Shown: piece by piece, positions 1 through 64,000 of the stretch
How positions within the stretch are numbered: position 1 is the stretch's first letter
Layout: each line of letters starts with the position of its first letter
DNA from: Streptomyces halstedii
Lineage (GTDB): Bacteria; Actinomycetota; Actinomycetes; Streptomycetales; Streptomycetaceae
Length of the DNA stretch: 64,000 nt
Assembly: GCA_000720535.1 (NCBI GenBank)
Contig: JOAZ01000017.1
Coordinates: 372,001-436,000 of the forward strand
Reading direction: 5' to 3'
Translations under genes and position numbers: made by a program
The notes under the pieces: model-generated
What the model was told of the DNA's origin: nothing
The model's input: the letters and a program-made list of their open reading frames with translations, nothing else
The model's database searches: none

Positions 1-335
1 ACTCCCTCACCGGCGGCCGGACGCGCTTCGGCCACGTCCTGCTGGTCGAGACGTTCGTGGCCGCGCTGGAGGCTCCGGAGGAGCGCCGCGAGCTGACGAA
101 CGGCAACCTCGCACGCGTCATGCCGGAGCTGCGCGCCATCGTGGAGCTCTGCCGCCGCATGCGTACGGTCGCGGAGATCTCGGCCATGCTCAAGATGCCG
201 CTCGGCGTGGTCCGGGTGCTGCTCAGCGACCTGGCCGACCAGGGGAAGATCCGCGTGTACGGGACCGGTCACGGCACCGGCCAGCCCGATCGCGCACTGC
301 TCGAAAGGGTGCTCAATGGACTCCGCCGTCTCTGA
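1..335 (+). CDS. DUF742 protein of a conservon (CvnC-like), 5' end outside window
   Basis: The reading frame is open from base 3, before any start codon, and begins with LTGGRTR, the hallmark near the N-terminus of DUF742 proteins, so the gene starts just upstream of the window. The rest (LVETFVAALE, then a helix-turn-helix-like stretch around AEISAMLKMPLGVVRVLLSDL) fits the family. DUF742 proteins are the third member of actinomycete conservons (sensor kinase, roadblock protein, DUF742, GTPase), which are thought to form membrane-associated signalling complexes. The gene overlaps the next one, the GTPase, by 20 bases, so the two are probably translationally coupled. The kinase and roadblock genes would lie to the left and cannot be seen. 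Confidence 0.88.
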   Translation, partial: SLTGGRTRFGHVLLVETFVAALEAPEERRELTNGNLARVMPELRAIVELCRRMRTVAEISAMLKMPLGVVRVLLSDLADQGKIRVYGTGHGTGQPDRALLERVLNGLRRL

Positions 336-966
336 GGCTCCGCTCTTCGCCCCGCGGCAGCAGGAGCCGCGGGACCAGCCCGAGGAAGCGGTGCAGGCCT
401 GGCAGCTCGACCACACCCGGGCGCCCGTGGCGACCAAGATCGTGGTGGCGGGCGGGTTCGGCGTCGGCAAGACGACGTTCGTCAGCTCGGTCTCCGAGGT
501 GACCCCGTTGCAGACCGAGGCGCTGATGACGCAGGCCAGCGAGGCGACCGACGACCTCAGCGCCACACCGGACAAGGTGACCACCACGGTCGCGATGGAC
601 TTCGGCCGGCTCACGCTCGACGACGACCTCGTGCTGTACGTCTTCGGCACCCCCGGCCAGGAGCGCTTCTGGTTCATGTGGGACGACCTGGTGCGCGGTG
701 CGATCGGCGCGGTCGTCCTCGCCGACACCCGCCGCCTCGCCGACTGCTTCCCCGCGCTCGACTACTTCGAGAGCTGTGGGCTGCCGTACATCGTCGCCGT
801 CAACCACTTCGAGGGGACGGACGGTTACGAGGAGGCGGACGTCAGGGAGGCGCTGACCGTTCCGCCGCACGTGCCCGTGGTGATCATGGACGCGCGGAGG
901 AAGATCACTGTCGTGGAGTCGCTGCTGGCCCTGGTGGGCCACGCACTCGACATCACCCCCGCGTAA
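316..966 (+). CDS. Conservon GTP-binding protein (CvnD-like), 216 aa
   Basis: This is a small Ras-like GTPase. The P-loop GGFGVGKTT is at residues 46-54, and an FGTPGQERFW switch II/G3 motif follows the region TTVAMDFGRLTLDD. The usual G4 NKxD is replaced by NHFEG, as is common in this family. An unstructured N-terminal tail of about 35 residues precedes the fold. The start overlaps the DUF742 gene, the standard conservon layout, so it presumably works as the effector switch of that signalling complex on the inner face of the membrane. A monooxygenase gene follows 36 bases downstream on the same strand and may be the output of the system (inference). Confidence 0.92.
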   Translation: MDSAVSEAPLFAPRQQEPRDQPEEAVQAWQLDHTRAPVATKIVVAGGFGVGKTTFVSSVSEVTPLQTEALMTQASEATDDLSATPDKVTTTVAMDFGRLTLDDDLVLYVFGTPGQERFWFMWDDLVRGAIGAVVLADTRRLADCFPALDYFESCGLPYIVAVNHFEGTDGYEEADVREALTVPPHVPVVIMDARRKITVVESLLALVGHALDITPA

Positions 967-1002
967 GCGCACCCCCCCACGTCCACGTAACGGAGAAGCC
1001 CG

Positions 1003-2247
1003 ATGCGGAAGATACTCATAGTCGGAGCAGGCCAGTCCGGTCTTCAACTGGCCCTCGGCCTCCAGACCCACGGGTACGAGGTCACCCTCATGTCCAACCG
1101 CACGGCCGACGAGATCCGGTCCGGCCGGGTCATGTCGACCCAGTGCATGTTCCACACCGCGCTGGAGCACGAGCGCGAACTCCAGCTCGATTTCTGGGAG
1201 TCGCAGGCCCCGCGCATCGAGGGCCTCGGCGTCTCGGTGGCCGGACCCGACTCCGGCCGGGCCGTCGACTGGGTGGGCCGGCTCGACGGGTTCGCGCAGT
1301 CGGTGGACCAGCGGGTGAAGATGGCCGGCTGGATGGAGACCTTCGCGCAGCGCGGCGGCCAGCTCGTCATCCACGGCGCGGCCGTCTCCGACCTGGACTA
1401 CTTCTCCCGCACCTACGACCTGGTGCTGGTCTCGGCCGGCAAGGGTGAGCTGGTCTCCATGTTCGGCCGGGACGCGTCCCGTTCGCCGTACGACGCCCCG
1501 CAGCGCGCACTCGCCGTCGCCTACGTCCACGGCATGGGCCCGCGCCCGGAGCACCCGGACTTCGACGCGGTCCGCTGCAATCTGGTGCCCGGTGTGGGCG
1601 AGCTGTTCGTGATGCCGACGCTCACCCTGTCCGGCCGTGCCGACATCCTGTTCTGGGAGGGCGTGCCCGGTGGCCCGCTGGACGTCTTCCGGGGAATCAA
1701 GGACCCCTCGGAGCACCTGGCCACCACCCTGGAGCTGATGGAGCGGTTCACCCCCTGGGAGTACGCCCGCGCCACCAAGGTCGAACTGACGGACGCCAAC
1801 GGCACCCTGGCCGGCCGCTACGCCCCGACCGTCCGCAACCCGGTCGGCCGGCTGCCCGGCGGCGGCCTGGCCCTGGGCGTGGGGGACGTGGTCGTCGCCA
1901 ACGACCCGATCACCGGGCAGGGTTCCAACACCGCGTCCAAGTGCGCGCACTCCTACCTGCACTCGATCCTGGAACACGGCGACCGTGAGTTCGACGCCGC
2001 GTGGATGCGGGCCACCTTCGACCGGCACTGGGAGAAGACCCAGCACGTCGTGAAGTGGACGAACGCCATGCTGGCCCCGCCGCCGGAGCACGTGCTCAAC
2101 CTGATCGGCGCGGGCGGTCAGCTCCAGCCGGTCGCCGACCGGTTCGCCAACGCCTTCAACGACCCGGCCGACCTGGACCACTTCTTCTTCGAGCCGGACC
2201 GGACGAACGCCTACCTCGCCGAGGTCACGGCCGCCGCCCAGGCCTGA
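1003..2247 (+). CDS. StyA-like FAD-dependent monooxygenase, 414 aa
   Basis: The N-terminus MRKILIVGAGQSGLQ contains the FAD dinucleotide motif (GAGQSG, residues 8-13), and LVLVSAGKGELVSMFGRD continues the flavoprotein fold. Sequence style and length match the styrene/indole monooxygenase (StyA) family, single-component oxygenases that need reduced FAD from a partner reductase. No StyB-like reductase lies nearby, so FADH2 would have to come from elsewhere. It starts 36 bases after the conservon GTPase, with GGAG in the gap (cggagaagcccg before ATG), and is probably co-transcribed with it. The substrate cannot be told from sequence. The gene ends in a hairpin shared with the convergent peptidase gene. 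Confidence 0.82.
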   Translation: MRKILIVGAGQSGLQLALGLQTHGYEVTLMSNRTADEIRSGRVMSTQCMFHTALEHERELQLDFWESQAPRIEGLGVSVAGPDSGRAVDWVGRLDGFAQSVDQRVKMAGWMETFAQRGGQLVIHGAAVSDLDYFSRTYDLVLVSAGKGELVSMFGRDASRSPYDAPQRALAVAYVHGMGPRPEHPDFDAVRCNLVPGVGELFVMPTLTLSGRADILFWEGVPGGPLDVFRGIKDPSEHLATTLELMERFTPWEYARATKVELTDANGTLAGRYAPTVRNPVGRLPGGGLALGVGDVVVANDPITGQGSNTASKCAHSYLHSILEHGDREFDAAWMRATFDRHWEKTQHVVKWTNAMLAPPPEHVLNLIGAGGQLQPVADRFANAFNDPADLDHFFFEPDRTNAYLAEVTAAAQA

Positions 2248-2295
2248 CCGTCCGGACGCCCCGCCCAGCCCGTCCCCGGGGCGGGGCGTACGGTC
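2246..2295. terminator. Bidirectional terminator-like hairpin between convergent genes
   Basis: GACCGT (2246-2251) plus the following ACGCCCCGCCC pair with GGGGCGGGGCGT and ACGGTC (ending 2295). The stem spans both stop codons, that of the monooxygenase (+) and that of the NlpC/P60 gene (-). There is no U-tract, as is usual for Streptomyces terminators. Confidence 0.6.
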
Positions 2296-3454
2296 ATCCC
2301 GCGTCCGGGGCGTCGTAGCCGGTGTCCGCCCCGTCGGCCGCGCCGTCCGGCAGCTCCGGCGGGGTGTACGCGGCCAGCGGCTCGCCGCCCGGGTCGGGCC
2401 GCACCGCCCCGAGCAGCGGGTTCGACGCCACCGGGGACACCTTCACCTCGGCACCGGGCCGGGGCGCCTGCACCACCTGGCCGTCGCCGATGTAGAGGGC
2501 CACATGAGTCGCCTCCGGGAAGTAGACCACCAGGTCCCCCGGGCGCAGCGCCGAGACGGGCACGTGCGGCAGCCGCCGCCACTGCTCCTGCGAGGTACGC
2601 GGAATGGCGCGCCCCGCCGCCGCCCAGGCCGTCGAGGTCAGCCCCGAGCAGTCGTACGACTCCGGGCCCTCGGCGCCCCACACGTACGGCTTGCCGATCT
2701 GCTCGACGGCGTACCGCACGGCCTCGCCGCCCTGTTCGGACGGTGTCCGGGGGGTGCTGCTCAGCGCGCCGGACGCCACCAGCGCATTCTGCGCGGCGGC
2801 GGTGTTCCGCCCCTCCAGCTCGGTCAGCCCGGCGAGCTGCTCCTCGGAGAGCGAGGCGAGCATCGCCTCGACGTCCCGCATCCGGGCCTGGACGGTGTCG
2901 CGCTGTTCCTTCTCCCGTTTGGTCAGCTCCCGCTGCCTGGCCAGCGCCGCGCGGGCCTTCGCCGCGAGGTCCTCGGCCCGTTCCTCGGCGCCGGAGAGCC
3001 GGTCCACGGTGGCCGTGGTGCCCGCCTGGGCGCGGGCGATCACATGGCTCTGGTCCAGGGCCCGCTGGGGGTCCGGGGCCAGCAGGAGCCGCAGATAGAC
3101 GGAGAAGCCGGTGCGGCCCTGGTACTGGGCACGGGCGAGGCGGCCCGCGTCCTGCCGGGCCCCGGTCAGGGCCGCACGGGCGGCGGCGAGCTGTGTGTTG
3201 AGCTTCTTCGCCTCGGCGGTCCGCTTCTTCAGCTCCTCGGCCGTGCCGTTGTACCGCTCCCCGGCCTTCTCCGCCTCCTGGTAGAGGGTCTGCAACCGCT
3301 TCAGCAGGCCGGGGACGCTCTGCGGGGCCTCCACGCGCGCCGGGGCGCCGGGCGCGGTGCCCGTACCGGGGGCCGGTTCCGCGAGGGCGGGGGAGGCGGC
3401 GACGACCGAGGCGGCCACCGCCGTGCACAGCGTGCGCACGAGTCTGCCTGGCAC
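2294..3454 (-). CDS. Secreted NlpC/P60 (C40) cell-wall peptidase, 386 aa
   Basis: GTG start at 3454 behind a strong GGAGGTGA. An N-terminal signal peptide (RLVRTLCTAVAASVVAASPALA, residues about 4-25) is followed by a long charged coiled coil (about 45-220) and a C-terminal NlpC/P60 domain. The catalytic Cys is C269 in YDCSGL and the His is H317 in THVALYIGDG. This is the standard layout of secreted actinomycete gamma-D-Glu-diaminopimelate endopeptidases of the RipA/DIP1281 type, which cut peptidoglycan stem peptides. The coiled coil may be inhibitory or scaffold-like (inference). It lies 168 bases downstream of the broken pseudokinase gene on the same strand. I looked for a ydaO (c-di-AMP) riboswitch before it and saw none. 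Confidence 0.9.
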   Translation of the reverse strand: MPGRLVRTLCTAVAASVVAASPALAEPAPGTGTAPGAPARVEAPQSVPGLLKRLQTLYQEAEKAGERYNGTAEELKKRTAEAKKLNTQLAAARAALTGARQDAGRLARAQYQGRTGFSVYLRLLLAPDPQRALDQSHVIARAQAGTTATVDRLSGAEERAEDLAAKARAALARQRELTKREKEQRDTVQARMRDVEAMLASLSEEQLAGLTELEGRNTAAAQNALVASGALSSTPRTPSEQGGEAVRYAVEQIGKPYVWGAEGPESYDCSGLTSTAWAAAGRAIPRTSQEQWRRLPHVPVSALRPGDLVVYFPEATHVALYIGDGQVVQAPRPGAEVKVSPVASNPLLGAVRPDPGGEPLAAYTPPELPDGAADGADTGYDAPDAG

Positions 3455-3622
3455 GGCATCACCTCCGGGGACAGGGCCGGGCGCACCGTTCCGTAGGAAA
3501 ATCGGACCGGCTGCTCCGCCATCGGTGTTCGGATCCCGTCCATCCGGTCACTCCCTGTCAGGTGATGCAAGGACCGCCCGGCGTGCCGCCGACCGGATCC
3601 CCCGAACGCCGCACGCCGGGCG

Positions 3623-6287
3623 TCACGCCACCGGGAAGGCGTAGAAGGCCCGTTCGCGCCGGACGACGACGGTCTTCCCCGCCGCCAGCACCCGGTACGG
3701 GGCGCTGACGGTCGCGCCCTTCGGTTCCTGGGCGCCGATGTCCTGGAACTTCCACAACCGGCGTCCGTCCGCCGTGGCGAACGCCGTCACCTGGGTGGAG
3801 TCCGCCGCGAGCAGGGTCCCGCCACCGGTACTGAGGGTGAGGGCGGGGGCGTTGCCGCCGAGCGGGACCTCGGTGGACCGCCGCCAGGCCAGGCGCCCGG
3901 TCGCCGCCTCGACCGCGCCGACCTCCTGGGCGCGGTTGGCGGTGTGGAGCAGCTTCCCGGCGAGCACGGGGGTGCCGAAGACGGAACCCTCGGGCCCGGC
4001 GAGCGTCCACACGGGCTTCCCGGTGGCCGTCTCGAACGCCTGGAGGCCGCTGCCCACGGCCGCGTACAGCCGGCCCTCCTCGTCGCCGAGCGCCGCCGCG
4101 GTCGGGGAGACAGAGCCGAACTGCCTGTTCCACAAAGGCTTTCCGGACGCGCGGTCGAAGCACCGGAAGAGGGCCTTGCCCTTGGCCGCCTTGGCGTCGG
4201 CCGCCGTGAGGGTCGCCGCGTCCTGGGCGAGGACGACGTCCGCGTCCCGGACGGCGGTCAGCCGGTAGGCGGGGGTGCCGTCCCGGCCCGCGGGGACCGC
4301 GGTGCGCCAGACCTCCTCGCGCCGCACGACGTCGTACGCGAAGAGGTACGCCTTGGCGACCTGGGTGTCCTTGCCGGGCTTCTCGCCCTTCTTGGGCTTC
4401 GGCGCCTTCACGGTGACGGTGTGCGAGCCGGTGAACCACAGGACGTTCCCGGTCAGTCCGGTGAGGGGGCCGACCTTCATGCCGGGGACGTCGATGAACT
4501 GGTCCGCGTACCGGACGCGGTGCTCGACCCGGCCGTCCTTCGACGACAGCCAGAGGAACTCGGCCGGGCCCGCGAGGAAGCAGAGCCCGTCGCCCGCGGC
4601 CAGCACCTTCTGGGCGCCCGCCGCGTCCTTCGACGTCCAGCGCGCCCGTCCGGTCCGCAGGTCGAGGGCGGTGGCCCGGTCGGTGCCGGTCAGCACGAGC
4701 AGCTCGTCCCGCCAGACGCCCGCGGTGAGCGGTACGGGTGCGGTGGCCGGGTGGGTGTACGTCCACCGGGGCTCGGGCGCCCGGCCGGGGACGGTGGGGC
4801 GCGGCGCGGCCGAGGGCTTGTCGTCGGTGGCGGCGGCCTGGTCGTCGGATCCGAGGGCCAGGACGGCACCGCCGCCGACGACCAGCCCGGCCGCCCCGGC
4901 GGCCACGGCGGTGAGCAGCCCCCGCCGACCGGGCGCGGGCGCGGCGGGCGGCGCGGGGGAGGGCCCTGCCGGAAGCTGCTGGGGAAGCGCGGCGGGGGCC
5001 GCCGGATAGGGGTACGCGTACGGCTGCCGGGCGGCGGCCGGGGCCTGCGCCGGGGGGAGACCGGACGCGGGGGCGTGCGGGGCCCCCTGTGCCGGGGAGG
5101 CGGCCGGGGCGTGCCAGGGCCCCTGTGCCGGGGAGGCCGGGGTGTGCGGGGGCTCGGGTGTGGCGGAGGCCGGGGCGGGAAGTGCGCGGGGCAGGGCCAG
5201 TTGGGCCGTCGCCGGGTCGCTCTGCCGGACGCCGGCGCCCGCCGTACCGGCAGGGGGCGCCCCCCCCCCCCCCCCCCCCCCCGCCGGGGCGCCCCCCCCC
5301 CCCCCCGCCCCCCGCCGTACCGGCAGGGGCCGCCGCCCCCGCGTCCGCCGTACCGGCAGCGGCCACCGCCCCCGCCTGCGCCCCCGCCTCCGGCGCGGCG
5401 TCCAGGGCGCGTACCCGTGCCGCCTGGTCCGTGACCGCCGTCGCGACCGGCTCCGGGAGCCAGCCGCCGCGGGCCAGGCCCGCCGCGCCCTCCAGCGCCA
5501 GTTCCGCCGCGACCGCCCCCGCGCCCGGCCGGTCCGCCGGGTCCTTGGCCAGGCACCCCGCGATCAGCCCGCGCAACGCGTCCGGTACGGAGCCCAGTTC
5601 GGCCGAGGCGTGCGCGATCCGCTCGGCCGCGCCGTCGGCGGGGCCGTCCGCGAACGGGGTCGTCCCGGTCGCCGCGTACGCCAGCAGCAGCCCCAGCACG
5701 AACAGGTCCGAAGGGGTGCCCGCCGCCTCGCCCCCGACCTGCTCGGGGGTGAGGTAGCCCAGCCGTACCGAGAGCTGGCCGCCCTCCCGCGCCTCGGCCC
5801 CGGCGGCACCGCCGAGCGGCCCGAACGCCGCGAGCCGGGGCCCGTCCTCGGCCAGCAGCACCGTCCCCGGCGCGAGCCCCTGGAGCACCGCCCCGGTGGC
5901 GTGCACCCGGGACAGCGTCTCGGCCAGGCCCGCGCCCAGTATCCGTACGGCCCGCTCGGGCAGCGGGCCGGCGAGCGCGATGGCCTCGGCGAGCGTCAGC
6001 GCGGGTACGTACGCCGCCGCCGTCCACAGACCGTCGTCCTCCGGCCCGGCGAGCGGCGGCTGCACCCAGCCGCCGGACAGCCGTTCGGCGGTGCGGGCCT
6101 CGGCCTGGAAGCGGCGGCGGAACGCGGGCAGCGCGGCCAGTTCCGGCCGGGCGGCGGTCACCACGACCCGGCCGTCCCCGTCCATGTCCCGGGCGAGATA
6201 CCGCACCGCGCTCGCGGTCTCACGGAAGCGGGCCAGGACCGTGTACGGACCGAAGCGGCGTGGATCGTCCTGACGCAGCGCCTCCAT
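3623..6287 (-). pseudogene. Pseudokinase-PQQ beta-propeller membrane protein, frameshifted at a poly-C tract
   Basis: The N-terminal half (ATG at 6287 behind AGGGGGGT, to about 5290) encodes a protein-kinase fold lacking catalytic residues: no VAxK lysine, LQGLAPGTVLL where HRDxKPxN is expected, and AFG instead of DFG. The C-terminal half is in a different frame. It reads a Pro/Ala-rich linker, GRRGLLTAVAAGAAGLVVGGG (one membrane helix), then PQQ-like beta-propeller repeats (WTYTHP, ARWTSKD, PLWNRQFG, PVWTLAGPE, RLWKFQD) to the stop at 3623. The halves join across a Gly-coding tract of 23 and 15 consecutive C on the plus strand (5260-5282, 5292-5306). The distance from the start to the propeller frame is one base too long (or two short). 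This is either a homopolymer error in the assembly or a real, possibly slippage-prone, frameshift. If the frame is restored, the product would be a cytoplasmic pseudokinase with an extracellular propeller, about 887 residues. Confidence 0.75.
5241..5359. repeat. Poly-C/G tracts with three 13-bp repeats inside the pseudokinase linker
   Basis: Runs of 23 C (5260-5282) and 15 C (5292-5306) are separated by gccggggcg. GCCGTACCGGCAG occurs at 5241-5253, 5314-5326 and 5347-5359 and encodes PAGTA-type linker units on the minus strand. The array looks like the product of repeated slippage or unit duplication in a Gly/Ala/Pro linker. It is also the kind of sequence that assemblers and basecallers get wrong. 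Confidence 0.9.
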
Positions 6288-6365
6288 GGCGCACCCCCCT
6301 TGTGACCGTGCCCTCGGCACCTGACCGCCGATCTTAGAGGGTGCGCCCCGCCCCGGTCCTCCCGC

Positions 6366-6641
6366 TCAGGCGCCCCGGTCCGGCTTCGTCCAGGGCCACT
6401 TGGGGCGCCGGCGCTCGCGGCCCCCGGCGACGTACTCGTACACCCAGCCGCGCTGGAGCCCGAGCCACTTGGAGTAGCCGGCGGGGGCGCGCCGGTAGGC
6501 GTGGACGGTGGCGGGGCCGCCGTCGGGGGCCGGCACCGGCACCTCGTACCACTTGGGCGGGTGCCCGGTCGGGCCCAGGAGGACGGGCAGGACCCGGCCG
6601 TCCAGGGGGCCGCCGCTGAAGGGGGTGTTCTCGCTTCTCAC
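6366..6641 (-). CDS. Small conserved hypothetical protein, 91 aa
   Basis: ATG start at 6641. The product reads as a compact soluble protein with WYEVPVP and YSKWLGLQRGWVYEYVAGG motifs and no signal peptide or membrane helix. I recall small Streptomyces proteins of this general style, but I do not recognise a named family and assign no function. It lies just upstream of the pseudokinase gene on the same strand, with a 78-base gap, so it could be on the same transcript. Codon use (strong G/C at third positions) supports a real gene. Confidence 0.6.
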   Translation of the reverse strand: MRSENTPFSGGPLDGRVLPVLLGPTGHPPKWYEVPVPAPDGGPATVHAYRRAPAGYSKWLGLQRGWVYEYVAGGRERRRPKWPWTKPDRGA

Positions 6642-6692
6642 CCGGCCAGTCTGGCCCAGACCGGGCCGTCCGGCGGCTCCGGGACGGCGGGG

Positions 6693-7454
6693 TCAGTCCT
6701 GGGGCAGCAGATGCGCGGCGCCACCGGCCACCGGCGTCACCCGCGCGACCAGCCGTCCGGCCGGCCCTTCGGGGGTCTCCTGGCCCAGCAGTTGTGCCAC
6801 CACGGCGGCCGTCTCGCCGTCCGAGGCAGCGGTCGCCGTCAGCAGGGCGATCAGGTGATCGACCAGCCAGCCGCGCAGATCGGGGGCGGCGGGCTGCTTG
6901 TCCTCGTCCAGCCAGATCAACGACGCGGCCTCGACCGCGGCGATCCAGGTCCGCACCATCATCCGCAGCCGGGGCCCGGCCGGTTCCTGGCCCGGACCGG
7001 TACCGCGTCCGAGGTGCAGCAGGATCTGCTCCGCCGCGGCCCGCCGCACGCCGTCCACGATCGCCGACGTACGCGAGGTCTCGGCGACGCTGCCGCCGCG
7101 CAGCAACGCGCTGAAACCGGCGTCGTGCTGGTCGACGAAGCCCAGGTAGCGGTCCAGCACCCGGCTCACCCGCTCGGTGGGCGGGCCGGCCGCGGGCTCG
7201 GCGAAGCAGAGGGTCAGCTGCTCGGCCGCCGAGCCGAGCGCCGCCTCGTACAACTGCTGCCTGCCGCCCGGGAAGTAGCGGTAGACCAGCGGCCGGGAGA
7301 CACCGGCCGCCACCGCCACCTCGTCGATCGACACGTCGTCCGGGGCCCGGTGGGCGAAGAGTGTGAGCGCGGCGCCGAGGAGCTGGGTCCTGCGCTCCTC
7401 GACCCCGAGCCGTCGGTAGGCACGGACCGGCGGTGCTGCGGGGGCGGAGGTCAT
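6693..7454 (-). CDS. TetR-family transcriptional regulator, 253 aa
   Basis: ATG start at 7454. The N-terminal HTH (about residues 14-60: RRTQLLGAALTLFAHRAP, then VSIDEVAVAAGVSRPLVYRYFPG) is typical TetR. The remainder is an all-helical ligand/dimer domain of about 180 residues. It follows the AurF-like oxygenase gene by 41 bases on the same strand, so the two form an operon and the repressor probably acts on its own promoter. A 13-bp palindrome in the oxygenase promoter (8480-8492) is the best operator candidate. The inducer is unknown. Confidence 0.92.
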   Translation of the reverse strand: MTSAPAAPPVRAYRRLGVEERRTQLLGAALTLFAHRAPDDVSIDEVAVAAGVSRPLVYRYFPGGRQQLYEAALGSAAEQLTLCFAEPAAGPPTERVSRVLDRYLGFVDQHDAGFSALLRGGSVAETSRTSAIVDGVRRAAAEQILLHLGRGTGPGQEPAGPRLRMMVRTWIAAVEAASLIWLDEDKQPAAPDLRGWLVDHLIALLTATAASDGETAAVVAQLLGQETPEGPAGRLVARVTPVAGGAAHLLPQD

Positions 7455-7495
7455 ACCCCGAAGACTAAGCGTTCTCCCGCGCACCGGGAGAGCGC

Positions 7496-8431
7496 TCAGG
7501 CCAGCAGGCCCGAGCTCTTCCACAGCCTGCGCCCCACGCCGTTCAGCACCCCGATGTCGTCGAAGAAGTCGGTGAGGCGCTTGGCGCCCGTCTGCATGAC
7601 CTCGGTCCGGTGGCCGCTCGCCTTCACCTGGGCGACCGCCTCGCGGCGGTCCAGGCCGACGTTCTCGTACACCTGGGGGTTGATGAAGCAGATGGAGAAG
7701 ATGCGGGCCGCGTGCCCGCAGCTCAGCCGGGTCGTCCGCCGCTCCCAGGCCGGAGCGGTCACCATCTGGCGGCGCAACTCCTCGCGGGCGTACCGCACAT
7801 GGCGGGCCTCCTCGACGACGTGGATGCGGGTCACCCCGCGTACCAGCGTCTGCACCCGCTCGTCGGGGAAGGTGAGGCGCTGCATCCAGTCGAGGATCTC
7901 CTCGCCCAGGAGCGTCGCGGCGAACGAACCGGGGGTGGTGGAGACGGTCTTCAGGACGCGCGCCGCGTTGTGGTAGGCGCGCGGTACCGGGTAGGTGGGG
8001 GTGCCGCCCCACTGGATCATGCGGCCGAACATCATCGAGTGCCGGCACTCGTCCGCTATCTCGGTGAGGGCGTAGCGGACGTGGTTGCTGGTCACCGGCT
8101 TGTCGTAGATGTGCCGGACGAGGAGCTGCATGAGGATGATCTCGAACCAGATGCCGAGCGAGGCCAGCGACGCGGCCTCGTGCCGGGCCAGGGCCATCCG
8201 CTGTTCCTCGGACATCCGCCGCCAGAGCGGGGTGTCGTAGAGGGAGACCAGCTCCGGCGGCCAGAACCACTTGCCGTCCTCGACGCCCGCGTCCCAGTCG
8301 AGTTCGGTGTCGGGGTCGAAGGAGTGCTTGGCCGAGGCCTCCAGCAGGCGTATCGCGACCTGTTCGCGATCCCTGAGGGGGCCGAGCGCGTCGCGCAGCG
8401 CCTGGACGTCCTGTTCGGTCACTGTCGTCAT
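7496..8431 (-). CDS. AurF-like di-iron oxygenase, 311 aa
   Basis: ATG at 8431 is preferred over GTG/ATG-like codons further upstream because GAGGGGCC lies before it. The all-helical protein carries ferritin-like iron ligands: ADECRHSMMF and VEEARHVRYAREEL (two ExxH motifs), plus ARHEAASLASLGIWFE and LLGEEILDWMQ, the pattern of the AurF/CmlI N-oxygenase family (PF11583). Characterised relatives oxidise aryl amines to nitro compounds, but most actinomycete homologues in TetR-linked pairs have no known substrate. It is the first gene of a two-gene operon with the TetR regulator. There is no biosynthetic cluster around it. Confidence 0.85.
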   Translation of the reverse strand: MTTVTEQDVQALRDALGPLRDREQVAIRLLEASAKHSFDPDTELDWDAGVEDGKWFWPPELVSLYDTPLWRRMSEEQRMALARHEAASLASLGIWFEIILMQLLVRHIYDKPVTSNHVRYALTEIADECRHSMMFGRMIQWGGTPTYPVPRAYHNAARVLKTVSTTPGSFAATLLGEEILDWMQRLTFPDERVQTLVRGVTRIHVVEEARHVRYAREELRRQMVTAPAWERRTTRLSCGHAARIFSICFINPQVYENVGLDRREAVAQVKASGHRTEVMQTGAKRLTDFFDDIGVLNGVGRRLWKSSGLLA

Positions 8432-8471
8432 GGCAGAAGGCCCCTCGCACATGGGTTACCGGCGGTCATAC

Positions 8472-8503
8472 ATTATGAGACTGCCTGTCAGTAAGCGCGT
8501 CAA
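8472..8503 (-). promoter_or_regulatory. Promoter of the AurF-like/TetR operon with palindromic operator
   Basis: On the minus strand TTGACG (8503-8498) and CATAAT (8477-8472) resemble -35 and -10 boxes with an unusually long 20-base spacer. The spacer contains the palindrome ACTGNNNNNCAGT (8480-8492). Such a symmetrical site between promoter boxes is a typical TetR operator position. The spacing is inferred by eye; a different -10 could be used. Confidence 0.5.
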
Positions 8504-8633
8504 TCCCTTGGGCGCGACTTGTTGACCGAGCGTCTACCAACGTGTGAACCCACCGGCCCGGCGCGACCGGGACGGACCGCGCGACCCCCGCGCCTCCTGG
8601 CTGTTCAGCGGGGGGCCGCCCGGCGGTGCGAGG

Positions 8634-8948
8634 TCACTCGTCGTCCGGGAGGTCCACCGTCCTGCCGTTCTCGTCCACGGTGTGGGTCTGCCAGTACGTG
8701 TCCCAGGTGTCGTCCACGTGCTTCGGCTCCTTGCCCTCCGGGTAGCGGGCGTACCCCTTCGGCGGCTCCTCGTCGTCGGGGACGCACGCGCTGCCGGCGC
8801 TGTTCACGGCGAGCACCGGGTACTCACCGCCCCCGCACGTGGCGTCCTCCATCGAGCAGGCGCCGGTGAGCAGGGCGAGGGCGGCGGCGGTGGCGGCCAG
8901 GCCGGCCGTGGCGCGGGACGGGCGGCGAAGTCGGCTGATCCTGCTCAT
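8634..8948 (-). CDS. Small predicted lipoprotein, 104 aa
   Basis: ATG at 8948 behind AGGAGGAAC. An N-terminal Arg-rich segment and hydrophobic stretch lead to the lipobox LLTGAC, so the mature protein should be lipid-anchored at C31, outside the membrane. The remaining 70 residues are acidic with two further Cys (TCGGGEYPVLAV and SACVPDDEE) that could form a disulfide. It resembles a small Streptomyces lipoprotein family of unknown role (I recall the label SCO0607-type, unverified). It stands alone between two intergenic gaps. Confidence 0.75.
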   Translation of the reverse strand: MSRISRLRRPSRATAGLAATAAALALLTGACSMEDATCGGGEYPVLAVNSAGSACVPDDEEPPKGYARYPEGKEPKHVDDTWDTYWQTHTVDENGRTVDLPDDE

Positions 8949-9253
8949 GGGTGGGTTCCTCCTGGAGAGTGGCTGACAGGGCCAGCCTGCCGCCGCGCGG
9001 CGGTCCGGCCATGAGCACGCGTACTCAGCTCCGGCGGGCGGCCGACTCAGCCATGTCCGGTGCGGCCCGTCGCGCGCCGGGGGGCCGGCGAAGGCGCGGC
9101 GCCGGGCTGACAGGGCGGGGCACCGAGTTGGCGGGGCGGTCGTGCCGAGCTGACGGGGCGGGGGCGGCGAGCCGGCGGGGCGTGGCTTTCGGCCTGATCT
9201 CGATCAACCGTCCGTCGAATGACTGTTCACGCCGGTGACGTAACGTGAGCGCC
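8949..9253. other. Intergenic region, 305 bp
   Basis: Gap between divergent genes (lipoprotein - and Pro-rich membrane protein +). The short open frames here have no ribosome site and skewed composition (Arg/Gly/Ala-rich) typical of non-coding GC-rich DNA. The only A/T-richer segment, around 9185-9235 (GATCTCGATCAACC, GAATGACTGTTCACG), probably carries the promoter of the downstream gene; I cannot define clear boxes. Confidence 0.5.
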
Positions 9254-10096
9254 ATGACCACGCCGCCGCAGCCGCCCCAGGGCCCGTACGGGCCGCCCCC
9301 GCCGCAGCAGAATCCCTACGGGCAGCAGCCGCCCCCCGGCCCCTACCCGCAGCAGCCCCCGGCGGCGCCCTACGGCTACCCGCAGCCTCCGCAGGGCCCG
9401 CCCGGACCGTGGGGACAGCCCGGACCGTGGGGACAGCCGGGCGCGCCGGGCCACCCGCGGCCGCCGCGCAAGAGCCGGACCGGGCTGATCCTGGGCATCG
9501 TCGCCGGTGCGCTCGTCGTCGTGATCGGCGGCGGTTTCGGGGTGTACAAGCTGATCGACGCCGGGGCGGACGCCGCCTTCCCCGAGGCCACGCACAAGCT
9601 CGTCGTGGAGAAGTCGCTGCTGGACGGCGAGTTCACCCTCGCCGAGGACATGTCGGACAGCAAGGGCAAGGAGATCGAGGACACCCCCGACGTGAGCGTC
9701 CGGGACGGCAAGGCGGTGGTCGCCCAGTACGGCTCCGAGGAGAACGGCGTCCTGGTCCTCTCCGGCATGTACGGGCGCCTGTCCAGCGCCTCGTTCATCC
9801 GCGGCAAGATCATGGAGGGGGCGGCCGAGGCGGACGGCGCCAAGCTGGTCGTGCCCGCCAAGGAGTTCAAGCCCGCGGGATACGGCGTCACGGTGGAGTG
9901 CCAGGTCGTGCAGTCCACGGAGATGGGCATGACCGCCAACACCCCCATGTGCGCGTGGGGGGACGGCAACACCGCCGCCATGATCGCCGTGATCCGTCCG
10001 GACGACCTCGGCAAGGAGCCCGGGTCCCTGGACCTGGCGAAGGCCGCCGAGGAGACCGCGAAGATCCGCTCCGAGATCCGCAAGCCCCTCGGCTGA
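9254..10096 (+). CDS. Pro/Gln-rich single-pass membrane protein, about 280 aa
   Basis: The N-terminal 70 residues are Pro/Gly/Gln/Tyr repeats (PPQQNPYGQQPPPGPYPQQ type). They are followed by RKSRTGLILG and a single membrane helix (ILGIVAGALVVVIGGGFGVYKLI), then an extracytoplasmic domain of about 180 residues with two Cys (VECQVV, PMCAWGD) likely to form a disulfide. This architecture is common in Streptomyces membrane proteins of unknown function. ATG at 9254 is chosen, but GTG at 9245 in the same frame is equally possible because neither has a strong ribosome site. Confidence 0.75.
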   Translation: MTTPPQPPQGPYGPPPPQQNPYGQQPPPGPYPQQPPAAPYGYPQPPQGPPGPWGQPGPWGQPGAPGHPRPPRKSRTGLILGIVAGALVVVIGGGFGVYKLIDAGADAAFPEATHKLVVEKSLLDGEFTLAEDMSDSKGKEIEDTPDVSVRDGKAVVAQYGSEENGVLVLSGMYGRLSSASFIRGKIMEGAAEADGAKLVVPAKEFKPAGYGVTVECQVVQSTEMGMTANTPMCAWGDGNTAAMIAVIRPDDLGKEPGSLDLAKAAEETAKIRSEIRKPLG

Positions 10097-10141
10097 ACCG
10101 GCGCCGCCGGCCGCGCACCGGTGCCACGGCCCGGTCACCGG

Positions 10142-11605
10142 TCAGCCCGACTCCGCCAAGGCCGCTTCCATCACCGCACGGGCGATCGGGGCCGCGCTGC
10201 CGCCCCCGCTGATGTCGGCCCGGTCCGCCGAGGCGTCCTCCACGACCACGGCCACCGCGACCGCCGGACGGCCGGAGTCCGGATCCTGCGCCCAGGAGAT
10301 GAACCAGGCGTACGGCGTACCGGTGTTGCCGACACCGTGCTGCGCCGTGCCCGTCTTGCCGCCGACCCGCACCCCGTCGATCGCCGCGTTCGTCCCGGTG
10401 CCGTTCTCCACGACGTCCACCATCATCCGCTGCACCTGCCGGGCCGTCTCCGGTTCCATCGCCCGGCGGTAGGAGTCCGAGTCCTGCCGCCGGACGGTGT
10501 CGCCGGCGTGGTCGGTGATCCGGTCCACCAGGTGCGGGCGCCGCAACTCGCCGTCGTTGGCCACCGCCGCCGCCACCATCGCCATCTGGAGCGGGGTCGC
10601 CGTGGTGTCGAACTGGCCGATCGAGGACTGGGCGAGCTGGTCGTCGCTCATGTCGGTGTCCACGTTGGAGCGGGCCACCCGGGAGGGGATCGTCAGGTCG
10701 TCCTCGTTGAAACCGAACCTCTGGGCGGTCTTCACCAGGTCCTTCAGGCCCACCTCCACGCCCAGGTGGGCCATCACGGTGTTGCAGGACACCCGGATCG
10801 CCTCCGCCAGTGACGCCTTCTCACAGCCCCGCGCCTCGTCCGGGAGCGTGGTCGAGGTACCCGGCAGCACGTACGGGGACGGGGTGTCGGTCGCCGCGTC
10901 CGGATCGCTCACCACACCGGTGTCGAGCGCCGCCGCGGCCGTCACGATCTTGAAGGTGGAACCCGGCGGATAGGTCTGCCGGACGGCCCGGTTGAGCATC
11001 GGCTGACTCGCGGCCCCGTTCAGCTCGGCCCAGGCGCCGGTCACCGAGGGACCCGTACCGGAGAGCCGCTCGGGGTCGTACGACGGGGAGGAGACCAGCG
11101 CCAGGACCGCGCCGGTGGCCGGATCGAGCACGGCGACCGCTCCGCGCCGGCCGGCCAGTCCCTCGTACCCGGCCCGCTGCACCGCTTCCCGGACGGTGGT
11201 GACGACGTTGCCGCCGGGCTGCCGGTCGCGGGTGAGGTCGTCCCACAGGGGGAGCGGCGCCAGCACCGAGGCGGTCCCGGACAGCACGGCGTCCTCGGCG
11301 TTCTCCAGCAGCGTCGTGCCGTACGTCTGCGAGGCGTACCCGGTCACCGGGGCGTACAGCGGGCCGTGCCGGTAGGTGCGTTCGTACGCGAGCTGTTCGT
11401 GGGTGTCCTTCGAACCGGTGACGGGCGTGTCGCCGACCACGATGTCGCCGCGCGGCTGGGAGTAACGGGCGATGGTGGTGCGGCGGTTGGCGGGGTTGTC
11501 GTCCAGGGCGCCGGCCTCGAAGACCTGGACGCGGGCGGCGTTGGCCAGCAGGGCCACGAGGAGCAGCAGGCAGAAGGCGGCGGCCCGCCGGATGTAGCGG
11601 ATCAC
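10142..11605 (-). CDS. Penicillin-binding protein, class B transpeptidase (PBP2/FtsI-like), 487 aa
   Basis: A short N-terminal membrane anchor (FCLLLLVALLANAARVQVF) is followed by a dimerisation domain and a C-terminal transpeptidase. The SxxK serine is S216 in PPGSTFKIV; SCNT provides the SxN motif and GGKTGTAQHG the KTG box. It cross-links peptidoglycan outside the membrane. It overlaps the 3' end of the FtsW/RodA-like gene by 4 bases (ATGA), the classic SEDS-polymerase/PBP pairing. This copy has no neighbouring PASTA kinase or FHA genes, so it is not the dnaA-proximal pknB-linked pair but a second set. Confidence 0.93.
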   Translation of the reverse strand: MIRYIRRAAAFCLLLLVALLANAARVQVFEAGALDDNPANRRTTIARYSQPRGDIVVGDTPVTGSKDTHEQLAYERTYRHGPLYAPVTGYASQTYGTTLLENAEDAVLSGTASVLAPLPLWDDLTRDRQPGGNVVTTVREAVQRAGYEGLAGRRGAVAVLDPATGAVLALVSSPSYDPERLSGTGPSVTGAWAELNGAASQPMLNRAVRQTYPPGSTFKIVTAAAALDTGVVSDPDAATDTPSPYVLPGTSTTLPDEARGCEKASLAEAIRVSCNTVMAHLGVEVGLKDLVKTAQRFGFNEDDLTIPSRVARSNVDTDMSDDQLAQSSIGQFDTTATPLQMAMVAAAVANDGELRRPHLVDRITDHAGDTVRRQDSDSYRRAMEPETARQVQRMMVDVVENGTGTNAAIDGVRVGGKTGTAQHGVGNTGTPYAWFISWAQDPDSGRPAVAVAVVVEDASADRADISGGGSAAPIARAVMEAALAESG

Positions 11606-13014
11606 CGGCCGGCCCCGTGGCGGCGGCCGAGGTCCGGCGGGTCCTCCTCGACGATCGGCCCGATGACGCCCGTCTCCACCTGGCCGGGGTGCGGGGCGCG
11701 GGCCTCGGCGCTCACCCGGATCAGCAGGGCCACGATGATCCAGTTGGTGACGACGGACGAACCGCCCTGGGCCAGGAAGGGCATGGCCATGCCGGTCAGC
11801 GGGATCAGCCCCATCACCCCGCCCGCGATGACGAAGACCTGGAGCGCGAGGATCGAGGCCAGCCCGATCGACAGCAGCCGGCCGAAGGGGTCGCGCAGGG
11901 CGAGCCCCGCCCGGTAACCGCGGGCCACCAGCAGGGTGTACAGCAGGAAGATCGCGGTGAGCCCGGCCAGGCCGAGTTCCTCGCCGGCCGTCGCCAGGAT
12001 GAAGTCGGACTTGGCCGCGAAGCCGATGAGGATCGAGTGTCCGAGCCCCAGCCCGGTGCCGAGCATGCCCCCGGCGGCGAACGCGAACAGCGACTGGGCG
12101 AGCTGGCTCGGCCCCTGGCCCGCGCTGATGCTCGCGTACGGATCCAGCCAGTCCTGCACCCTGCTGTGCACATGCGGTTCGAGCGAGCCCACGACGAACG
12201 CGCCCGCCGCCGCGAGCAGCAGGCCCACCGCGATCCAGCCCGTCCGCCCGGTGGCGACGTACAGCATGATCACGAAGAGGCCGAAGAAGAGCAGCGAGGT
12301 GCCCAGGTCCCGTTCCAGGACGAGGACACCGACACTGAGCAGCCAGATCGCGACGATCGGGCCGAGCACCCGGCCGGTGGGCAACTGGAGCTTCCAGACC
12401 GTGCGGCCGGCGTACGCCAGCGCGTTGCGGTTGGCCGCGAGGTAGGCGGCGAAGAACACGGCGAGCAGGATCTTGGCGAACTCGCCCGGCTGGAAGGAGA
12501 ATCCGCCGACCCGGATCCAGATCTTGGCCCCGTTCACCGCCGGGAAGAAGATCGGCACGATCATCAGCACCAGAGCCGTCGCCACCGAGAGGTACGCGTA
12601 GCGCTGGAGGAGGCGGTGGTCGCGCAGCAGCACGACGACGGCGATGAAGAACGCGACCCCGAGGGTGGACCAGACCAGCTGGGTGGCCGCGGCCTGGTCC
12701 CGGGGGGTCTCCAGGTCGAGCCGGTAGATCAGCACCAGGCCCAGGCCGTTGAGCAGGACCGCGATCGGCAGCAGCAGCGGATCGGCGTACGGGGCGCGCA
12801 GCCGGACCGCGAGATGGGCGAGCAGGGCGAGGAGGCCGAGACCGGCGCCGTACCCGGCCACATCGGGGGGTACGGCGTTGTTCCTGGCGAGGCCGACGGC
12901 CGCGTAGCCGTAGACGGAGATGAGCACGGCCCCGATCAGGAGCGAGAGCTCGACCCCGCGCCGCTTGGGCAGGCGTAGCTCGGGCGGGCGCGCGTCCGCC
13001 GTCGTTGCGGTCAT
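11602..13014 (-). CDS. SEDS glycosyltransferase of the FtsW/RodA/SpoVE family, 470 aa
   Basis: A polytopic membrane protein with about 10-12 helices and the SEDS signatures RDLGTSLLFFGLF, EFAKILLAVFFAAYLA, KSDFILATAGEELGLAG and LPLTGMAMPFLAQGGSS. These enzymes polymerise lipid II into glycan strands and work with a class B PBP, here the overlapping downstream gene. ATG at 13014 is chosen; a TTG nine bases earlier keeps the frame. No Shine-Dalgarno is evident, only GGGG close to the ATG. The large loop between LEPHVHSRVQDWLDPY and GLGHSIL is the usual extracellular loop. Confidence 0.93.
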   Translation of the reverse strand: MTATTADARPPELRLPKRRGVELSLLIGAVLISVYGYAAVGLARNNAVPPDVAGYGAGLGLLALLAHLAVRLRAPYADPLLLPIAVLLNGLGLVLIYRLDLETPRDQAAATQLVWSTLGVAFFIAVVVLLRDHRLLQRYAYLSVATALVLMIVPIFFPAVNGAKIWIRVGGFSFQPGEFAKILLAVFFAAYLAANRNALAYAGRTVWKLQLPTGRVLGPIVAIWLLSVGVLVLERDLGTSLLFFGLFVIMLYVATGRTGWIAVGLLLAAAGAFVVGSLEPHVHSRVQDWLDPYASISAGQGPSQLAQSLFAFAAGGMLGTGLGLGHSILIGFAAKSDFILATAGEELGLAGLTAIFLLYTLLVARGYRAGLALRDPFGRLLSIGLASILALQVFVIAGGVMGLIPLTGMAMPFLAQGGSSVVTNWIIVALLIRVSAEARAPHPGQVETGVIGPIVEEDPPDLGRRHGAGR

Positions 13015-13142
13015 GCCCCGCAACGTAGCAAGAGGCGGGTGCTATTTCCCTTATGTCAGCCCCGCGCCCCTGCCCCGCACCCCCGGCCCCGCGCCCCGGC
13101 CTCCCTCTGTGCCCTCGGCCCGTGCTTCCGGGCCCCGTGCGC

Positions 13143-13463
13143 TCAGCCCCGGTGGGGGCCGCCGCCTCCGGGCGCGTACCCGGGCTGCTGCTGCGGGGCG
13201 GTGCCGTACGGATTGCCGTCCTGCCCCGCGTGCGCCTGGGCCAGCAGCCGGTCGGCCTCCTCCTTGGGTATCCGCCGCTCGCCGCCGCAGAAGGTGCACT
13301 GCGTCGCGTACTTCGTGGAGAACGGGAAGAGCGGCACGAAGAACAGCGTGAACTTGGTGACCCGCTTGCGCAGCGTGTGCGCGGCGGGGTTGCCGCACCA
13401 GCCGCACACCATCGTCAGGACGGCCAACTGGTGGAGGTAGCCGCGCGTACCGAAAATGATCAT
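13143..13463 (-). CDS. Zinc-ribbon protein, 106 aa
   Basis: Two CxxC knuckles, C20GWC23 and C56TFC59, separated by a hydrophobic TKFTLFFVPLFPFSTKYAT segment, match the zinc-ribbon family common in Streptomyces. The C-terminus is Gln/Gly/Pro-rich and unstructured. Its ATG overlaps the stop of the HEAT-repeat gene (ATGA, 4 bases), so translation is coupled. The role is unknown; the hydrophobic middle may lie at the membrane surface. Confidence 0.85.
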   Translation of the reverse strand: MIIFGTRGYLHQLAVLTMVCGWCGNPAAHTLRKRVTKFTLFFVPLFPFSTKYATQCTFCGGERRIPKEEADRLLAQAHAGQDGNPYGTAPQQQPGYAPGGGGPHRG

Positions 13464-15577
13464 GATGTGGTTCCTTTTCCCCTGTCGATCCCGAGAGCCC
13501 GCCGGCAGAGTGCCAGAAGCTTCTCGTCCTCATGCGTGTCGTGACTGCCGTATCCGCCGTCCATCGCGTTGTGGCGGCGTACGGACAGGAGTTCGGCGCG
13601 CAAGACCTGTGCGGCGTCCGGCCCCGCGCCGGGCAGACCCATCCGGGCCAGACAGTCCGCGACCCGGACCCTGACGTGGCGGTTCCTCTCCCAGGCCGCG
13701 AGGAGCACCGGGACGCTCTCCCCGGTCCGCCCGGAGATCTCCCACAGGGCGATCGCGGCGTCCACGCGCAGCCACAGCTCGTCATGGGCCAGCAGGGCGC
13801 GCAGCCGGGGCACCGCCACCGACGCCGCCCCGCCGAGCCGGCCCAGCGCGGCGGCCGCCGCCCGGCAGTCGTGCTCCCGCTCGGCCCGCAGCCCCTCCAG
13901 CAGCACGGGAAGCACCGCCTCGGCGTCCCCCTCGACCGACCAGAGGGCCTCGGCCGCCTCGGTCGCGGCCGCCGTGCCGGGCCGCCGGATCAGCGCCCGC
14001 AGCTCGGGCGCGGCGCCACGGGCGGCGGGCCCGAACGCGTCGAGCGCCCGCAGCGCCGCCGTACGCAGCCACTCGCCCCGGTACTCCGGCGCCCCCCGCA
14101 GCACCCGCAGCACCTCGGGCGCGGCCTCGCCCGCCCGCAGCGCCGTCAGCCCGGCGAGCAGCGGAGCCGCCCGGTCGTACGCGCCCTCGTCCAGGCCCAC
14201 TTCGGCCAGCCTCCGCCGGAGCGTCCCCGCCAGAGGGGCGGCCGCCTCGCCCAGATACCCGATGGCGAACCCCACGTCGTGCGGCACCTCCGGCTGCTCC
14301 AGGGCCGCCGCCAGCGCGGGCAGCACCCGAGCGTCCCCCAGCCTGGCCAGCGCCTTGACCGCCGAGCCCAGTCCGGGCGGTCCGCTCGCCCACTGCCGCA
14401 CCCAGGCACCCGGCTCGGCCGCCACCCGCGCGGCCAGCGCGTCGGCGGCCGGCGCGGCCAGCGAGAACAGCTCCTCCAGCACGTGCGAGGCGGCCTCCGC
14501 GAGGCGCGGCTCCGGATCGGTGAGCTGCGCCCCGACCAGCCGCACCAGCTCCTCGTAGGAGCCGCGCCAGGCCCGTATCAGCCCGCTGCTCATCCGTACG
14601 GCGTCGATCCGCTGCCAGGGGTCGGGGCTGCGCAACTGGTCCGCCAGCAGCGCCGTACGCTCCTCCACCCGGTCGTCCAGGCCCACGTGCAGCGTCCGCA
14701 GCAGATCGGCGGCCCAGGGGGCGCCGCGCCCCGCCGCCTCCTCGGCGGACAGCGCCCGCAACTGCCCCACCAGCGTCGGGGCGGCCGCCCGCTCCACCGG
14801 GCCCTCACCGCCGGACGTCTCGGGGCCGGCGCGCTCCGGCTCGGGCGGCCCGGAGCGCAGCTCCCGCAGCAGCCCCGACACCATCGTCACCACGTCGCCG
14901 GGCAGGGCGTCCGGCGCGCACCGGGCCAACTGGGCGAGAGCGGCGAGCCGCAGTCCGGGGGCGTACGCCTCGGCGGCGAGGCGGCTCAGCCAGTCGGCGG
15001 CCCGCCCGGCCAGCGGACGGTGGCGCAGGGCCACCCGCCCCGCCGCCTCGGCCAGCGCGAGACGCACCTCCTCCACCGGCTCCACGGGCAGCCGCTCCCG
15101 CAGCAGGTCCAGGACGTGGACCGGCCGGCTGTGCAGGGTGGCGAGGGCCAGCGGCGCGGCGAGCCGCACCCCCGGGTCCTCGTCGGCGATCAGCTCGCAG
15201 AACACGCCCGCCCCGGCCGTGACGGCGGCCGCCGCCATCGCGTAGTTCGCGGCGCCCTCGATCTCGTCCTCGTCGATCTCGTCCTCGTCGTCCTCGGCGA
15301 GATCGATGCCGCCGATGCTGGTCAGCAGCTCGACGACGCTGCCGCGGTCCTGGACACCGGGATCGACGACCAGCTCGAAGAGGAAGGGGATGCAGGCGAG
15401 CGTGCACGCGTACACGTCGCCCTGGTGGTGGACCGCCCCGTACATCCCGTCCAGGGCGCTCTCCCGCGCCGCCGGATCGGGGGAGGCCAGGCCCCGCAGG
15501 AGCGCGGGCACGTCGTCCGCCGGCCCGTAGGCGTGCTCCATCGATGCCCAGTCGACCTCGTCGATCCCCGCGAACAC
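13460..15577 (-). CDS. HEAT-repeat scaffold protein, 705 aa
   Basis: GTG start at 15577 is chosen because GGGGAGGG lies 6 bases before it; the frame is open further upstream but without a ribosome site. Nearly the whole protein is tandem helical pairs of HEAT type (LLRGLASPDPAARESALDGM, LAPALAAALEQPEVPHDV, LRALIRRPGTAAATEAAEALW, LRALLAHDELWLRVDAAIALWEI), about 14 or more repeats, Ala/Leu/Arg-rich. It has no membrane helix or catalytic motif. HEAT solenoids bind other proteins, so it is probably a scaffold or inhibitor. An acidic patch (DEDEIDEDEIEG) interrupts the N-terminal third. It is coupled to the downstream zinc-ribbon gene. Confidence 0.82.
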   Translation of the reverse strand: MFAGIDEVDWASMEHAYGPADDVPALLRGLASPDPAARESALDGMYGAVHHQGDVYACTLACIPFLFELVVDPGVQDRGSVVELLTSIGGIDLAEDDEDEIDEDEIEGAANYAMAAAAVTAGAGVFCELIADEDPGVRLAAPLALATLHSRPVHVLDLLRERLPVEPVEEVRLALAEAAGRVALRHRPLAGRAADWLSRLAAEAYAPGLRLAALAQLARCAPDALPGDVVTMVSGLLRELRSGPPEPERAGPETSGGEGPVERAAAPTLVGQLRALSAEEAAGRGAPWAADLLRTLHVGLDDRVEERTALLADQLRSPDPWQRIDAVRMSSGLIRAWRGSYEELVRLVGAQLTDPEPRLAEAASHVLEELFSLAAPAADALAARVAAEPGAWVRQWASGPPGLGSAVKALARLGDARVLPALAAALEQPEVPHDVGFAIGYLGEAAAPLAGTLRRRLAEVGLDEGAYDRAAPLLAGLTALRAGEAAPEVLRVLRGAPEYRGEWLRTAALRALDAFGPAARGAAPELRALIRRPGTAAATEAAEALWSVEGDAEAVLPVLLEGLRAEREHDCRAAAAALGRLGGAASVAVPRLRALLAHDELWLRVDAAIALWEISGRTGESVPVLLAAWERNRHVRVRVADCLARMGLPGAGPDAAQVLRAELLSVRRHNAMDGGYGSHDTHEDEKLLALCRRALGIDRGKGTTS

Positions 15578-15790
15578 GCCGTTCCCTCCCCGTGTCGTCC
15601 TCTGCACCGCGAACCCGGTGGGCCGTGTCCAAGAAGCAGCTCTGCGCAGAGTGTGCACCACGTCCCTGACAATCCACCCTCCACTTGCGGCCTTTCCTGC
15701 CGTGTGCATGGCCAACTGTGAACAGGCCGTGACCTCCCGGTCCGTACCACCCGCCCGCCCGCCGTCCGGCCCGCGCCTCCCGGGCGGCCG

Positions 15791-16684
15791 TCAGCCGCCC
15801 GGCAGGGGGCGGGCCTGGCGGGGGTCGGTCAGCGGCCCGAGCAGGTCGCCGTGCCGCTCCAGCCGCGCGGCCATGTCACCGGCGAGGAAGTCCAGCCCGG
15901 CGGGGTCCTCGCAGGCCCCGATCTCGTCCCAGGTGACGGGGGCGGACACGGTGGGACGGTCCTTGGCCCGCAGGGTGTACGGGGCGGCGGTCGTCTTGGC
16001 CGCGGCGTTCTGGCTGAAGTCCACGAACACCTTCCCCGGGCGCAGCGCACGCGTCATCCGGTGCACCACCAGATCGGGGAGCGCCTTCTGCGCCTCGACC
16101 GCCAGCGACCTGGCGTAGGCCGTCACGTCCTCGGAAGGGGCGGGTTCCAGGGGGACGAGCAGGTGCAGGCCCTTCGAGCCGGAGGTCTTCCCGTAGGCGG
16201 ACAGGCCGTCGGCCGCCAGGCGCTCCCGCAGCCAGAGGGCCACCGCGCAGCACTCGACGATGCTCGCGGGCGCCCCGGGGTCCAGGTCGAAGACCATCCG
16301 GTCCGCGACCGCCGGAGTCTGCCGCCGCCACTGATGGGTGTGGAACTCCACCACCAGATTGGCCGCCCACATCAGCGCGGGCAGATCCTGGACGAGCACC
16401 TGGCGGGCGTCCGGGTCGTCGCTGCGGGGCACCGGCGTGGTACGCACCCAGTCGGGTGTACCGGGCGGCGGGTTCTTGGTGAAGAAGCGCAGCCCCCGCG
16501 GTCCGTCCGGATAGCGCAGGAAGGACAGCGCCCGGTCGTGCAGATGGGCGAGCAGCGCGTCCGCCGCGGTGGCCGCGTAGTAGTGCAGCACCTCGCCCTT
16601 GGTGGTCCCGGTGGCCGGATACAGCACCTTGTCGAGATTGCTGAGCGCCAGGCGCCGCCCCTCCACCTCTGTGATCGGCGTCAT
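15791..16684 (-). CDS. ligD: LigD-type NHEJ polymerase/primase, 297 aa
   Basis: Stand-alone polymerase domain of bacterial LigD (archaeo-eukaryotic primase fold). Metal ligands D133 and D135 lie in VFDLDPG and D222 in KVFVDFSQN. KTSGSKGLHLLVPL is the nucleotide-binding signature. It fills gaps at double-strand breaks, preferring ribonucleotides, during non-homologous end joining. The ligase and phosphoesterase domains of full LigD are absent; in Streptomyces these are often separate genes elsewhere. ATG at 16684. It is divergent from the Ku gene across a 69-base gap, supporting a shared DNA-repair role. Confidence 0.92.
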   Translation of the reverse strand: MTPITEVEGRRLALSNLDKVLYPATGTTKGEVLHYYAATAADALLAHLHDRALSFLRYPDGPRGLRFFTKNPPPGTPDWVRTTPVPRSDDPDARQVLVQDLPALMWAANLVVEFHTHQWRRQTPAVADRMVFDLDPGAPASIVECCAVALWLRERLAADGLSAYGKTSGSKGLHLLVPLEPAPSEDVTAYARSLAVEAQKALPDLVVHRMTRALRPGKVFVDFSQNAAAKTTAAPYTLRAKDRPTVSAPVTWDEIGACEDPAGLDFLAGDMAARLERHGDLLGPLTDPRQARPLPGG

Positions 16685-16753
16685 ACGATAAGAATCGCAC
16701 GGAATCGGATGTAACCGGTGCAATCGGGTCGTCACGCGCGCGAGGAGTGAACG

Positions 16754-18004
16754 GTGAGGTCCATCTGGAACGGCGCCATCTCCTTCGGACTGGTCAGCAT
16801 TCCCGTCAAGCTGATGAACGCCACGGAGAACCACTCGATCTCCTTCCGGCAGATCCACCTCGCCGACGGTGGCCGGATCCGCTACCGCAAGGTGTGCGAA
16901 CTGGACGAGCGGGAGGTGAGCGGCGCCGAGACCGGCAAGGGCTACCAGGACCCCGACGGCACGGTCGTCCCCATCACCGACGAGGACCTCGCCTCGCTGC
17001 CGCTGCCCACCGCCAAGACGATCGAGATCGAGGGCTTCGTGCCCGCCTCCGCCGTCGACCCGCTCCAACTGGACTCGGCGTACTACCTCGCGGCCAACGG
17101 TGTACCCGCCGGCAAACCGTACGCGCTGCTGCGGGAGGCACTGCGGCGGAGCGAGAAGGTCGCCGTCGCCAAGTACGCCCTGCGCGGCCGGGAACGGCTC
17201 GGGATGCTCCGTGTGGTGGACGACGTGATCGCCCTGCACGGCCTGCTGTGGCCGGACGAGATCCGCGGCCCGGAGGGGGTCGCCCCGGAGACGGACGTCC
17301 GGATCCGGGACGCCGAACTGGACCTGGCGGACGCCCTGATGAACACCCTGGGCGAGGCCGACCTGGACACCCTCCACGACGACTACCGCGAGGCGGTCGA
17401 GGAGCTCGTCGCGGCGAAGGCGGCGGGGGAGCCGGTGGAACCGGAGGGCGAGGAGGAGCCCGGCGGGGGCGAGGTCATCGACCTCATGGCGGCGCTGGAG
17501 AACAGCGTGCGGGCGGCGAAGGGGTCCCCAAGGCAGGACGACGGGGAGGTGGCGGACGTCCACCCCATCGAGTCCGGCAGGGCGGCGTCGAAGCGGGGCG
17601 GGGGTGGTGGCGGTACGGAGAAGGCCGGGGGAGCGGCGGCCGAGGGGCGGGGCTCCAAGGCGCGGGGCGCCAAGGGGGCGGGGCCGGAGAGGAAGGCGTC
17701 CGACGAGGCCCGGGAACCGGCCGCGAAGAAGAAGGCGGCGGCGAAGAAGTCCTCCACCGACACGACCACCGCGAAGAAGTCCCCGGCCAAGAAATCGCCG
17801 GCCAAGAAGTCGTCGTCCACGAAGTCCGCGGCCAAGAAGTCGTCGGCCGGGAAAGCCTCCGCCGGGAAGTCCGCCGCGAGCGAGTCCTCGGCGAAGAAGA
17901 AGACGGCGGCGAAGAAGACGGCGGCGAAGAAGTCGTCCTCGGGTACCCGCCGCGACGCGTCGGGGACGTCCTCCCGGCCCGCCCGCACACGCACCTCGGC
18001 CTGA
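16754..18004 (+). CDS. ku: Ku DNA end-binding protein with long Lys/Ala tail, 416 aa
   Basis: GTG start at 16754 behind GAGGAG. The core (MRSIWNGAISFGLVSIPVKLMNATE through about residue 260) is the bacterial Ku bridge domain that encircles DNA ends as a homodimer and recruits LigD. The C-terminal 150 residues form a low-complexity basic tail of AKKS/PAKKS units, similar to histone H1, much longer than in minimal Ku proteins. Such tails aid DNA binding and threading in actinomycete Ku (family knowledge). It is divergent from the LigD-type polymerase. The tail-coding DNA is a degenerate GCGAAGAAG-type repeat and could vary in length. Confidence 0.95.
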   Translation: MRSIWNGAISFGLVSIPVKLMNATENHSISFRQIHLADGGRIRYRKVCELDEREVSGAETGKGYQDPDGTVVPITDEDLASLPLPTAKTIEIEGFVPASAVDPLQLDSAYYLAANGVPAGKPYALLREALRRSEKVAVAKYALRGRERLGMLRVVDDVIALHGLLWPDEIRGPEGVAPETDVRIRDAELDLADALMNTLGEADLDTLHDDYREAVEELVAAKAAGEPVEPEGEEEPGGGEVIDLMAALENSVRAAKGSPRQDDGEVADVHPIESGRAASKRGGGGGGTEKAGGAAAEGRGSKARGAKGAGPERKASDEAREPAAKKKAAAKKSSTDTTTAKKSPAKKSPAKKSSSTKSAAKKSSAGKASAGKSAASESSAKKKTAAKKTAAKKSSSGTRRDASGTSSRPARTRTSA

Positions 18005-18086
18005 CCTCTGGACCCCGGGGGCGTCGGCCCCGAGGCCGAACAGCCCTCTTCCCCCGATGTCATGGGCTCCCCTTACGCTACGGGGC

Positions 18087-19823
18087 ATGAGCACAGGCGC
18101 TGACCCGTCCGCACGGGTGATCGACGGTCGCTTCACGCTGGTCAGAAGACTCGGCAGCGGCGGCATGGGCATGGTCTGGCGCGCCCGTGACGAGGCGCTC
18201 CACCGCGACGTCGCCCTCAAGGAGGTCCGGCCGCCGGACCCCGCCCTCGCGGAGCACGACCCCGAGTCGGCGCGCACCCTGCGCGCCCGGGTCCTGCGGG
18301 AGGCCCGCGCCCTGGCCCGGCTGGACCACCCCAACGTGGTCACCATCCACCACATCGTGGACCCGGGGGAGACCGGCTACCCCTGGATCGTCATGGAGCT
18401 GGTGGAGGGCTCCTCGCTCCAGGAACGGCTGGCCGAGGGCCCAATGTCGCCCGCCGGGGCAGCGGAGTTGGGCCGGGGCGTCCTCTCGGCGCTCCGGGCC
18501 GCCCACGCGGCGGGAATCCACCACCGCGACGTCAAACCGGCCAACGTGCTGCTGCGGACCGACGGACGCCCCGTCCTGACCGACTTCGGTATCGCGGCGA
18601 TCCGCGAGTCCACCAGCCTGACCGCCACCGGGGCGCTCATCGGTTCGCCCGACTACATAGCCCCCGAGCGCATCCGGGGCACCGAGGGCGATCCCTCGTC
18701 CGACCTCTGGTCGCTCGGCATGATGCTGTACGTCGCCGTCGAGGGCCACCACCCGCTCCGCCGGGCCAGCACCCTCGCCACCCTCGCGGCCGTCCTGGAC
18801 GAACAGGTGCCCCCGCCGGTACGCGCCGGAGCGCTCGCCCCCGTACTGGACGCGCTGCTGACCCGGGACACCGCCGCACGGCCGGACGCCGAGACACTGG
18901 ACCGCATGCTGGCCGCCGCGGCTGCCCCCGCCGACGTCTCCGCGCCCGCGCCGCCCGCGGGTTCGCCCGACACCCTCCGCCTCTCGGGAAGCCGCCCGCA
19001 GCCGCCGTCCGGGCCCGCCGCACGGCCCCCGGCGGCGGGCCCGTCCCCGTCGCCACCCGGTGCCGGCTCCCACCACGCCCCCTGGTCCCCGCCTCCGGCC
19101 GGAGCGTCGACCACTCCGGACCACGCACTCGAAAAGGAGCGGGAAGCCCGGGTGCGGCGCCGGATACACATGATCACCGCCGCCACCTCGCTCACCGGCA
19201 CCCTCGTGACCGTCGGTGTCCTGCTGTTCCTCTACGGCCCGCTGTCCTCGGACGACGACAAGGACGCCGACCGGCCGACGGCCACCGCGAGTTCCCCGTC
19301 CGACGACCGAGGTGCGGCGCCCTCACCCCGCGCGGACGCCACGCCCGTCGAGGACACCCAGGAGCGCACAGTGGACCTCCTGACCCCGGACGGGGCTCGG
19401 CAGGTGGTCAAGAGCCTCGAAAAGGTGATGGGCGGCACCCGGGTCACCGACTTCACGCTGTACGGGGAACACGCCTCGGCCTACGCGCCGTTGGCGGCCA
19501 ACCCCAAGCTGTACGACCGCTACACCTACCGCGACGGCCGTGCCGAACGTGAGGACGCCGGCGGCACGCTCTCCGCGAGCGACACCCCCGTCGACCTGAC
19601 GAAGGTCGACTGGGACAAGCTGCCGTCCCTCCTCGCGGACGCGGAGAAGTCCCTCAACATCCCTGACCCGGACAGCCGTTACGTGATCGTGGACCCGTCG
19701 TCCCCCTTCCACGGCGACCGCCCCGTGCTGCGGGTGTACGTCTCCGACGACTACGGCGGCGCCTTCCTCACCGCCGAACTGGACGGAAAGATCATCGAGC
19801 GGAACCCCCGGGACTCCGGCTGA
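18087..19823 (+). CDS. Membrane Ser/Thr protein kinase (PknB-like, no PASTA), 578 aa
   Basis: Kinase domain at residues about 14-275 with Gly loop LGSGGMGMVW, VALKEV lysine, HHRDVKPANVLL catalytic loop, LTDFGIA and SPDYIAPER, so it should be active. A Pro-rich linker (about 285-355) precedes one membrane helix (HMITAATSLTGTLVTVGVLLFLYGPL, about 370-390) and an extracytoplasmic domain of about 180 residues without PASTA repeats. The latter probably senses an external signal or partner. ATG at 18087 lies 82 bases after the Ku stop. No cognate phosphatase is adjacent. Confidence 0.9.
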   Translation: MSTGADPSARVIDGRFTLVRRLGSGGMGMVWRARDEALHRDVALKEVRPPDPALAEHDPESARTLRARVLREARALARLDHPNVVTIHHIVDPGETGYPWIVMELVEGSSLQERLAEGPMSPAGAAELGRGVLSALRAAHAAGIHHRDVKPANVLLRTDGRPVLTDFGIAAIRESTSLTATGALIGSPDYIAPERIRGTEGDPSSDLWSLGMMLYVAVEGHHPLRRASTLATLAAVLDEQVPPPVRAGALAPVLDALLTRDTAARPDAETLDRMLAAAAAPADVSAPAPPAGSPDTLRLSGSRPQPPSGPAARPPAAGPSPSPPGAGSHHAPWSPPPAGASTTPDHALEKEREARVRRRIHMITAATSLTGTLVTVGVLLFLYGPLSSDDDKDADRPTATASSPSDDRGAAPSPRADATPVEDTQERTVDLLTPDGARQVVKSLEKVMGGTRVTDFTLYGEHASAYAPLAANPKLYDRYTYRDGRAEREDAGGTLSASDTPVDLTKVDWDKLPSLLADAEKSLNIPDPDSRYVIVDPSSPFHGDRPVLRVYVSDDYGGAFLTAELDGKIIERNPRDSG

Positions 19824-19920
19824 CCGGTGCCGGAGGCCCGGCACCGGGGCCTCACCGGCGCCCGGCGCCCCGGATCCCGGCCATTCACACGGCGTGCCGC
19901 GCCCCCGCGCAGTAGAGTGC

Positions 19921-20078
19921 CCGATGCCGTGACTGGCGCGTGCCCCGCGGGGCACTCCGTGGAAGCGACCACGAGGGAGCGGCACACCCCGGGCACCGTC
20001 CCGGGGCGTCATCGCCGGAAGGCCGTCCGCCTGGGCCGTCCGGGTCCATGTCGCCGCCGTGCGACCGACCCGGGAGGA
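19921..20078 (+). promoter_or_regulatory. ZTP (pfl) riboswitch controlling glyA
   Basis: The leader shows the conserved ZTP-riboswitch elements in order: CCGTGACTGGCG (19928-19939), a hairpin, GTGGAA...CCACGAGGGAGCGGCAC (about 19968-19985), a second variable hairpin (CCCCGGGCACCGTCCCGGGG) and the invariant CCGCCTGGGC (20027-20036). ZTP/AICAR signals low 10-formyl-tetrahydrofolate, and this class often precedes one-carbon genes such as glyA. Just downstream CCGGGTC (20040-20046) can pair with GACCCGG (20067-20073), which covers the start of the GGGAGGA ribosome site (20072-20078). Control is therefore probably translational (inference). Confidence 0.88.
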
Positions 20079-20083
20079 TCCCC

Positions 20084-21364
20084 GTGTCCGTACAGCCGTC
20101 CGAAGACCGCCGTCCCGCCCTGACCGCGACCGATCCGGAACTCGCCGCACTGGTGAACGCCGAGGAGCGGCTCCAGGCCGACACCCTGCGCCTGATCCCC
20201 AGTGAGAACTACGTGTCCGCCGCCGTTCTGGAGGCGTCCGGGACGGTTCTCCAGAACAAGTACTCCGAGGGCTATCCCGGCCGCCGCTACTACGAAGGCC
20301 AGCAGGTCATCGACCAGGTGGAGACGCTCGCCGCCGAGCGGGCCAGGGACCTGTTCGGCATGGAGCACGCCAACGTGCAGCCGTACTCCGGCTCACCCGC
20401 CAACCTCGCCGTCTACCTGGCGTTCCTGGAGCCGGGCGACACCGTCCTGGGGATGTCCCTGCCGATGGGCGGCCACCTCACCCACGGCTGGGGCGTCTCG
20501 GCGACCGGCACCTGGTTCCGGGGGGTGCGGTACGGGGTTCGGCGCGACACCGGGCGCGTCGACCTGGACGAGGTGCGCGACCTGGCGCGCGCCGAACGCC
20601 CCAAGGTGATCTTCTGCGGGGGCACGGCGGTGCCCCGGGTCATCGACTTCGCCGGGTTCGCGGACATCGCCCGCGAGGTCGGCGCGGTCCTGGTCGCCGA
20701 TGTGGCCCACATCGCCGGGCTGATCGCCGGAGGCGCGCACCCCTCACCGTCCGGCCACGCGGACGTGGTGTCCACCACCACCCACAAGACCCTGCGCGGC
20801 CCGCGCGGAGCGATGCTCCTCTCCCGGGGGGAACACGCCAAGGCCATCGACCGGGCGGTCTTCCCCGGCCTCCAGGGCGGCCCGCACAACCAGACCACGG
20901 CCGCCATCGCGGTCGCCCTGAAGGAGGCCGCCACACCGGAGTTCGGCGCGTACGCCCATCAGGTCGTCGCCAACGCCCGTGCGCTGGGGGAGGAGATGGC
21001 CGCACGCGGCTTCGACCTGGTCTCCGGGGGCACGGACAACCACCTGCTGCTGGTCGACCTGACGGGGAAGGACGTGCCGGGGAAGGTCGCGGCCAAGGCG
21101 CTCGACCGGGCGGGGATCGTCGTCAACTACAACGCCGTCCCCTACGACCCGCGCAAGCCGTTCGACCCGTCCGGCATCCGCGTCGGCACCCCCGCCCTGA
21201 CGTCCCGGGGCGTGCCGGCCTCCGAGATGGGCACCGTCGCACAGTGGATCGATCTTGTGGTCGACGCCGCCCGTACAGGTGACGAAACCACTGTTTCCAA
21301 GGTCAGGGGCGAGGTGAAGGCGATGATGGACGCCTATCCGGCGCCGGGCCTCCCCCTGGTCTGA
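20084..21364 (+). CDS. glyA: Serine hydroxymethyltransferase (riboswitch-controlled copy), 426 aa
   Basis: GTG start at 20084 behind GGGAGGA. PLP enzyme that converts serine and tetrahydrofolate to glycine and 5,10-methylene-THF. The PLP lysine is K235 in STTTHKTLRGPRG; LIPSENYVS, NKYSEGYPGRRYYEGQQVID and VADVAHIAGLI are SHMT motifs. The GG of the usual YYGG is EG, as seen in one SHMT subfamily. A ZTP riboswitch lies directly upstream, which ties its expression to purine/folate status. A second, more divergent SHMT is at 51161-52441. Confidence 0.95.
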   Translation: MSVQPSEDRRPALTATDPELAALVNAEERLQADTLRLIPSENYVSAAVLEASGTVLQNKYSEGYPGRRYYEGQQVIDQVETLAAERARDLFGMEHANVQPYSGSPANLAVYLAFLEPGDTVLGMSLPMGGHLTHGWGVSATGTWFRGVRYGVRRDTGRVDLDEVRDLARAERPKVIFCGGTAVPRVIDFAGFADIAREVGAVLVADVAHIAGLIAGGAHPSPSGHADVVSTTTHKTLRGPRGAMLLSRGEHAKAIDRAVFPGLQGGPHNQTTAAIAVALKEAATPEFGAYAHQVVANARALGEEMAARGFDLVSGGTDNHLLLVDLTGKDVPGKVAAKALDRAGIVVNYNAVPYDPRKPFDPSGIRVGTPALTSRGVPASEMGTVAQWIDLVVDAARTGDETTVSKVRGEVKAMMDAYPAPGLPLV

Positions 21365-21541
21365 CCGGGCCGCCGGAGCAGTCCGGGGCGCACGGAGCCC
21401 GGACCGCTCCGGAACGCCGGGTCCTCGACCCCGCGCGCCCGCTCTGCGCCCTGTCCGGTTGTCGAACTGCCGTACAAGGTGGAGACAAACGGGGGAGCGA
21501 GGAAGTCGGAGAGGCGGAAACGGCGAACACGAGGGGGCACG

Positions 21542-22963
21542 ATGCACGATCTGAAGGTCACGTCATGGCAGCTCTTCGGGCATGACCGGCTGTATGTGAA
21601 CCTGCCCGACGGCACCGCGATCGGCTGGGCCGACCTGGGCAGCGGCACGATCACCGTCCTGCACCCGCGCTACCGTGACGCCGTCACGGACGCGCTCGCC
21701 CGTCAGGTCCCGGACATGCCGGTCCTCGGCGAGGTGGACCCTCCGGACCCCCTGATGCCGCCGACGCCGCCCCCTTCGGCCCCCCGGATCCCGCCGCTGC
21801 GGCGGATGCGGATGCGGAAGGGCTCGGAGGCGGGGGAGCGCGGGGGAACACCGGAGCAGGGCCGGGAGGACGTCCCGCCCCCGGCGCACACCCCACGCGT
21901 CCCGGAACAGGCACGGCCACCCAGCCAGGAGCGAGAACCGGTCACGGCGTCCCCGGGCGAGCGCGAGGGGCGACGCCCGCCCCAGGAGCAGGCGGCCGGG
22001 GACGAGCGTTCCCGGGAGCCGGCCCGGAAGGACGCGCCCACCCGCGAACCCACCCGCGAACCCTGGCCCGAAGCGGAGTCCGGGTCCCGGCCGGAACCGG
22101 TGTCCGCGTCCCGGCCGGAACCGGCGTCGGGGCCCCGGCCGGAACCGGTGTCCGCGTCCCGGCCGGAACCGGTGTCCGCGTCCCGGCCGGAACCGGCGTC
22201 CGGGCCCCGGCCCGAAGCGGAGTCCGCGTCCCGGCCCGAACCCGTGTCCTCCGTCTCCGCCTCCGCGCCCCCCGGCCCCGCGTCCCCCGACCCCACGACA
22301 CCCGAGCCCAACGCGCCGGGGCGGCGGCCGGAGCTGCCCGCGCTCACCCCCGCCACCGACCTCTCGACCCGCCGCCCCGGCACCGCGTTGCGGGTGCAGC
22401 TCGGTGAGTCCGGTGCCGGCACGCTCGTACGGGCCGCCACCGGGGCGCTGCGCCGGCAGAAGGAGCCGGACCCCCGGCGCACCGCGCTGTCCGGGGAGCG
22501 CCGGGTCGGGGCCGAGCTGAAGCGGCTGACCCGGCACGGCTGGCGGGTCCTGCACTCCGTACCCCTGTCGGACGGCACGGAGATCGGGCACCTGCTCATC
22601 GGCCCGGGAGGGGTGTTCGCCGTGCACGCGGAGCACCACCCCCAGGCGTCGGTACGGATCGACGACGGCACGGTGCGGTTCGGTGACGGCGAGCCCCAGC
22701 CGTACGCCCTCGACGACCGGTTCGGGGCCGGGCGGGCGCGGAGGGTGCTGGAGGCGTACTGCACCTTCGCCGTGCCGGTCGGGACCGTGCTGGTGTTCAC
22801 CGGCGTCGCCGCGCTCGACGTGGTCACCACCCCGCCGGACGTACGTGTCCTGAGGGAGCGTCAGGTGTCGTCGCTGGCGCCGCTGAGCGGGGCGCTCACC
22901 CCCACCCAGGTGGAGCGGGTCTACGACGTGGCGCGTAACCAGGAGGCATGGGCGGGCGCTTGA
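21542..22963 (+). CDS. NERD-like nuclease-related domain protein with repeat-rich middle, 473 aa
   Basis: ATG at 21542 behind GAGGGGG. The N-terminal 60 residues (MHDLKVTSWQLFGHDRLYVN...) form a small domain. The middle (about 70-290) is disordered, Pro/Glu/Arg-rich, with repeats of SRPEPVSA/GPRPEPVSA type. The C-terminal 150 residues (ALSGERRVGAELKRLTRHGWRVLHSVPLSDGTEIGHLLIGPGGVFAVHA) match the nuclease-related (NERD) domain pattern, with E, D and the GxxxxxH strand retained in altered form. No nuclease activity is shown for most members. It stands alone and convergent with the hydrolase gene. Confidence 0.75.
   Translation: MHDLKVTSWQLFGHDRLYVNLPDGTAIGWADLGSGTITVLHPRYRDAVTDALARQVPDMPVLGEVDPPDPLMPPTPPPSAPRIPPLRRMRMRKGSEAGERGGTPEQGREDVPPPAHTPRVPEQARPPSQEREPVTASPGEREGRRPPQEQAAGDERSREPARKDAPTREPTREPWPEAESGSRPEPVSASRPEPASGPRPEPVSASRPEPVSASRPEPASGPRPEAESASRPEPVSSVSASAPPGPASPDPTTPEPNAPGRRPELPALTPATDLSTRRPGTALRVQLGESGAGTLVRAATGALRRQKEPDPRRTALSGERRVGAELKRLTRHGWRVLHSVPLSDGTEIGHLLIGPGGVFAVHAEHHPQASVRIDDGTVRFGDGEPQPYALDDRFGAGRARRVLEAYCTFAVPVGTVLVFTGVAALDVVTTPPDVRVLRERQVSSLAPLSGALTPTQVERVYDVARNQEAWAGA
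22066..22250 (+). repeat. In-frame tandem repeat coding for SRPEPVSA/PRPEPASG units
   Basis: Units of 24-27 bases (gtccCGGCCGGAACCGGtgtccg and variants) repeat about seven times within the NERD-like gene. They keep the reading frame and differ by a few bases (gtccgcgtcccg, gtcggggccccg). The near-identity of adjacent units implies recent duplication, so the linker length probably differs between strains. Confidence 0.85.
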
Positions 22964-22969
22964 CGCGCA

Positions 22970-23007
22970 CGGTGGCGGCACCCGGTGGGTTCCGGGTGCC
23001 GCCACCG
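22970..23007. terminator. Strong hairpin terminator between convergent genes
   Basis: Perfect 16-bp stem: CGGTGGCGGCACCCGG (22970-22985) and its complement (22992-23007) with a 6-base loop. It lies between the stop codons of the NERD-like gene and the hydrolase gene, so it can serve both strands. It has no U-tract. Confidence 0.8.
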
Positions 23008-23046
23008 GTCGTTCGTCGGCCGAATCCGCTTACGCGGTACTGCCGT

Positions 23047-24033
23047 TCACACGGCGAGGCTGGTGTGCAGGAAGTCGAGGATCTCCTTGCGCGCGGCCTC
23101 CGCCTGCGGCGCCACCCCCGGCATGCTGAGGAACGCGTGCGTCGCCTCCGGGAACTCGATGAGCTGGGCCGGCGTCCCGGCCGCGCGCAGCCGCTCGGCG
23201 TAACCGCGGCCCTGGTCGGCCACCGGATCGTGCGTCGGTACCACCACGAGCGCCGGGGGCAGCCCGTGCAGGTCGGCGTAGAGCGGTGACAGCGCGCGGG
23301 AGTCCGCGCCCGGCGGGACGGCGAAGCGGTGGAACAGTTCGAGCTGCGGCATGCTGAGCGTGGGGGTGTGGGAGTACTCGACGGCCGAGGGATGGTCGAG
23401 CATCGTCTCGGTCAGATCGACGGCCGGGTTCACCAACACCTGTGCCGCGAGGGGCAGATCGGCCTTCCTGGCCCGGACCGCGGCCAGGGCGGTGACCAAC
23501 GCGCCGCAGCTCTCACCGAAGACGGCGACACGCGTCGGGCTGATGCCCCACTCCGCCGCGTTCCGCACCAGGTGGTCCAGTACGTCCCAGCCGTCGTCGA
23601 CGGCCGCCGACAGAGGATGGTCCGGGCCGACGAGGCGGTGCTCGACCGAGACGACGACCGCGGGCAGCCGGGCGGCGAGGTGGCTGTTGACCCAGTCGCT
23701 CTGCACCGCCGTGCCCACGAACCCGCCGCCGTGCACATGGACCACGAGCGGCAGACCGGCGCCGGTGCCCGGGGTCCCGGACGAGGGCCGGTACACCCGG
23801 ACGGGTAAACGGCGGCCGGGCAGCGCCATCTCCTGCCACTCGATCGTGACACCGTCCTCGGGCATTCCGGTGATCGCCCGCGCCTCGGGAGCCGCCCTCC
23901 GGCGGTTCTCCGCGTCCCGGAAGGCGAAGATCTCCTCGTCCGTCAGGGCGGCCCAGTCCGGCTCACCCGCCGGGGCCTGCCCCTGGGACCGGACGTCGGC
24001 CGGGCGCGGCTGCGCACCGGTGGCCTCGCTCAT
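23047..24033 (-). CDS. HSL-family alpha/beta-hydrolase (esterase), 328 aa
   Basis: Hormone-sensitive-lipase type esterase. Oxyanion motif HGGGF (VVHVHGGGFVG), nucleophile Ser in GESCG, acid Asp in VPTHDPVADQG, His in EATHAFLSMPG. No signal peptide, so cytoplasmic. ATG at 24033 with GGGAGC upstream. The ATG overlaps the stop of a possible 53-codon leaderless ORF (24191-24030) by ATGA, which could couple their translation. The substrate is unknown; it probably cleaves short acyl esters. It is convergent with the NERD-like gene. Confidence 0.9.
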   Translation of the reverse strand: MSEATGAQPRPADVRSQGQAPAGEPDWAALTDEEIFAFRDAENRRRAAPEARAITGMPEDGVTIEWQEMALPGRRLPVRVYRPSSGTPGTGAGLPLVVHVHGGGFVGTAVQSDWVNSHLAARLPAVVVSVEHRLVGPDHPLSAAVDDGWDVLDHLVRNAAEWGISPTRVAVFGESCGALVTALAAVRARKADLPLAAQVLVNPAVDLTETMLDHPSAVEYSHTPTLSMPQLELFHRFAVPPGADSRALSPLYADLHGLPPALVVVPTHDPVADQGRGYAERLRAAGTPAQLIEFPEATHAFLSMPGVAPQAEAARKEILDFLHTSLAV

Positions 24034-24191
24034 GATCGTGCTCCCTTCGCCGTGGGCCTGTGTGCGGAAGGCGTCAGACCCAGCGGTCCCTCTCGCGGAT
24101 CGGTACGGGTGACGACGAACGACAGCGCGTCGCCCGGGAGGCGGTCGGCCCCCTCCGGACGCGCGCACGGTTCGGCACGGTTTCTGTTCAT
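24030..24191 (-). CDS. Candidate leaderless small ORF upstream of the hydrolase, 53 aa
   Basis: The ATG at 24191 lies 7-8 bases after a -10-like TAGCGT, where transcription should begin, so the ORF would be translated from a leaderless mRNA. It runs to a TGA that overlaps the hydrolase ATG (ATGA). The peptide starts MNRNRAEPCARPEGADRL. Third positions are mostly G/C in the first half and less so near the end. No family is recognised. It could be a coupling leader peptide rather than a functional protein. The case rests on promoter position and stop/start overlap only. Confidence 0.4.
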   Translation of the reverse strand: MNRNRAEPCARPEGADRLPGDALSFVVTRTDPREGPLGLTPSAHRPTAKGARS

Positions 24192-24198
24192 GACGGCC

Positions 24199-24226
24199 AC
24201 GCTAGAGACCCGTATCGGTATCGCAA
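24199..24226 (-). promoter_or_regulatory. Candidate promoter for the small ORF/hydrolase unit
   Basis: Minus strand TTGCGA (24226-24221), 16-base spacer, TAGCGT (24204-24199). The spacer contains the direct repeat CGATAC-CGATAC (about 24209-24222), a possible regulator site. It fits a vegetative-sigma promoter whose start falls at the ATG of the leaderless ORF. Confidence 0.45.
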
Positions 24227-24605
24227 AGAGCGCCACCTTCCACCGCATGTCGGAAATCGGACACGTTATCGAGTGCGCACTCATCGGATGTTTCCCCCGC
24301 CCTTGGGTACCGGGCCGTCTCGGCGTGGCCGCCGGGCACGTCGGCCGGCCGGGCCGCCCGTGGCACACTCACGGCCGATGCCCTGGCCCGGAGGTGGAGG
24401 TTCCGTCCCCCCGGTCGGGCGGGCGCCGTGGATCACGGAGTGCCGTGCCGTGTCGCGTACGGGCACTCTCGGCCAAGGCCCGGGCGGGGGAAGTCGTATG
24501 TGAACGGAGCGTTTCGGGAACGGCTGTTCGAGGCCGCCGTCCCGTTGGCCCTCGTAGGGTGAGACGACGGCGTCCTGATGGACGCTCCGAACGGAGAGGC
24601 TCCCT
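24227..24605. other. Intergenic region, about 380 bp, between divergent genes
   Basis: No convincing gene on either strand; open frames here lack ribosome sites and have antisense-like composition. An A/T-richer segment (about 24255-24300, GAAATCGGACACGTTATCGAGTGCGCACTCATCGG) may hold regulatory sites; GAGTGCGCACTC is a perfect 12-bp palindrome at about 24271-24282. The promoter for the SUMF1-like gene is expected near 24540-24580. Confidence 0.4.
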
Positions 24606-25307
24606 GTGCACCCGCCCATGGTCGAGATCCCCGGCGGCACGGTGGACCTCCGCGACGACCGCCGCGGCACCCGCTGGCGGACCGCGCTGGCCCCCTTCCT
24701 GATCGGCCGTCACCCCGTGACCGCCGGGCTGCACCGCGAGGTCACCGGGAAGGCCACCGCCACGGCGGACGCCGCGCCCCTGACGAACATCAGCTGGTTC
24801 GACGCCGTCGAGCTGTGCAACCGGACCTCGGCCCGGTCCGGACTGTCTCCGGCCTACCACCACGACCCCGCGACCGGGGACGTGGTCTGGGACGAGGAGT
24901 GCGACGGCTACCGGCTGCCCACCGAGGCGGAGTGGCAGTACGCCTGCCGGGCGGGCACGGCGGGCTACCGGTACGGCGAGATCGACGCCATCGCCTGGTA
25001 CGACGGGAACTCGGGCGGCCGGGCCCACGAGGTCGGGGCCAAGGACCCCAACCCGTGGGGGCTGTACGACATGCTGGGCAACGTCTGGGAGTGGTGCTGG
25101 GACCTCTACGACGAGGAGGTCTACGGCTCGTACCGCATCTTCCGGGGCGGCGGCTGGGCCGAGTCGGAGCGCGGCTGCGGCGCCACGGTCCGTCGCCGCA
25201 GCCACCCCACCTTCGCCATCGACGACCTGGGCCTCCGGCTGGCCCGGAGCGTGCGCCGACAGGCAATTCCGGGGGTTGGTCCAGACCCATGGGCGTCGGG
25301 CTATTGA
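24606..25307 (+). CDS. SUMF1/FGE-like (formylglycine-generating-enzyme superfamily) protein, 233 aa
   Basis: GTG at 24606 behind GGAGAGG; an in-frame ATG at 24618 is an alternative. Family signs: MVEIPGGTVDL at the N-terminus, FLIGRHPVT, LTNISWFDAVELCN, YRLPTEAEWQYACRAGT, NPWGLYDMLGNVWEW and FRGGGWAESE. It is a compact version of the fold. The Cys pair of true formylglycine-generating enzymes near the C-terminus is not present (only one Cys, ERGCGA), so sulfatase activation is unlikely, and no sulfatase gene is nearby. The end of the gene overlaps the LPMO promoter: its stop TGA lies inside the -35 box of that promoter. Confidence 0.82.
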   Translation: MHPPMVEIPGGTVDLRDDRRGTRWRTALAPFLIGRHPVTAGLHREVTGKATATADAAPLTNISWFDAVELCNRTSARSGLSPAYHHDPATGDVVWDEECDGYRLPTEAEWQYACRAGTAGYRYGEIDAIAWYDGNSGGRAHEVGAKDPNPWGLYDMLGNVWEWCWDLYDEEVYGSYRIFRGGGWAESERGCGATVRRRSHPTFAIDDLGLRLARSVRRQAIPGVGPDPWASGY

Positions 25308-25341
25308 CGTGGACCTGACCATGAGTATGGTCTAGACCTAC
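25276..25341 (+). promoter_or_regulatory. LPMO promoter with DasR-type (dre) boxes
   Basis: TTGACG (25304-25309), 16-base spacer, TATGGT (25326-25331). A palindromic TGGTCTAGACC box (25328-25338) overlaps the -10, and a second, weaker box TTGGTCCAGACCCA is at 25276-25289. The match to the DasR consensus (TGGTCTAGACCA core) is strong. DasR is the GntR-type repressor released by amino-sugar phosphates and controls chitin use in Streptomyces (established knowledge). Confidence 0.85.
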
Positions 25342-25529
25342 GGTGAGCCCCGGTCGCCACCCCGCGACCCGTGGTGAACGCGGAGGCGGGATCCGCCCCC
25401 GCGCCGCTGACCGCGCACACGCTTCCGGTACGCCCGCGGCTCGGCGGGGCGCGCGGGGTACCGGTGGTGCGGGCACACCGGCCGCTGTCGAACGCCTCCG
25501 GCGGCGGACTCCACAGCGAAGGAGTTGAC

Positions 25530-26252
25530 ATGAACACGAAACGACGGCTGGCTGCCGTGATCGGCGTGGGCATCGCCCCCCTGGTCGCGGTATGCCTCCC
25601 GGCCGCCACGGCCGGCGCGCACGGCTACGTCTCCACGCCCCCGAGCCGTCAGGCGCAGTGCGCCGCGGGCACCGTCGACTGCGGTTCCATCAAGTACGAG
25701 CCGCAGAGCGTCGAAGGGCCGAAGGGGCTGCGGAGCTGTAGCGGCGGCAACGCGGGATTCGCCGAGCTCGACGACGACAGCAAGAACTGGAAGGCCACCC
25801 CGGTCAGCAGCTCGACCACCTTCACCTGGAACCTGACGGCACGTCATGCCACGAGCACCTGGCAGTACTTCGTCGGCGGCCAGACGGTGGCCGAGTTCAA
25901 CGACAACGGTGCGCAGCCCGGCGCGACCGTCACCCACCAGGTGAACTTCGGCGGCCTCACCGGCCGGCAGAAGGTCCTCGCCGTCTGGAACATCGCCGAC
26001 ACCCCCAACGCGTTCTACGCCTGCATCGACGTCCAGATCGGCGGTGGCGGCGGGAACGGCGGCGGCGGGGGCGAGGAGAACCCGGGCGACTGCGCCGCCT
26101 CGGCCTGGAGCGCGGGAGCGGTCTACAACGGCGGGGACACCGTCTCCTGGAAGAACCACACCTGGCGTGCCAAGTGGTGGGCTCAGGGCGAGGAGCCCGG
26201 CACCACCGGCGAGTGGGGCGTCTGGGAGGACCTCGGCGCCTGCGCGGCGTAA
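25530..26252 (+). CDS. Secreted AA10 lytic polysaccharide monooxygenase with CBM5/12, 240 aa
   Basis: ATG at 25530 behind GAAGGAG. The signal peptide ends at AGA, leaving H31 (HGYVSTPPSRQ) as the mature N-terminus, the first ligand of the copper histidine brace; H106 in TARHATSTW is the second. The catalytic domain is about 170 residues. A Gly-rich linker (GGGGGNGGGGGEE) leads to a C-terminal chitin-binding domain (SAWSAGAVYNGGDTVSWKNHTWRAKWW). These enzymes cleave crystalline chitin oxidatively and help chitinases. The DasR-type boxes upstream fit induction by chitin. A GH18 chitinase gene, damaged here, lies at the other end of the window. Confidence 0.95.
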   Translation: MNTKRRLAAVIGVGIAPLVAVCLPAATAGAHGYVSTPPSRQAQCAAGTVDCGSIKYEPQSVEGPKGLRSCSGGNAGFAELDDDSKNWKATPVSSSTTFTWNLTARHATSTWQYFVGGQTVAEFNDNGAQPGATVTHQVNFGGLTGRQKVLAVWNIADTPNAFYACIDVQIGGGGGNGGGGGEENPGDCAASAWSAGAVYNGGDTVSWKNHTWRAKWWAQGEEPGTTGEWGVWEDLGACAA

Positions 26253-26263
26253 CGCCCGCGGAC

Positions 26264-26395
26264 CGTACCGGTGCACCGGTTGCCCTCGGTGTACCGGTAC
26301 ACCCGTGCCGGTACACGCGTGCCGGTACACCCGTGGCCGCGTACGCACGCGCGGTACGTCCGTGCGACGCCCGTGGCCGGTACACCCTCGTGGCG
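26264..26395. repeat. Degenerate 15-bp tandem repeat (CCGGTACACCCGTG)
   Basis: Downstream of the LPMO gene, CCGGTACACCCGTG-like units recur (about 26294, 26309, 26323, 26378) with decayed copies between them. Because each unit contains GGTACC-like symmetry, many hairpins are possible, and part of the array may act as a terminator. No gene is seen in this gap. Confidence 0.7.
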
Positions 26396-26414
26396 CCCGA
26401 CGCGACCGTCCGGG

Positions 26415-26624
26415 TCAGATCCTCGTCAGCGCGCCACCCTTGTGCATCGCGATGTGGTCGGTCCGGTCGCTCCTGATCTCGTACTGCGGGTTGTCGGGGC
26501 CGCAGTGCCGCGTGCGGCCCTTGAACTCCACGTCCTCGGTGTGGACCCGGGTGATCCGGCCCTCCACATGGCCCGCCTCGGAGTTCCAGCGCACATGGTC
26601 TCCGACCGAGAAGGTGCTGGTCAT
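26415..26624 (-). CDS. DUF2945 small protein, 69 aa
   Basis: ATG at 26624; a GTG six codons earlier is also in frame. The sequence FSVGDHVRWNSEAGHVEGRITRVHTEDVEFKGRTRHCGPDNPQYEIRSDRTDHIAMHKGGAL matches DUF2945, also called hypervirulence-associated TUDOR-like domain, a small SH3/TUDOR beta barrel of unknown function. It is divergent from the DUF488 gene, with which it often co-occurs loosely in actinomycete accessory regions (from memory, not checked). Confidence 0.88.
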   Translation of the reverse strand: MTSTFSVGDHVRWNSEAGHVEGRITRVHTEDVEFKGRTRHCGPDNPQYEIRSDRTDHIAMHKGGALTRI

Positions 26625-26770
26625 CGGCTTGCCTTCCGTCACGGCAGGTGCTTCGGACCCTTCCAGTGTCGCGTGCCGGGCGTTCTTCGCATGTCGTCGG
26701 CGGCCGGGGACCGCGGCCGGTGCATCATGTCCGGACGACGCGGCGGTGAGGGGCGTGCGGAGGGAACCCG

Positions 26771-27307
26771 ATGCGCGAGATCTGGACGATCGGGCACTGG
26801 ACGTGCCCGGAGGACGTGTTCATCGGCCGCCTCGACGACCAGCGCGTCGACGTGCTGGCCGACGTCCGGGCCCATCCCGGCTCGCGCCGGAGCCCGCAGT
26901 TCCACGGCGAGGCGATGCGCGGATGGCTGGAGCGGGCCGGGATCGACTACGTGTACCTGGAGGAGCTGGGCGGCCGGCGGCGCGCACAGGACGTGGATCC
27001 CGCCCTCAACGCGGGCTGGCGGAACGCGAGCTTCAAGAACTACGCCGACTACACCCTGCTTCCCGCCTACGAGCACGGCATCACCCGCCTCACCGCCCTC
27101 GCGGAGCACCACCGCGTCGCCGTGATGTGCGGGGAGCCGATGCCGTGGCGCTGCCACCGCCTGCTGATCGCGAACACCCTGACCGCCCGTGGCTGGACGG
27201 TCCGGCACATCATGGACAGCGGCGAGCCGCGCGTCCACGAACTGGGTTCCTGGGGTGCCGCGTCACGGGTCGACGAGCACGGGCGGGTCACCTACCCGGC
27301 GCCGTGA
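26771..27307 (+). CDS. DUF488 family protein, 178 aa
   Basis: ATG at 26771 after GAGGGAACCCG. Family motifs: IWTIGHWTCPEDVFIGRL, VDVLADVRAHPGSRRSPQF, IDYVYLEELGGRR, and VAVMCGEPMPWRCHRLLIANTL with the conserved Cys pair. DUF488 proteins have a rhodanese-like or nucleotide-binding appearance but no established activity. Soluble, single domain, usual family length. No operon partner is obvious. Confidence 0.92.
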   Translation: MREIWTIGHWTCPEDVFIGRLDDQRVDVLADVRAHPGSRRSPQFHGEAMRGWLERAGIDYVYLEELGGRRRAQDVDPALNAGWRNASFKNYADYTLLPAYEHGITRLTALAEHHRVAVMCGEPMPWRCHRLLIANTLTARGWTVRHIMDSGEPRVHELGSWGAASRVDEHGRVTYPAP

Positions 27308-27546
27308 GCAACGCCGTTCCGACCGTGGGCGGCGGCACGGCGGGCTCGGCCCTGGCCTACCGAGGCCGTCCCCCGTGTGCGGACCGACCCCCGGGGTGCG
27401 GGCCACCAGGGGGCTACCCCCACCCTGCCCAGGCGCATCAGGAACACCCCTGATCGGCACGGTAGCCGGATGCCCTCGGAGCCGCGTCCGGCGAAGGATG
27501 GTGCTTGTCCGCATCCGCTCGCACCATCAGCTCCCAGGGATCACTC

Positions 27547-28491
27547 ATGGCACGCTTTCACGCTCCTGGCCACCGCGCGCACCGCGCCCACCGCGCACTG
27601 GCGGCCGTCGCCCTGCTGGCCGTTTCCGCCGGTTTCGTCACGGCCTGCGGCGACGAGGGATCCGCGCACCGGGACCCGGCGCCGTCGGTTTCCGCCCCGG
27701 CGGTCCCGGGGGCGGACAAGACGGCCGAGCCGAAGCCCCACATGATCGACAACGACGGTCACCGCCTCGCGTTCCACGTCACCAAGGGGCACGGCCCGGC
27801 CATCGTCCTGGACGCGGGCGGCGGCGAGGACTCGTCCTACTGGAAGGACATCGTTCCCGAGCTGCACGCGACCACCGGGGCCACGATCATCACGTATGAC
27901 CGGCCAGGTCTCGGCAAGAGCGAAGCGGTCCCCGGAGCGTGGGACGTGCGGAGCGCCGTCAGCGACCTGAGGACGGGACTCCAGAAGCTGGGCGTGACCA
28001 AGGACGTGGTCCTGGTGTCCCACTCGCAGGCCGGTGAGATCGCGACCTACTTCACGAAGGAGTACCCGGAACTGGTGTCCGGCTCGGTCCTCGTCGACGC
28101 CAGCCTGCCCCCGCTGTACACGGACGAGGAGACAGCCCGTCTCGTCGCCGCCAACCAGCCGGCCGTGGACGCCGCGAAGAAGGACCCCTCGCAGCCGCGG
28201 AACAGCCAGCTGATCTCCGTGGCGGAGAACTACGCCCCGATGCACAAGGCCTATCACGAGGTTTCCTGGCCCGACGCCGTCCCGGCCACAGTCATCGTGT
28301 CGGAGAAGACCCCGTTCGACGGATCGCCCGAGGACGCCCAGCTCTGGCGCGATGCCGCCGCCTCGTTCGTCGCGCAGGGGCCGGCGAACCGGACACTCGT
28401 CACCGCCAAAGGCAGCTCGCACGACATCCCGAAGGACCGGCCCGCCCTCGTGATCGAGGAGATCGGGAAGATGGCGGGCGCGCGGGGCTGA
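27547..28491 (+). CDS. Lipoprotein alpha/beta-hydrolase, 314 aa
   Basis: ATG at 27547 behind AGGGATC; upstream in-frame codons lack a ribosome site. A His/Arg-rich n-region and hydrophobic core end in VTAC (C34), so the protein is probably a lipoprotein outside the membrane. The hydrolase fold shows DAGGGEDSSYW (oxyanion loop), YDRPGLGKSE, the nucleophile Ser in SHSQAG and the His in SSHDIPKD. The nucleophile elbow SHSQA is slightly unusual (GxSxG becomes SxSxA/G). The substrate is unknown. Confidence 0.85.
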   Translation: MARFHAPGHRAHRAHRALAAVALLAVSAGFVTACGDEGSAHRDPAPSVSAPAVPGADKTAEPKPHMIDNDGHRLAFHVTKGHGPAIVLDAGGGEDSSYWKDIVPELHATTGATIITYDRPGLGKSEAVPGAWDVRSAVSDLRTGLQKLGVTKDVVLVSHSQAGEIATYFTKEYPELVSGSVLVDASLPPLYTDEETARLVAANQPAVDAAKKDPSQPRNSQLISVAENYAPMHKAYHEVSWPDAVPATVIVSEKTPFDGSPEDAQLWRDAAASFVAQGPANRTLVTAKGSSHDIPKDRPALVIEEIGKMAGARG

Positions 28492-28529
28492 GGGAGCTGC
28501 GGGGCCCTCGCGGGAGGCGACCGCCGTCC

Positions 28530-28640
28530 CGTGCTCCGGTCGGGCGCTCCGTCCCGTTCTCCGGTCACGTGTCCGTTCCGCGCTCCGGTCGGGCGTTCCC
28601 GCCGTGACGCTCCGGCCGAGCGCTCCGGCCGAGACGCTCC
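28530..28640. repeat. Degenerate repeats (GCTCCGGTCGGGCG) between hydrolase and PKS
   Basis: CGCTCCGGTCGGGCG/CGCTCCGGCCGAG-like units repeat five to six times with decay in the 194-base gap between the convergent lipoprotein hydrolase and PKS genes. They can fold into several hairpins and may end both transcripts. No gene is seen here. Confidence 0.6.
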
Positions 28641-28685
28641 CCGGCCCCTCCGTGGTGTTGTCGTCCCTCCCGCGTCCGCCTCCGC

Positions 28686-31600
28686 TCAGAGCCGCTCGGT
28701 GAGCCAGGTGTGCACCGCGAGGGCGGTGGTGCGGGAATGCTCCTCCAGTACGGTGAAGTGGTCGCCGGGCACGGTCACTTCGGAGTGCGGAAGACTCCAG
28801 GGCTCGGCCGCCTCGATGCCCGGCAGAGGGTCTCTGGCCCGTACGAAGAGGGTGGGGGCCGCCAGAGGTGTCGGTTTCCAGCCGTCGTAGAGCTCCAGGT
28901 AGCCGGCCATCGCCGTGAGCCGGTCGATCTCGGCCGAGGCGAACTGCGCGGAGTGGTCCAGCATCCCGGCCGTCATCGCCGAGAGCGCGGGCCCGTCGCC
29001 GCCGTTGCCACCGCCCAGGCCGCCGCTCTCGCCGGGGAAGGTGTCGATCAGGACGACGGCGGACGGAGCCGGCCCCGTGCCCTCCAGGTGCTCGGCGACC
29101 GCGTGTGCCACCCATCCGCCGGCCGAGCGCCCCAGCAGGACGAACGCCTCGTCGCCCGCGCAGGCGCGTACGGCCGCCGCCTGCGCCGCCACGAAGGCGT
29201 CCAGGGTGGCGGGCAGCGACTCGCGCGGCAGGAACCCGGGGTTCGGCAGCACCGAGACGGGCCGCCGGCCCTGGAGGGCCGGCCCGAAGCGGGTGTACTC
29301 GTGCGGCCCCGACAGCGCGCTGAGGGCGGGGAAGCAGAGCAGGCGGGCGCCGGAGCCTCCCTCCGCGACGGTGACGGGCGGGGGCGGAGCACCGAGGGTG
29401 CCGGCGCTCTCGAACACGTCACGGAAGCGGGCGGCGATCGTCAGCAGGGCCATCCCGTCCCACGCCCTGCCCCGGGCGCACGCCGTACGGAACAGCGCGG
29501 ACAGGGAGTCGGCGGGCGCGCCCTGAGGGGACGGAGCCCCGTCCGGGGCACCACCCGGCACCCGGGACGCGAGCCCGCTCGCGGCGGTGCCTTCCGGCAC
29601 CGGGGCGTCGGGTGCCTCAGGGGCGACGGGTTCGCCGGGCGCGGCCTGGGACCAGCGTTCCTCCAGATGGGCGGCGACCGCACGCGGTGTCGGGTAGTCG
29701 AACAGAAGGGTGGCCGGCAAGGCGAGCCCCGTCACCGCCGCGAGCCGGTTGCGCAACTCGACGGCGGCCAGCGAGTCGAGCCCCAGTTCCGCCAGTGCGC
29801 GGTCCGCGTCGATCACGGGGCCCTCCGGGCTGTGGCCGAGCGCCAGGCCGGCTTCCGCCAGGACCTCCGACAGGAGCAGCGCGCCGCGCGCGGGCGCGGG
29901 GGCGGCGGCGAGCCGGCGTCCCAGCGAGCCGCCCCCGGCACCGGACCGCGTGAGCGCCGTGGAGGCTCTCCGGACCGGGCCCCGGCCCGGCACACGGGAG
30001 AGCGGTGCCCCGGGCGTGCCGGCCGCCGCCGGGTCCAGCCGGGCCGCCACCACGACCGCGTCCTGACCTTCGACGGCGGCGTCGAAGAGCGCGAGCCCCT
30101 CCTCGGTGCGCAGCGGGACGAATCCGGAACGGGCCATCCGGCGCAGGTCCGCCTCGCGCAGCGTGGCCGTCATCCCGCCGCTCTGCTGCCACGGCCCCCA
30201 GGCGATCGAGGTGCCCGGCAGTCCGAGGGCCCGGCGGTGCTGTGCCAGGGCGTCCAGGAACGCGTTCGCCGCCGCGTAGTTGCCCTGGCCGCCGGAGCCG
30301 AACACCCCGGCCACCGAGGAGAAGAGGGCGAACACCGCGAGGTCGCTGTCCCGGGTCAACTCGTGCAGGGCGAGGGCCGCGTCCGCCTTCGGCCGCAGGA
30401 CACGGGCCAGGCGCTCCGGCGTCAGCGCCGGGATCACCCCGTCGTCCAGGACACCCGCGGTGTGCACCACGCCGGTCAGCGGATGCGCCGGCGGTACGTC
30501 CGCGAGCAGGGCGGCGAGCGCCGTACGGTCGGCGACGTCGCAGGCCGCCACCGTGACCTCCGCCCCCAACTCCGCCAGCTCCGCGCACAGTTCGGCGCTG
30601 CCGGGCGCATCCGCCCCGCGCCGCCCCACGAGCAGCAGATGACGTACCCCGTGGGTGGCCACCAGGTGGCGGGCGAACGCCGTGCCCAGGGAGCCGGAGC
30701 CCCCGGTGACCAGGACGGTGCCGTCGGGGCGGAGCCGCCGGGGCGCGTCCTCGTCCGCCCCTGCCGCCGATTGCGGGCGGGAGGCCCGGACGAGCCCCGG
30801 TGCGTACGCGACACCGTGCCGCACCACCGTCTGCGGCTCGGCACTCGCCAGCGCCCGGACCAACGCCTCTGCGGACGTGGGGTGTTCGTCCACGTCGATC
30901 AGTGTGAAGCGGCCCGGGTTCTCGGTCTGCGCCGAACGCAGAAGCCCCCATACCGGCGCGTGCGCGAGCACGGCGTCGGCCGTGGCGCCGCTGGCCCCCG
31001 TCGTCGCACCCGTTCCGGTCTCCTTGGCGACGGCCCCCGAAGTGACGACGGCCAGGCGTGAGTTGGCGAGTCGCTCCTCGGCGAGCCAGTCCTGTACGAG
31101 CCGCAGTGCCCACGCGGCCGCGCGGTGCGCGGCCGCGCGGTGCGCGGCCGACGCGCGGTCCGTTCCGCCGGCCGTGGTGAGGGGAGGGCAGGCGACGACG
31201 ACGGCCGGTGCGTCGGCACCCGCCGAGGCCGCGTCCGCGTACACCGTGGGCCCGATGCCCGACCGCGCGAGCGCGTCGTACGGCCAGGGCCCTGGCTCGC
31301 CCAGGAACCCGTACCGAGGCGGTTCCGCCCGCGCCGGAGCGGGCGGATCCAGGAGGCGTACCCAGTCCGGGCGGAACAGGAGGTCGCCGTGCGCGCGCCC
31401 GCCCAACCCCTCGCGGGGGAGCGGACGCAGGACCAGCGAGCGCACCGTGGCCACGGGGGACCCTGAACCGTCGGTCAGCTCCAGCCGGGCCGTGTTCCCC
31501 TCCGCCGGTGACACCCGCACCCGCACCGCGCGGGCGCCGGAGGCGTGCAGCCGCACGCCGCTCCAGGCGAACGGGAGCGACAGCACCGTGCCACCGCCGT

Positions 31601-34600
31601 CCGGAGTGTCCTGAGCCCGCTCGGACGGACGAGGTTCCTGGGATTCCTGACTGAGCGTCAGTGCGTGCAGTGCCGCGTCCAGCAGGGCCGGATGCAGGGT
31701 GAACCGCCCCGCGTCACCGTGCTCCTCCTCCGGGAGTTCCACCTCGGCGAGGACGTCGGCGCCCAGGCGCCAGGCCGCGCGCAGCCCCTGGAAGGCCGGA
31801 CCGTAGCGGAGCCCGCCACGCGCCAGCCTGTCGTAGAGGCCGGTCCCCGGTCCGGAACCCAGCGGCAGCGGGGCAGCGCCCGTGGGAGGCCAGGGGGCGG
31901 GCGCCGCCCCGGAATCCGGCGGCTCCGGAAGCGCGTGGCCGGAGAGGGCCAGCACCCCAGAGGCGCGGAGGTCCCAGGGCCCCTCGCACCCGGGCGTGTG
32001 CGTCCGCGCGTGGAACACCACGGCCCGCCGCCCGTCCGCGTCCGCCCCCGCCACCTTCACCTGGAGCTCGACCGTCTCGTCGGCGGCCAGTGACAGCGGT
32101 GCCGTCAGGGTCAGCTCCTCCAGTACGGAGGCTCCCACCCGGTCCCCGGCGTGGATCGCCATGTCCACAAAGGCGGTCGCCGGCAGGAGCACCGTGTCCA
32201 GCACCGCGTGGTCGGCCAGCCAGGGCTGGTCCCGCAGCGAGATCCGGCCGCTCAGCAGCAGGCCGTCGTCGTCCGCCGTCGAGGTCGCCGACGAGAGGAA
32301 CGGGTGCGGTGAGGCGTCCTGTTCCGGCGCGGCCCCCGGCCGGTCGGCCTCCAGCCAGTACCGCTCACGCTGGAAGGCGTACGTCGGCAGCGCCGTACGC
32401 CGCGCCCCGCGCCCGGCGAAGACCGCGTGCCAGTCGACCGGGACCCCATGGGCGTGGAGCGCGGCGACGGCGGCGAGCAGTGCTTCGGCCTCCGGTCGCG
32501 GGCCACGCAGGGTCGGGACGAACGAGGGCGCGGGCACCAGGCCGCCCGGGGCCGGGTCCGTGCTCCCGTCCGTGTACCGGCTCTCGGTCCCGTCCGTGGC
32601 CGCGTCCCCGGCCACGGACGCGGGCGGCGGGCCGCAGAGGTGGTCGCGGGCCAGACCGGTGAGCACACTGTCCGGGCCGAGCTCCACGAAGTGTGCCGCG
32701 CCCCGCTCCCGCAGACGGCTCACCGAGTCGGTGAACCGGACCGGCCGGCGTACGTGCTCCACCCAGTACCGGGACGAGCGGACCTCCTCCACGGCGGCGG
32801 GCAGGTCAGCCACCGCGCCGACGAGGGGAATCTCCGGCCGGGAGTAGGTGATCTCCCGTGCGACCAGGTCGAAGGCGTCGAGCATGGGGTCCATGCGCGC
32901 CGAGTGGAACGCATGGCTCACCCGCAGCCGGGTGGCCTCACGTCCCTGCGCGCGCCAGTGTGCGACGGCATCCAGCACGGCGGGTTCGTCCCCGGCGAGG
33001 ACGACCACGGAGCGGCCGTTCACAGCCGCGATCTCCAGCCCCCGGCCCCGGCCCGCCCCGTCCGCCAGGAACGCGGCGACCTCGTCCTCGCCGGCGCGTA
33101 CGTAGGCCATCGCCCCACCGGCGGGCAGCGCGTCCATCAGACGGCCCCGCGCCGCCACCAGGGTGCAGGCGTCCGCGAGGGACAGCACCCCGGCCACATG
33201 CGCCGCCGCCAGCTCACCGGCCGAGTGCCCGGCCACCATGTCGGGGCGTACACCCCAGGACTCCAGCAGCCGGAACAGCGAGACCTCCAGCGCGAAGAGG
33301 GCCGGCTGAGCGAACCGCGTCGTGTGCAGGAGCCCGTCCGCTCCATGACCCCCGGCGCCCTCGTCGGCCCGGCCCGCTTCGGCCCGGCCGTCCGCCTCGT
33401 CCCCGTCGGCGAACACCACGTCCCGCAGCGGCTTCGGCAGCAGCGGGTCCAGCAGGGCGCAGACGGCGTCGAAGGAGCGGGCGTAGACGGGCTGGGTCTC
33501 GTACAACTGGCGGCCCATACCGCTGCGTTGGCTGCCCTGTCCGGTGAACATGAAGACGACCGCGCCCGTCGGGCGGGGGCCGCTCGTGCTCAGACCCGGC
33601 CGGTACAGGCCCTCGGCCACCGCGTCGAGGGAGGCGAGCAGTTCGCGGCGGTCACCGGCCACCACCACCGCGCGGTGTTCGAAGTGGGCGCGGCTCGTGG
33701 CCAGGGAGTATCCGAGGTCCAGCAGGTCCGTCCCGGGGCGGGCGTCCACGTGGGCGCGCAGGCGCCGCGCCTGCGCCCGCAGTCCCGCGGCGCTCCTCGC
33801 CGACACCGGGAACGGCACGGCCGCCACCCGGGCGGCCGGGGATCCGCTCTCCGGGCCGCGCGGATCACCCGGCTCCTCCACCGGCGCCTGCTCGATGACC
33901 ACATGCGCGTTCGTCCCGCTGATCCCGAAGGACGACACCCCCGCCCGCCGGGGCCGTCCGGTCCGGGGCCACGGCACCGGCCGGGTCAGCAGCGACACCG
34001 CGCCCGACGACCAGTCCACGCCGGGGTTCGCCTCCTCGGCGTGCAGCGTGCGCGGCAGTACCCCGTGCGCCATCGCCTGGATCATCTTCATCACCCCGGC
34101 CATACCCGCCGCGGCCTGCGTGTGCCCGACGTTCGACTTGACCGAGCCCAGCCAGAGAGGATGCTCCCGCGCGCCGGCCCGGCCGTAGGCCTCCAGGAAC
34201 GCCTCCGCCTCGATGACGTCGCCGAGCCGGGTGCCCGTACCGTGTGCCTCCACCGCGTCGATCTCGGCGGGCACCAGCCGCGCGTCGGCCAAGGCCTGGC
34301 GGATCACCCGCCGTTGCGCCGGTCCGTGCGGCGCGGTCAGGCCGTTGCTCGCGCCGTCCTGGTTCACGGCGGAGCCGCGTACCACGGCCAGCACCTCGTA
34401 TCCGGCCCGCCGCGCCTCCGACAGCCGTGTCAGCAGCAGCATGCCCGCGCCCTCGGCCCACCCGGTGCCGTCCGCCGACGCGCCGAACGCCTTGCAGCGG
34501 CCGTCGGGCGCCAGCGCGCGCTGCCTGCTGAACTCGACGAACGAGCGGGGCGCCGACATGACGGTGACGCCCCCGGCCAGCGCCAGCGAGCACTCGCCCC

Positions 34601-37145
34601 CGCGCAGGGCCTGGGCCGCCAGGTGCAGGGCCACCAGGGACGACGAGCACGCCGTGTCCACCGTCACCGCCGGTCCCTCCAGGCCCAGGGTGTAGGCGAT
34701 ACGGCCGGAGGCGACGCTGCCCGCGTTACCGATGCCGAGGTAGCCCTCCACCCGCTCCGGTGTGCGGACGAGACGGCCGGCGTAGTCGCTGTACATGAGC
34801 CCGGCGTACACACCGGTGGGAGTGGAACGCACCGTGCCGGGATCGATGCCCGCGTGCTCGAAGGCCTCCCAGGCGACTTCGAGCAGCAGCCGGTGCTGCG
34901 GGTCCATGGCCGTCGCCTCACGGGGCGAGATCCCGAAGAAGGCGGGGTCGAAGCGGTCCACACCGGTCAGGAAGCCGCCGTCGCGTACGTAGGTACGGCC
35001 GGCCCGCCCGGGGTCCGGGTCGTACAGCCCGTCCACGTCCCACCCCCGGTCGGCCGGGAAGGGCGTGATGGCGTCGACGCCCTCGTCGACCAGCCGCCAC
35101 AGGTCCTCGGGGGACTCCACGCCGCCGGGAAAACGGCAGGCCATGCCGATGACGACCACGGGATCGCCGGCCGGGCCGTCCCCCTCCTGACGTGTGGGCC
35201 GGGCACGCGCCGTGCCGCCGGTGAGCCGGGCCCGGAGGTGCCCGGCCATCTCCGTCGTGGTGGGGAAGTCGAAGGGCGCGGCCTCGGACAGCGGGACACC
35301 GGTCGCCGCGGACAGACGGTCGCGCAGCACCATGGACGTCAACGAGTCCAGGCCCAGGTCGCGGAACGCGGTGCCCGCCCCCACCTCGTCCACGGCGCAG
35401 CCGAGCACGGCGGCGACCTCGGCCCGCACCAGGTCCGTCAGATCCGCCGTTCCCGTTCCCGTTTCGGACTTCGCGGCCGTGCCGGTGTCCGTCCCCGCCG
35501 GGGAGAGGGCTTCGGCCCGCAGGAGCCGGGCGGGCAGGCCCGCGAGCCGGTACCGCCTGGCCTTTCCCGAGGCGGTACGCGGGATGGCGTCCACCCCGTA
35601 GAAGGCCGCGGGCACCTTGAACGGCGACAACCGCTCCCGGCAGGCGGCCAGGACCGCCCTCCGGTCGAGGGCACCGGCCCGCTCCGGGACCAGATAGGCG
35701 ACCGGAACCTCACCGAGTACGTCGTCCGGCCGCCCGGCCACGGCGGCGTCCTTGATCCCCGGCAGCGTCAGCAGCACCGCCTCCACCTCGGAGGGATGGA
35801 TGTTCTCCCCGGCCCGGACGATCAGCTCACTGACCCGGCCGGTGAGGGTGAGCTGACCGTCGGTACCGATCCGGGCCAGGTCGCCGGTGCGGTACCAGCC
35901 GTCGCGCAGGACCTCGGCGGTGTCGTCGGGCCGACCGTGGTACCCGGCCATGACACCGGGCCCGGAGACCCACAACTCACCCTCTGCCGCAGCCTCTTCG
36001 CCGTCTCCGATCCGCACTCGGGTGCCCGGCAGCACACGGCCGCAGGAGCCGGCCGCCCGGTCGGTGCCCGGTGCCGTCATCGTGACGGGCCCCGCCTCGG
36101 TGCTGCCGTAGTGGTCGAGGAACGGAACCCCGCAGGTCTCTTCGAAGGCCCGCCGGAACGCGGGGGCGGCGGCCGCGCCCCCACTGACGCAGCCGCGCAG
36201 CGCGGGCGCCCGCAGCCCGTCGGCGCCCACCGCGTCGAGAAGCGTGCCGTATGTCGTCGGCACACCGGCCAGCAGCGTGAACGGTTCGTCGGCCCGGCGC
36301 AGTTGCTCCAGCACGTCCCCCACGGAGAAGCGCGGCAGGATCATCGCGGACGCTCCGGTCGCGGTCACCCCGAGGACGCACAGGACCTGCCCCATGGCGT
36401 GATGGAGGGGGAGCGGCCACAACAGGCGGTCGTCGGCCGAGAGACCGAGGACGGCGACGAAACCGGACGCCACCGACGACAGGCGGTTGCGCTGGGTGGA
36501 CAGCACGCCCTTGGGGAGGCCGGTCGACCCGGAGGTGTAGAGCAGCCAGGCCACCTCGTCGAGCCCGAGGTCGTCCGGAGCGGGAACGGGGGGTTCGGAG
36601 GCGGCCATGTCCTCGTACCAGCACGCGTCCGCCGGGCCCACGGGGTCCGCCGCGCCCTTCGCCGGGGCCCCGCCCGGCGTACGGGTGTCCGGCGCCCCGC
36701 CGTCCGGCCTTCCGGCGTCATCCCGTGTCCCGGCGTCCCGGACGAGCACCACCCTCGGCCGGGGGCGATCCGACGGCAACGCCGGTAACCGGCGCAGCGA
36801 GGCCCGGTCGGTGACGAGGAGCCGGGCGCCGCTGTCGTCCAGCATGTGCGCCAGCTCGGCCGTGCTGCTCCGCGGATCCATCGGCACGCCGACCGCCCCC
36901 GCCCTGGCGACGGCGAGGACGCTCTCGACGGCCTCCACCCGGTTGCCGAGGAGGATCGCCGCCCGCTCGCCGTGCCGCAGTCCGAGGCCGGCGAAATGCC
37001 CCGCCAGCCGTCCGGTGCGCACCTCCAGCTCCGCGTAGGTCACACGGCGGCGCTCGTCCTGGAAAGCGGTCTTGGTACCGAGGCGCCGGGCATGCTCCCG
37101 GAGCAGTTCCGGCAGAGGGCGGAGGTCGGCCGTACGCGATGTCAC
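28686..37145 (-). CDS. Type I polyketide synthase, CoA ligase-ACP-KS-AT-DH-KR-ACP-TE, 2819 aa
   Basis: Complete single-module megasynthase with its own starter-loading and release domains. Residues 1-545 form an acyl-CoA/AMP ligase ([38 protein letters not shown]528 in TASGKARR). ACP1 carries S601 in GLDSL. KS (about 663-1085) has C833 in DTACSSS plus EAHGTGT and KSNVGHT. AT (about 1195-1510) has S1308 in GHSAGE and HAFH at 1411-1414, predicting malonyl-CoA. DH (about 1612-1900) has H1646 and D1823, but the HxxxGxxxxP motif reads [12 protein letters not shown] (about 1925-2360) has TGGSGSLG, an LDD motif (B-type) and Y2290. ACP2 has S2458. TE (about 2595-2819) has S2674 in GRSAGG and H2796. 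There is no ER, so one round would give an enoyl acid if the DH works, otherwise a 3-hydroxy acid. GTG start at 37145. No tailoring, regulatory or transport genes are adjacent. Confidence 0.95.
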
Positions 37146-37186
37146 CAGGATGAACGCTTCCTCTGGGGGCGGGAGTTGCCGGCCTC

Positions 37187-37215
37187 ACGATAGGGGCGCG
37201 CACCATCGGCCCGAA
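37187..37215 (-). promoter_or_regulatory. Candidate PKS promoter
   Basis: Minus strand TTCGGG (37215-37210), 17-base spacer, TATCGT (37192-37187), about 42 bases before the GTG start of the PKS. The -10 is good and the -35 weak, which may mean activator dependence. Confidence 0.35.
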
Positions 37216-37296
37216 GGAGGCGCGTGCGCCGGAAGCCGACTTCCCGGAGCGCGGCGGGGGCGACCGGGAGCGGACTGCGGGCCTCCGCCACCCGCC

Positions 37297-37386
37297 ACTC
37301 CGGCGCAGATGACTCCGGCGCAGATGACTCCGGCGCACATGACTCGACGCAATGACTCCTGGCGCACATGAGTCCTGGCGCACATG
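37297..37386. repeat. Six-copy 15-bp tandem repeat (GACTCCGGCGCAGAT) upstream of the PKS
   Basis: Units GACTCCGGCGCAGAT, GACTCCGGCGCACAT, GACTC-GACGCAAT, GACTCCTGGCGCACAT and GAGTCCTGGCGCACAT run from about 37297 to 37386, between the PKS promoter and the tRNA terminator. The first three are nearly identical; later ones carry indels. Regular spacing ahead of a biosynthetic gene could mean a multimeric regulator site, but a simple minisatellite is as likely. Confidence 0.8.
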
Positions 37387-37431
37387 AAAAAGACCCTCCG
37401 CGCAGTGTCTCCACTGGCAAGAGGGTCTTTT
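37387..37431. terminator. Bidirectional terminator downstream of tRNA-Arg
   Basis: AAAAAGACCCTC (37387-37398) pairs with GAGGGTCTTTT (37421-37431); the stem is flanked by A and T runs on both strands, so it works as an intrinsic terminator for the tRNA (minus strand) and also for any plus-strand transcript. This is one of the few canonical U-tract terminators in the window. Confidence 0.9.
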
Positions 37432-37448
37432 CGGCACTTCCCGCGAAG

Positions 37449-37520
37449 TGCCCCCGGCAGGATTCGAACCTGCGCACCCGGCTCCGGAGGCCGATGCTCT
37501 ATCCCCTGAGCTACGGGGGC
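37449..37520 (-). tRNA. tRNA-Arg (anticodon CCG)
   Basis: The minus strand folds as a 72-nt cloverleaf: acceptor GCCCCCG/CGGGGGC, D stem GCTC/GAGC with loop AGGGGATA, anticodon stem TCGGC/GCCGG with loop CTCCGGA (anticodon CCG, reads CGG), variable loop GTGC, T arm GCAGG-TTCGAAT-CCTGC, discriminator A. CCA is not encoded in full (CAC follows). It is followed by a strong terminator. It marks the border between the accessory region and the core block with the ArgRS-like gene. Confidence 0.97.
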
Positions 37521-37787
37521 GATGTCGCCGCTCTCGGCGGCGACGGGTGAAACACTACCAGCTCCCAGGTGGTGCCCGGGAACAGGTTTGTCCGCCAGCG
37601 GATACGGGCGTGCCCCGGGCCCCGCCCCACGTCGGCCCGGCCCTGGGCGCCCGGCCGGCCCGTCACCGGCACGGCACCCGGATCCCGGTGCCCCGCCGGC
37701 CCGCCCGTTCGCGGTCCGAGGCGGTCCTCCCGGGCGGAAGTGGGCAAAAGCCGGACGCGGCGCCTCCGCCCCGCCTACCCTCGAAGG

Positions 37788-38243
37788 GTGTCAGGGGTGT
37801 ACGGCCGCGTGCTCGTTGTCGACGACAACAAGGTCATCCGGCAGCTGATCAAGGTCAATCTCGAACTGGAGGGCTTCGAGGTCGTGACCGCGGCCGACGG
37901 TGTCGAGTGTCTGGATCTCGTGCACCGCATCTGTCCGGATGTGATCACCCTCGATGTGGTGATGCCCCGCCTCGACGGCATACAGACCGCCACCCGGCTG
38001 CGCGCCGATCCGCGGACCAGCGCTCTGCCCGTCGCCGTCGTCAGCGCCTGCACCCCCTTCGAGGTGGACGCCGGAGTGGCCGCCGGGGTCGACGCGTTCC
38101 TGGAGAAGCCGTTCGAGCCGAGCGAGCTGGTGCGGGTCGTCCACCGGCTGATGCGCAAGCAGGGGCCGTCCGCGTGCCCGGAGGGCCCGCCCTCACCGGC
38201 CCGCGGACGCGGCGTGGGAAGGGCCGGGAGCACCGCCGGGTGA
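37788..38243 (+). CDS. Single-domain response regulator, 151 aa
   Basis: GTG at 37788. Receiver domain with acidic pair D12-D13, phosphoacceptor D56 in ITLDVVMP and K107 in LEKPFEP. There is no output domain; the 25-residue tail is Pro/Gly/Arg-rich. TACCCT ends 6 bases before the GTG, so the mRNA is probably leaderless. No kinase is adjacent; such orphan receivers usually act by protein contact. The gene lies just after tRNA-Arg on the opposite strand. Confidence 0.9.
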   Translation: MSGVYGRVLVVDDNKVIRQLIKVNLELEGFEVVTAADGVECLDLVHRICPDVITLDVVMPRLDGIQTATRLRADPRTSALPVAVVSACTPFEVDAGVAAGVDAFLEKPFEPSELVRVVHRLMRKQGPSACPEGPPSPARGRGVGRAGSTAG

Positions 38244-38332
38244 CCGGTGCGCCCCGTCGTACCGCACGCCCGGCTGACCGTATGGCGAAACCGGGTCGCG
38301 GAGTGCCCCCCTTCCTCCCATACGCTTGTCCC

Positions 38333-39394
38333 GTGACCCCCGCAGAACTCTCCAGGACCGTGCTGCGCGCTGTGCGCCGCGCGGTCGACGAGGACGCCCT
38401 GCGCGCGCCCGTGCCCGCGCGCGTGCGGGTGGAGCGGACCAGGCCCGGCGGCAGCGGTGACTACGCCTGTGCCGTCGCCCTGCGGCTCGCCGGACCCGCC
38501 GGGCTCCCGGCGCACGAGGTCGCCCGGATCCTCCGGGACCGGATGGCCACCGCGCCCGGCATCGGACGCGTCGAGGTCACCGGCCCCGGCTTCCTGAACT
38601 TCACGCTCGACGCCGCCGGCACAGCCGCCCTCGTACGGACGGTGGGGGAGCGCGGCGTGCGCTACGGACGGGCCGACCGGCCCACCGGCGAGATCCGGCG
38701 GCTGTACCACCGGCGCGAGGTGCGGGCCGCCGTCGTGGCCGACGCCGTGCGGCGGCTGCTGTGCGCGCGGGGCGTCCAGGTGCGGACGAGCTGCGAAGAG
38801 GCGCCCGACCCCGACTGGGCGCGGCTCGGCGTCACCGTGGACGTGCGGGGCACGCTCCCGGCCCCGCCGCCGGAGATCCGGCCCGTGCCCGCGGGGGCCA
38901 CGGCCGGCGCCCTGCTGGCCCGGCTCGGCCCCGACGCCACCCGGTGGGGCCTGCTGCGGCCCGCCGGGCACGACCGCGCCCCGCTCGGCGACGACCTGCT
39001 CGTCCAGGGCGAAACCAACGCCCTCTTCCGGGTCCGTTACGCCCACGCCCGCGTCCGCGCGCTCGTCCGGGGCGCGGACCGGCTCGGCTTCGCCCCCTCG
39101 TACGAGCGGGAGGTGGACGGCCCCGCCGCCGGTGCCCTGTGCGCCCTGCTCGCCGACCACCCCGGCGTACTCGACGCCGCCGCCCGCCACCAGGCGCCCG
39201 ACCGGCTCGCCCGGCACCTCGAAGCCGTCGCGGGCGCCTTCTCCGACTTCCACGACACCGCCTTCCCGCTCCCCGTCGGCGACGAGAAACCCTCGGCCGC
39301 CCACCGCTCCCGGCTGGCCCTTGCCGAAGCCGCCGGGACGGTGCTGGCCGGCGGCCTGGACCTCCTCGGCATCAGCGCGCCCGATCACCTCTGA
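38333..39394 (+). CDS. ArgRS-like protein lacking the catalytic core (DALR domain), 353 aa
   Basis: GTG at 38333. TACGCT ends 6 bases before it, so a leaderless mRNA is likely. The N-terminal 115 residues resemble the ArgRS additional domain (LSRTVLRAVRRAV, VTGPGFLNFTLD). The C-terminal half resembles the ArgRS DALR anticodon-binding domain (ATRWGLLRPAG, GETNALFRVRYAHARVRALVRG, AEAAGTVLAGGLDLLGI). The region in between is short: where HIGH is expected it reads LYHRREVRAAVVADAVRR, and no KMSK is seen. At 353 residues against about 560-590 for ArgRS it cannot aminoacylate by itself. It may bind tRNA or serve as a partner. It is followed by lysA after 26 bases. Confidence 0.85.
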   Translation: MTPAELSRTVLRAVRRAVDEDALRAPVPARVRVERTRPGGSGDYACAVALRLAGPAGLPAHEVARILRDRMATAPGIGRVEVTGPGFLNFTLDAAGTAALVRTVGERGVRYGRADRPTGEIRRLYHRREVRAAVVADAVRRLLCARGVQVRTSCEEAPDPDWARLGVTVDVRGTLPAPPPEIRPVPAGATAGALLARLGPDATRWGLLRPAGHDRAPLGDDLLVQGETNALFRVRYAHARVRALVRGADRLGFAPSYEREVDGPAAGALCALLADHPGVLDAAARHQAPDRLARHLEAVAGAFSDFHDTAFPLPVGDEKPSAAHRSRLALAEAAGTVLAGGLDLLGISAPDHL

Positions 39395-39420
39395 GAGAGC
39401 CAAGAGAGCAGAGCACCACG

Positions 39421-40812
39421 ATGAGCCGATCCGCACACCCCGCCGGGCCCCGCCACGCCGACGTCCTCCCCGAGGGCCACTGGACCGCCCCGGCCACCGA
39501 CCTGAACGCCCTGGACGAGAAGGTCTGGTCCCGTACGGTCACCCGCGACGCCGACGGCGCCGTCTCCGTCGGCGGGATCGAAGTCGCCCGGCTGGCCGAG
39601 GAGTTCGGCACCCCGGCGTACATCCTCGACGAGAGCGACTTCCGGGCCCGCTGCCGCGCCTGGGCCGACGCCTTCGGCGCGGACGCCGACGTCTTCTACG
39701 CCGGGAAGGCCTTCCTGTCGCGCGCCGTCGTGCGCTGGCTGACGGAGGAGGGGCTGAACCTCGACGTCTGCTCCGGCGGGGAGCTGGCCACCGCGCTCGA
39801 CGCGGGGATGCCCGCCGAGCGCATCGCCTTCCACGGCAACAACAAGACGATCGCCGAGATCGAGCGGGCCGTCACGGCGGGCGTCGGGCGGATCGTGCTC
39901 GACTCCTTCCAGGAGATCGTCCGCGTCGCGCACGTCGCCCAGGGCCTCGGCAAGCGCCAGCGCGTGCAGATCCGGGTCACCGTGGGCGTCGAGGCCCACA
40001 CCCACGAGTTCATCGCCACCGCGCACGAGGACCAGAAGTTCGGCATCGCGCTGGCCGACGGGCAGGCCGCCGAGGCGGTCCGCAGGGCCCTCACCCTGGA
40101 CGGCCTCGAACTCATCGGCATCCACTCGCACATCGGCTCGCAGATCTTCGACATGGCCGGCTTCGAGGTCTCCGCCCGCCGCGTCGTCGGGCTGCTCGCC
40201 GAGATCCGCGACGAGCACGGGGTGGAGCTCCCGGAGATCGACCTGGGCGGCGGCCTCGGCATCGCGTACACCTCCGAGGACGACCCCCGTGAGCCGCACG
40301 AGATCGCCAAGGCGCTCGGCGACATCGTCACCCGTGAGTGCGAGTCGGCCGGCCTCGCCACCCCCCGGATCTCCGTCGAGCCGGGCCGGGCGATCGTCGG
40401 CCCCACCGCCTTCACGCTCTACGAGGTCGGCACCATCAAGCCCCTGGAGGGCCTGCGCACGTACGTCAGCGTCGACGGCGGCATGTCGGACAACATCCGC
40501 ACCGCCCTGTACGACGCCGAGTACAGCGTCTCGCTCGTCTCGCGCAGCTCGGACGCCGGCCCCATGCTCGTCCGGGTCGTCGGCAAGCACTGCGAGAGCG
40601 GGGACATCGTGGTCAAGGACGCGTTCCTGCCGTCCGACCTGGCCCCCGGCGACCTGATCGCCGTGCCCGCCACCGGCGCCTACTGCCGTTCCATGGCGAG
40701 CAACTACAACCACGCCCTGCGCCCGCCCGTCGTCGCCGTGCGCGACGGGCGGGCCCGGGTGATCGTCCGGCGCGAGACGGAGGAAGATCTCCTGCGCCTC
40801 GATGTCGGTTGA
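39421..40812 (+). CDS. lysA: Diaminopimelate decarboxylase, 463 aa
   Basis: PLP enzyme (alanine racemase-like fold III) that decarboxylates meso-diaminopimelate to L-lysine, the last step of lysine synthesis. PLP lysine K96 in FYAGKAF; HSHIGSQI, DLGGGLGI, EPGRAIVG and YCRSMASNYN are family motifs. ATG at 39421 follows GAGAGAGCC-like purines. An N-terminal extension of about 45 residues is normal for actinomycete LysA. It is in line with the ArgRS-like gene (26-base gap), and a 9-bp hairpin separates it from hom. Confidence 0.97.
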   Translation: MSRSAHPAGPRHADVLPEGHWTAPATDLNALDEKVWSRTVTRDADGAVSVGGIEVARLAEEFGTPAYILDESDFRARCRAWADAFGADADVFYAGKAFLSRAVVRWLTEEGLNLDVCSGGELATALDAGMPAERIAFHGNNKTIAEIERAVTAGVGRIVLDSFQEIVRVAHVAQGLGKRQRVQIRVTVGVEAHTHEFIATAHEDQKFGIALADGQAAEAVRRALTLDGLELIGIHSHIGSQIFDMAGFEVSARRVVGLLAEIRDEHGVELPEIDLGGGLGIAYTSEDDPREPHEIAKALGDIVTRECESAGLATPRISVEPGRAIVGPTAFTLYEVGTIKPLEGLRTYVSVDGGMSDNIRTALYDAEYSVSLVSRSSDAGPMLVRVVGKHCESGDIVVKDAFLPSDLAPGDLIAVPATGAYCRSMASNYNHALRPPVVAVRDGRARVIVRRETEEDLLRLDVG

Positions 40813-40832
40813 TGAAATAGGGGTCTCAGGAT

Positions 40833-40861
40833 CCGGACGGGTGGCAGAAACTCCCGTCCGG
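40833..40861 (+). promoter_or_regulatory. Perfect 9-bp hairpin between lysA and hom
   Basis: CCGGACGGG (40833-40841) and CCCGTCCGG (40853-40861) enclose an 11-base loop. It may attenuate read-through or stabilise processed ends between lysA and the threonine genes. It lies 47 bases before the hom start. Confidence 0.65.
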
Positions 40862-40907
40862 TGAGTGAGACTGGTCCACACATCAGAAGTATGAGAAACG
40901 AGGTCGG

Positions 40908-42218
40908 ATGATGCGTACGCGTCCGCTGAAGGTGGCGCTGCTGGGCTGCGGAGTGGTCGGCTCAGAGGTGGCGCGCATCATGACGACGCACGCCGACGAC
41001 CTCGCCGCGCGCATCGGCGCGCCGGTCGAGCTCGCGGGCGTGGCCGTCCGCCGGCCCTCCAAGGTCCGTGAGGGCATCGACCCCGCGCTGATCACCACGG
41101 ACGCCACCGCCCTGGTCAAACGGGGCGACATCGACGTCGTCATCGAGGTCATCGGCGGCATCGAGCCCGCCCGGGCGCTCATCACCACCGCCTTCGAGCA
41201 CGGCGCCAGCGTCGTCTCCGCCAACAAGGCGCTGCTCGCCGAGGACGGCTCCGCGCTGCACGCCGCCGCGGAGAAGCACGGCAGGGACCTGTACTACGAG
41301 GCGGCCGTGGCCGGCGCCATCCCGCTCGTACGCCCGCTGCGCGAGTCGCTCGCCGGGGACAAGGTCAACCGGGTGCTGGGCATCGTCAACGGCACGACCA
41401 ACTTCATCCTCGACAAGATGGACACCAGCGGCGCCGGGTACTCCGAGGCGCTCGACGAGGCCACCGCGCTCGGATACGCCGAGGCCGACCCGACCGCCGA
41501 CGTCGAGGGCTTCGACGCCGCCGCGAAGGCCGCGATCCTCGCCGGGATCGCCTTCCACACCCGGGTGAAGATCGGCGAGGTGCACCGCGAGGGCATCACC
41601 GAGGTCACCGCCGCCGACATCGCCTCCGCCCGCCGCATGGGCTGCACCGTGAAGCTCCTCGCGATCTGCGAGCGCGCCGCCGACGGCCGGTCCGTCACCG
41701 CCCGCGTGCACCCCGCGATGATCCCGCTCAGCCACCCGCTGGCCTCCGTCCGCGAGGCGTACAACGCGGTCTTCGTGGAGGCCGAGGCGGCCGGGCAGCT
41801 GATGTTCTACGGCCCCGGCGCCGGCGGCTCCCCGACCGCGTCCGCGGTCCTCGGCGACCTCGTGGCCGTCTGCCGCAACAAGATCGGCGAGGCCACCGGC
41901 CCCGGTGAGTCCGCCTACACACGCCTGCCGGTCAGCCCCATGGGCGATGTCGTCACCCGCTACCACATCAGTCTCGACGTGGCCGACAAGCCGGGCGTCC
42001 TCGCCCAGGTCGCGACGGTCTTCGCCGAACAGGGCGTGTCCATCGACACCGTCCGCCAGCAGAGCCGACCGGACAGTCAGGAAACCGGCGGCGAGGCGTC
42101 CCTCGTCGTCGTCACCCACCGCGCGCTCGACGCCGCCCTCTCCGGGACCGTCGAAGCGCTGCGCAAGCTGGACACCGTGCGCGGTGTCGCCAGCATCATG
42201 CGTGTTGAAGGGGAGTAA
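40908..42218 (+). CDS. hom: Homoserine dehydrogenase with ACT domain, 436 aa
   Basis: Reduces aspartate semialdehyde to homoserine at the branch to threonine and methionine. NAD(P)-binding GCGVVGSEV at the N-terminus, SANKALLAE, EAAVAGAIPLVRPLRE and NGTTNFILDKM are conserved catalytic-domain motifs. The C-terminal ACT domain (HISLDVADKPGVLAQVATVFAEQGVSID) should bind threonine for feedback inhibition. Two adjacent ATG codons (40908, 40911) follow GAGGTCGG. It is the first gene of hom-thrC-thrB; thrC starts 6 bases after its stop. Confidence 0.97.
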   Translation: MMRTRPLKVALLGCGVVGSEVARIMTTHADDLAARIGAPVELAGVAVRRPSKVREGIDPALITTDATALVKRGDIDVVIEVIGGIEPARALITTAFEHGASVVSANKALLAEDGSALHAAAEKHGRDLYYEAAVAGAIPLVRPLRESLAGDKVNRVLGIVNGTTNFILDKMDTSGAGYSEALDEATALGYAEADPTADVEGFDAAAKAAILAGIAFHTRVKIGEVHREGITEVTAADIASARRMGCTVKLLAICERAADGRSVTARVHPAMIPLSHPLASVREAYNAVFVEAEAAGQLMFYGPGAGGSPTASAVLGDLVAVCRNKIGEATGPGESAYTRLPVSPMGDVVTRYHISLDVADKPGVLAQVATVFAEQGVSIDTVRQQSRPDSQETGGEASLVVVTHRALDAALSGTVEALRKLDTVRGVASIMRVEGE

Positions 42219-42224
42219 GGACCC

Positions 42225-43295
42225 ATGACCAGCAAGGGCACCCACCAGTGGCGCGGCATCATCGAGGAGTACCGGGACCGGCTTCCGGTCACGGCCGCGA
42301 CGCCGGTCGTCACACTCCGTGAGGGTGGTACACCGCTCGTTCCGGCGCAGGTCCTCTCCGAGCGCACGGGGTGCGAGGTACACCTCAAGGTCGAGGGCGC
42401 CAACCCCACCGGGTCGTTCAAGGACCGCGGTATGACCATGGCGATCACCCGGGCCAAGGAGGAGGGCGCGCGGGCCGTCATCTGCGCCTCCACCGGAAAC
42501 ACCTCCGCCTCCGCCGCCGCGTACGCGGTACGGGCCGGCATGGTCTGCGCCGTCCTCGTGCCCCAGGGCAAGATCGCGCTCGGCAAGATGGGGCAGGCGC
42601 TCGTCCACGGCGCGAAGATCCTCCAGGTCGACGGCAACTTCGACGACTGCCTCACCCTGGCCCGCTCCCTCTCGGACAACTACCCGGTGGCGCTGGTCAA
42701 TTCGGTCAACCCGGTGCGTATCGAGGGGCAGAAGACCGCAGCCTTCGAGATCGTCGACGCGCTCGGCGACGCCCCCGACATCCATGTCCTGCCGGTCGGC
42801 AACGCGGGCAACATCACGGCCTACTGGAAGGGCTACAAGGAGTACGCGGCCGACGCGGTCTCCTCGCGCACCCCGCGCATGTGGGGCTTCCAGGCGTCCG
42901 GCTCCGCGCCCATCGTGCGCGGTGAGGTCGTCAAGGACCCGGCGACCATCGCCACCGCGATCCGCATCGGCAACCCGGCCTCCTGGCAGTTCGCGCTGGA
43001 CGCCCGCGACGAGTCGGGCGGCTTCATCGACGAGGTGACGGACCGCCAGATCCTCTCCGCCTACCGCCTGTTGGCGTCGCAGGAGGGTGTCTTCGTGGAG
43101 CCCGCCTCGGCGGCGTCCGTGGCCGGACTGCTCAAGGCCGCCGAAGCCGGCAAGGTGGATCCCGGTCAGCGGATCGTCTGCACCGTCACGGGCAACGGCC
43201 TCAAGGACCCCGACTGGGCCGTCGCGGGCGCCCCGCAGCCGGTCACCGTCCCGGTCGACGCCGTCGCCGCGGCCGAGAGGCTCGGTCTCGCCTGA
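42225..43295 (+). CDS. thrC: Threonine synthase, 356 aa
   Basis: PLP fold-II enzyme converting O-phosphohomoserine to threonine. PLP lysine K66 in [25 protein letters not shown] binds phosphate; [16 protein letters not shown] is the glycine-rich PLP phosphate loop. The length is that of the short, actinomycete-type enzyme. It is 6 bases after hom, so co-transcribed and probably coupled. thrB follows after 269 bases containing a strong stem-loop. Confidence 0.97.
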
Positions 43296-43327
43296 CGGAG
43301 GACGGCGCCGGGTCCGGAGGATCAAGA

Positions 43328-43371
43328 GCGCATGGGAGGCGGGCGACACGCATCGTGCGCCTCCTGTGCGC
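43328..43371 (+). promoter_or_regulatory. Long stem-loop between thrC and thrB
   Basis: GCGCA-t-GGGAGGCG (43328-43341) pairs with CGCCTCC-t-GTGCGC (43358-43371). It may be a partial terminator; the 190 bases that follow, with the A/T-richer CCTTCCTTCGATAAGCTGTACCC, probably hold a separate thrB promoter. Confidence 0.6.
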
Positions 43372-43564
43372 CCTATGTCGCCACAGAACCTTCCTTCGAT
43401 AAGCTGTACCCGACCCGCCCCGCCGCGCGTGCCGGGGAGCAGTCGCCGTCGCGGCCGCCGGGTACCACCCCACTTCCGTACAACAGCCCCCACGCACGCC
43501 GCAGTACCGCAGCACACCCCGCACCACCGATCCCCGCCGCCGTACAGGAAGAGTCGTCCAACCG

Positions 43565-44482
43565 ATGGCCGGTCCCGCGTTCCGAGCCGCCGCCGTCCGG
43601 GTGCGCGTCCCCGCAACCAGCGCCAATCTGGGCCCGGGTTTCGACGCCCTCGGCCTCTCGCTGGGGCTCTACGACGACGTCGTCGTCCGGGTCGCCGATT
43701 CCGGGCTGCACATCGACATCGCGGGTGAGGGCGCCACGACGCTTCCCCGCGACGAGAACCACCTGCTCGTACGCTCCCTGCGCACCGCCTTCGACCTGCT
43801 CGGCGGGCAGCCGCGCGGCCTGGAGATCGTCTGTGCCAACCGCATCCCGCACGGCCGCGGCCTCGGTTCCTCGTCCGCCGCGATCTGCGCCGGGATCGTC
43901 GCCGCCCGCGCCGTGACGACGGGCGGCGAGGCCCGTCTCGACGACGCCGCCCTGCTGGAGCTGGCCACCGAGATCGAGGGGCACCCGGACAACGTCGCGG
44001 CCTGCCTCCTCGGGGGTTTCACCCTCGCCTGGACGGACGGACCGTCCGCCAGGGCGATCCGGATGGACCCCGCCGACTCCGTGGTCCCGGTGGTCTTCGT
44101 CCCGGCCACGCCCGTCCTCACCGAGACCGCCCGCGGCCTGCTGCCGCGCACCGTGCCCCATGTGGACGCGGCCGTCAACGCGGGCCGCGCCGCCCTGCTG
44201 GTCGAGGCCCTGACCAGGCGTCCCGAGCTGCTGCTCGCGGCCACCGAGGACCGGCTCCACCAGGAGTACCGGGGCCCGGCGATGCCGCGGAGCGTGGAGC
44301 TGGTGAGCCGGCTGCGCGCCGACGGTGTCCCCGCTGTCATCTCCGGCGCCGGGCCCACCGTGCTCGCGCTGACGGAGGAAGGTTCGGCCGACAAGGTCGC
44401 CCGGCTCGCGGGCGAGGGGTGGGCGGCCAACCGGCTCACCCTCGACGCGGCCGGGGCGAGTGTGCTGCCGCTCACCGCGTAA
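43565..44482 (+). CDS. thrB: Homoserine kinase (GHMP family), 305 aa
   Basis: ATG at 43565. GHMP kinase motifs: VPATSANLGPGFDALGLSLGLYDDV at the N-terminus, the ATP loop PHGRGLGSSSAAICAGI, and a C-terminal SGAGPTVLAL. It phosphorylates homoserine for threonine synthase. The order thrC-thrB here has a 269-base spacer, which suggests partly independent expression. The rho leader begins right after its stop. Confidence 0.96.
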   Translation: MAGPAFRAAAVRVRVPATSANLGPGFDALGLSLGLYDDVVVRVADSGLHIDIAGEGATTLPRDENHLLVRSLRTAFDLLGGQPRGLEIVCANRIPHGRGLGSSSAAICAGIVAARAVTTGGEARLDDAALLELATEIEGHPDNVAACLLGGFTLAWTDGPSARAIRMDPADSVVPVVFVPATPVLTETARGLLPRTVPHVDAAVNAGRAALLVEALTRRPELLLAATEDRLHQEYRGPAMPRSVELVSRLRADGVPAVISGAGPTVLALTEEGSADKVARLAGEGWAANRLTLDAAGASVLPLTA

Positions 44483-44870
44483 TCGCACGTGATTGCCGGT
44501 GCACGAGAGGGGGAATGTTTGTTGGAGCCGGTAGTGTTAACCTCAAGTCAGCAATCGACGTCTTCGTGGCGCGTTGCTTCGCGTCCCCGTCCGGGACCAC
44601 CACTCTTCCGGGAGCCTCCCCGACTGCCTGAGCAGCCCGCCTGAGCTTTCGAGCACGCTCCGGAACCGGCACGACACCCTCTCGCTCATCCAGGAGTGGG
44701 CCGAGCAGGGGGATCTCGCGCCGGAACCCCGCACTTTCGTCTCTCCGCCGCACCCGGCGGACCACCGCCCCGACCACGTCCACGATCGACACGATCAACA
44801 GACCGCAGTCGGACAGCACAACCGGTCGCCGTGCCAGAAGGCCGACGTCCGCTCCAGGGAAGGACCCTTC
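44483..44870 (+). promoter_or_regulatory. Long untranslated leader of rho, 388 bp
   Basis: No gene with a ribosome site is seen here. The A/T-richer patch AATGTTTGTTGGAGCCGGTAGTGTTAACC (44514-44542) contains a likely -10 (TAGTGT, 44532-44537), leaving a leader of roughly 330 nt before the GTG of rho. Long rho leaders are known sites of Rho autoregulation in bacteria; the C-rich, weakly structured middle (about 44640-44860) would suit Rho loading (inference). Confidence 0.5.
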
Positions 44871-46958
<2,088 letters not shown>

Positions 46959-46980
46959 CCCCACGTCAGCTGTCACGGCC

Positions 46981-47014
46981 AACTGCCCCCGTCACTCCGG
47001 TGACGGGGGCAGTT
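46981..47014 (+). terminator. Terminator of rho
   Basis: GCCCCCGTCAC and GTGACGGGGGC form a near-perfect stem with a very short loop (tccg), extended outward by AACT/AGTT, and followed by TTTCG. It starts 22 bases after the rho stop. Confidence 0.9.
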
Positions 47015-47356
47015 TCGTGATGCCCCGTCAGTCGGCGGCAAGGGCGAGGCGGCCGACGCCGTACGGTGACGGCCGGGGGAGGAGTGGGAGGTCCGGGGTC
47101 AGGGCGAGGCGGGCCCGGCCCCGGTGCCACGGACGCGCCGGACTCTCCGGCCGGTGGCCCTCTGAACTCTTTGGCCGGTGGCGCTTTTCGGTCATCGGGT
47201 GGTCGCGGAACGTACCCGGACAGTACGGGAATAGTCACGTCCCCTTCCTCGTTTTGGGAGATACGGCCGGTCCTGGCAGACTGGTACGTCGGCCCCGGTT
47301 CACGGACGCGCAATCCGCGCGTGCGACCCGGAGCCCTCCCGAATCTAGGAGACACC
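47015..47356 (+). other. Intergenic region before rpmE, 342 bp
   Basis: No gene is supported; an open frame runs in from 47066 and joins rpmE but lacks a ribosome site and has non-coding composition. The A/T-richer part from about 47195 to 47300 (GGAATAGTCACG, TTTTGGGAGATACGG) should carry the rpmE promoter. Clear -10/-35 boxes cannot be fixed. Confidence 0.5.
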
Positions 47357-47581
47357 TTGAAGCGCGACATTCACCCCGAGTACGTCGAGACGCAGGTCAG
47401 CTGCACCTGTGGTGCGTCGTTCACGACCCGGAGCACCCTCGGCGACGGCGCCATCCGCGCCGACGTCTGCTCCGAGTGCCACCCGTTCTACACGGGCAAG
47501 CAGAAGATCCTCGACACCGGTGGCCGTGTGGCCCGCTTCGAGGCCCGCTTCGGCAAGGCCGCCGGCTCCGCCAGCAAGTAG
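47357..47581 (+). CDS. rpmE: 50S ribosomal protein L31 (zinc-binding form), 74 aa
   Basis: TTG start at 47357 behind AGGAG (CTAGGAGACACC). The product begins [19 protein letters not shown]. Cys residues C16, C18, C38 and C41 (CTC, CSEC) form the zinc site, so this is the Cys-containing L31 that is replaced by a Cys-free paralogue under zinc limitation in Streptomyces. Located at the central protuberance of the large subunit. Lies 136 bases before prfA. Confidence 0.97.
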
Positions 47582-47716
47582 CGAGCCACTGCGCCGGTTC
47601 CCGGGGCCCTCTTGCGGGGCGCCGGGGCCGGCGTTTTTTCCGGCTCTGCCGCCAGGCGGCGGCAGGCCGTCCAGCAGGCCCGCAGACGTATGACGCACGG
47701 AACCAGGAGCCCGGAG

Positions 47717-48793
47717 ATGTTCGAGGCTGTCGAGGAACTGATCGGCGAGCACGCCGATCTGGAGAAGAAGCTCGCCGATCCGTCGGTCCACGCCGACCAG
47801 GCGAACGCGCGCAGGCTGAACAAGCGCTACGCGGAGCTGACCCCTGTCATCTCCACCTACCGTGCCTGGAAGCGGACCGGCGACGACATCGAGACCGCCC
47901 GCGAACTCGCCGCCGACGACCCGGACTTCGCCGCCGAGGTCAAGGAGCTGGAGAAGCAGCGCGAGGAGATCACCGAGAAGCTCCGCCTCCTCCTGGTCCC
48001 GCGCGACCCCAGCGACGACAAGGACGTGCTCCTGGAGATCAAGGCGGGCGCGGGCGGCGACGAATCCGCCCTGTTCGCCGGTGACCTGCTGCGGATGTAC
48101 CTGCGCTACGCCGAGCGCGTCGGCTGGAAGACCGAGATCATCGACTCCACCGAGTCCGAGCTCGGCGGCTACAAGGACGTCCAGGTCGCCGTGAAGACCA
48201 AGGGCGGCAACGGCGCCACCGAACCCGGCCAGGGCGTGTGGGCGCGGATGAAGTACGAGGGCGGGGTGCACCGTGTGCAGCGCGTGCCCTCCACCGAGTC
48301 GCAGGGCCGCATCCACACCTCGGCCGCCGGTGTCCTCGTCACACCCGAGGCGGAGGAGGTCGACGTCGAGATCCACGCCAACGACCTCCGTATCGACGTC
48401 TACCGCTCGTCCGGGCCCGGCGGCCAGTCCGTCAACACCACCGACTCCGCGGTCCGCATCACCCACCTGCCCACCGGTGTGGTCGCCTCCTGCCAGAACG
48501 AGAAGAGCCAGCTCCAGAACAAGGAGCAGGCCCTGCGCATCCTGCGCTCCCGGCTGCTGGCCGCCGCCCAGGAGGCCGCCGAGCAGGAGGCCTCCGACGT
48601 GCGCCGCAGCCAGGTGCGCACCGTGGACCGTTCCGAGAAGATCCGCACGTACAACTTCCCGGAGAACCGCATCTCCGACCACCGCGTCGGCTTCAAGGCG
48701 TACAACCTCGACCAGGTCCTCGACGGCGACCTCGGCGCCGTCATCCAGGCCTGCGTGGACGCCGACTCCGCCGCCAAGCTCGCCGCCGCGTAG
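47717..48793 (+). CDS. prfA: Peptide chain release factor 1, 358 aa
   Basis: ATG at 47717 behind AGGAGCCCGGAG. Recognises UAA/UAG in the ribosomal A site and triggers peptidyl-tRNA hydrolysis. The GGQ loop ([20 protein letters not shown]) and the upstream KAGAGGDES motif are intact; the recognition region carries the RF1-type [20 protein letters not shown] context. prmC, which methylates the GGQ glutamine, follows 48 bases downstream, the usual operon. Confidence 0.97.
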
Positions 48794-48841
48794 GCGCGCG
48801 AGCCACCACAGCCCGCCCGTGAACCCGTACGGAGAACCGCG

Positions 48842-49687
48842 ATGAACCTGCTGCTCGCCGAGGTGGCCCAGGCCGCCCAGCGGCTGGCCGACGCCGGTGT
48901 CCCCTCCCCGCGATTCGACGCCGAGGAACTCGCCGCGTTCGTGCACGGCGTCAAGCGAGGCGAGCTGCACAACGTGCCGGACGCCGACTTCGACGCCCGC
49001 TACTGGGAGACCGTCGCCCGCCGCGAGGCGCGCGAGCCGCTCCAGCACATCACCGGACGCGCCTTCTTCCGCTACCTGGAACTCCAGGTGGGCCCCGGCG
49101 TGTTCGTGCCCCGGCCGGAGACCGAGTCCGTCGTCGGCTGGGCCATAGACGCGGTCCGCGCCATGGACGTCGTGGAACCGCTGATCGTCGACCTGTGCAC
49201 CGGGTCGGGCGCGATCGCCCTCGCCATGGCGCAGGAGGTGCCGCGCTCCCGTGTGCACGGCGTGGAACTGTCCGAGGACGCCCTCAGGTGGACGCGGAAG
49301 AACGCCGAGGGGTCCAGGGTCACCCTGCACCGCCAGGACGCCCTGAGCGCCCTTCCGGAGCTCGACGGCCAGGTCGACCTGGTCATCTCCAACCCGCCGT
49401 ACATCCCGCTCACCGAATGGGAGTACGTGGCGCCCGAGGCCCGCGACCACGACCCGCAGATGGCGCTCTTCTCCGGCGAGGACGGCCTCGACACCATCCG
49501 CGGCATCGAGCGCACCGCGCACCGCCTGCTGCGCCCCGGCGGCCTCGTCGTCATCGAGCACGCCGACACCCAGGGCGGCCAGGTGCCCTGGATCTTCACC
49601 GAGGAACGGGGCTGGGCCGACGCGGCCGACCACCCCGACCTGAACAACCGGCCCCGGTTCGCGACGGCCCGCAAGGCCATGCCGTGA
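48842..49687 (+). CDS. prmC: Release-factor glutamine methyltransferase, 281 aa
   Basis: ATG at 48842 after GGAGAACCGCG. The N-terminal helical domain is followed by an SAM-dependent methyltransferase with [15 protein letters not shown] (motif I) and ISNPPYIPL (NPPY). It methylates the GGQ glutamine of RF1/RF2. Directly downstream of prfA and 67 bases upstream of the Sua5-family gene. Confidence 0.96.
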
Positions 49688-49754
49688 TCCCGGCGGCACC
49701 GGAACCGCGAGAGACCTGTCCACCAGACCTGTACATGTCCGAGGAGGCCGGCTG

Positions 49755-50402
49755 ATGGCACGGCGATACGACTGCAACGACGCGACCGACCGTACGACCG
49801 GCCTGCGTGAAGCCGCGTCCGCCGTTCGCCGCGGCGAACTGGTCGTGCTGCCCACCGACACGGTGTACGGCATCGGGGCGGACGCCTTCAGCTCCGAGGG
49901 GATCGCCGACCTGCTCGCCGCCAAGGGCCGCGGCCGGAACATGCCCACCCCCGTCCTGATCGGCTCCCCGAACACCCTGCACGGCCTGGTCACCGACTTC
50001 TCCGAGCAGGCCTGGGAGCTCGTCGACGCGTTCTGGCCCGGCGCCCTCACGCTCGTGGCCCGGCACCAGCCCTCCCTCCAGTGGGACCTCGGCGACACCC
50101 GGGGCACGGTCGCCGTCCGGATGCCCCTGCACCCGGTCGCCATCGAACTCCTCACCGAGGTCGGCCCGATGGGCGTCTCCAGCGCCAACCTCACCGGCCA
50201 CCCCTCGCCCGAGACCTGCGACGCGGCCCAGGACATGCTCGGCGACTCCGTCTCCGTCTACCTCGACGGCGGCCCGACCCCCGGCATCGTGCCCTCCTCG
50301 ATCGTGGACGTCACCGGCACGGTGCCCGTGCTCCTGCGGGCCGGCGCGGTGTCCGTCGAGGACCTCCGCAAGGTCGTACCCGACCTTGAGGTGGCCAGTT
50401 GA
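49755..50402 (+). CDS. Sua5/YciO/YrdC family L-threonylcarbamoyladenylate synthase, 215 aa
   Basis: ATG at 49755 behind GAGGAGGCC. Motifs LVVLPTDTVYGIGADAFS, KGRGRNMPTPVLI, FWPGALTLVARH, VAVRMPLHPVAIELL and GPMGVSSANLTGHPSP define the YrdC fold. It makes threonylcarbamoyl-AMP for tRNA t6A37. The stop overlaps the TTG start of the phosphatase-like gene (TTGA), so the two are coupled. The prfA-prmC-Sua5 order is conserved in many bacteria. Confidence 0.95.
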   Translation: MARRYDCNDATDRTTGLREAASAVRRGELVVLPTDTVYGIGADAFSSEGIADLLAAKGRGRNMPTPVLIGSPNTLHGLVTDFSEQAWELVDAFWPGALTLVARHQPSLQWDLGDTRGTVAVRMPLHPVAIELLTEVGPMGVSSANLTGHPSPETCDAAQDMLGDSVSVYLDGGPTPGIVPSSIVDVTGTVPVLLRAGAVSVEDLRKVVPDLEVAS

Positions 50403-51040
50403 TCGCCCCAGAGGGGCGTGGCATAGCGGGGCAGGACACCACTTTCCGCATCCTCCACGTCAGTACCGGCAACGTCTGCCGCTCGCCCATCACCGAGCGG
50501 CTGACCCGCCACGCCCTGGTGGACCGCCTCGGTGATCCGCTCAGCGGCGGCCTCGTCGTGGAGAGCGCCGGCACCTGGGGCCACGAGGGCGCGCCCATGG
50601 AAGCCAACGCCGAGGTCGTGCTCGCCGACTTCGGGGCCGACGCCACCGGCTTCGTCGGCCGGGAACTCCTGGACGAGCACGTGATCCGCGCCGACCTGGT
50701 ACTCACCGCCACCCGCGACCACCGCGCCCAGGTGATCTCCATGGGCCACTCCGCGGGACTGCGCACCTTCACGCTCAAGGAGTTCACCCGGCTCGTACGG
50801 GCCATCGACCCGGCGACGCTGCCCGACGCCCGCGAGGAGGGCGTCGTCGAGCGCGCCCGCGCCCTGGTGCGCGCCGCGGCCGCCCTGCGCGGCTGGCTGC
50901 TGGCCCCCACCGCGGAGGCCGACGAGGTCTACGACCCGTACGGCGCGCCGATCACGTTCTTCCGCTCGGTCGGCGACGAGATCAACCAGGCGCTGGACCC
51001 GGTCGTGACGGCCCTGACGGGCGTCAGCGCCCCGCACTGA
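50399..51040 (+). CDS. Low-molecular-weight tyrosine-phosphatase-like protein, catalytic Cys replaced by Ser, 213 aa
   Basis: TTG start at 50399 overlaps the preceding stop; GAGGTGG lies upstream and no other in-frame start precedes the conserved region. The P-loop reads HVSTGNVCRSPITE, where active enzymes have VCxGNxCRSP, so the nucleophile position (residue 22) is Ser while C27 and R28 remain. The rest of the fold is present (ESAGTWGHEGAPM, LVLTATRDHRAQV). The length is about 60 residues above the usual 150-160. As written it should not act as a classical Cys phosphatase. It could bind phosphotyrosine-like ligands or use another chemistry. Confidence 0.85.
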   Translation: MIAPEGRGIAGQDTTFRILHVSTGNVCRSPITERLTRHALVDRLGDPLSGGLVVESAGTWGHEGAPMEANAEVVLADFGADATGFVGRELLDEHVIRADLVLTATRDHRAQVISMGHSAGLRTFTLKEFTRLVRAIDPATLPDAREEGVVERARALVRAAAALRGWLLAPTAEADEVYDPYGAPITFFRSVGDEINQALDPVVTALTGVSAPH

Positions 51041-51160
51041 GCGCACCACCCCCCTGCGGTGCGCCGACCGGCGTACGGGGCCGCACGGCGGCGGGCAGCG
51101 GGCCGGACACCGGCCTACGCTGGAACCGACACCAGCGCCCCCCAGGCCCGGAGCCGTCAG

Positions 51161-52441
<1,281 letters not shown>

Positions 52442-52537
52442 GTGACGCCCGTGCAACCGTCGCCCGTGCTCTGGAGTCCCTGTTCATGGGACTAGGCTGT
52501 GAGGCTGAGATGGCCGGCGAATTCTGTGGGGCAGCCC

Positions 52538-53890
52538 GTGCGTGATTACCTGCTGACGCTCTGTGTCACGGCTGCGGTGACCTATCTGCTGACCGGACCG
52601 GTGCGGAAGTTCGCCATCGCGATCGGGGCGATGCCCGCGATCCGCGCGCGTGACGTGCACCGGGAACCGACACCTCGGCTCGGTGGCATCGCGATGTTCG
52701 GCGGACTGTGCGCGGGGCTGATCGTCGCGGACCACCTGTACAACCTGAACAGCGTCTTCGAACTCTCCAGCGAGCCGCGGGCCCTGCTCTCCGGTGCCGC
52801 GCTGATCTGGCTGATCGGCGTCCTGGACGACAAGTTCGAGCTGGACGCCCTGATCAAGCTCGGCGGCCAGATGATCGCCGCCGCGGTCATGGTCATCCAG
52901 GGCCTGACGATCCTGTGGCTGCCCATCCCGGGCGTCGGCACGGTCGCCCTCACCCAGTGGCAGGGCACGCTGCTGACGGTGGCGCTGGTGGTGATCACCA
53001 TCAACGCGGTCAACTTCGTGGACGGCCTGGACGGGCTCGCGTCCGGCATGGTCTGCATCGCCGCCGCCGCGTTCTTCCTGTACACCTACCGGCTCTGGTA
53101 CGGCTACGGCATCGAGGCCGCGGCCCCCGCCACCCTCTTCGCCGCGGTCCTCATGGGCATGTGCCTCGGCTTCCTGCCGCACAACCTGCACCCCGCCCGG
53201 ATCTTCATGGGTGACTCGGGGTCCATGCTGATCGGTCTGGTGCTGGCGGCGGGAGCGATCTCCGTCACCGGCCAGGTCGACCCGGACCTGATGAACCTCT
53301 TCGTGGGCGGTGAGCGCGCGGCGACCCACGCGATGCTGCCCGTCTTCATCCCGCTGCTGCTGCCGCTGACCATCATCGCGATCCCCGCGGCGGACTTGGT
53401 GCTGGCCATCGTGCGGCGCACCTGGAACGGCCAGTCGCCGTTCGCCGCCGACCGGGGCCACCTGCACCACCGGCTGCTGGAGATCGGGCACTCGCACAGC
53501 AGGTCCGTGCTGATCATGTACTTCTGGTCCGCGCTCATCGCGTTCGGGGCCGTGGGCTACTCGGTCCACTCGACCTCGCTGTGGATCGTGCTGGTGATCG
53601 TCGGACTCAGCGCGGTGGGGCTGGTCCTGCTGCTCATGCCGCGCTTCACGCCCCGGGCCCCCCGCTGGGCGGAGGCCTTCGTGCCGCCGCGCTACCGGCG
53701 CCGCCGTCGGGCCGTGGCGGAGCGCGAGGCGGGGGCGGAGGACCAACAGCCGTCGCAGGGCGCTGAGATGGGCTCCCGGGCGCCGGAACGCACCCCGGTG
53801 GCCGTCGGGGTGTCCGGCGTCAACGGGGCGACCGCGATCGGCCCCCGTTCGCGCCTCTCGAATCATGACCGTGCCGATTCCTCCCGCTGA
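52538..53890 (+). CDS. WecA/Rfe-like polyprenyl-phosphate N-acetylhexosamine-1-phosphate transferase, 450 aa
   Basis: GTG at 52538. A polytopic membrane enzyme of the MraY/WecA superfamily with about 11 helices: REPTPRLGGIAMFGG, LIGVLDDKFELDALIKL, NAVNFVDGLDGLASG and FMGDSGSMLIGLVLAAG are the metal/substrate loops, and the His-rich DRGHLHHRLLEIGHSHSR marks WecA types. It loads a sugar phosphate (GlcNAc-1-P in actinomycetes) onto decaprenyl phosphate to start a cell-wall polymer. The 90-residue C-terminal tail is basic and disordered, in the cytoplasm. It precedes the ATP synthase operon in the usual Streptomyces order. Confidence 0.93.
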   Translation: MRDYLLTLCVTAAVTYLLTGPVRKFAIAIGAMPAIRARDVHREPTPRLGGIAMFGGLCAGLIVADHLYNLNSVFELSSEPRALLSGAALIWLIGVLDDKFELDALIKLGGQMIAAAVMVIQGLTILWLPIPGVGTVALTQWQGTLLTVALVVITINAVNFVDGLDGLASGMVCIAAAAFFLYTYRLWYGYGIEAAAPATLFAAVLMGMCLGFLPHNLHPARIFMGDSGSMLIGLVLAAGAISVTGQVDPDLMNLFVGGERAATHAMLPVFIPLLLPLTIIAIPAADLVLAIVRRTWNGQSPFAADRGHLHHRLLEIGHSHSRSVLIMYFWSALIAFGAVGYSVHSTSLWIVLVIVGLSAVGLVLLLMPRFTPRAPRWAEAFVPPRYRRRRRAVAEREAGAEDQQPSQGAEMGSRAPERTPVAVGVSGVNGATAIGPRSRLSNHDRADSSR

Positions 53891-54156
53891 CGTTTCGGTC
53901 AGACAGGCCCATTACCAGGCGAAGTGTTCCCCTGTCCGGCACGCGCGCGCGGGTTGCTCCGTATGTGTGACAGCGGGCACACCTTTCGGGTAAAGACCTC
54001 ATCAAATAGTTTGTGATACCGTTCACGAAGCCCGGTGACACGGTCGAAGGATGCTGATGAGAGGGTCCGTCGGCCCGAGGCATCGACTCGGACCGGGCCT
54101 ACGCTCGTCCCCGACGACACCACTGCCCGTCCCCCCTGTAACGCGGAGTTGCCGCC
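53891..54156 (+). promoter_or_regulatory. Intergenic/promoter region of the ATP synthase operon
   Basis: 266 bases without a gene. An A/T-rich island CATCAAATAGTTTGTGATACCGTTCACG (53999-54027) and a later TACGCT (54100-54105) are candidate promoter cores for the atp operon. The exact boxes are uncertain. Confidence 0.4.
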
Positions 54157-54594
54157 ATGCCGTCCAACGACGTCCGGACTCTCCTCCAGACCGCCGTACC
54201 CACCGCTGCCGCCGGCGTCGTCGCCGCTGCGGTCAGCGCCGGAGTCGCCGGTGGCAAGGGAGCTGTGGGAGCGGGCGTCGCGACGCTGGTGGTGGTCCTC
54301 TTCATGGGGATCGGACTCGTGGTCCTGCAACGGACCGCGAAGTCCCTCCCGCACTTGTTCCAGGCGATGGGGCTGATGCTGTACACGGCTCAGCTCCTGC
54401 TGCTGTTCATCTTCGTCGCCGCGTTCAAGGACACCTCGCTGTTCAACCCGAAGGCCTTCGCGATCACCCTGGTGGCGACGACTCTCGTGTGGATCGGCGC
54501 ACAGGCGCGTGCGCACATGAAGGCCAAGATCCTCTACGTCGAGCCCGAGCCCGCGAAGGCCGCCAAGGCCGAGAAGACGGGGCCTTCGGCGTGA
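54157..54594 (+). CDS. atpI: ATP synthase I-like membrane protein, 145 aa
   Basis: Small membrane protein with four helices (AAAGVVAAAVSAGVAGG, VGAGVATLVVVLFMGIGLVVL, LMLYTAQLLLLFIFVAAF, AITLVATTLVWIGAQARA) and a basic cytoplasmic tail. Position directly before atpB and topology identify it as the AtpI protein, thought to help assemble the c-ring. ATG at 54157. The 225-base gap to atpB contains no other gene. Confidence 0.88.
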   Translation: MPSNDVRTLLQTAVPTAAAGVVAAAVSAGVAGGKGAVGAGVATLVVVLFMGIGLVVLQRTAKSLPHLFQAMGLMLYTAQLLLLFIFVAAFKDTSLFNPKAFAITLVATTLVWIGAQARAHMKAKILYVEPEPAKAAKAEKTGPSA

Positions 54595-54819
54595 AGGGTA
54601 GGGGCGGGATAAGGGTGCTCCCCGGACCCTGCTATCGTCCGGTTTCAACTGCGGCACTGCGGGCGCGGGCATGGGAGCTGACGCCTGCTCGACGCGAGGC
54701 TCACATGCCTGACTGCCGCTCACACATCCGAAACACCAGTCCAGTGCCGAACCGCGGCCGCGTGCCGCGCCGACACATCGAGGTTGCCGTACCTATGCGC
54801 CACGCTGAAGGAGCCCGCG

Positions 54820-55647
54820 GTGAGTGCTGACCCGACTCAGGTGCTCGCCTTCGAGACCGATTGCCACATCTTCCAGAACAGCGGTTGTGGTTTCCCGGCA
54901 CCCGGCTTGCACTCGTTCCTGTTCGAGCCCCTGTGGGGTGATCACGACAGCAACTTGTACTTCAACAAGCCGATGCTGCTGGCGCTCCTCGGGTCGATCA
55001 TCATCGTCGGCTTTTTCTGGGCGGCGTTCCGGAAGCCCAAGCTCGTCCCGGGCAAGCTGCAGATGGTGGCCGAGTACGGCTACGACTTCATCCGCCGCGG
55101 CATCGTCTACGAGACCATCGGCAAGCGCGAGGGCGAGAAGTACGTCCCGCTCGTGGTCTCGCTGTTCTTCTTCGTCTGGATGATGAACCTCTGGTCGATC
55201 ATCCCGGTCGCCCAGTTCCCGGTGACGTCGATCATCGCGTACCCCGCGGTGCTCGCGCTCATCGTCTACGTCCTGTGGGTCAGCCTGACCTTCAAGCGCC
55301 ACGGTTTCGTCGGCGCGTGGAAGAACATCACCGGCTACGACAAGTCGCTCGGCCCGGTCCTGCCGCTGGCGATGCTGATCGAGTTCTTCTCGAACCTGCT
55401 GGTCCGGCCGTTCACGCACGCGGTGCGACTGTTCGCGAACATGTTCGCGGGTCACACGCTGCTGCTGCTGTTCACGATCGCCAGCTGGTACCTGCTCAAC
55501 GGCATCGGGATCGCCTACGCCGGCGTGTCCTTCGTGATGACCATCGTGATGACCGCCTTCGAGCTCTTCATCCAGGCGCTGCAGGCGTACGTCTTCGTAC
55601 TCCTGACCTGCACCTACATCCAGGGCGCGCTCGCCAAGAACCACTGA
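54820..55647 (+). CDS. atpB: ATP synthase Fo subunit a, 275 aa
   Basis: GTG at 54820 behind GAAGGAG. Five to six membrane helices; the essential proton-channel arginine is R203 in FTHAVRLFANMFAGH. The N-terminal extracellular stretch carries two Cys (TDCHIFQNSGCGF). Works with the c-ring to convert proton flow to rotation. First Fo subunit gene of the operon after atpI. Confidence 0.97.
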   Translation: MSADPTQVLAFETDCHIFQNSGCGFPAPGLHSFLFEPLWGDHDSNLYFNKPMLLALLGSIIIVGFFWAAFRKPKLVPGKLQMVAEYGYDFIRRGIVYETIGKREGEKYVPLVVSLFFFVWMMNLWSIIPVAQFPVTSIIAYPAVLALIVYVLWVSLTFKRHGFVGAWKNITGYDKSLGPVLPLAMLIEFFSNLLVRPFTHAVRLFANMFAGHTLLLLFTIASWYLLNGIGIAYAGVSFVMTIVMTAFELFIQALQAYVFVLLTCTYIQGALAKNH

Positions 55648-55953
<306 letters not shown>

Positions 55954-55998
55954 TGGTCCCCGGACCCACGATCAGCCCACCAGACGAAAGGCACTGAT

Positions 55999-56541
55999 AT
56001 GAGCCAGCTGCTTACGGTGGCGGCCGAGATGGAGAACCCTCTCGTCCCGCCGATCCCCGAGCTCGTCATCGGTCTCCTCGCCTTCGTCATCGTCTTCGGC
56101 TTCCTCGCCAAGAAGCTCCTCCCGAACATCAACAAGGTTCTGGAAGAGCGCCGCGAGGCCATCGAAGGCGGTATCGAAAAGGCCGATGCGGCCCAGACCG
56201 AGGCCCAGAGCGTTCTTGAGCAGTACAAGGCTCAGCTCGCCGAGGCCCGCCACGAGGCCGCCCGCCTGCGCCAGGAGGCGCAGGAGCAGGGTGCCGTCAT
56301 CATCCAGGAGATGAGGGCGGAAGGTCAGCGGCAGCGCGAGGAGATCATCGCCGCCGGCCACGCCCAGATCGAGGCCGACCGCAAGGCCGCGTCCTCCGCG
56401 CTGCGTCAGGACGTGGGCACCCTTGCCACCGCCCTGGCCGGCAAGCTGGTCGGGGAGTCCCTGGAGGACCACGCCCGGCAGAGCGGCACCGTCGACCGTT
56501 TCCTCGACGAGCTCGAGGCGAAGGCCGAGGCCGTCCGATGA
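55999..56541 (+). CDS. atpF: ATP synthase Fo subunit b, 180 aa
   Basis: A single N-terminal membrane helix (PELVIGLLAFVIVFGFLAKKLL, about 20-41) is followed by a long charged coiled coil that forms the peripheral stalk (EERREAIEGGIEKADAAQTE onward). ATG at 55999 after ACGAAAGG. Its stop overlaps the atpH start by 4 bases (ATGA). Confidence 0.97.
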   Translation: MSQLLTVAAEMENPLVPPIPELVIGLLAFVIVFGFLAKKLLPNINKVLEERREAIEGGIEKADAAQTEAQSVLEQYKAQLAEARHEAARLRQEAQEQGAVIIQEMRAEGQRQREEIIAAGHAQIEADRKAASSALRQDVGTLATALAGKLVGESLEDHARQSGTVDRFLDELEAKAEAVR

Positions 56542-57353
56542 ACGGAGCGAGCCGCGAGGCGCTGGCTTCCGCACGCGAGCGTCTCGACGCCCTGACCGAC
56601 TCCACGTCGGTCGACGCCGGGAAGCTCGCCGAGGACCTGGCGGCCGTCACCGCGCTCCTCCACCGCGAGGTGTCGCTGCGCCGGGTCCTCACCGACCCGT
56701 CGCAGGGCAGCGAGGCCAAGGCCGAGCTCGCCGGGCGACTGCTGCGCGGTCAGGTGGGCGGCGAAGCCGTGGACCTGGTCTCCGGCATGGTCAGGTCCCG
56801 CTGGTCGCGTTCGCGTGACCTGGTGGACTCGGTCGAGGAACTGGCGGACACCGCGGACTTCACCGCGGCCCAGCGCGCCGGTTCGCTCGACGACGTCGAG
56901 GACGAGCTGTTCCGGTTCGGCCGGATCGTCGGCTCCGACGTCGCACTGCGGTCGGCCCTGACCGACCGGGCGGCCACGGCCACGGCCAAGAGCGGGCTGG
57001 TGCACAGCCTGCTCGGCGGCAAGGCGCAGCCGGTCACCGAGCGCGTGATCACGCGTCTCGTGACGCAGCCCCGTGGACGTAGCCTGGAGGAGGGACTGGA
57101 GTCCCTGTCCAAGCTCGCCGCGGAGCGCCGGCAGCGTTCGGTCGCCGTCGTCACCTCGGCGGTGCCGCTGTCCGACCGCCAGAAGCAGCGCCTCGGCGCC
57201 GCCCTGGAGAAGATCTACGGCCGCTCGATGCACCTGAACCTGGACGTGGACCCCGCGGTCCTCGGCGGGATCTCGGTGCGCGTCGGTGACGAGGTCATCG
57301 ACGGCACGATCGCGGAGCGCCTCGACGAGGTCACCCGCAGGATGGCCGGCTGA
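56538..57353 (+). CDS. atpH: ATP synthase F1 subunit delta, 271 aa
   Basis: The C-terminal 180 residues match the OSCP/delta fold ([63 protein letters not shown]). An N-terminal extension of about 90 residues is usual for actinomycete delta. It links the peripheral stalk to the top of F1. Coupled to atpF by overlap. The 146-base gap to atpA carries stable hairpins. Confidence 0.96.
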
Positions 57354-57398
57354 CAGCGCGCAGCGCACGCACCGCACCAACTGAACGAGCAAGAACAG

Positions 57399-57478
57399 CG
57401 GCCCGGTTGGGCCGTGCAGAAATTGCAGAAGATTCCTGGGGGTCGCCCCCAGACCCCTTTGAGAAACTTCGGGCCCAA
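57399..57478 (+). promoter_or_regulatory. Structured intercistronic leader of atpA
   Basis: Two local hairpins, CGGCCC-ggtt-GGGCCG (57399-57414) and CTGGGGG-tcg-CCCCCAG (57436-57452), precede atpA. TTGGGCC (57407-57413) can instead pair with GGCCCAA (57472-57478), which lies just before the AAGGAGAG ribosome site. The two pairings of 57407-57413 are mutually exclusive. No other -10/-35 pair is evident here. Confidence 0.5.
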
Positions 57479-57499
57479 CAAGGAGAGCAGGGAACCCAG

Positions 57500-59071
57500 A
57501 TGGCGGAGCTCACGATCCGGCCGGAGGAGATCCGGGACGCACTGGAGAACTTTGTCCAGTCGTACCAGCCGGACGCGGCCTCGCGCGAGGAGGTCGGTAC
57601 GGTCAGCGTTGCCGGTGACGGCATCGCGAAGGTCGAGGGCCTTCCCTCGGCCCAGGCGAACGAACTGCTGAAGTTCGAGGACGGAACCCTCGGTCTCGCC
57701 CTCAACCTCGAAGAGCGCGAGATCGGTGCGATCGTCCTCGGCGAGTTCAGCGGAATCGAGGAGGGCCAGTCGGTGCAGCGCACCGGCGAGGTGCTCTCCG
57801 TCGGCGTCGGCGAGGGCTACCTCGGCCGCGTCGTCGACCCGCTCGGCAACCCGATCGACGGTCTCGGCGAGATCGCGACCGAAAGCCGTCGCGCCCTCGA
57901 ACTGCAGGCCCCCGGCGTCATGGTCCGCAAGTCGGTCCACGAGCCGATGCAGACCGGCTACAAGGCCGTCGACGCCATGGTGCCGATCGGCCGCGGCCAG
58001 CGTCAGCTGATCATCGGTGACCGCCAGACCGGCAAGACCGCCCTGGCCGTCGACACGATCATCAACCAGCGCGACAACTGGCGCTCGGGCGACGTCAACA
58101 AGCAGGTGCGCTGCATCTACGTCGCCATCGGTCAGAAGGGCTCCACCATCGCCTCCGTGCGCGGTGCCCTCGAAGAGGCCGGCGCCCTGGAGTACACGAC
58201 CATCGTCGCCGCCCCGGCGTCCGACCCGGCCGGCTTCAAGTACCTGGCGCCGTACACCGGCTCGGCCATCGGCCAGCACTGGATGTACGCCGGCAAGCAC
58301 GTCCTGATCATCTTCGACGACCTCTCGAAGCAGGCCGACGCCTACCGCGCCGTGTCCCTGCTGCTGCGCCGTCCGCCGGGCCGCGAGGCCTACCCGGGCG
58401 ACGTCTTCTACCTGCACTCGCGTCTGCTGGAGCGCTGCGCCAAGCTCTCCGACGACCTGGGCGCCGGTTCGATGACGGGCCTCCCGATCGTCGAGACCAA
58501 GGCGAACGACGTGTCGGCGTTCATCCCGACCAACGTCATCTCCATCACCGACGGCCAGTGCTTCCTGGAGTCCGACCTGTTCAACGCGGGTCAGCGTCCG
58601 GCGCTCAACGTCGGTATCTCGGTCTCCCGCGTCGGTGGCTCCGCCCAGCACAAGGCCATGCGCCAGGTGTCCGGCCGCCTCCGTGTGGACCTCGCCCAGT
58701 ACCGCGAGCTGGAGGCGTTCGCCGCCTTCGGTTCCGACCTGGACGCGGCCTCCAAGGCGTCGCTGGAGCGCGGTAAGCGCATGGTCGAGCTGCTGAAGCA
58801 GGCCCAGTACGCGCCGTTCCCCGTCGAGGAGCAGGTCGTCTCCGTCTACGCCGGCACCACCGGCAAGATGGACGACGTCCCGGTCGAGGACATCCGCCGC
58901 TTCGAGGGCGAGCTGCTGGAGTACCTGCGCCGCGAGCGCAAGGACCTCCTGACCAGCATCGCCGAGGGCGGCAAGATGTCCGACGACACGCTGCAGTCGA
59001 TCGCCGACGCGATCGCCGCCTTCAAGCAGCAGTTCGAGACCTCGGACGGCAAGCTCCTGGGCGAGGGCTGA
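57500..59071 (+). CDS. atpA: ATP synthase F1 subunit alpha, 523 aa
   Basis: ATG at 57500 after AGGAGAGCAGGGAACCC. Walker [23 protein letters not shown] and the arginine-finger region [11 protein letters not shown] are intact. Non-catalytic nucleotide-binding subunit of the F1 hexamer. Normal length. atpG starts 3 bases after its stop. Confidence 0.98.
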
Positions 59072-59074
59072 TCG

Positions 59075-61434
<2,360 letters not shown>

Positions 61435-61543
61435 GCCTCCGGCTCACCGAGGGGGGTGGGTGTGTCCCGCCCCCCTCACCACGCCCCGTAGAATTGACCC
61501 AACACCCGGCATGACCGCCGGGTGGTGACCCGAGGAGCCACCC

Positions 61544-61918
61544 TTGGCTGCTGAGCTGCATGTCGAGCTGGTCGCCGCGGACCGTAATGTCTGGTCCGGC
61601 GAGGCCACCCTCGTTGTCGCACGTACCACGTCCGGCGACATCGGCGTCATGCCCGGTCACCAGCCGCTTCTGGGTGTGCTGGAGTCGGGCCCGGTGACGA
61701 TCCGTACGAGCGACGGCGGCACTGTCGTCGCCGCCGTGCACGGCGGGTTCATCTCGTTCGCGGACAACAAGCTCTCGCTGCTGGCGGAGATCGCCGAGCT
61801 GGCGGACGAGATCGACGTCCAGCGCGCCGAGCGCGCGCTGGAGCGTGCGAAGTCGGACACGGACGGTGCCGCCGAGCGGCGCGCCGAGGTGCGACTGCGT
61901 GCGGTGGCGGCGCCCTGA
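61544..61918 (+). CDS. atpC: ATP synthase F1 subunit epsilon, 124 aa
   Basis: TTG start at 61544 behind CGAGGAG. N-terminal beta sandwich (LHVELVAADRNVWSGEATLVVARTTSGDIGVMPGHQPLL) and a short C-terminal helical part, typical of the actinomycete epsilon. Couples rotor and catalytic head and can inhibit ATP hydrolysis. Last gene of the atp operon. Confidence 0.97.
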   Translation: MAAELHVELVAADRNVWSGEATLVVARTTSGDIGVMPGHQPLLGVLESGPVTIRTSDGGTVVAAVHGGFISFADNKLSLLAEIAELADEIDVQRAERALERAKSDTDGAAERRAEVRLRAVAAP

Positions 61919-62061
61919 GCGTCCCCACGAAGTGATTTTTTGACTCAGCCGCGGCCGAGCTGGACTCCTCCAGACCGTGCCGCGGCTGAGGCGATGCAGG
62001 TGCAGGACGGTTCGGCTCGGTACGGTATCCGTTACTCGACGATGCGAGGAGGTCGGTGGGA

Positions 62062-62508
62062 ATGGTCCTCGCGTTGTGGGTGGGCGGCCTGGTCGTCGTA
62101 CTGGTGGCCGTGGGTCTGTTCGTCTTCGGTCTGCGCAGACGGCTGATCCAGCGGTCAGGCGGAACGTTCGACTGCAGTCTGCGCTGGGACATCTCCCAGG
62201 AACCCGACCCGTCCGGCAAGGGCTGGGTGTACGGGGTCGCGCGCTACAGCGGTGACCGCGTGGACTGGTTCCGGGTGTTCTCGTACTCGCCCCGCCCGCG
62301 CCGCGGTCTGGAGCGCTCGTCCATCGAGGTGGTCGCCCGCCGGCTGCCGGAGGGCGAGGAGGAGCTGGCGCTCCTGTCGGACTCCGTCGTGCTCGGCTGT
62401 CTCCACCGGGGGATGCGCCTGGAGCTGGCGATGAGCGAGGACGCCCTGACCGGCTTCCTGGCCTGGCTGGAAGCGGCGCCTCCCGGCCAGCGGGTGAACG
62501 TGGCCTGA
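62062..62508 (+). CDS. DUF2550 membrane-anchored protein, 148 aa
   Basis: ATG at 62062 (GTG at 62056 is an alternative) behind GAGGAGG. One N-terminal helix (LALWVGGLVVVLVAVGLFVFGLRRRLI) and a cytoplasmic domain with RSGGTFDCSLRW, GWVYGVARYSGDRVDWFRVFSYSPRPRR and the conserved C-terminal LAMSEDALTGFLAWLEAAPPGQR. DUF2550 proteins follow the atp operon in actinomycetes; their role is unknown. The gap of 143 bases from atpC suggests a separate promoter. Confidence 0.92.
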   Translation: MVLALWVGGLVVVLVAVGLFVFGLRRRLIQRSGGTFDCSLRWDISQEPDPSGKGWVYGVARYSGDRVDWFRVFSYSPRPRRGLERSSIEVVARRLPEGEEELALLSDSVVLGCLHRGMRLELAMSEDALTGFLAWLEAAPPGQRVNVA

Positions 62509-62641
62509 GTAAGGGGCTCCCGCTGGTGGGGGATACCCCCGGACCGAGTCCGGAGAGCCGCCCCGCGCACCCGTAGCCCCTTCGGGTAAGCGGCCCGTAC
62601 ACCCGCAGCCCCCGTACGCACGGACCCCGCACACACGAAGA

Positions 62642-62674
62642 CCGGGGAGACAGGGGGCGGTCCTGTCTCCCCGG
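62642..62674. terminator. Bidirectional terminator between DUF2550 gene and chitinase
   Basis: CCGGGGAGACAGG (62642-62654) and CCTGTCTCCCCGG (62662-62674) form a perfect 13-bp stem with a 7-base loop, followed by CGGTTTT. It lies between two convergent genes and can serve both. Confidence 0.9.
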
Positions 62675-62711
62675 CGGTTTTCGGGGTGGGGGGTGTGGCT
62701 GCCTCGGGGTA

Positions 62712-64000
<1,289 letters not shown>

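Follow-up and report, generated by a model that had tools for sequence, protein, structure and literature searches.

The window analysed here, 64,000 nucleotides of Streptomyces halstedii DNA, carries a single-module type I polyketide synthase (PKS) gene with its own starter loader and its own thioesterase (TE), one of a group of nine related Streptomyces loci. Our best reading is that the enzyme would correspond to the loading module and module 1 of rifamycin, standing free and equipped with a TE of its own. We propose tentatively, with somewhat less than even confidence, that it is a one-gene pathway to a small diketide acid.

The PKS gene and its domains

A single open reading frame (ORF) with a GTG start encodes the 2819-aa protein, and the GC3 pattern across it is that of a coding frame. 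The domain order is CAL-ACP-KS-AT-DH-(psiKR)KR-ACP-TE. A preliminary description of this DNA had given the order and the single gene, and both are borne out by the ORF at exactly 28686-37145 (minus strand) and by Pfam domains above cut-off. Features are listed with position, strand, identity and, in brackets, evidence; Pfam bounds are in residues.

28686..37145, minus: single-module type I PKS gene, 2819 aa (ORF, GC3, Pfam)
35562..37103, minus: CAL (CoA-ligase-like / adenylation loader), aa 15-528, Lys528 (Pfam AMP-binding 15-403 and C-domain 453-528; motifs)
36090-36119, minus: CAL pocket motif, 10 residues (motif reading)
35211..35450, minus: first ACP, Ser601 in DLGLDSL, of which DLGLDS is 596-601 (motif reading)
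34038..35165, minus: ketosynthase (KS), Cys833, His968 and His1008 (Pfam 661-1036; residues)
32607..33557, minus: acyltransferase (AT), GHSAG, Ser1308 and HAFH at 1411-1414 (Pfam 1197-1513; residues)
31404..32306, minus: dehydratase (DH), with His1646 and Asp1823; residue 1650 turns HxxxG into HxxxD (Pfam 1614-1914; residues)
30798..31271, minus: structural (psi) half of the ketoreductase, SpnB_Rossmann (Pfam 1959-2116)
30186..30722, minus: ketoreductase (KR), LDD motif, Tyr2290 (Pfam 2142-2320; residues)
29664..29843, minus: second ACP, Ser2458 (Pfam PP-binding, two stretches in the protein, best 2435-2494; residues)
28710..29345, minus: type I TE, GRSAGG with Ser2674, Asp2701 and His2796 (Pfam 2601-2812; residues; fold match)

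NCBIfam model NF045894 (type I PKS) also matches the protein above its cut-off. KS, AT and ACP lie on one chain with their catalytic residues, as in a type I cis-AT PKS, and the N-terminal AMP-binding domain, bearing what we take to be the conserved motifs of its superfamily, is followed by an ACP, as in a CAL-loaded PKS. The residues located in the CAL, ACPs, KS, AT, DH, KR and TE are assumed to have their usual catalytic roles. By motif rules that we presume to hold, the AT is malonyl-type (HAFH) and the KR, in which Tyr2290 and the LDD motif were read, is B-type (LDD). From these domains it follows that the enzyme would activate a free carboxylic acid and, by the AT motif rule, extend it with malonate, as described earlier. 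The earlier statement that all catalytic residues but one motif are intact agrees with the residues located: the only altered motif found is the DH HxxxG, here HAVLD (1646-1650), and HxxxD is also present in other intact relatives (L026, L078, L080, L083 and L095).

Because a search of PDB sequences with the TE alone gave no match at 0.001, a fold search was made; the TE model (mean pLDDT 81.7) matches the type I PKS thioesterases of juvenimicin, DEBS and tautomycetin. Three matches to PF01648 (PPTase family) lie elsewhere in the genome.

Surroundings of the locus

27505-28491, plus: left neighbour, alpha/beta hydrolase with lipobox-like VTAC (domain match, motif)
37297..37387, no strand: 15-bp tandem repeat, about six units, lying upstream of the start of the PKS gene (sequence repeat)
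37448..37520, minus: tRNA-Arg(CCG), edge of the variable region holding the PKS (tRNA call, relatives compared)
37569-38243, strand not given: response-regulator gene, just past the tRNA-Arg (neighbour gene)

The hydrolase on the left and the tRNA-Arg on the right are where the preliminary description had placed them. Its statement that no regulator gene is nearby needs qualifying, in that a response-regulator gene does lie beyond the tRNA; all 13 relatives read over ~20 kb, however, have this gene at the same place and lack the PKS there, so it belongs to the backbone. Two adjoining units of the 15-bp repeat have no match anywhere else in the genome, and the repeat may be either an operator or drift.

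The stretch adjoining the tRNA-Arg varies between relatives, and 4 of the 13 have an incomplete second copy of the tRNA, of the sort left by integrative elements. Within the 64-kb window the tRNA-Arg has no exact repeat of at least 12 bp, nor is there a second copy of its 3′-terminal 42 bp, with as many as 10 substitutions allowed, or of its last 20 bp, with as many as 4. We therefore do not claim a tRNA-integrated genomic island, although the region is variable.

Distribution and conservation of the group

Synteny across Streptomyces, put forward earlier as a check, was compared for the nine group loci. Their surroundings differ and they lie in unrelated places, one of them on a 1-Mb linear plasmid; no gene fit for a pathway is shared between them in the flanks compared (1-10 kb). 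This strengthens the earlier proposal of a stand-alone, self-loading and self-releasing enzyme, which the loader and TE on the same chain also support. Since its relatives stand alone in unrelated places, the PKS probably suffices to make a small acid.

Frames are intact in seven of the nine members and broken in two. dN/dS is 0.30-0.38 across the six pairs of four intact members, which indicates purifying selection; because the frame in the window is also intact, decay of this gene is rejected.

Other PKS loci exist in the same genome, and the product might be handed to another pathway, or the starter be supplied by a distant cluster of that genome. The enzyme's own loader and release domain, and the lack of a common partner in those flanks, argue against such a hand-over, which we regard as very unlikely.

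Loader kinship and starter

Loaders were compared across 95 loci fetched for having a related loader. Outside the group, an AHBA synthase gene, 73-100% identical to that of locus L034, is present in the loci of all ten nearest CALs and of 14 of the 15 nearest; eight genes of five kinds were checked by Pfam in four of these loci. The AHBA loaders form a clade of their own (100/98) with the window group outside it, and the tree does not firmly join the two, though their union is not rejected (p 0.527). In the aligned motifs, the pocket residue before YG (YGSTE), His345 in the window PKS, is His in all nine group loaders and in none of 91 others, relatives having mostly Gly, Ala or Ser. Since the pocket motif is the same in all members, the nine probably have one starter in common.

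The window, which was also the scope of the search for other AHBA genes, holds no AHBA synthase gene; the whole genome has only weaker relatives of it (best 35%, against at least 73% in AHBA loci), and the same holds for four other carriers, where the best match is 48% over 163 residues. Having no AHBA synthase and a loader outside the AHBA-loader clade, the PKS falls outside the ansamycin (AHBA) PKSs. For want of that gene, and because the pocket His differs from AHBA loaders, AHBA itself is judged unlikely; the starter is probably something else and could be non-aromatic. A family model of the 3-hydroxybenzoate synthase type / chorismatase (PF21168) gave no match, but control sequences were equally silent.

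Kinship of the loader speaks more for a small aryl acid than for a lipid. The preliminary description had offered a lipid, beside a signal or a starter unit, as one option, in which the loader would accept an aliphatic acid, fatty or otherwise, to give a 3-hydroxy or 2-enoyl lipid. The best single-domain ligase model in NCBIfam is indeed a long-chain fatty acid CoA ligase, though well below cut-off, and the nearest PDB chains include some named fatty-acyl-CoA synthase, beside feruloyl-CoA synthetase and MenE. The loader's nearest PKS relatives are, however, those in AHBA loci, and the pocket His of the whole group, a bulkier residue than is usual in relatives, presumably argues against a long chain, so that a lipid product seems improbable.

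The same architecture elsewhere

Twenty other loci of the 95 (Streptomyces, Lentzea, Kribbella and others) have the identical domain order, and the compactness of the gene is less unusual than had been implied. All 20 fall in one separate KS clade, well supported (100/98 and 100/99), that excludes the window group. Independent origin of the architecture is not claimed: free trees split the two single-module clades, but AU tests permit their union (p 0.199 and 0.408). No characterised member of the main clade was found in the searches made. The preliminary description had allowed for a close orthologue among characterised PKSs; none appeared in PDB sequence searches with the loader and TE or in the literature searched, which was largely open-access.

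Some main-clade members lie near a flavin halogenase-type gene (L042 by Pfam); none of the four window-group relatives compared does. Such a neighbour occurs in 13 of 47 loci compared, two of them confirmed by Pfam. A halogenated product is not proposed, since neither the window nor the four relatives compared with it has such a neighbour; the only strong Trp_halogenase match in the genome is on a different contig from the PKS.

Not every part of the module is ansamycin-like, for the best KR relatives of the window PKS are members of the main clade and its best TE relative is a modular PKS in the same genome. KS trees place its KS weakly among assembly-line (modular) KSs of the same genome, near ansamycin-type loci.

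This placement bears on whether the module is iterative, the same loader priming several rounds before the TE sets free either a pyrone or a polyene acid of aryl or alkyl type. Single-module reducing PKSs do iterate elsewhere: for a Clostridium KS-AT-DH-KR-ACP enzyme a heptaketide product is proposed and iteration was shown in vitro (PMC5686105), and iterative type I PKSs are described as commoner in Streptomyces than first predicted (PMC8622039). The KS position is a weak argument against iteration, as the trees hold no reference iterative KS; a polyene would also need an active DH, and here HxxxG is altered, yet intact relatives have the same change. We consider iteration rather unlikely. 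The Clostridium (clostrienose) PKS resembles ours in its one KS-AT-DH-KR-ACP module, with tailoring genes not all adjoining, but its protein is described without the loader, the first ACP and the TE (PMC5686105), all of which the window PKS has.

Proposed pathway

For the preferred reading, a single round from an aryl starter, the closest model is the rifamycin loading module and module 1, described as converting free benzoate, ATP, methylmalonyl-CoA and NADPH to a 3-hydroxy-2-methyl-3-phenylpropanoyl thioester (PMC13254586). The likeness lies in a free aryl acid adenylated onto a carrier, one extension and ketoreduction. It extends to the first proteins of AHBA-primed ansamycin systems, in that the window CAL is 52-55% identical to CALs in AHBA loci, the rifamycin protein itself being outside the comparison. 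In contrast to rifamycin and other ansamycin first proteins, the window PKS has its own TE and no further modules; it differs from the ansamycin proteins also in the pocket His and the absent AHBA synthase gene, and lacks the KR-like stretch that most AHBA loci have between CAL and ACP. Its AT is taken as malonyl-type, whereas methylmalonyl is used in the rifamycin assay (PMC13254586).

As starter we expect a small free acid, most likely an aryl acid of the substituted benzoate type, which the CAL would adenylate and pass straight to the first ACP; both ACPs would be activated by a PPTase encoded elsewhere in the genome. The KS would join the starter with malonate from the AT, the KR would reduce the beta-keto group and the DH would take off water fully, partly or not at all. 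We infer a single round, after which the TE would hydrolyse the product to a 3-hydroxy-3-aryl-propionic or cinnamate-type (2-enoyl) acid. The gene may travel between Streptomyces strains as a single unit, without dedicated partner genes. More doubtfully, the whole pathway might be one mobile gene, a partner-free aryl-diketide synthase on Streptomyces chromosomes and a linear plasmid that turns a free aryl acid into a cinnamate-type or 3-aryl-3-hydroxypropionic acid.

Should the proposal hold, the enzyme would be a natural, compact PKS that is complete, from loading through extension to release, within one 8.5-kb gene, and a tractable in vitro system for the starter choice of CAL domains and the number of rounds of a free-standing module. 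It would further exemplify how a secondary-metabolite pathway can travel as a single gene without a cluster, and would give bacteria a polyketide route from a free aryl acid to cinnamate-type or 3-aryl-3-hydroxypropionic acids.

The synthase gene

The gene is a stand-alone, single-module type I polyketide synthase (PKS):

28686-37145, minus strand: single-module PKS gene, ORF of 2819 amino acids with a GTG start

G+C content by codon position in this ORF has the pattern of a real gene, and a candidate ribosome site (AGAGGAAG) lies upstream of the start. Overall G+C content is 75.7%, against 72-73% on either side. Pfam domains are found for a CoA-ligase-like loader (CAL), ACP, KS, AT, DH, the structural half of the KR, KR, ACP and TE, in agreement with the self-contained CAL-to-TE enzyme of the preliminary description, which also held the catalytic residues to be intact but for one motif. 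Those that were located are all present; the single departure noted is HxxxD for HxxxG in the DH, with the catalytic His and Asp kept. Meanings given to sequence motifs here are general background. Since HxxxD also occurs in five members of the main clade of other single-module synthases (L026, L078, L080, L083 and L095), the altered motif need not indicate lost function. By its AlphaFold2 model (11 sequences, mean pLDDT 81.7, pTM 0.83), the TE is closest to the type I PKS thioesterases of juvenimicin, DEBS, tautomycetin and tylosin.

Upstream of the start, at 37297-37387, is a 15-bp tandem repeat in about six copies; two adjoining units have no further match in the 7.74-Mb genome at up to three mismatches.

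A small group of scattered loci

Full-length relatives are found at eight Streptomyces loci: L016, L017, L031 (S. altiplanensis; L179 is the same place), L032 (S. spiroverticillatus), L176 (on a 1.04-Mb linear, mobilizable-typed plasmid of Streptomyces sp. NBC_01435), L177, L178 and L180. With the window these form a group of nine, in seven of which the frame is intact. The six intact relatives match the window at 61-70% identity (tblastn), and L176, L177 and L178 share 82-84% identity with L017 and with one another. The frame is broken into four pieces in L031 (77-90% identity) and three in L180 (62-70%), both from assemblies of hundreds of contigs, so that decay and sequencing error are not separable. 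Our own Nei-Gojobori script gave dN/dS of 0.30-0.38 for six pairs among four intact members; in the three pairs that include the window the most conserved domains were KS and KR.

Five members were placed in trees, where they form a 100/100 clade (four of them also in the KS and CAL+KS+AT trees); the four others were assigned by identity and shared motifs. A His before YGSTE in the loader is found in 5/5 group members and 0/91 others in a 96-row alignment, and the four remaining members have the same motif.

A close loader match (E <= 1e-75) occurs in 7 of 150 Streptomyces genomes drawn, the window's own counted, and a match above 60% identity in 2/60 same-genus genomes and 0/39 more distant ones.

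Genomic surroundings

Neighbours were compared within the flanks of the group loci, some 1-10 kb to either side. The sole similarity between different loci there is a 36% match of L032 to L178, by eye a regulator-like gene pair; ten flanking genes from six loci have unrelated Pfam families or none. The view of the enzyme as a stand-alone system is thereby strengthened. Near the L016 relative a small TNT-domain (PF14021) protein is encoded at 15730-16419, absent from the other loci.

To the left of the window PKS are genes for an alpha/beta hydrolase that bears a lipobox-like sequence, for two proteins with DUF488 and a TUDOR domain respectively, for an LPMO and for an FGE-like protein; to the right are tRNA-Arg, a response regulator and hom. 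Three matches to the phosphopantetheinyl transferase family PF01648 all lie elsewhere in the genome. A Ku protein at 16754-18004 has a C-terminal region that weakly resembles histone H1-like HC2, scoring under the Pfam cut-off.

Synteny was examined on the hom side: 18 relatives have hom, 15 stretches were obtained, and 13 of about 20 kb were judged, L161 and L165 being too short. All 13 have the response regulator, hom and the gene between them, and tRNA-Arg was found in 12 (not in L154); the PKS is found in 0/13. Among the relatives inspected, the stretch beside tRNA-Arg varies. In G019, a near relative (hom 96%), the PKS lies 5.7 Mb from hom. Four relatives (L153, L158, L160 and L162) have partial second copies of the tRNA-Arg 3′ end, 42-52 bp long and about 5-16 kb off; these resemble remnants of integrative elements, and this position is apparently a hot spot for integration across the genus.

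Relationships to other single-module synthases

A related loader is present at all 95 loci of the family sample, of which 80 are the best matches listed; L019 and L069 are identical over the stretch compared. Counting doubled hits of one domain once, and missing some TEs visible in alignment (e.g. L051, L060), CAL-ACP-KS-AT-DH-KR-ACP-TE occurs in at least 23 of the 95, three of these in the window group. The compact architecture is thus present as first described but is less rare than was implied. Titles and abstract openings of the literature found name no product for it. Overlap is possible with Wang et al. 2020, which reportedly concerns hidden iterative type I PKSs of Streptomyces.

In a FastTree KS tree the other 20 same-architecture loci form one clade (98), with the window group outside and weakly adjoining modular KSs of its own genome. 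Careful trees likewise recover the main clade without the window group, at 100/98 (KS, 17 rows) and 100/99 (CAL+KS+AT, 13 rows). Their union as one clade is not rejected by AU tests (p 0.199 for KS, 0.408 for CAL+KS+AT), so one or two origins of the architecture are both compatible. Best relatives differ by domain: those of the CAL are in AHBA loci (ansamycin-type loci with an AHBA synthase gene), those of the KS in AHBA and further multi-module loci, those of the KR in the main clade, and that of the TE in a PKS from the window's own genome.

A halogenase-type neighbour is found in 13/47 loci compared, none from the window group. Flavin-dependent halogenase-type genes lie near the single-module PKS of ten loci (L023, L026, L042, L049, L060, L078, L080, L083, L102 and L103; Pfam-checked in L042 alone), which possibly make halogenated small polyketides. 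A separate PKS type, CAL-ACP-KS-AT-ACP, has two halogenase-type genes nearby in L018, L030 and L052 (one Pfam-checked, L052). Salinispora loci L063, L067 and L068 have a CAL-ACP-KS-AT-ACP gene in conserved surroundings with eight common neighbour families.

Loader kinship and proposed reaction

Ranked by score, the nearest loaders outside the group come from loci with an AHBA synthase gene (10 of the nearest 10, 14 of the nearest 15). By Pfam, the aminotransferase, dehydroquinase, DHQ-synthase, ROK and HAD families are represented among eight genes of L033, L034, L041 and L059, and these are presumably AHBA genes, as in ansamycin clusters. A common clade of window-group and AHBA loaders is neither recovered nor rejected in the CAL tree (p 0.527). 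In the window's genome the best match to AHBA synthase has 35% identity; among four other carriers the best has 48%, over 163 residues.

Set beside the rifamycin loading module and module 1, the window enzyme has an AT that we take from HAFH to be malonyl-type, a KR that is presumably B-type from LDD, and its own TE. The order of functions is alike; from benzoate, with ATP, methylmalonyl-CoA and NADPH, the rifamycin pair makes a 3-hydroxy-2-methyl-3-phenylpropanoyl thioester, according to PMC13254586. This order, together with the enzyme's own PKS-type TE, leads us to propose that it would load a small, probably aryl, free acid, extend it once with malonate, reduce the product, with dehydration uncertain, and release it by hydrolysis. 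The main rival is repeated rounds of extension by the single module; iteration is known from other reducing PKSs of one module (PMC5686105, PMC8622039). A small aryl acid is a more likely starter than a lipid.
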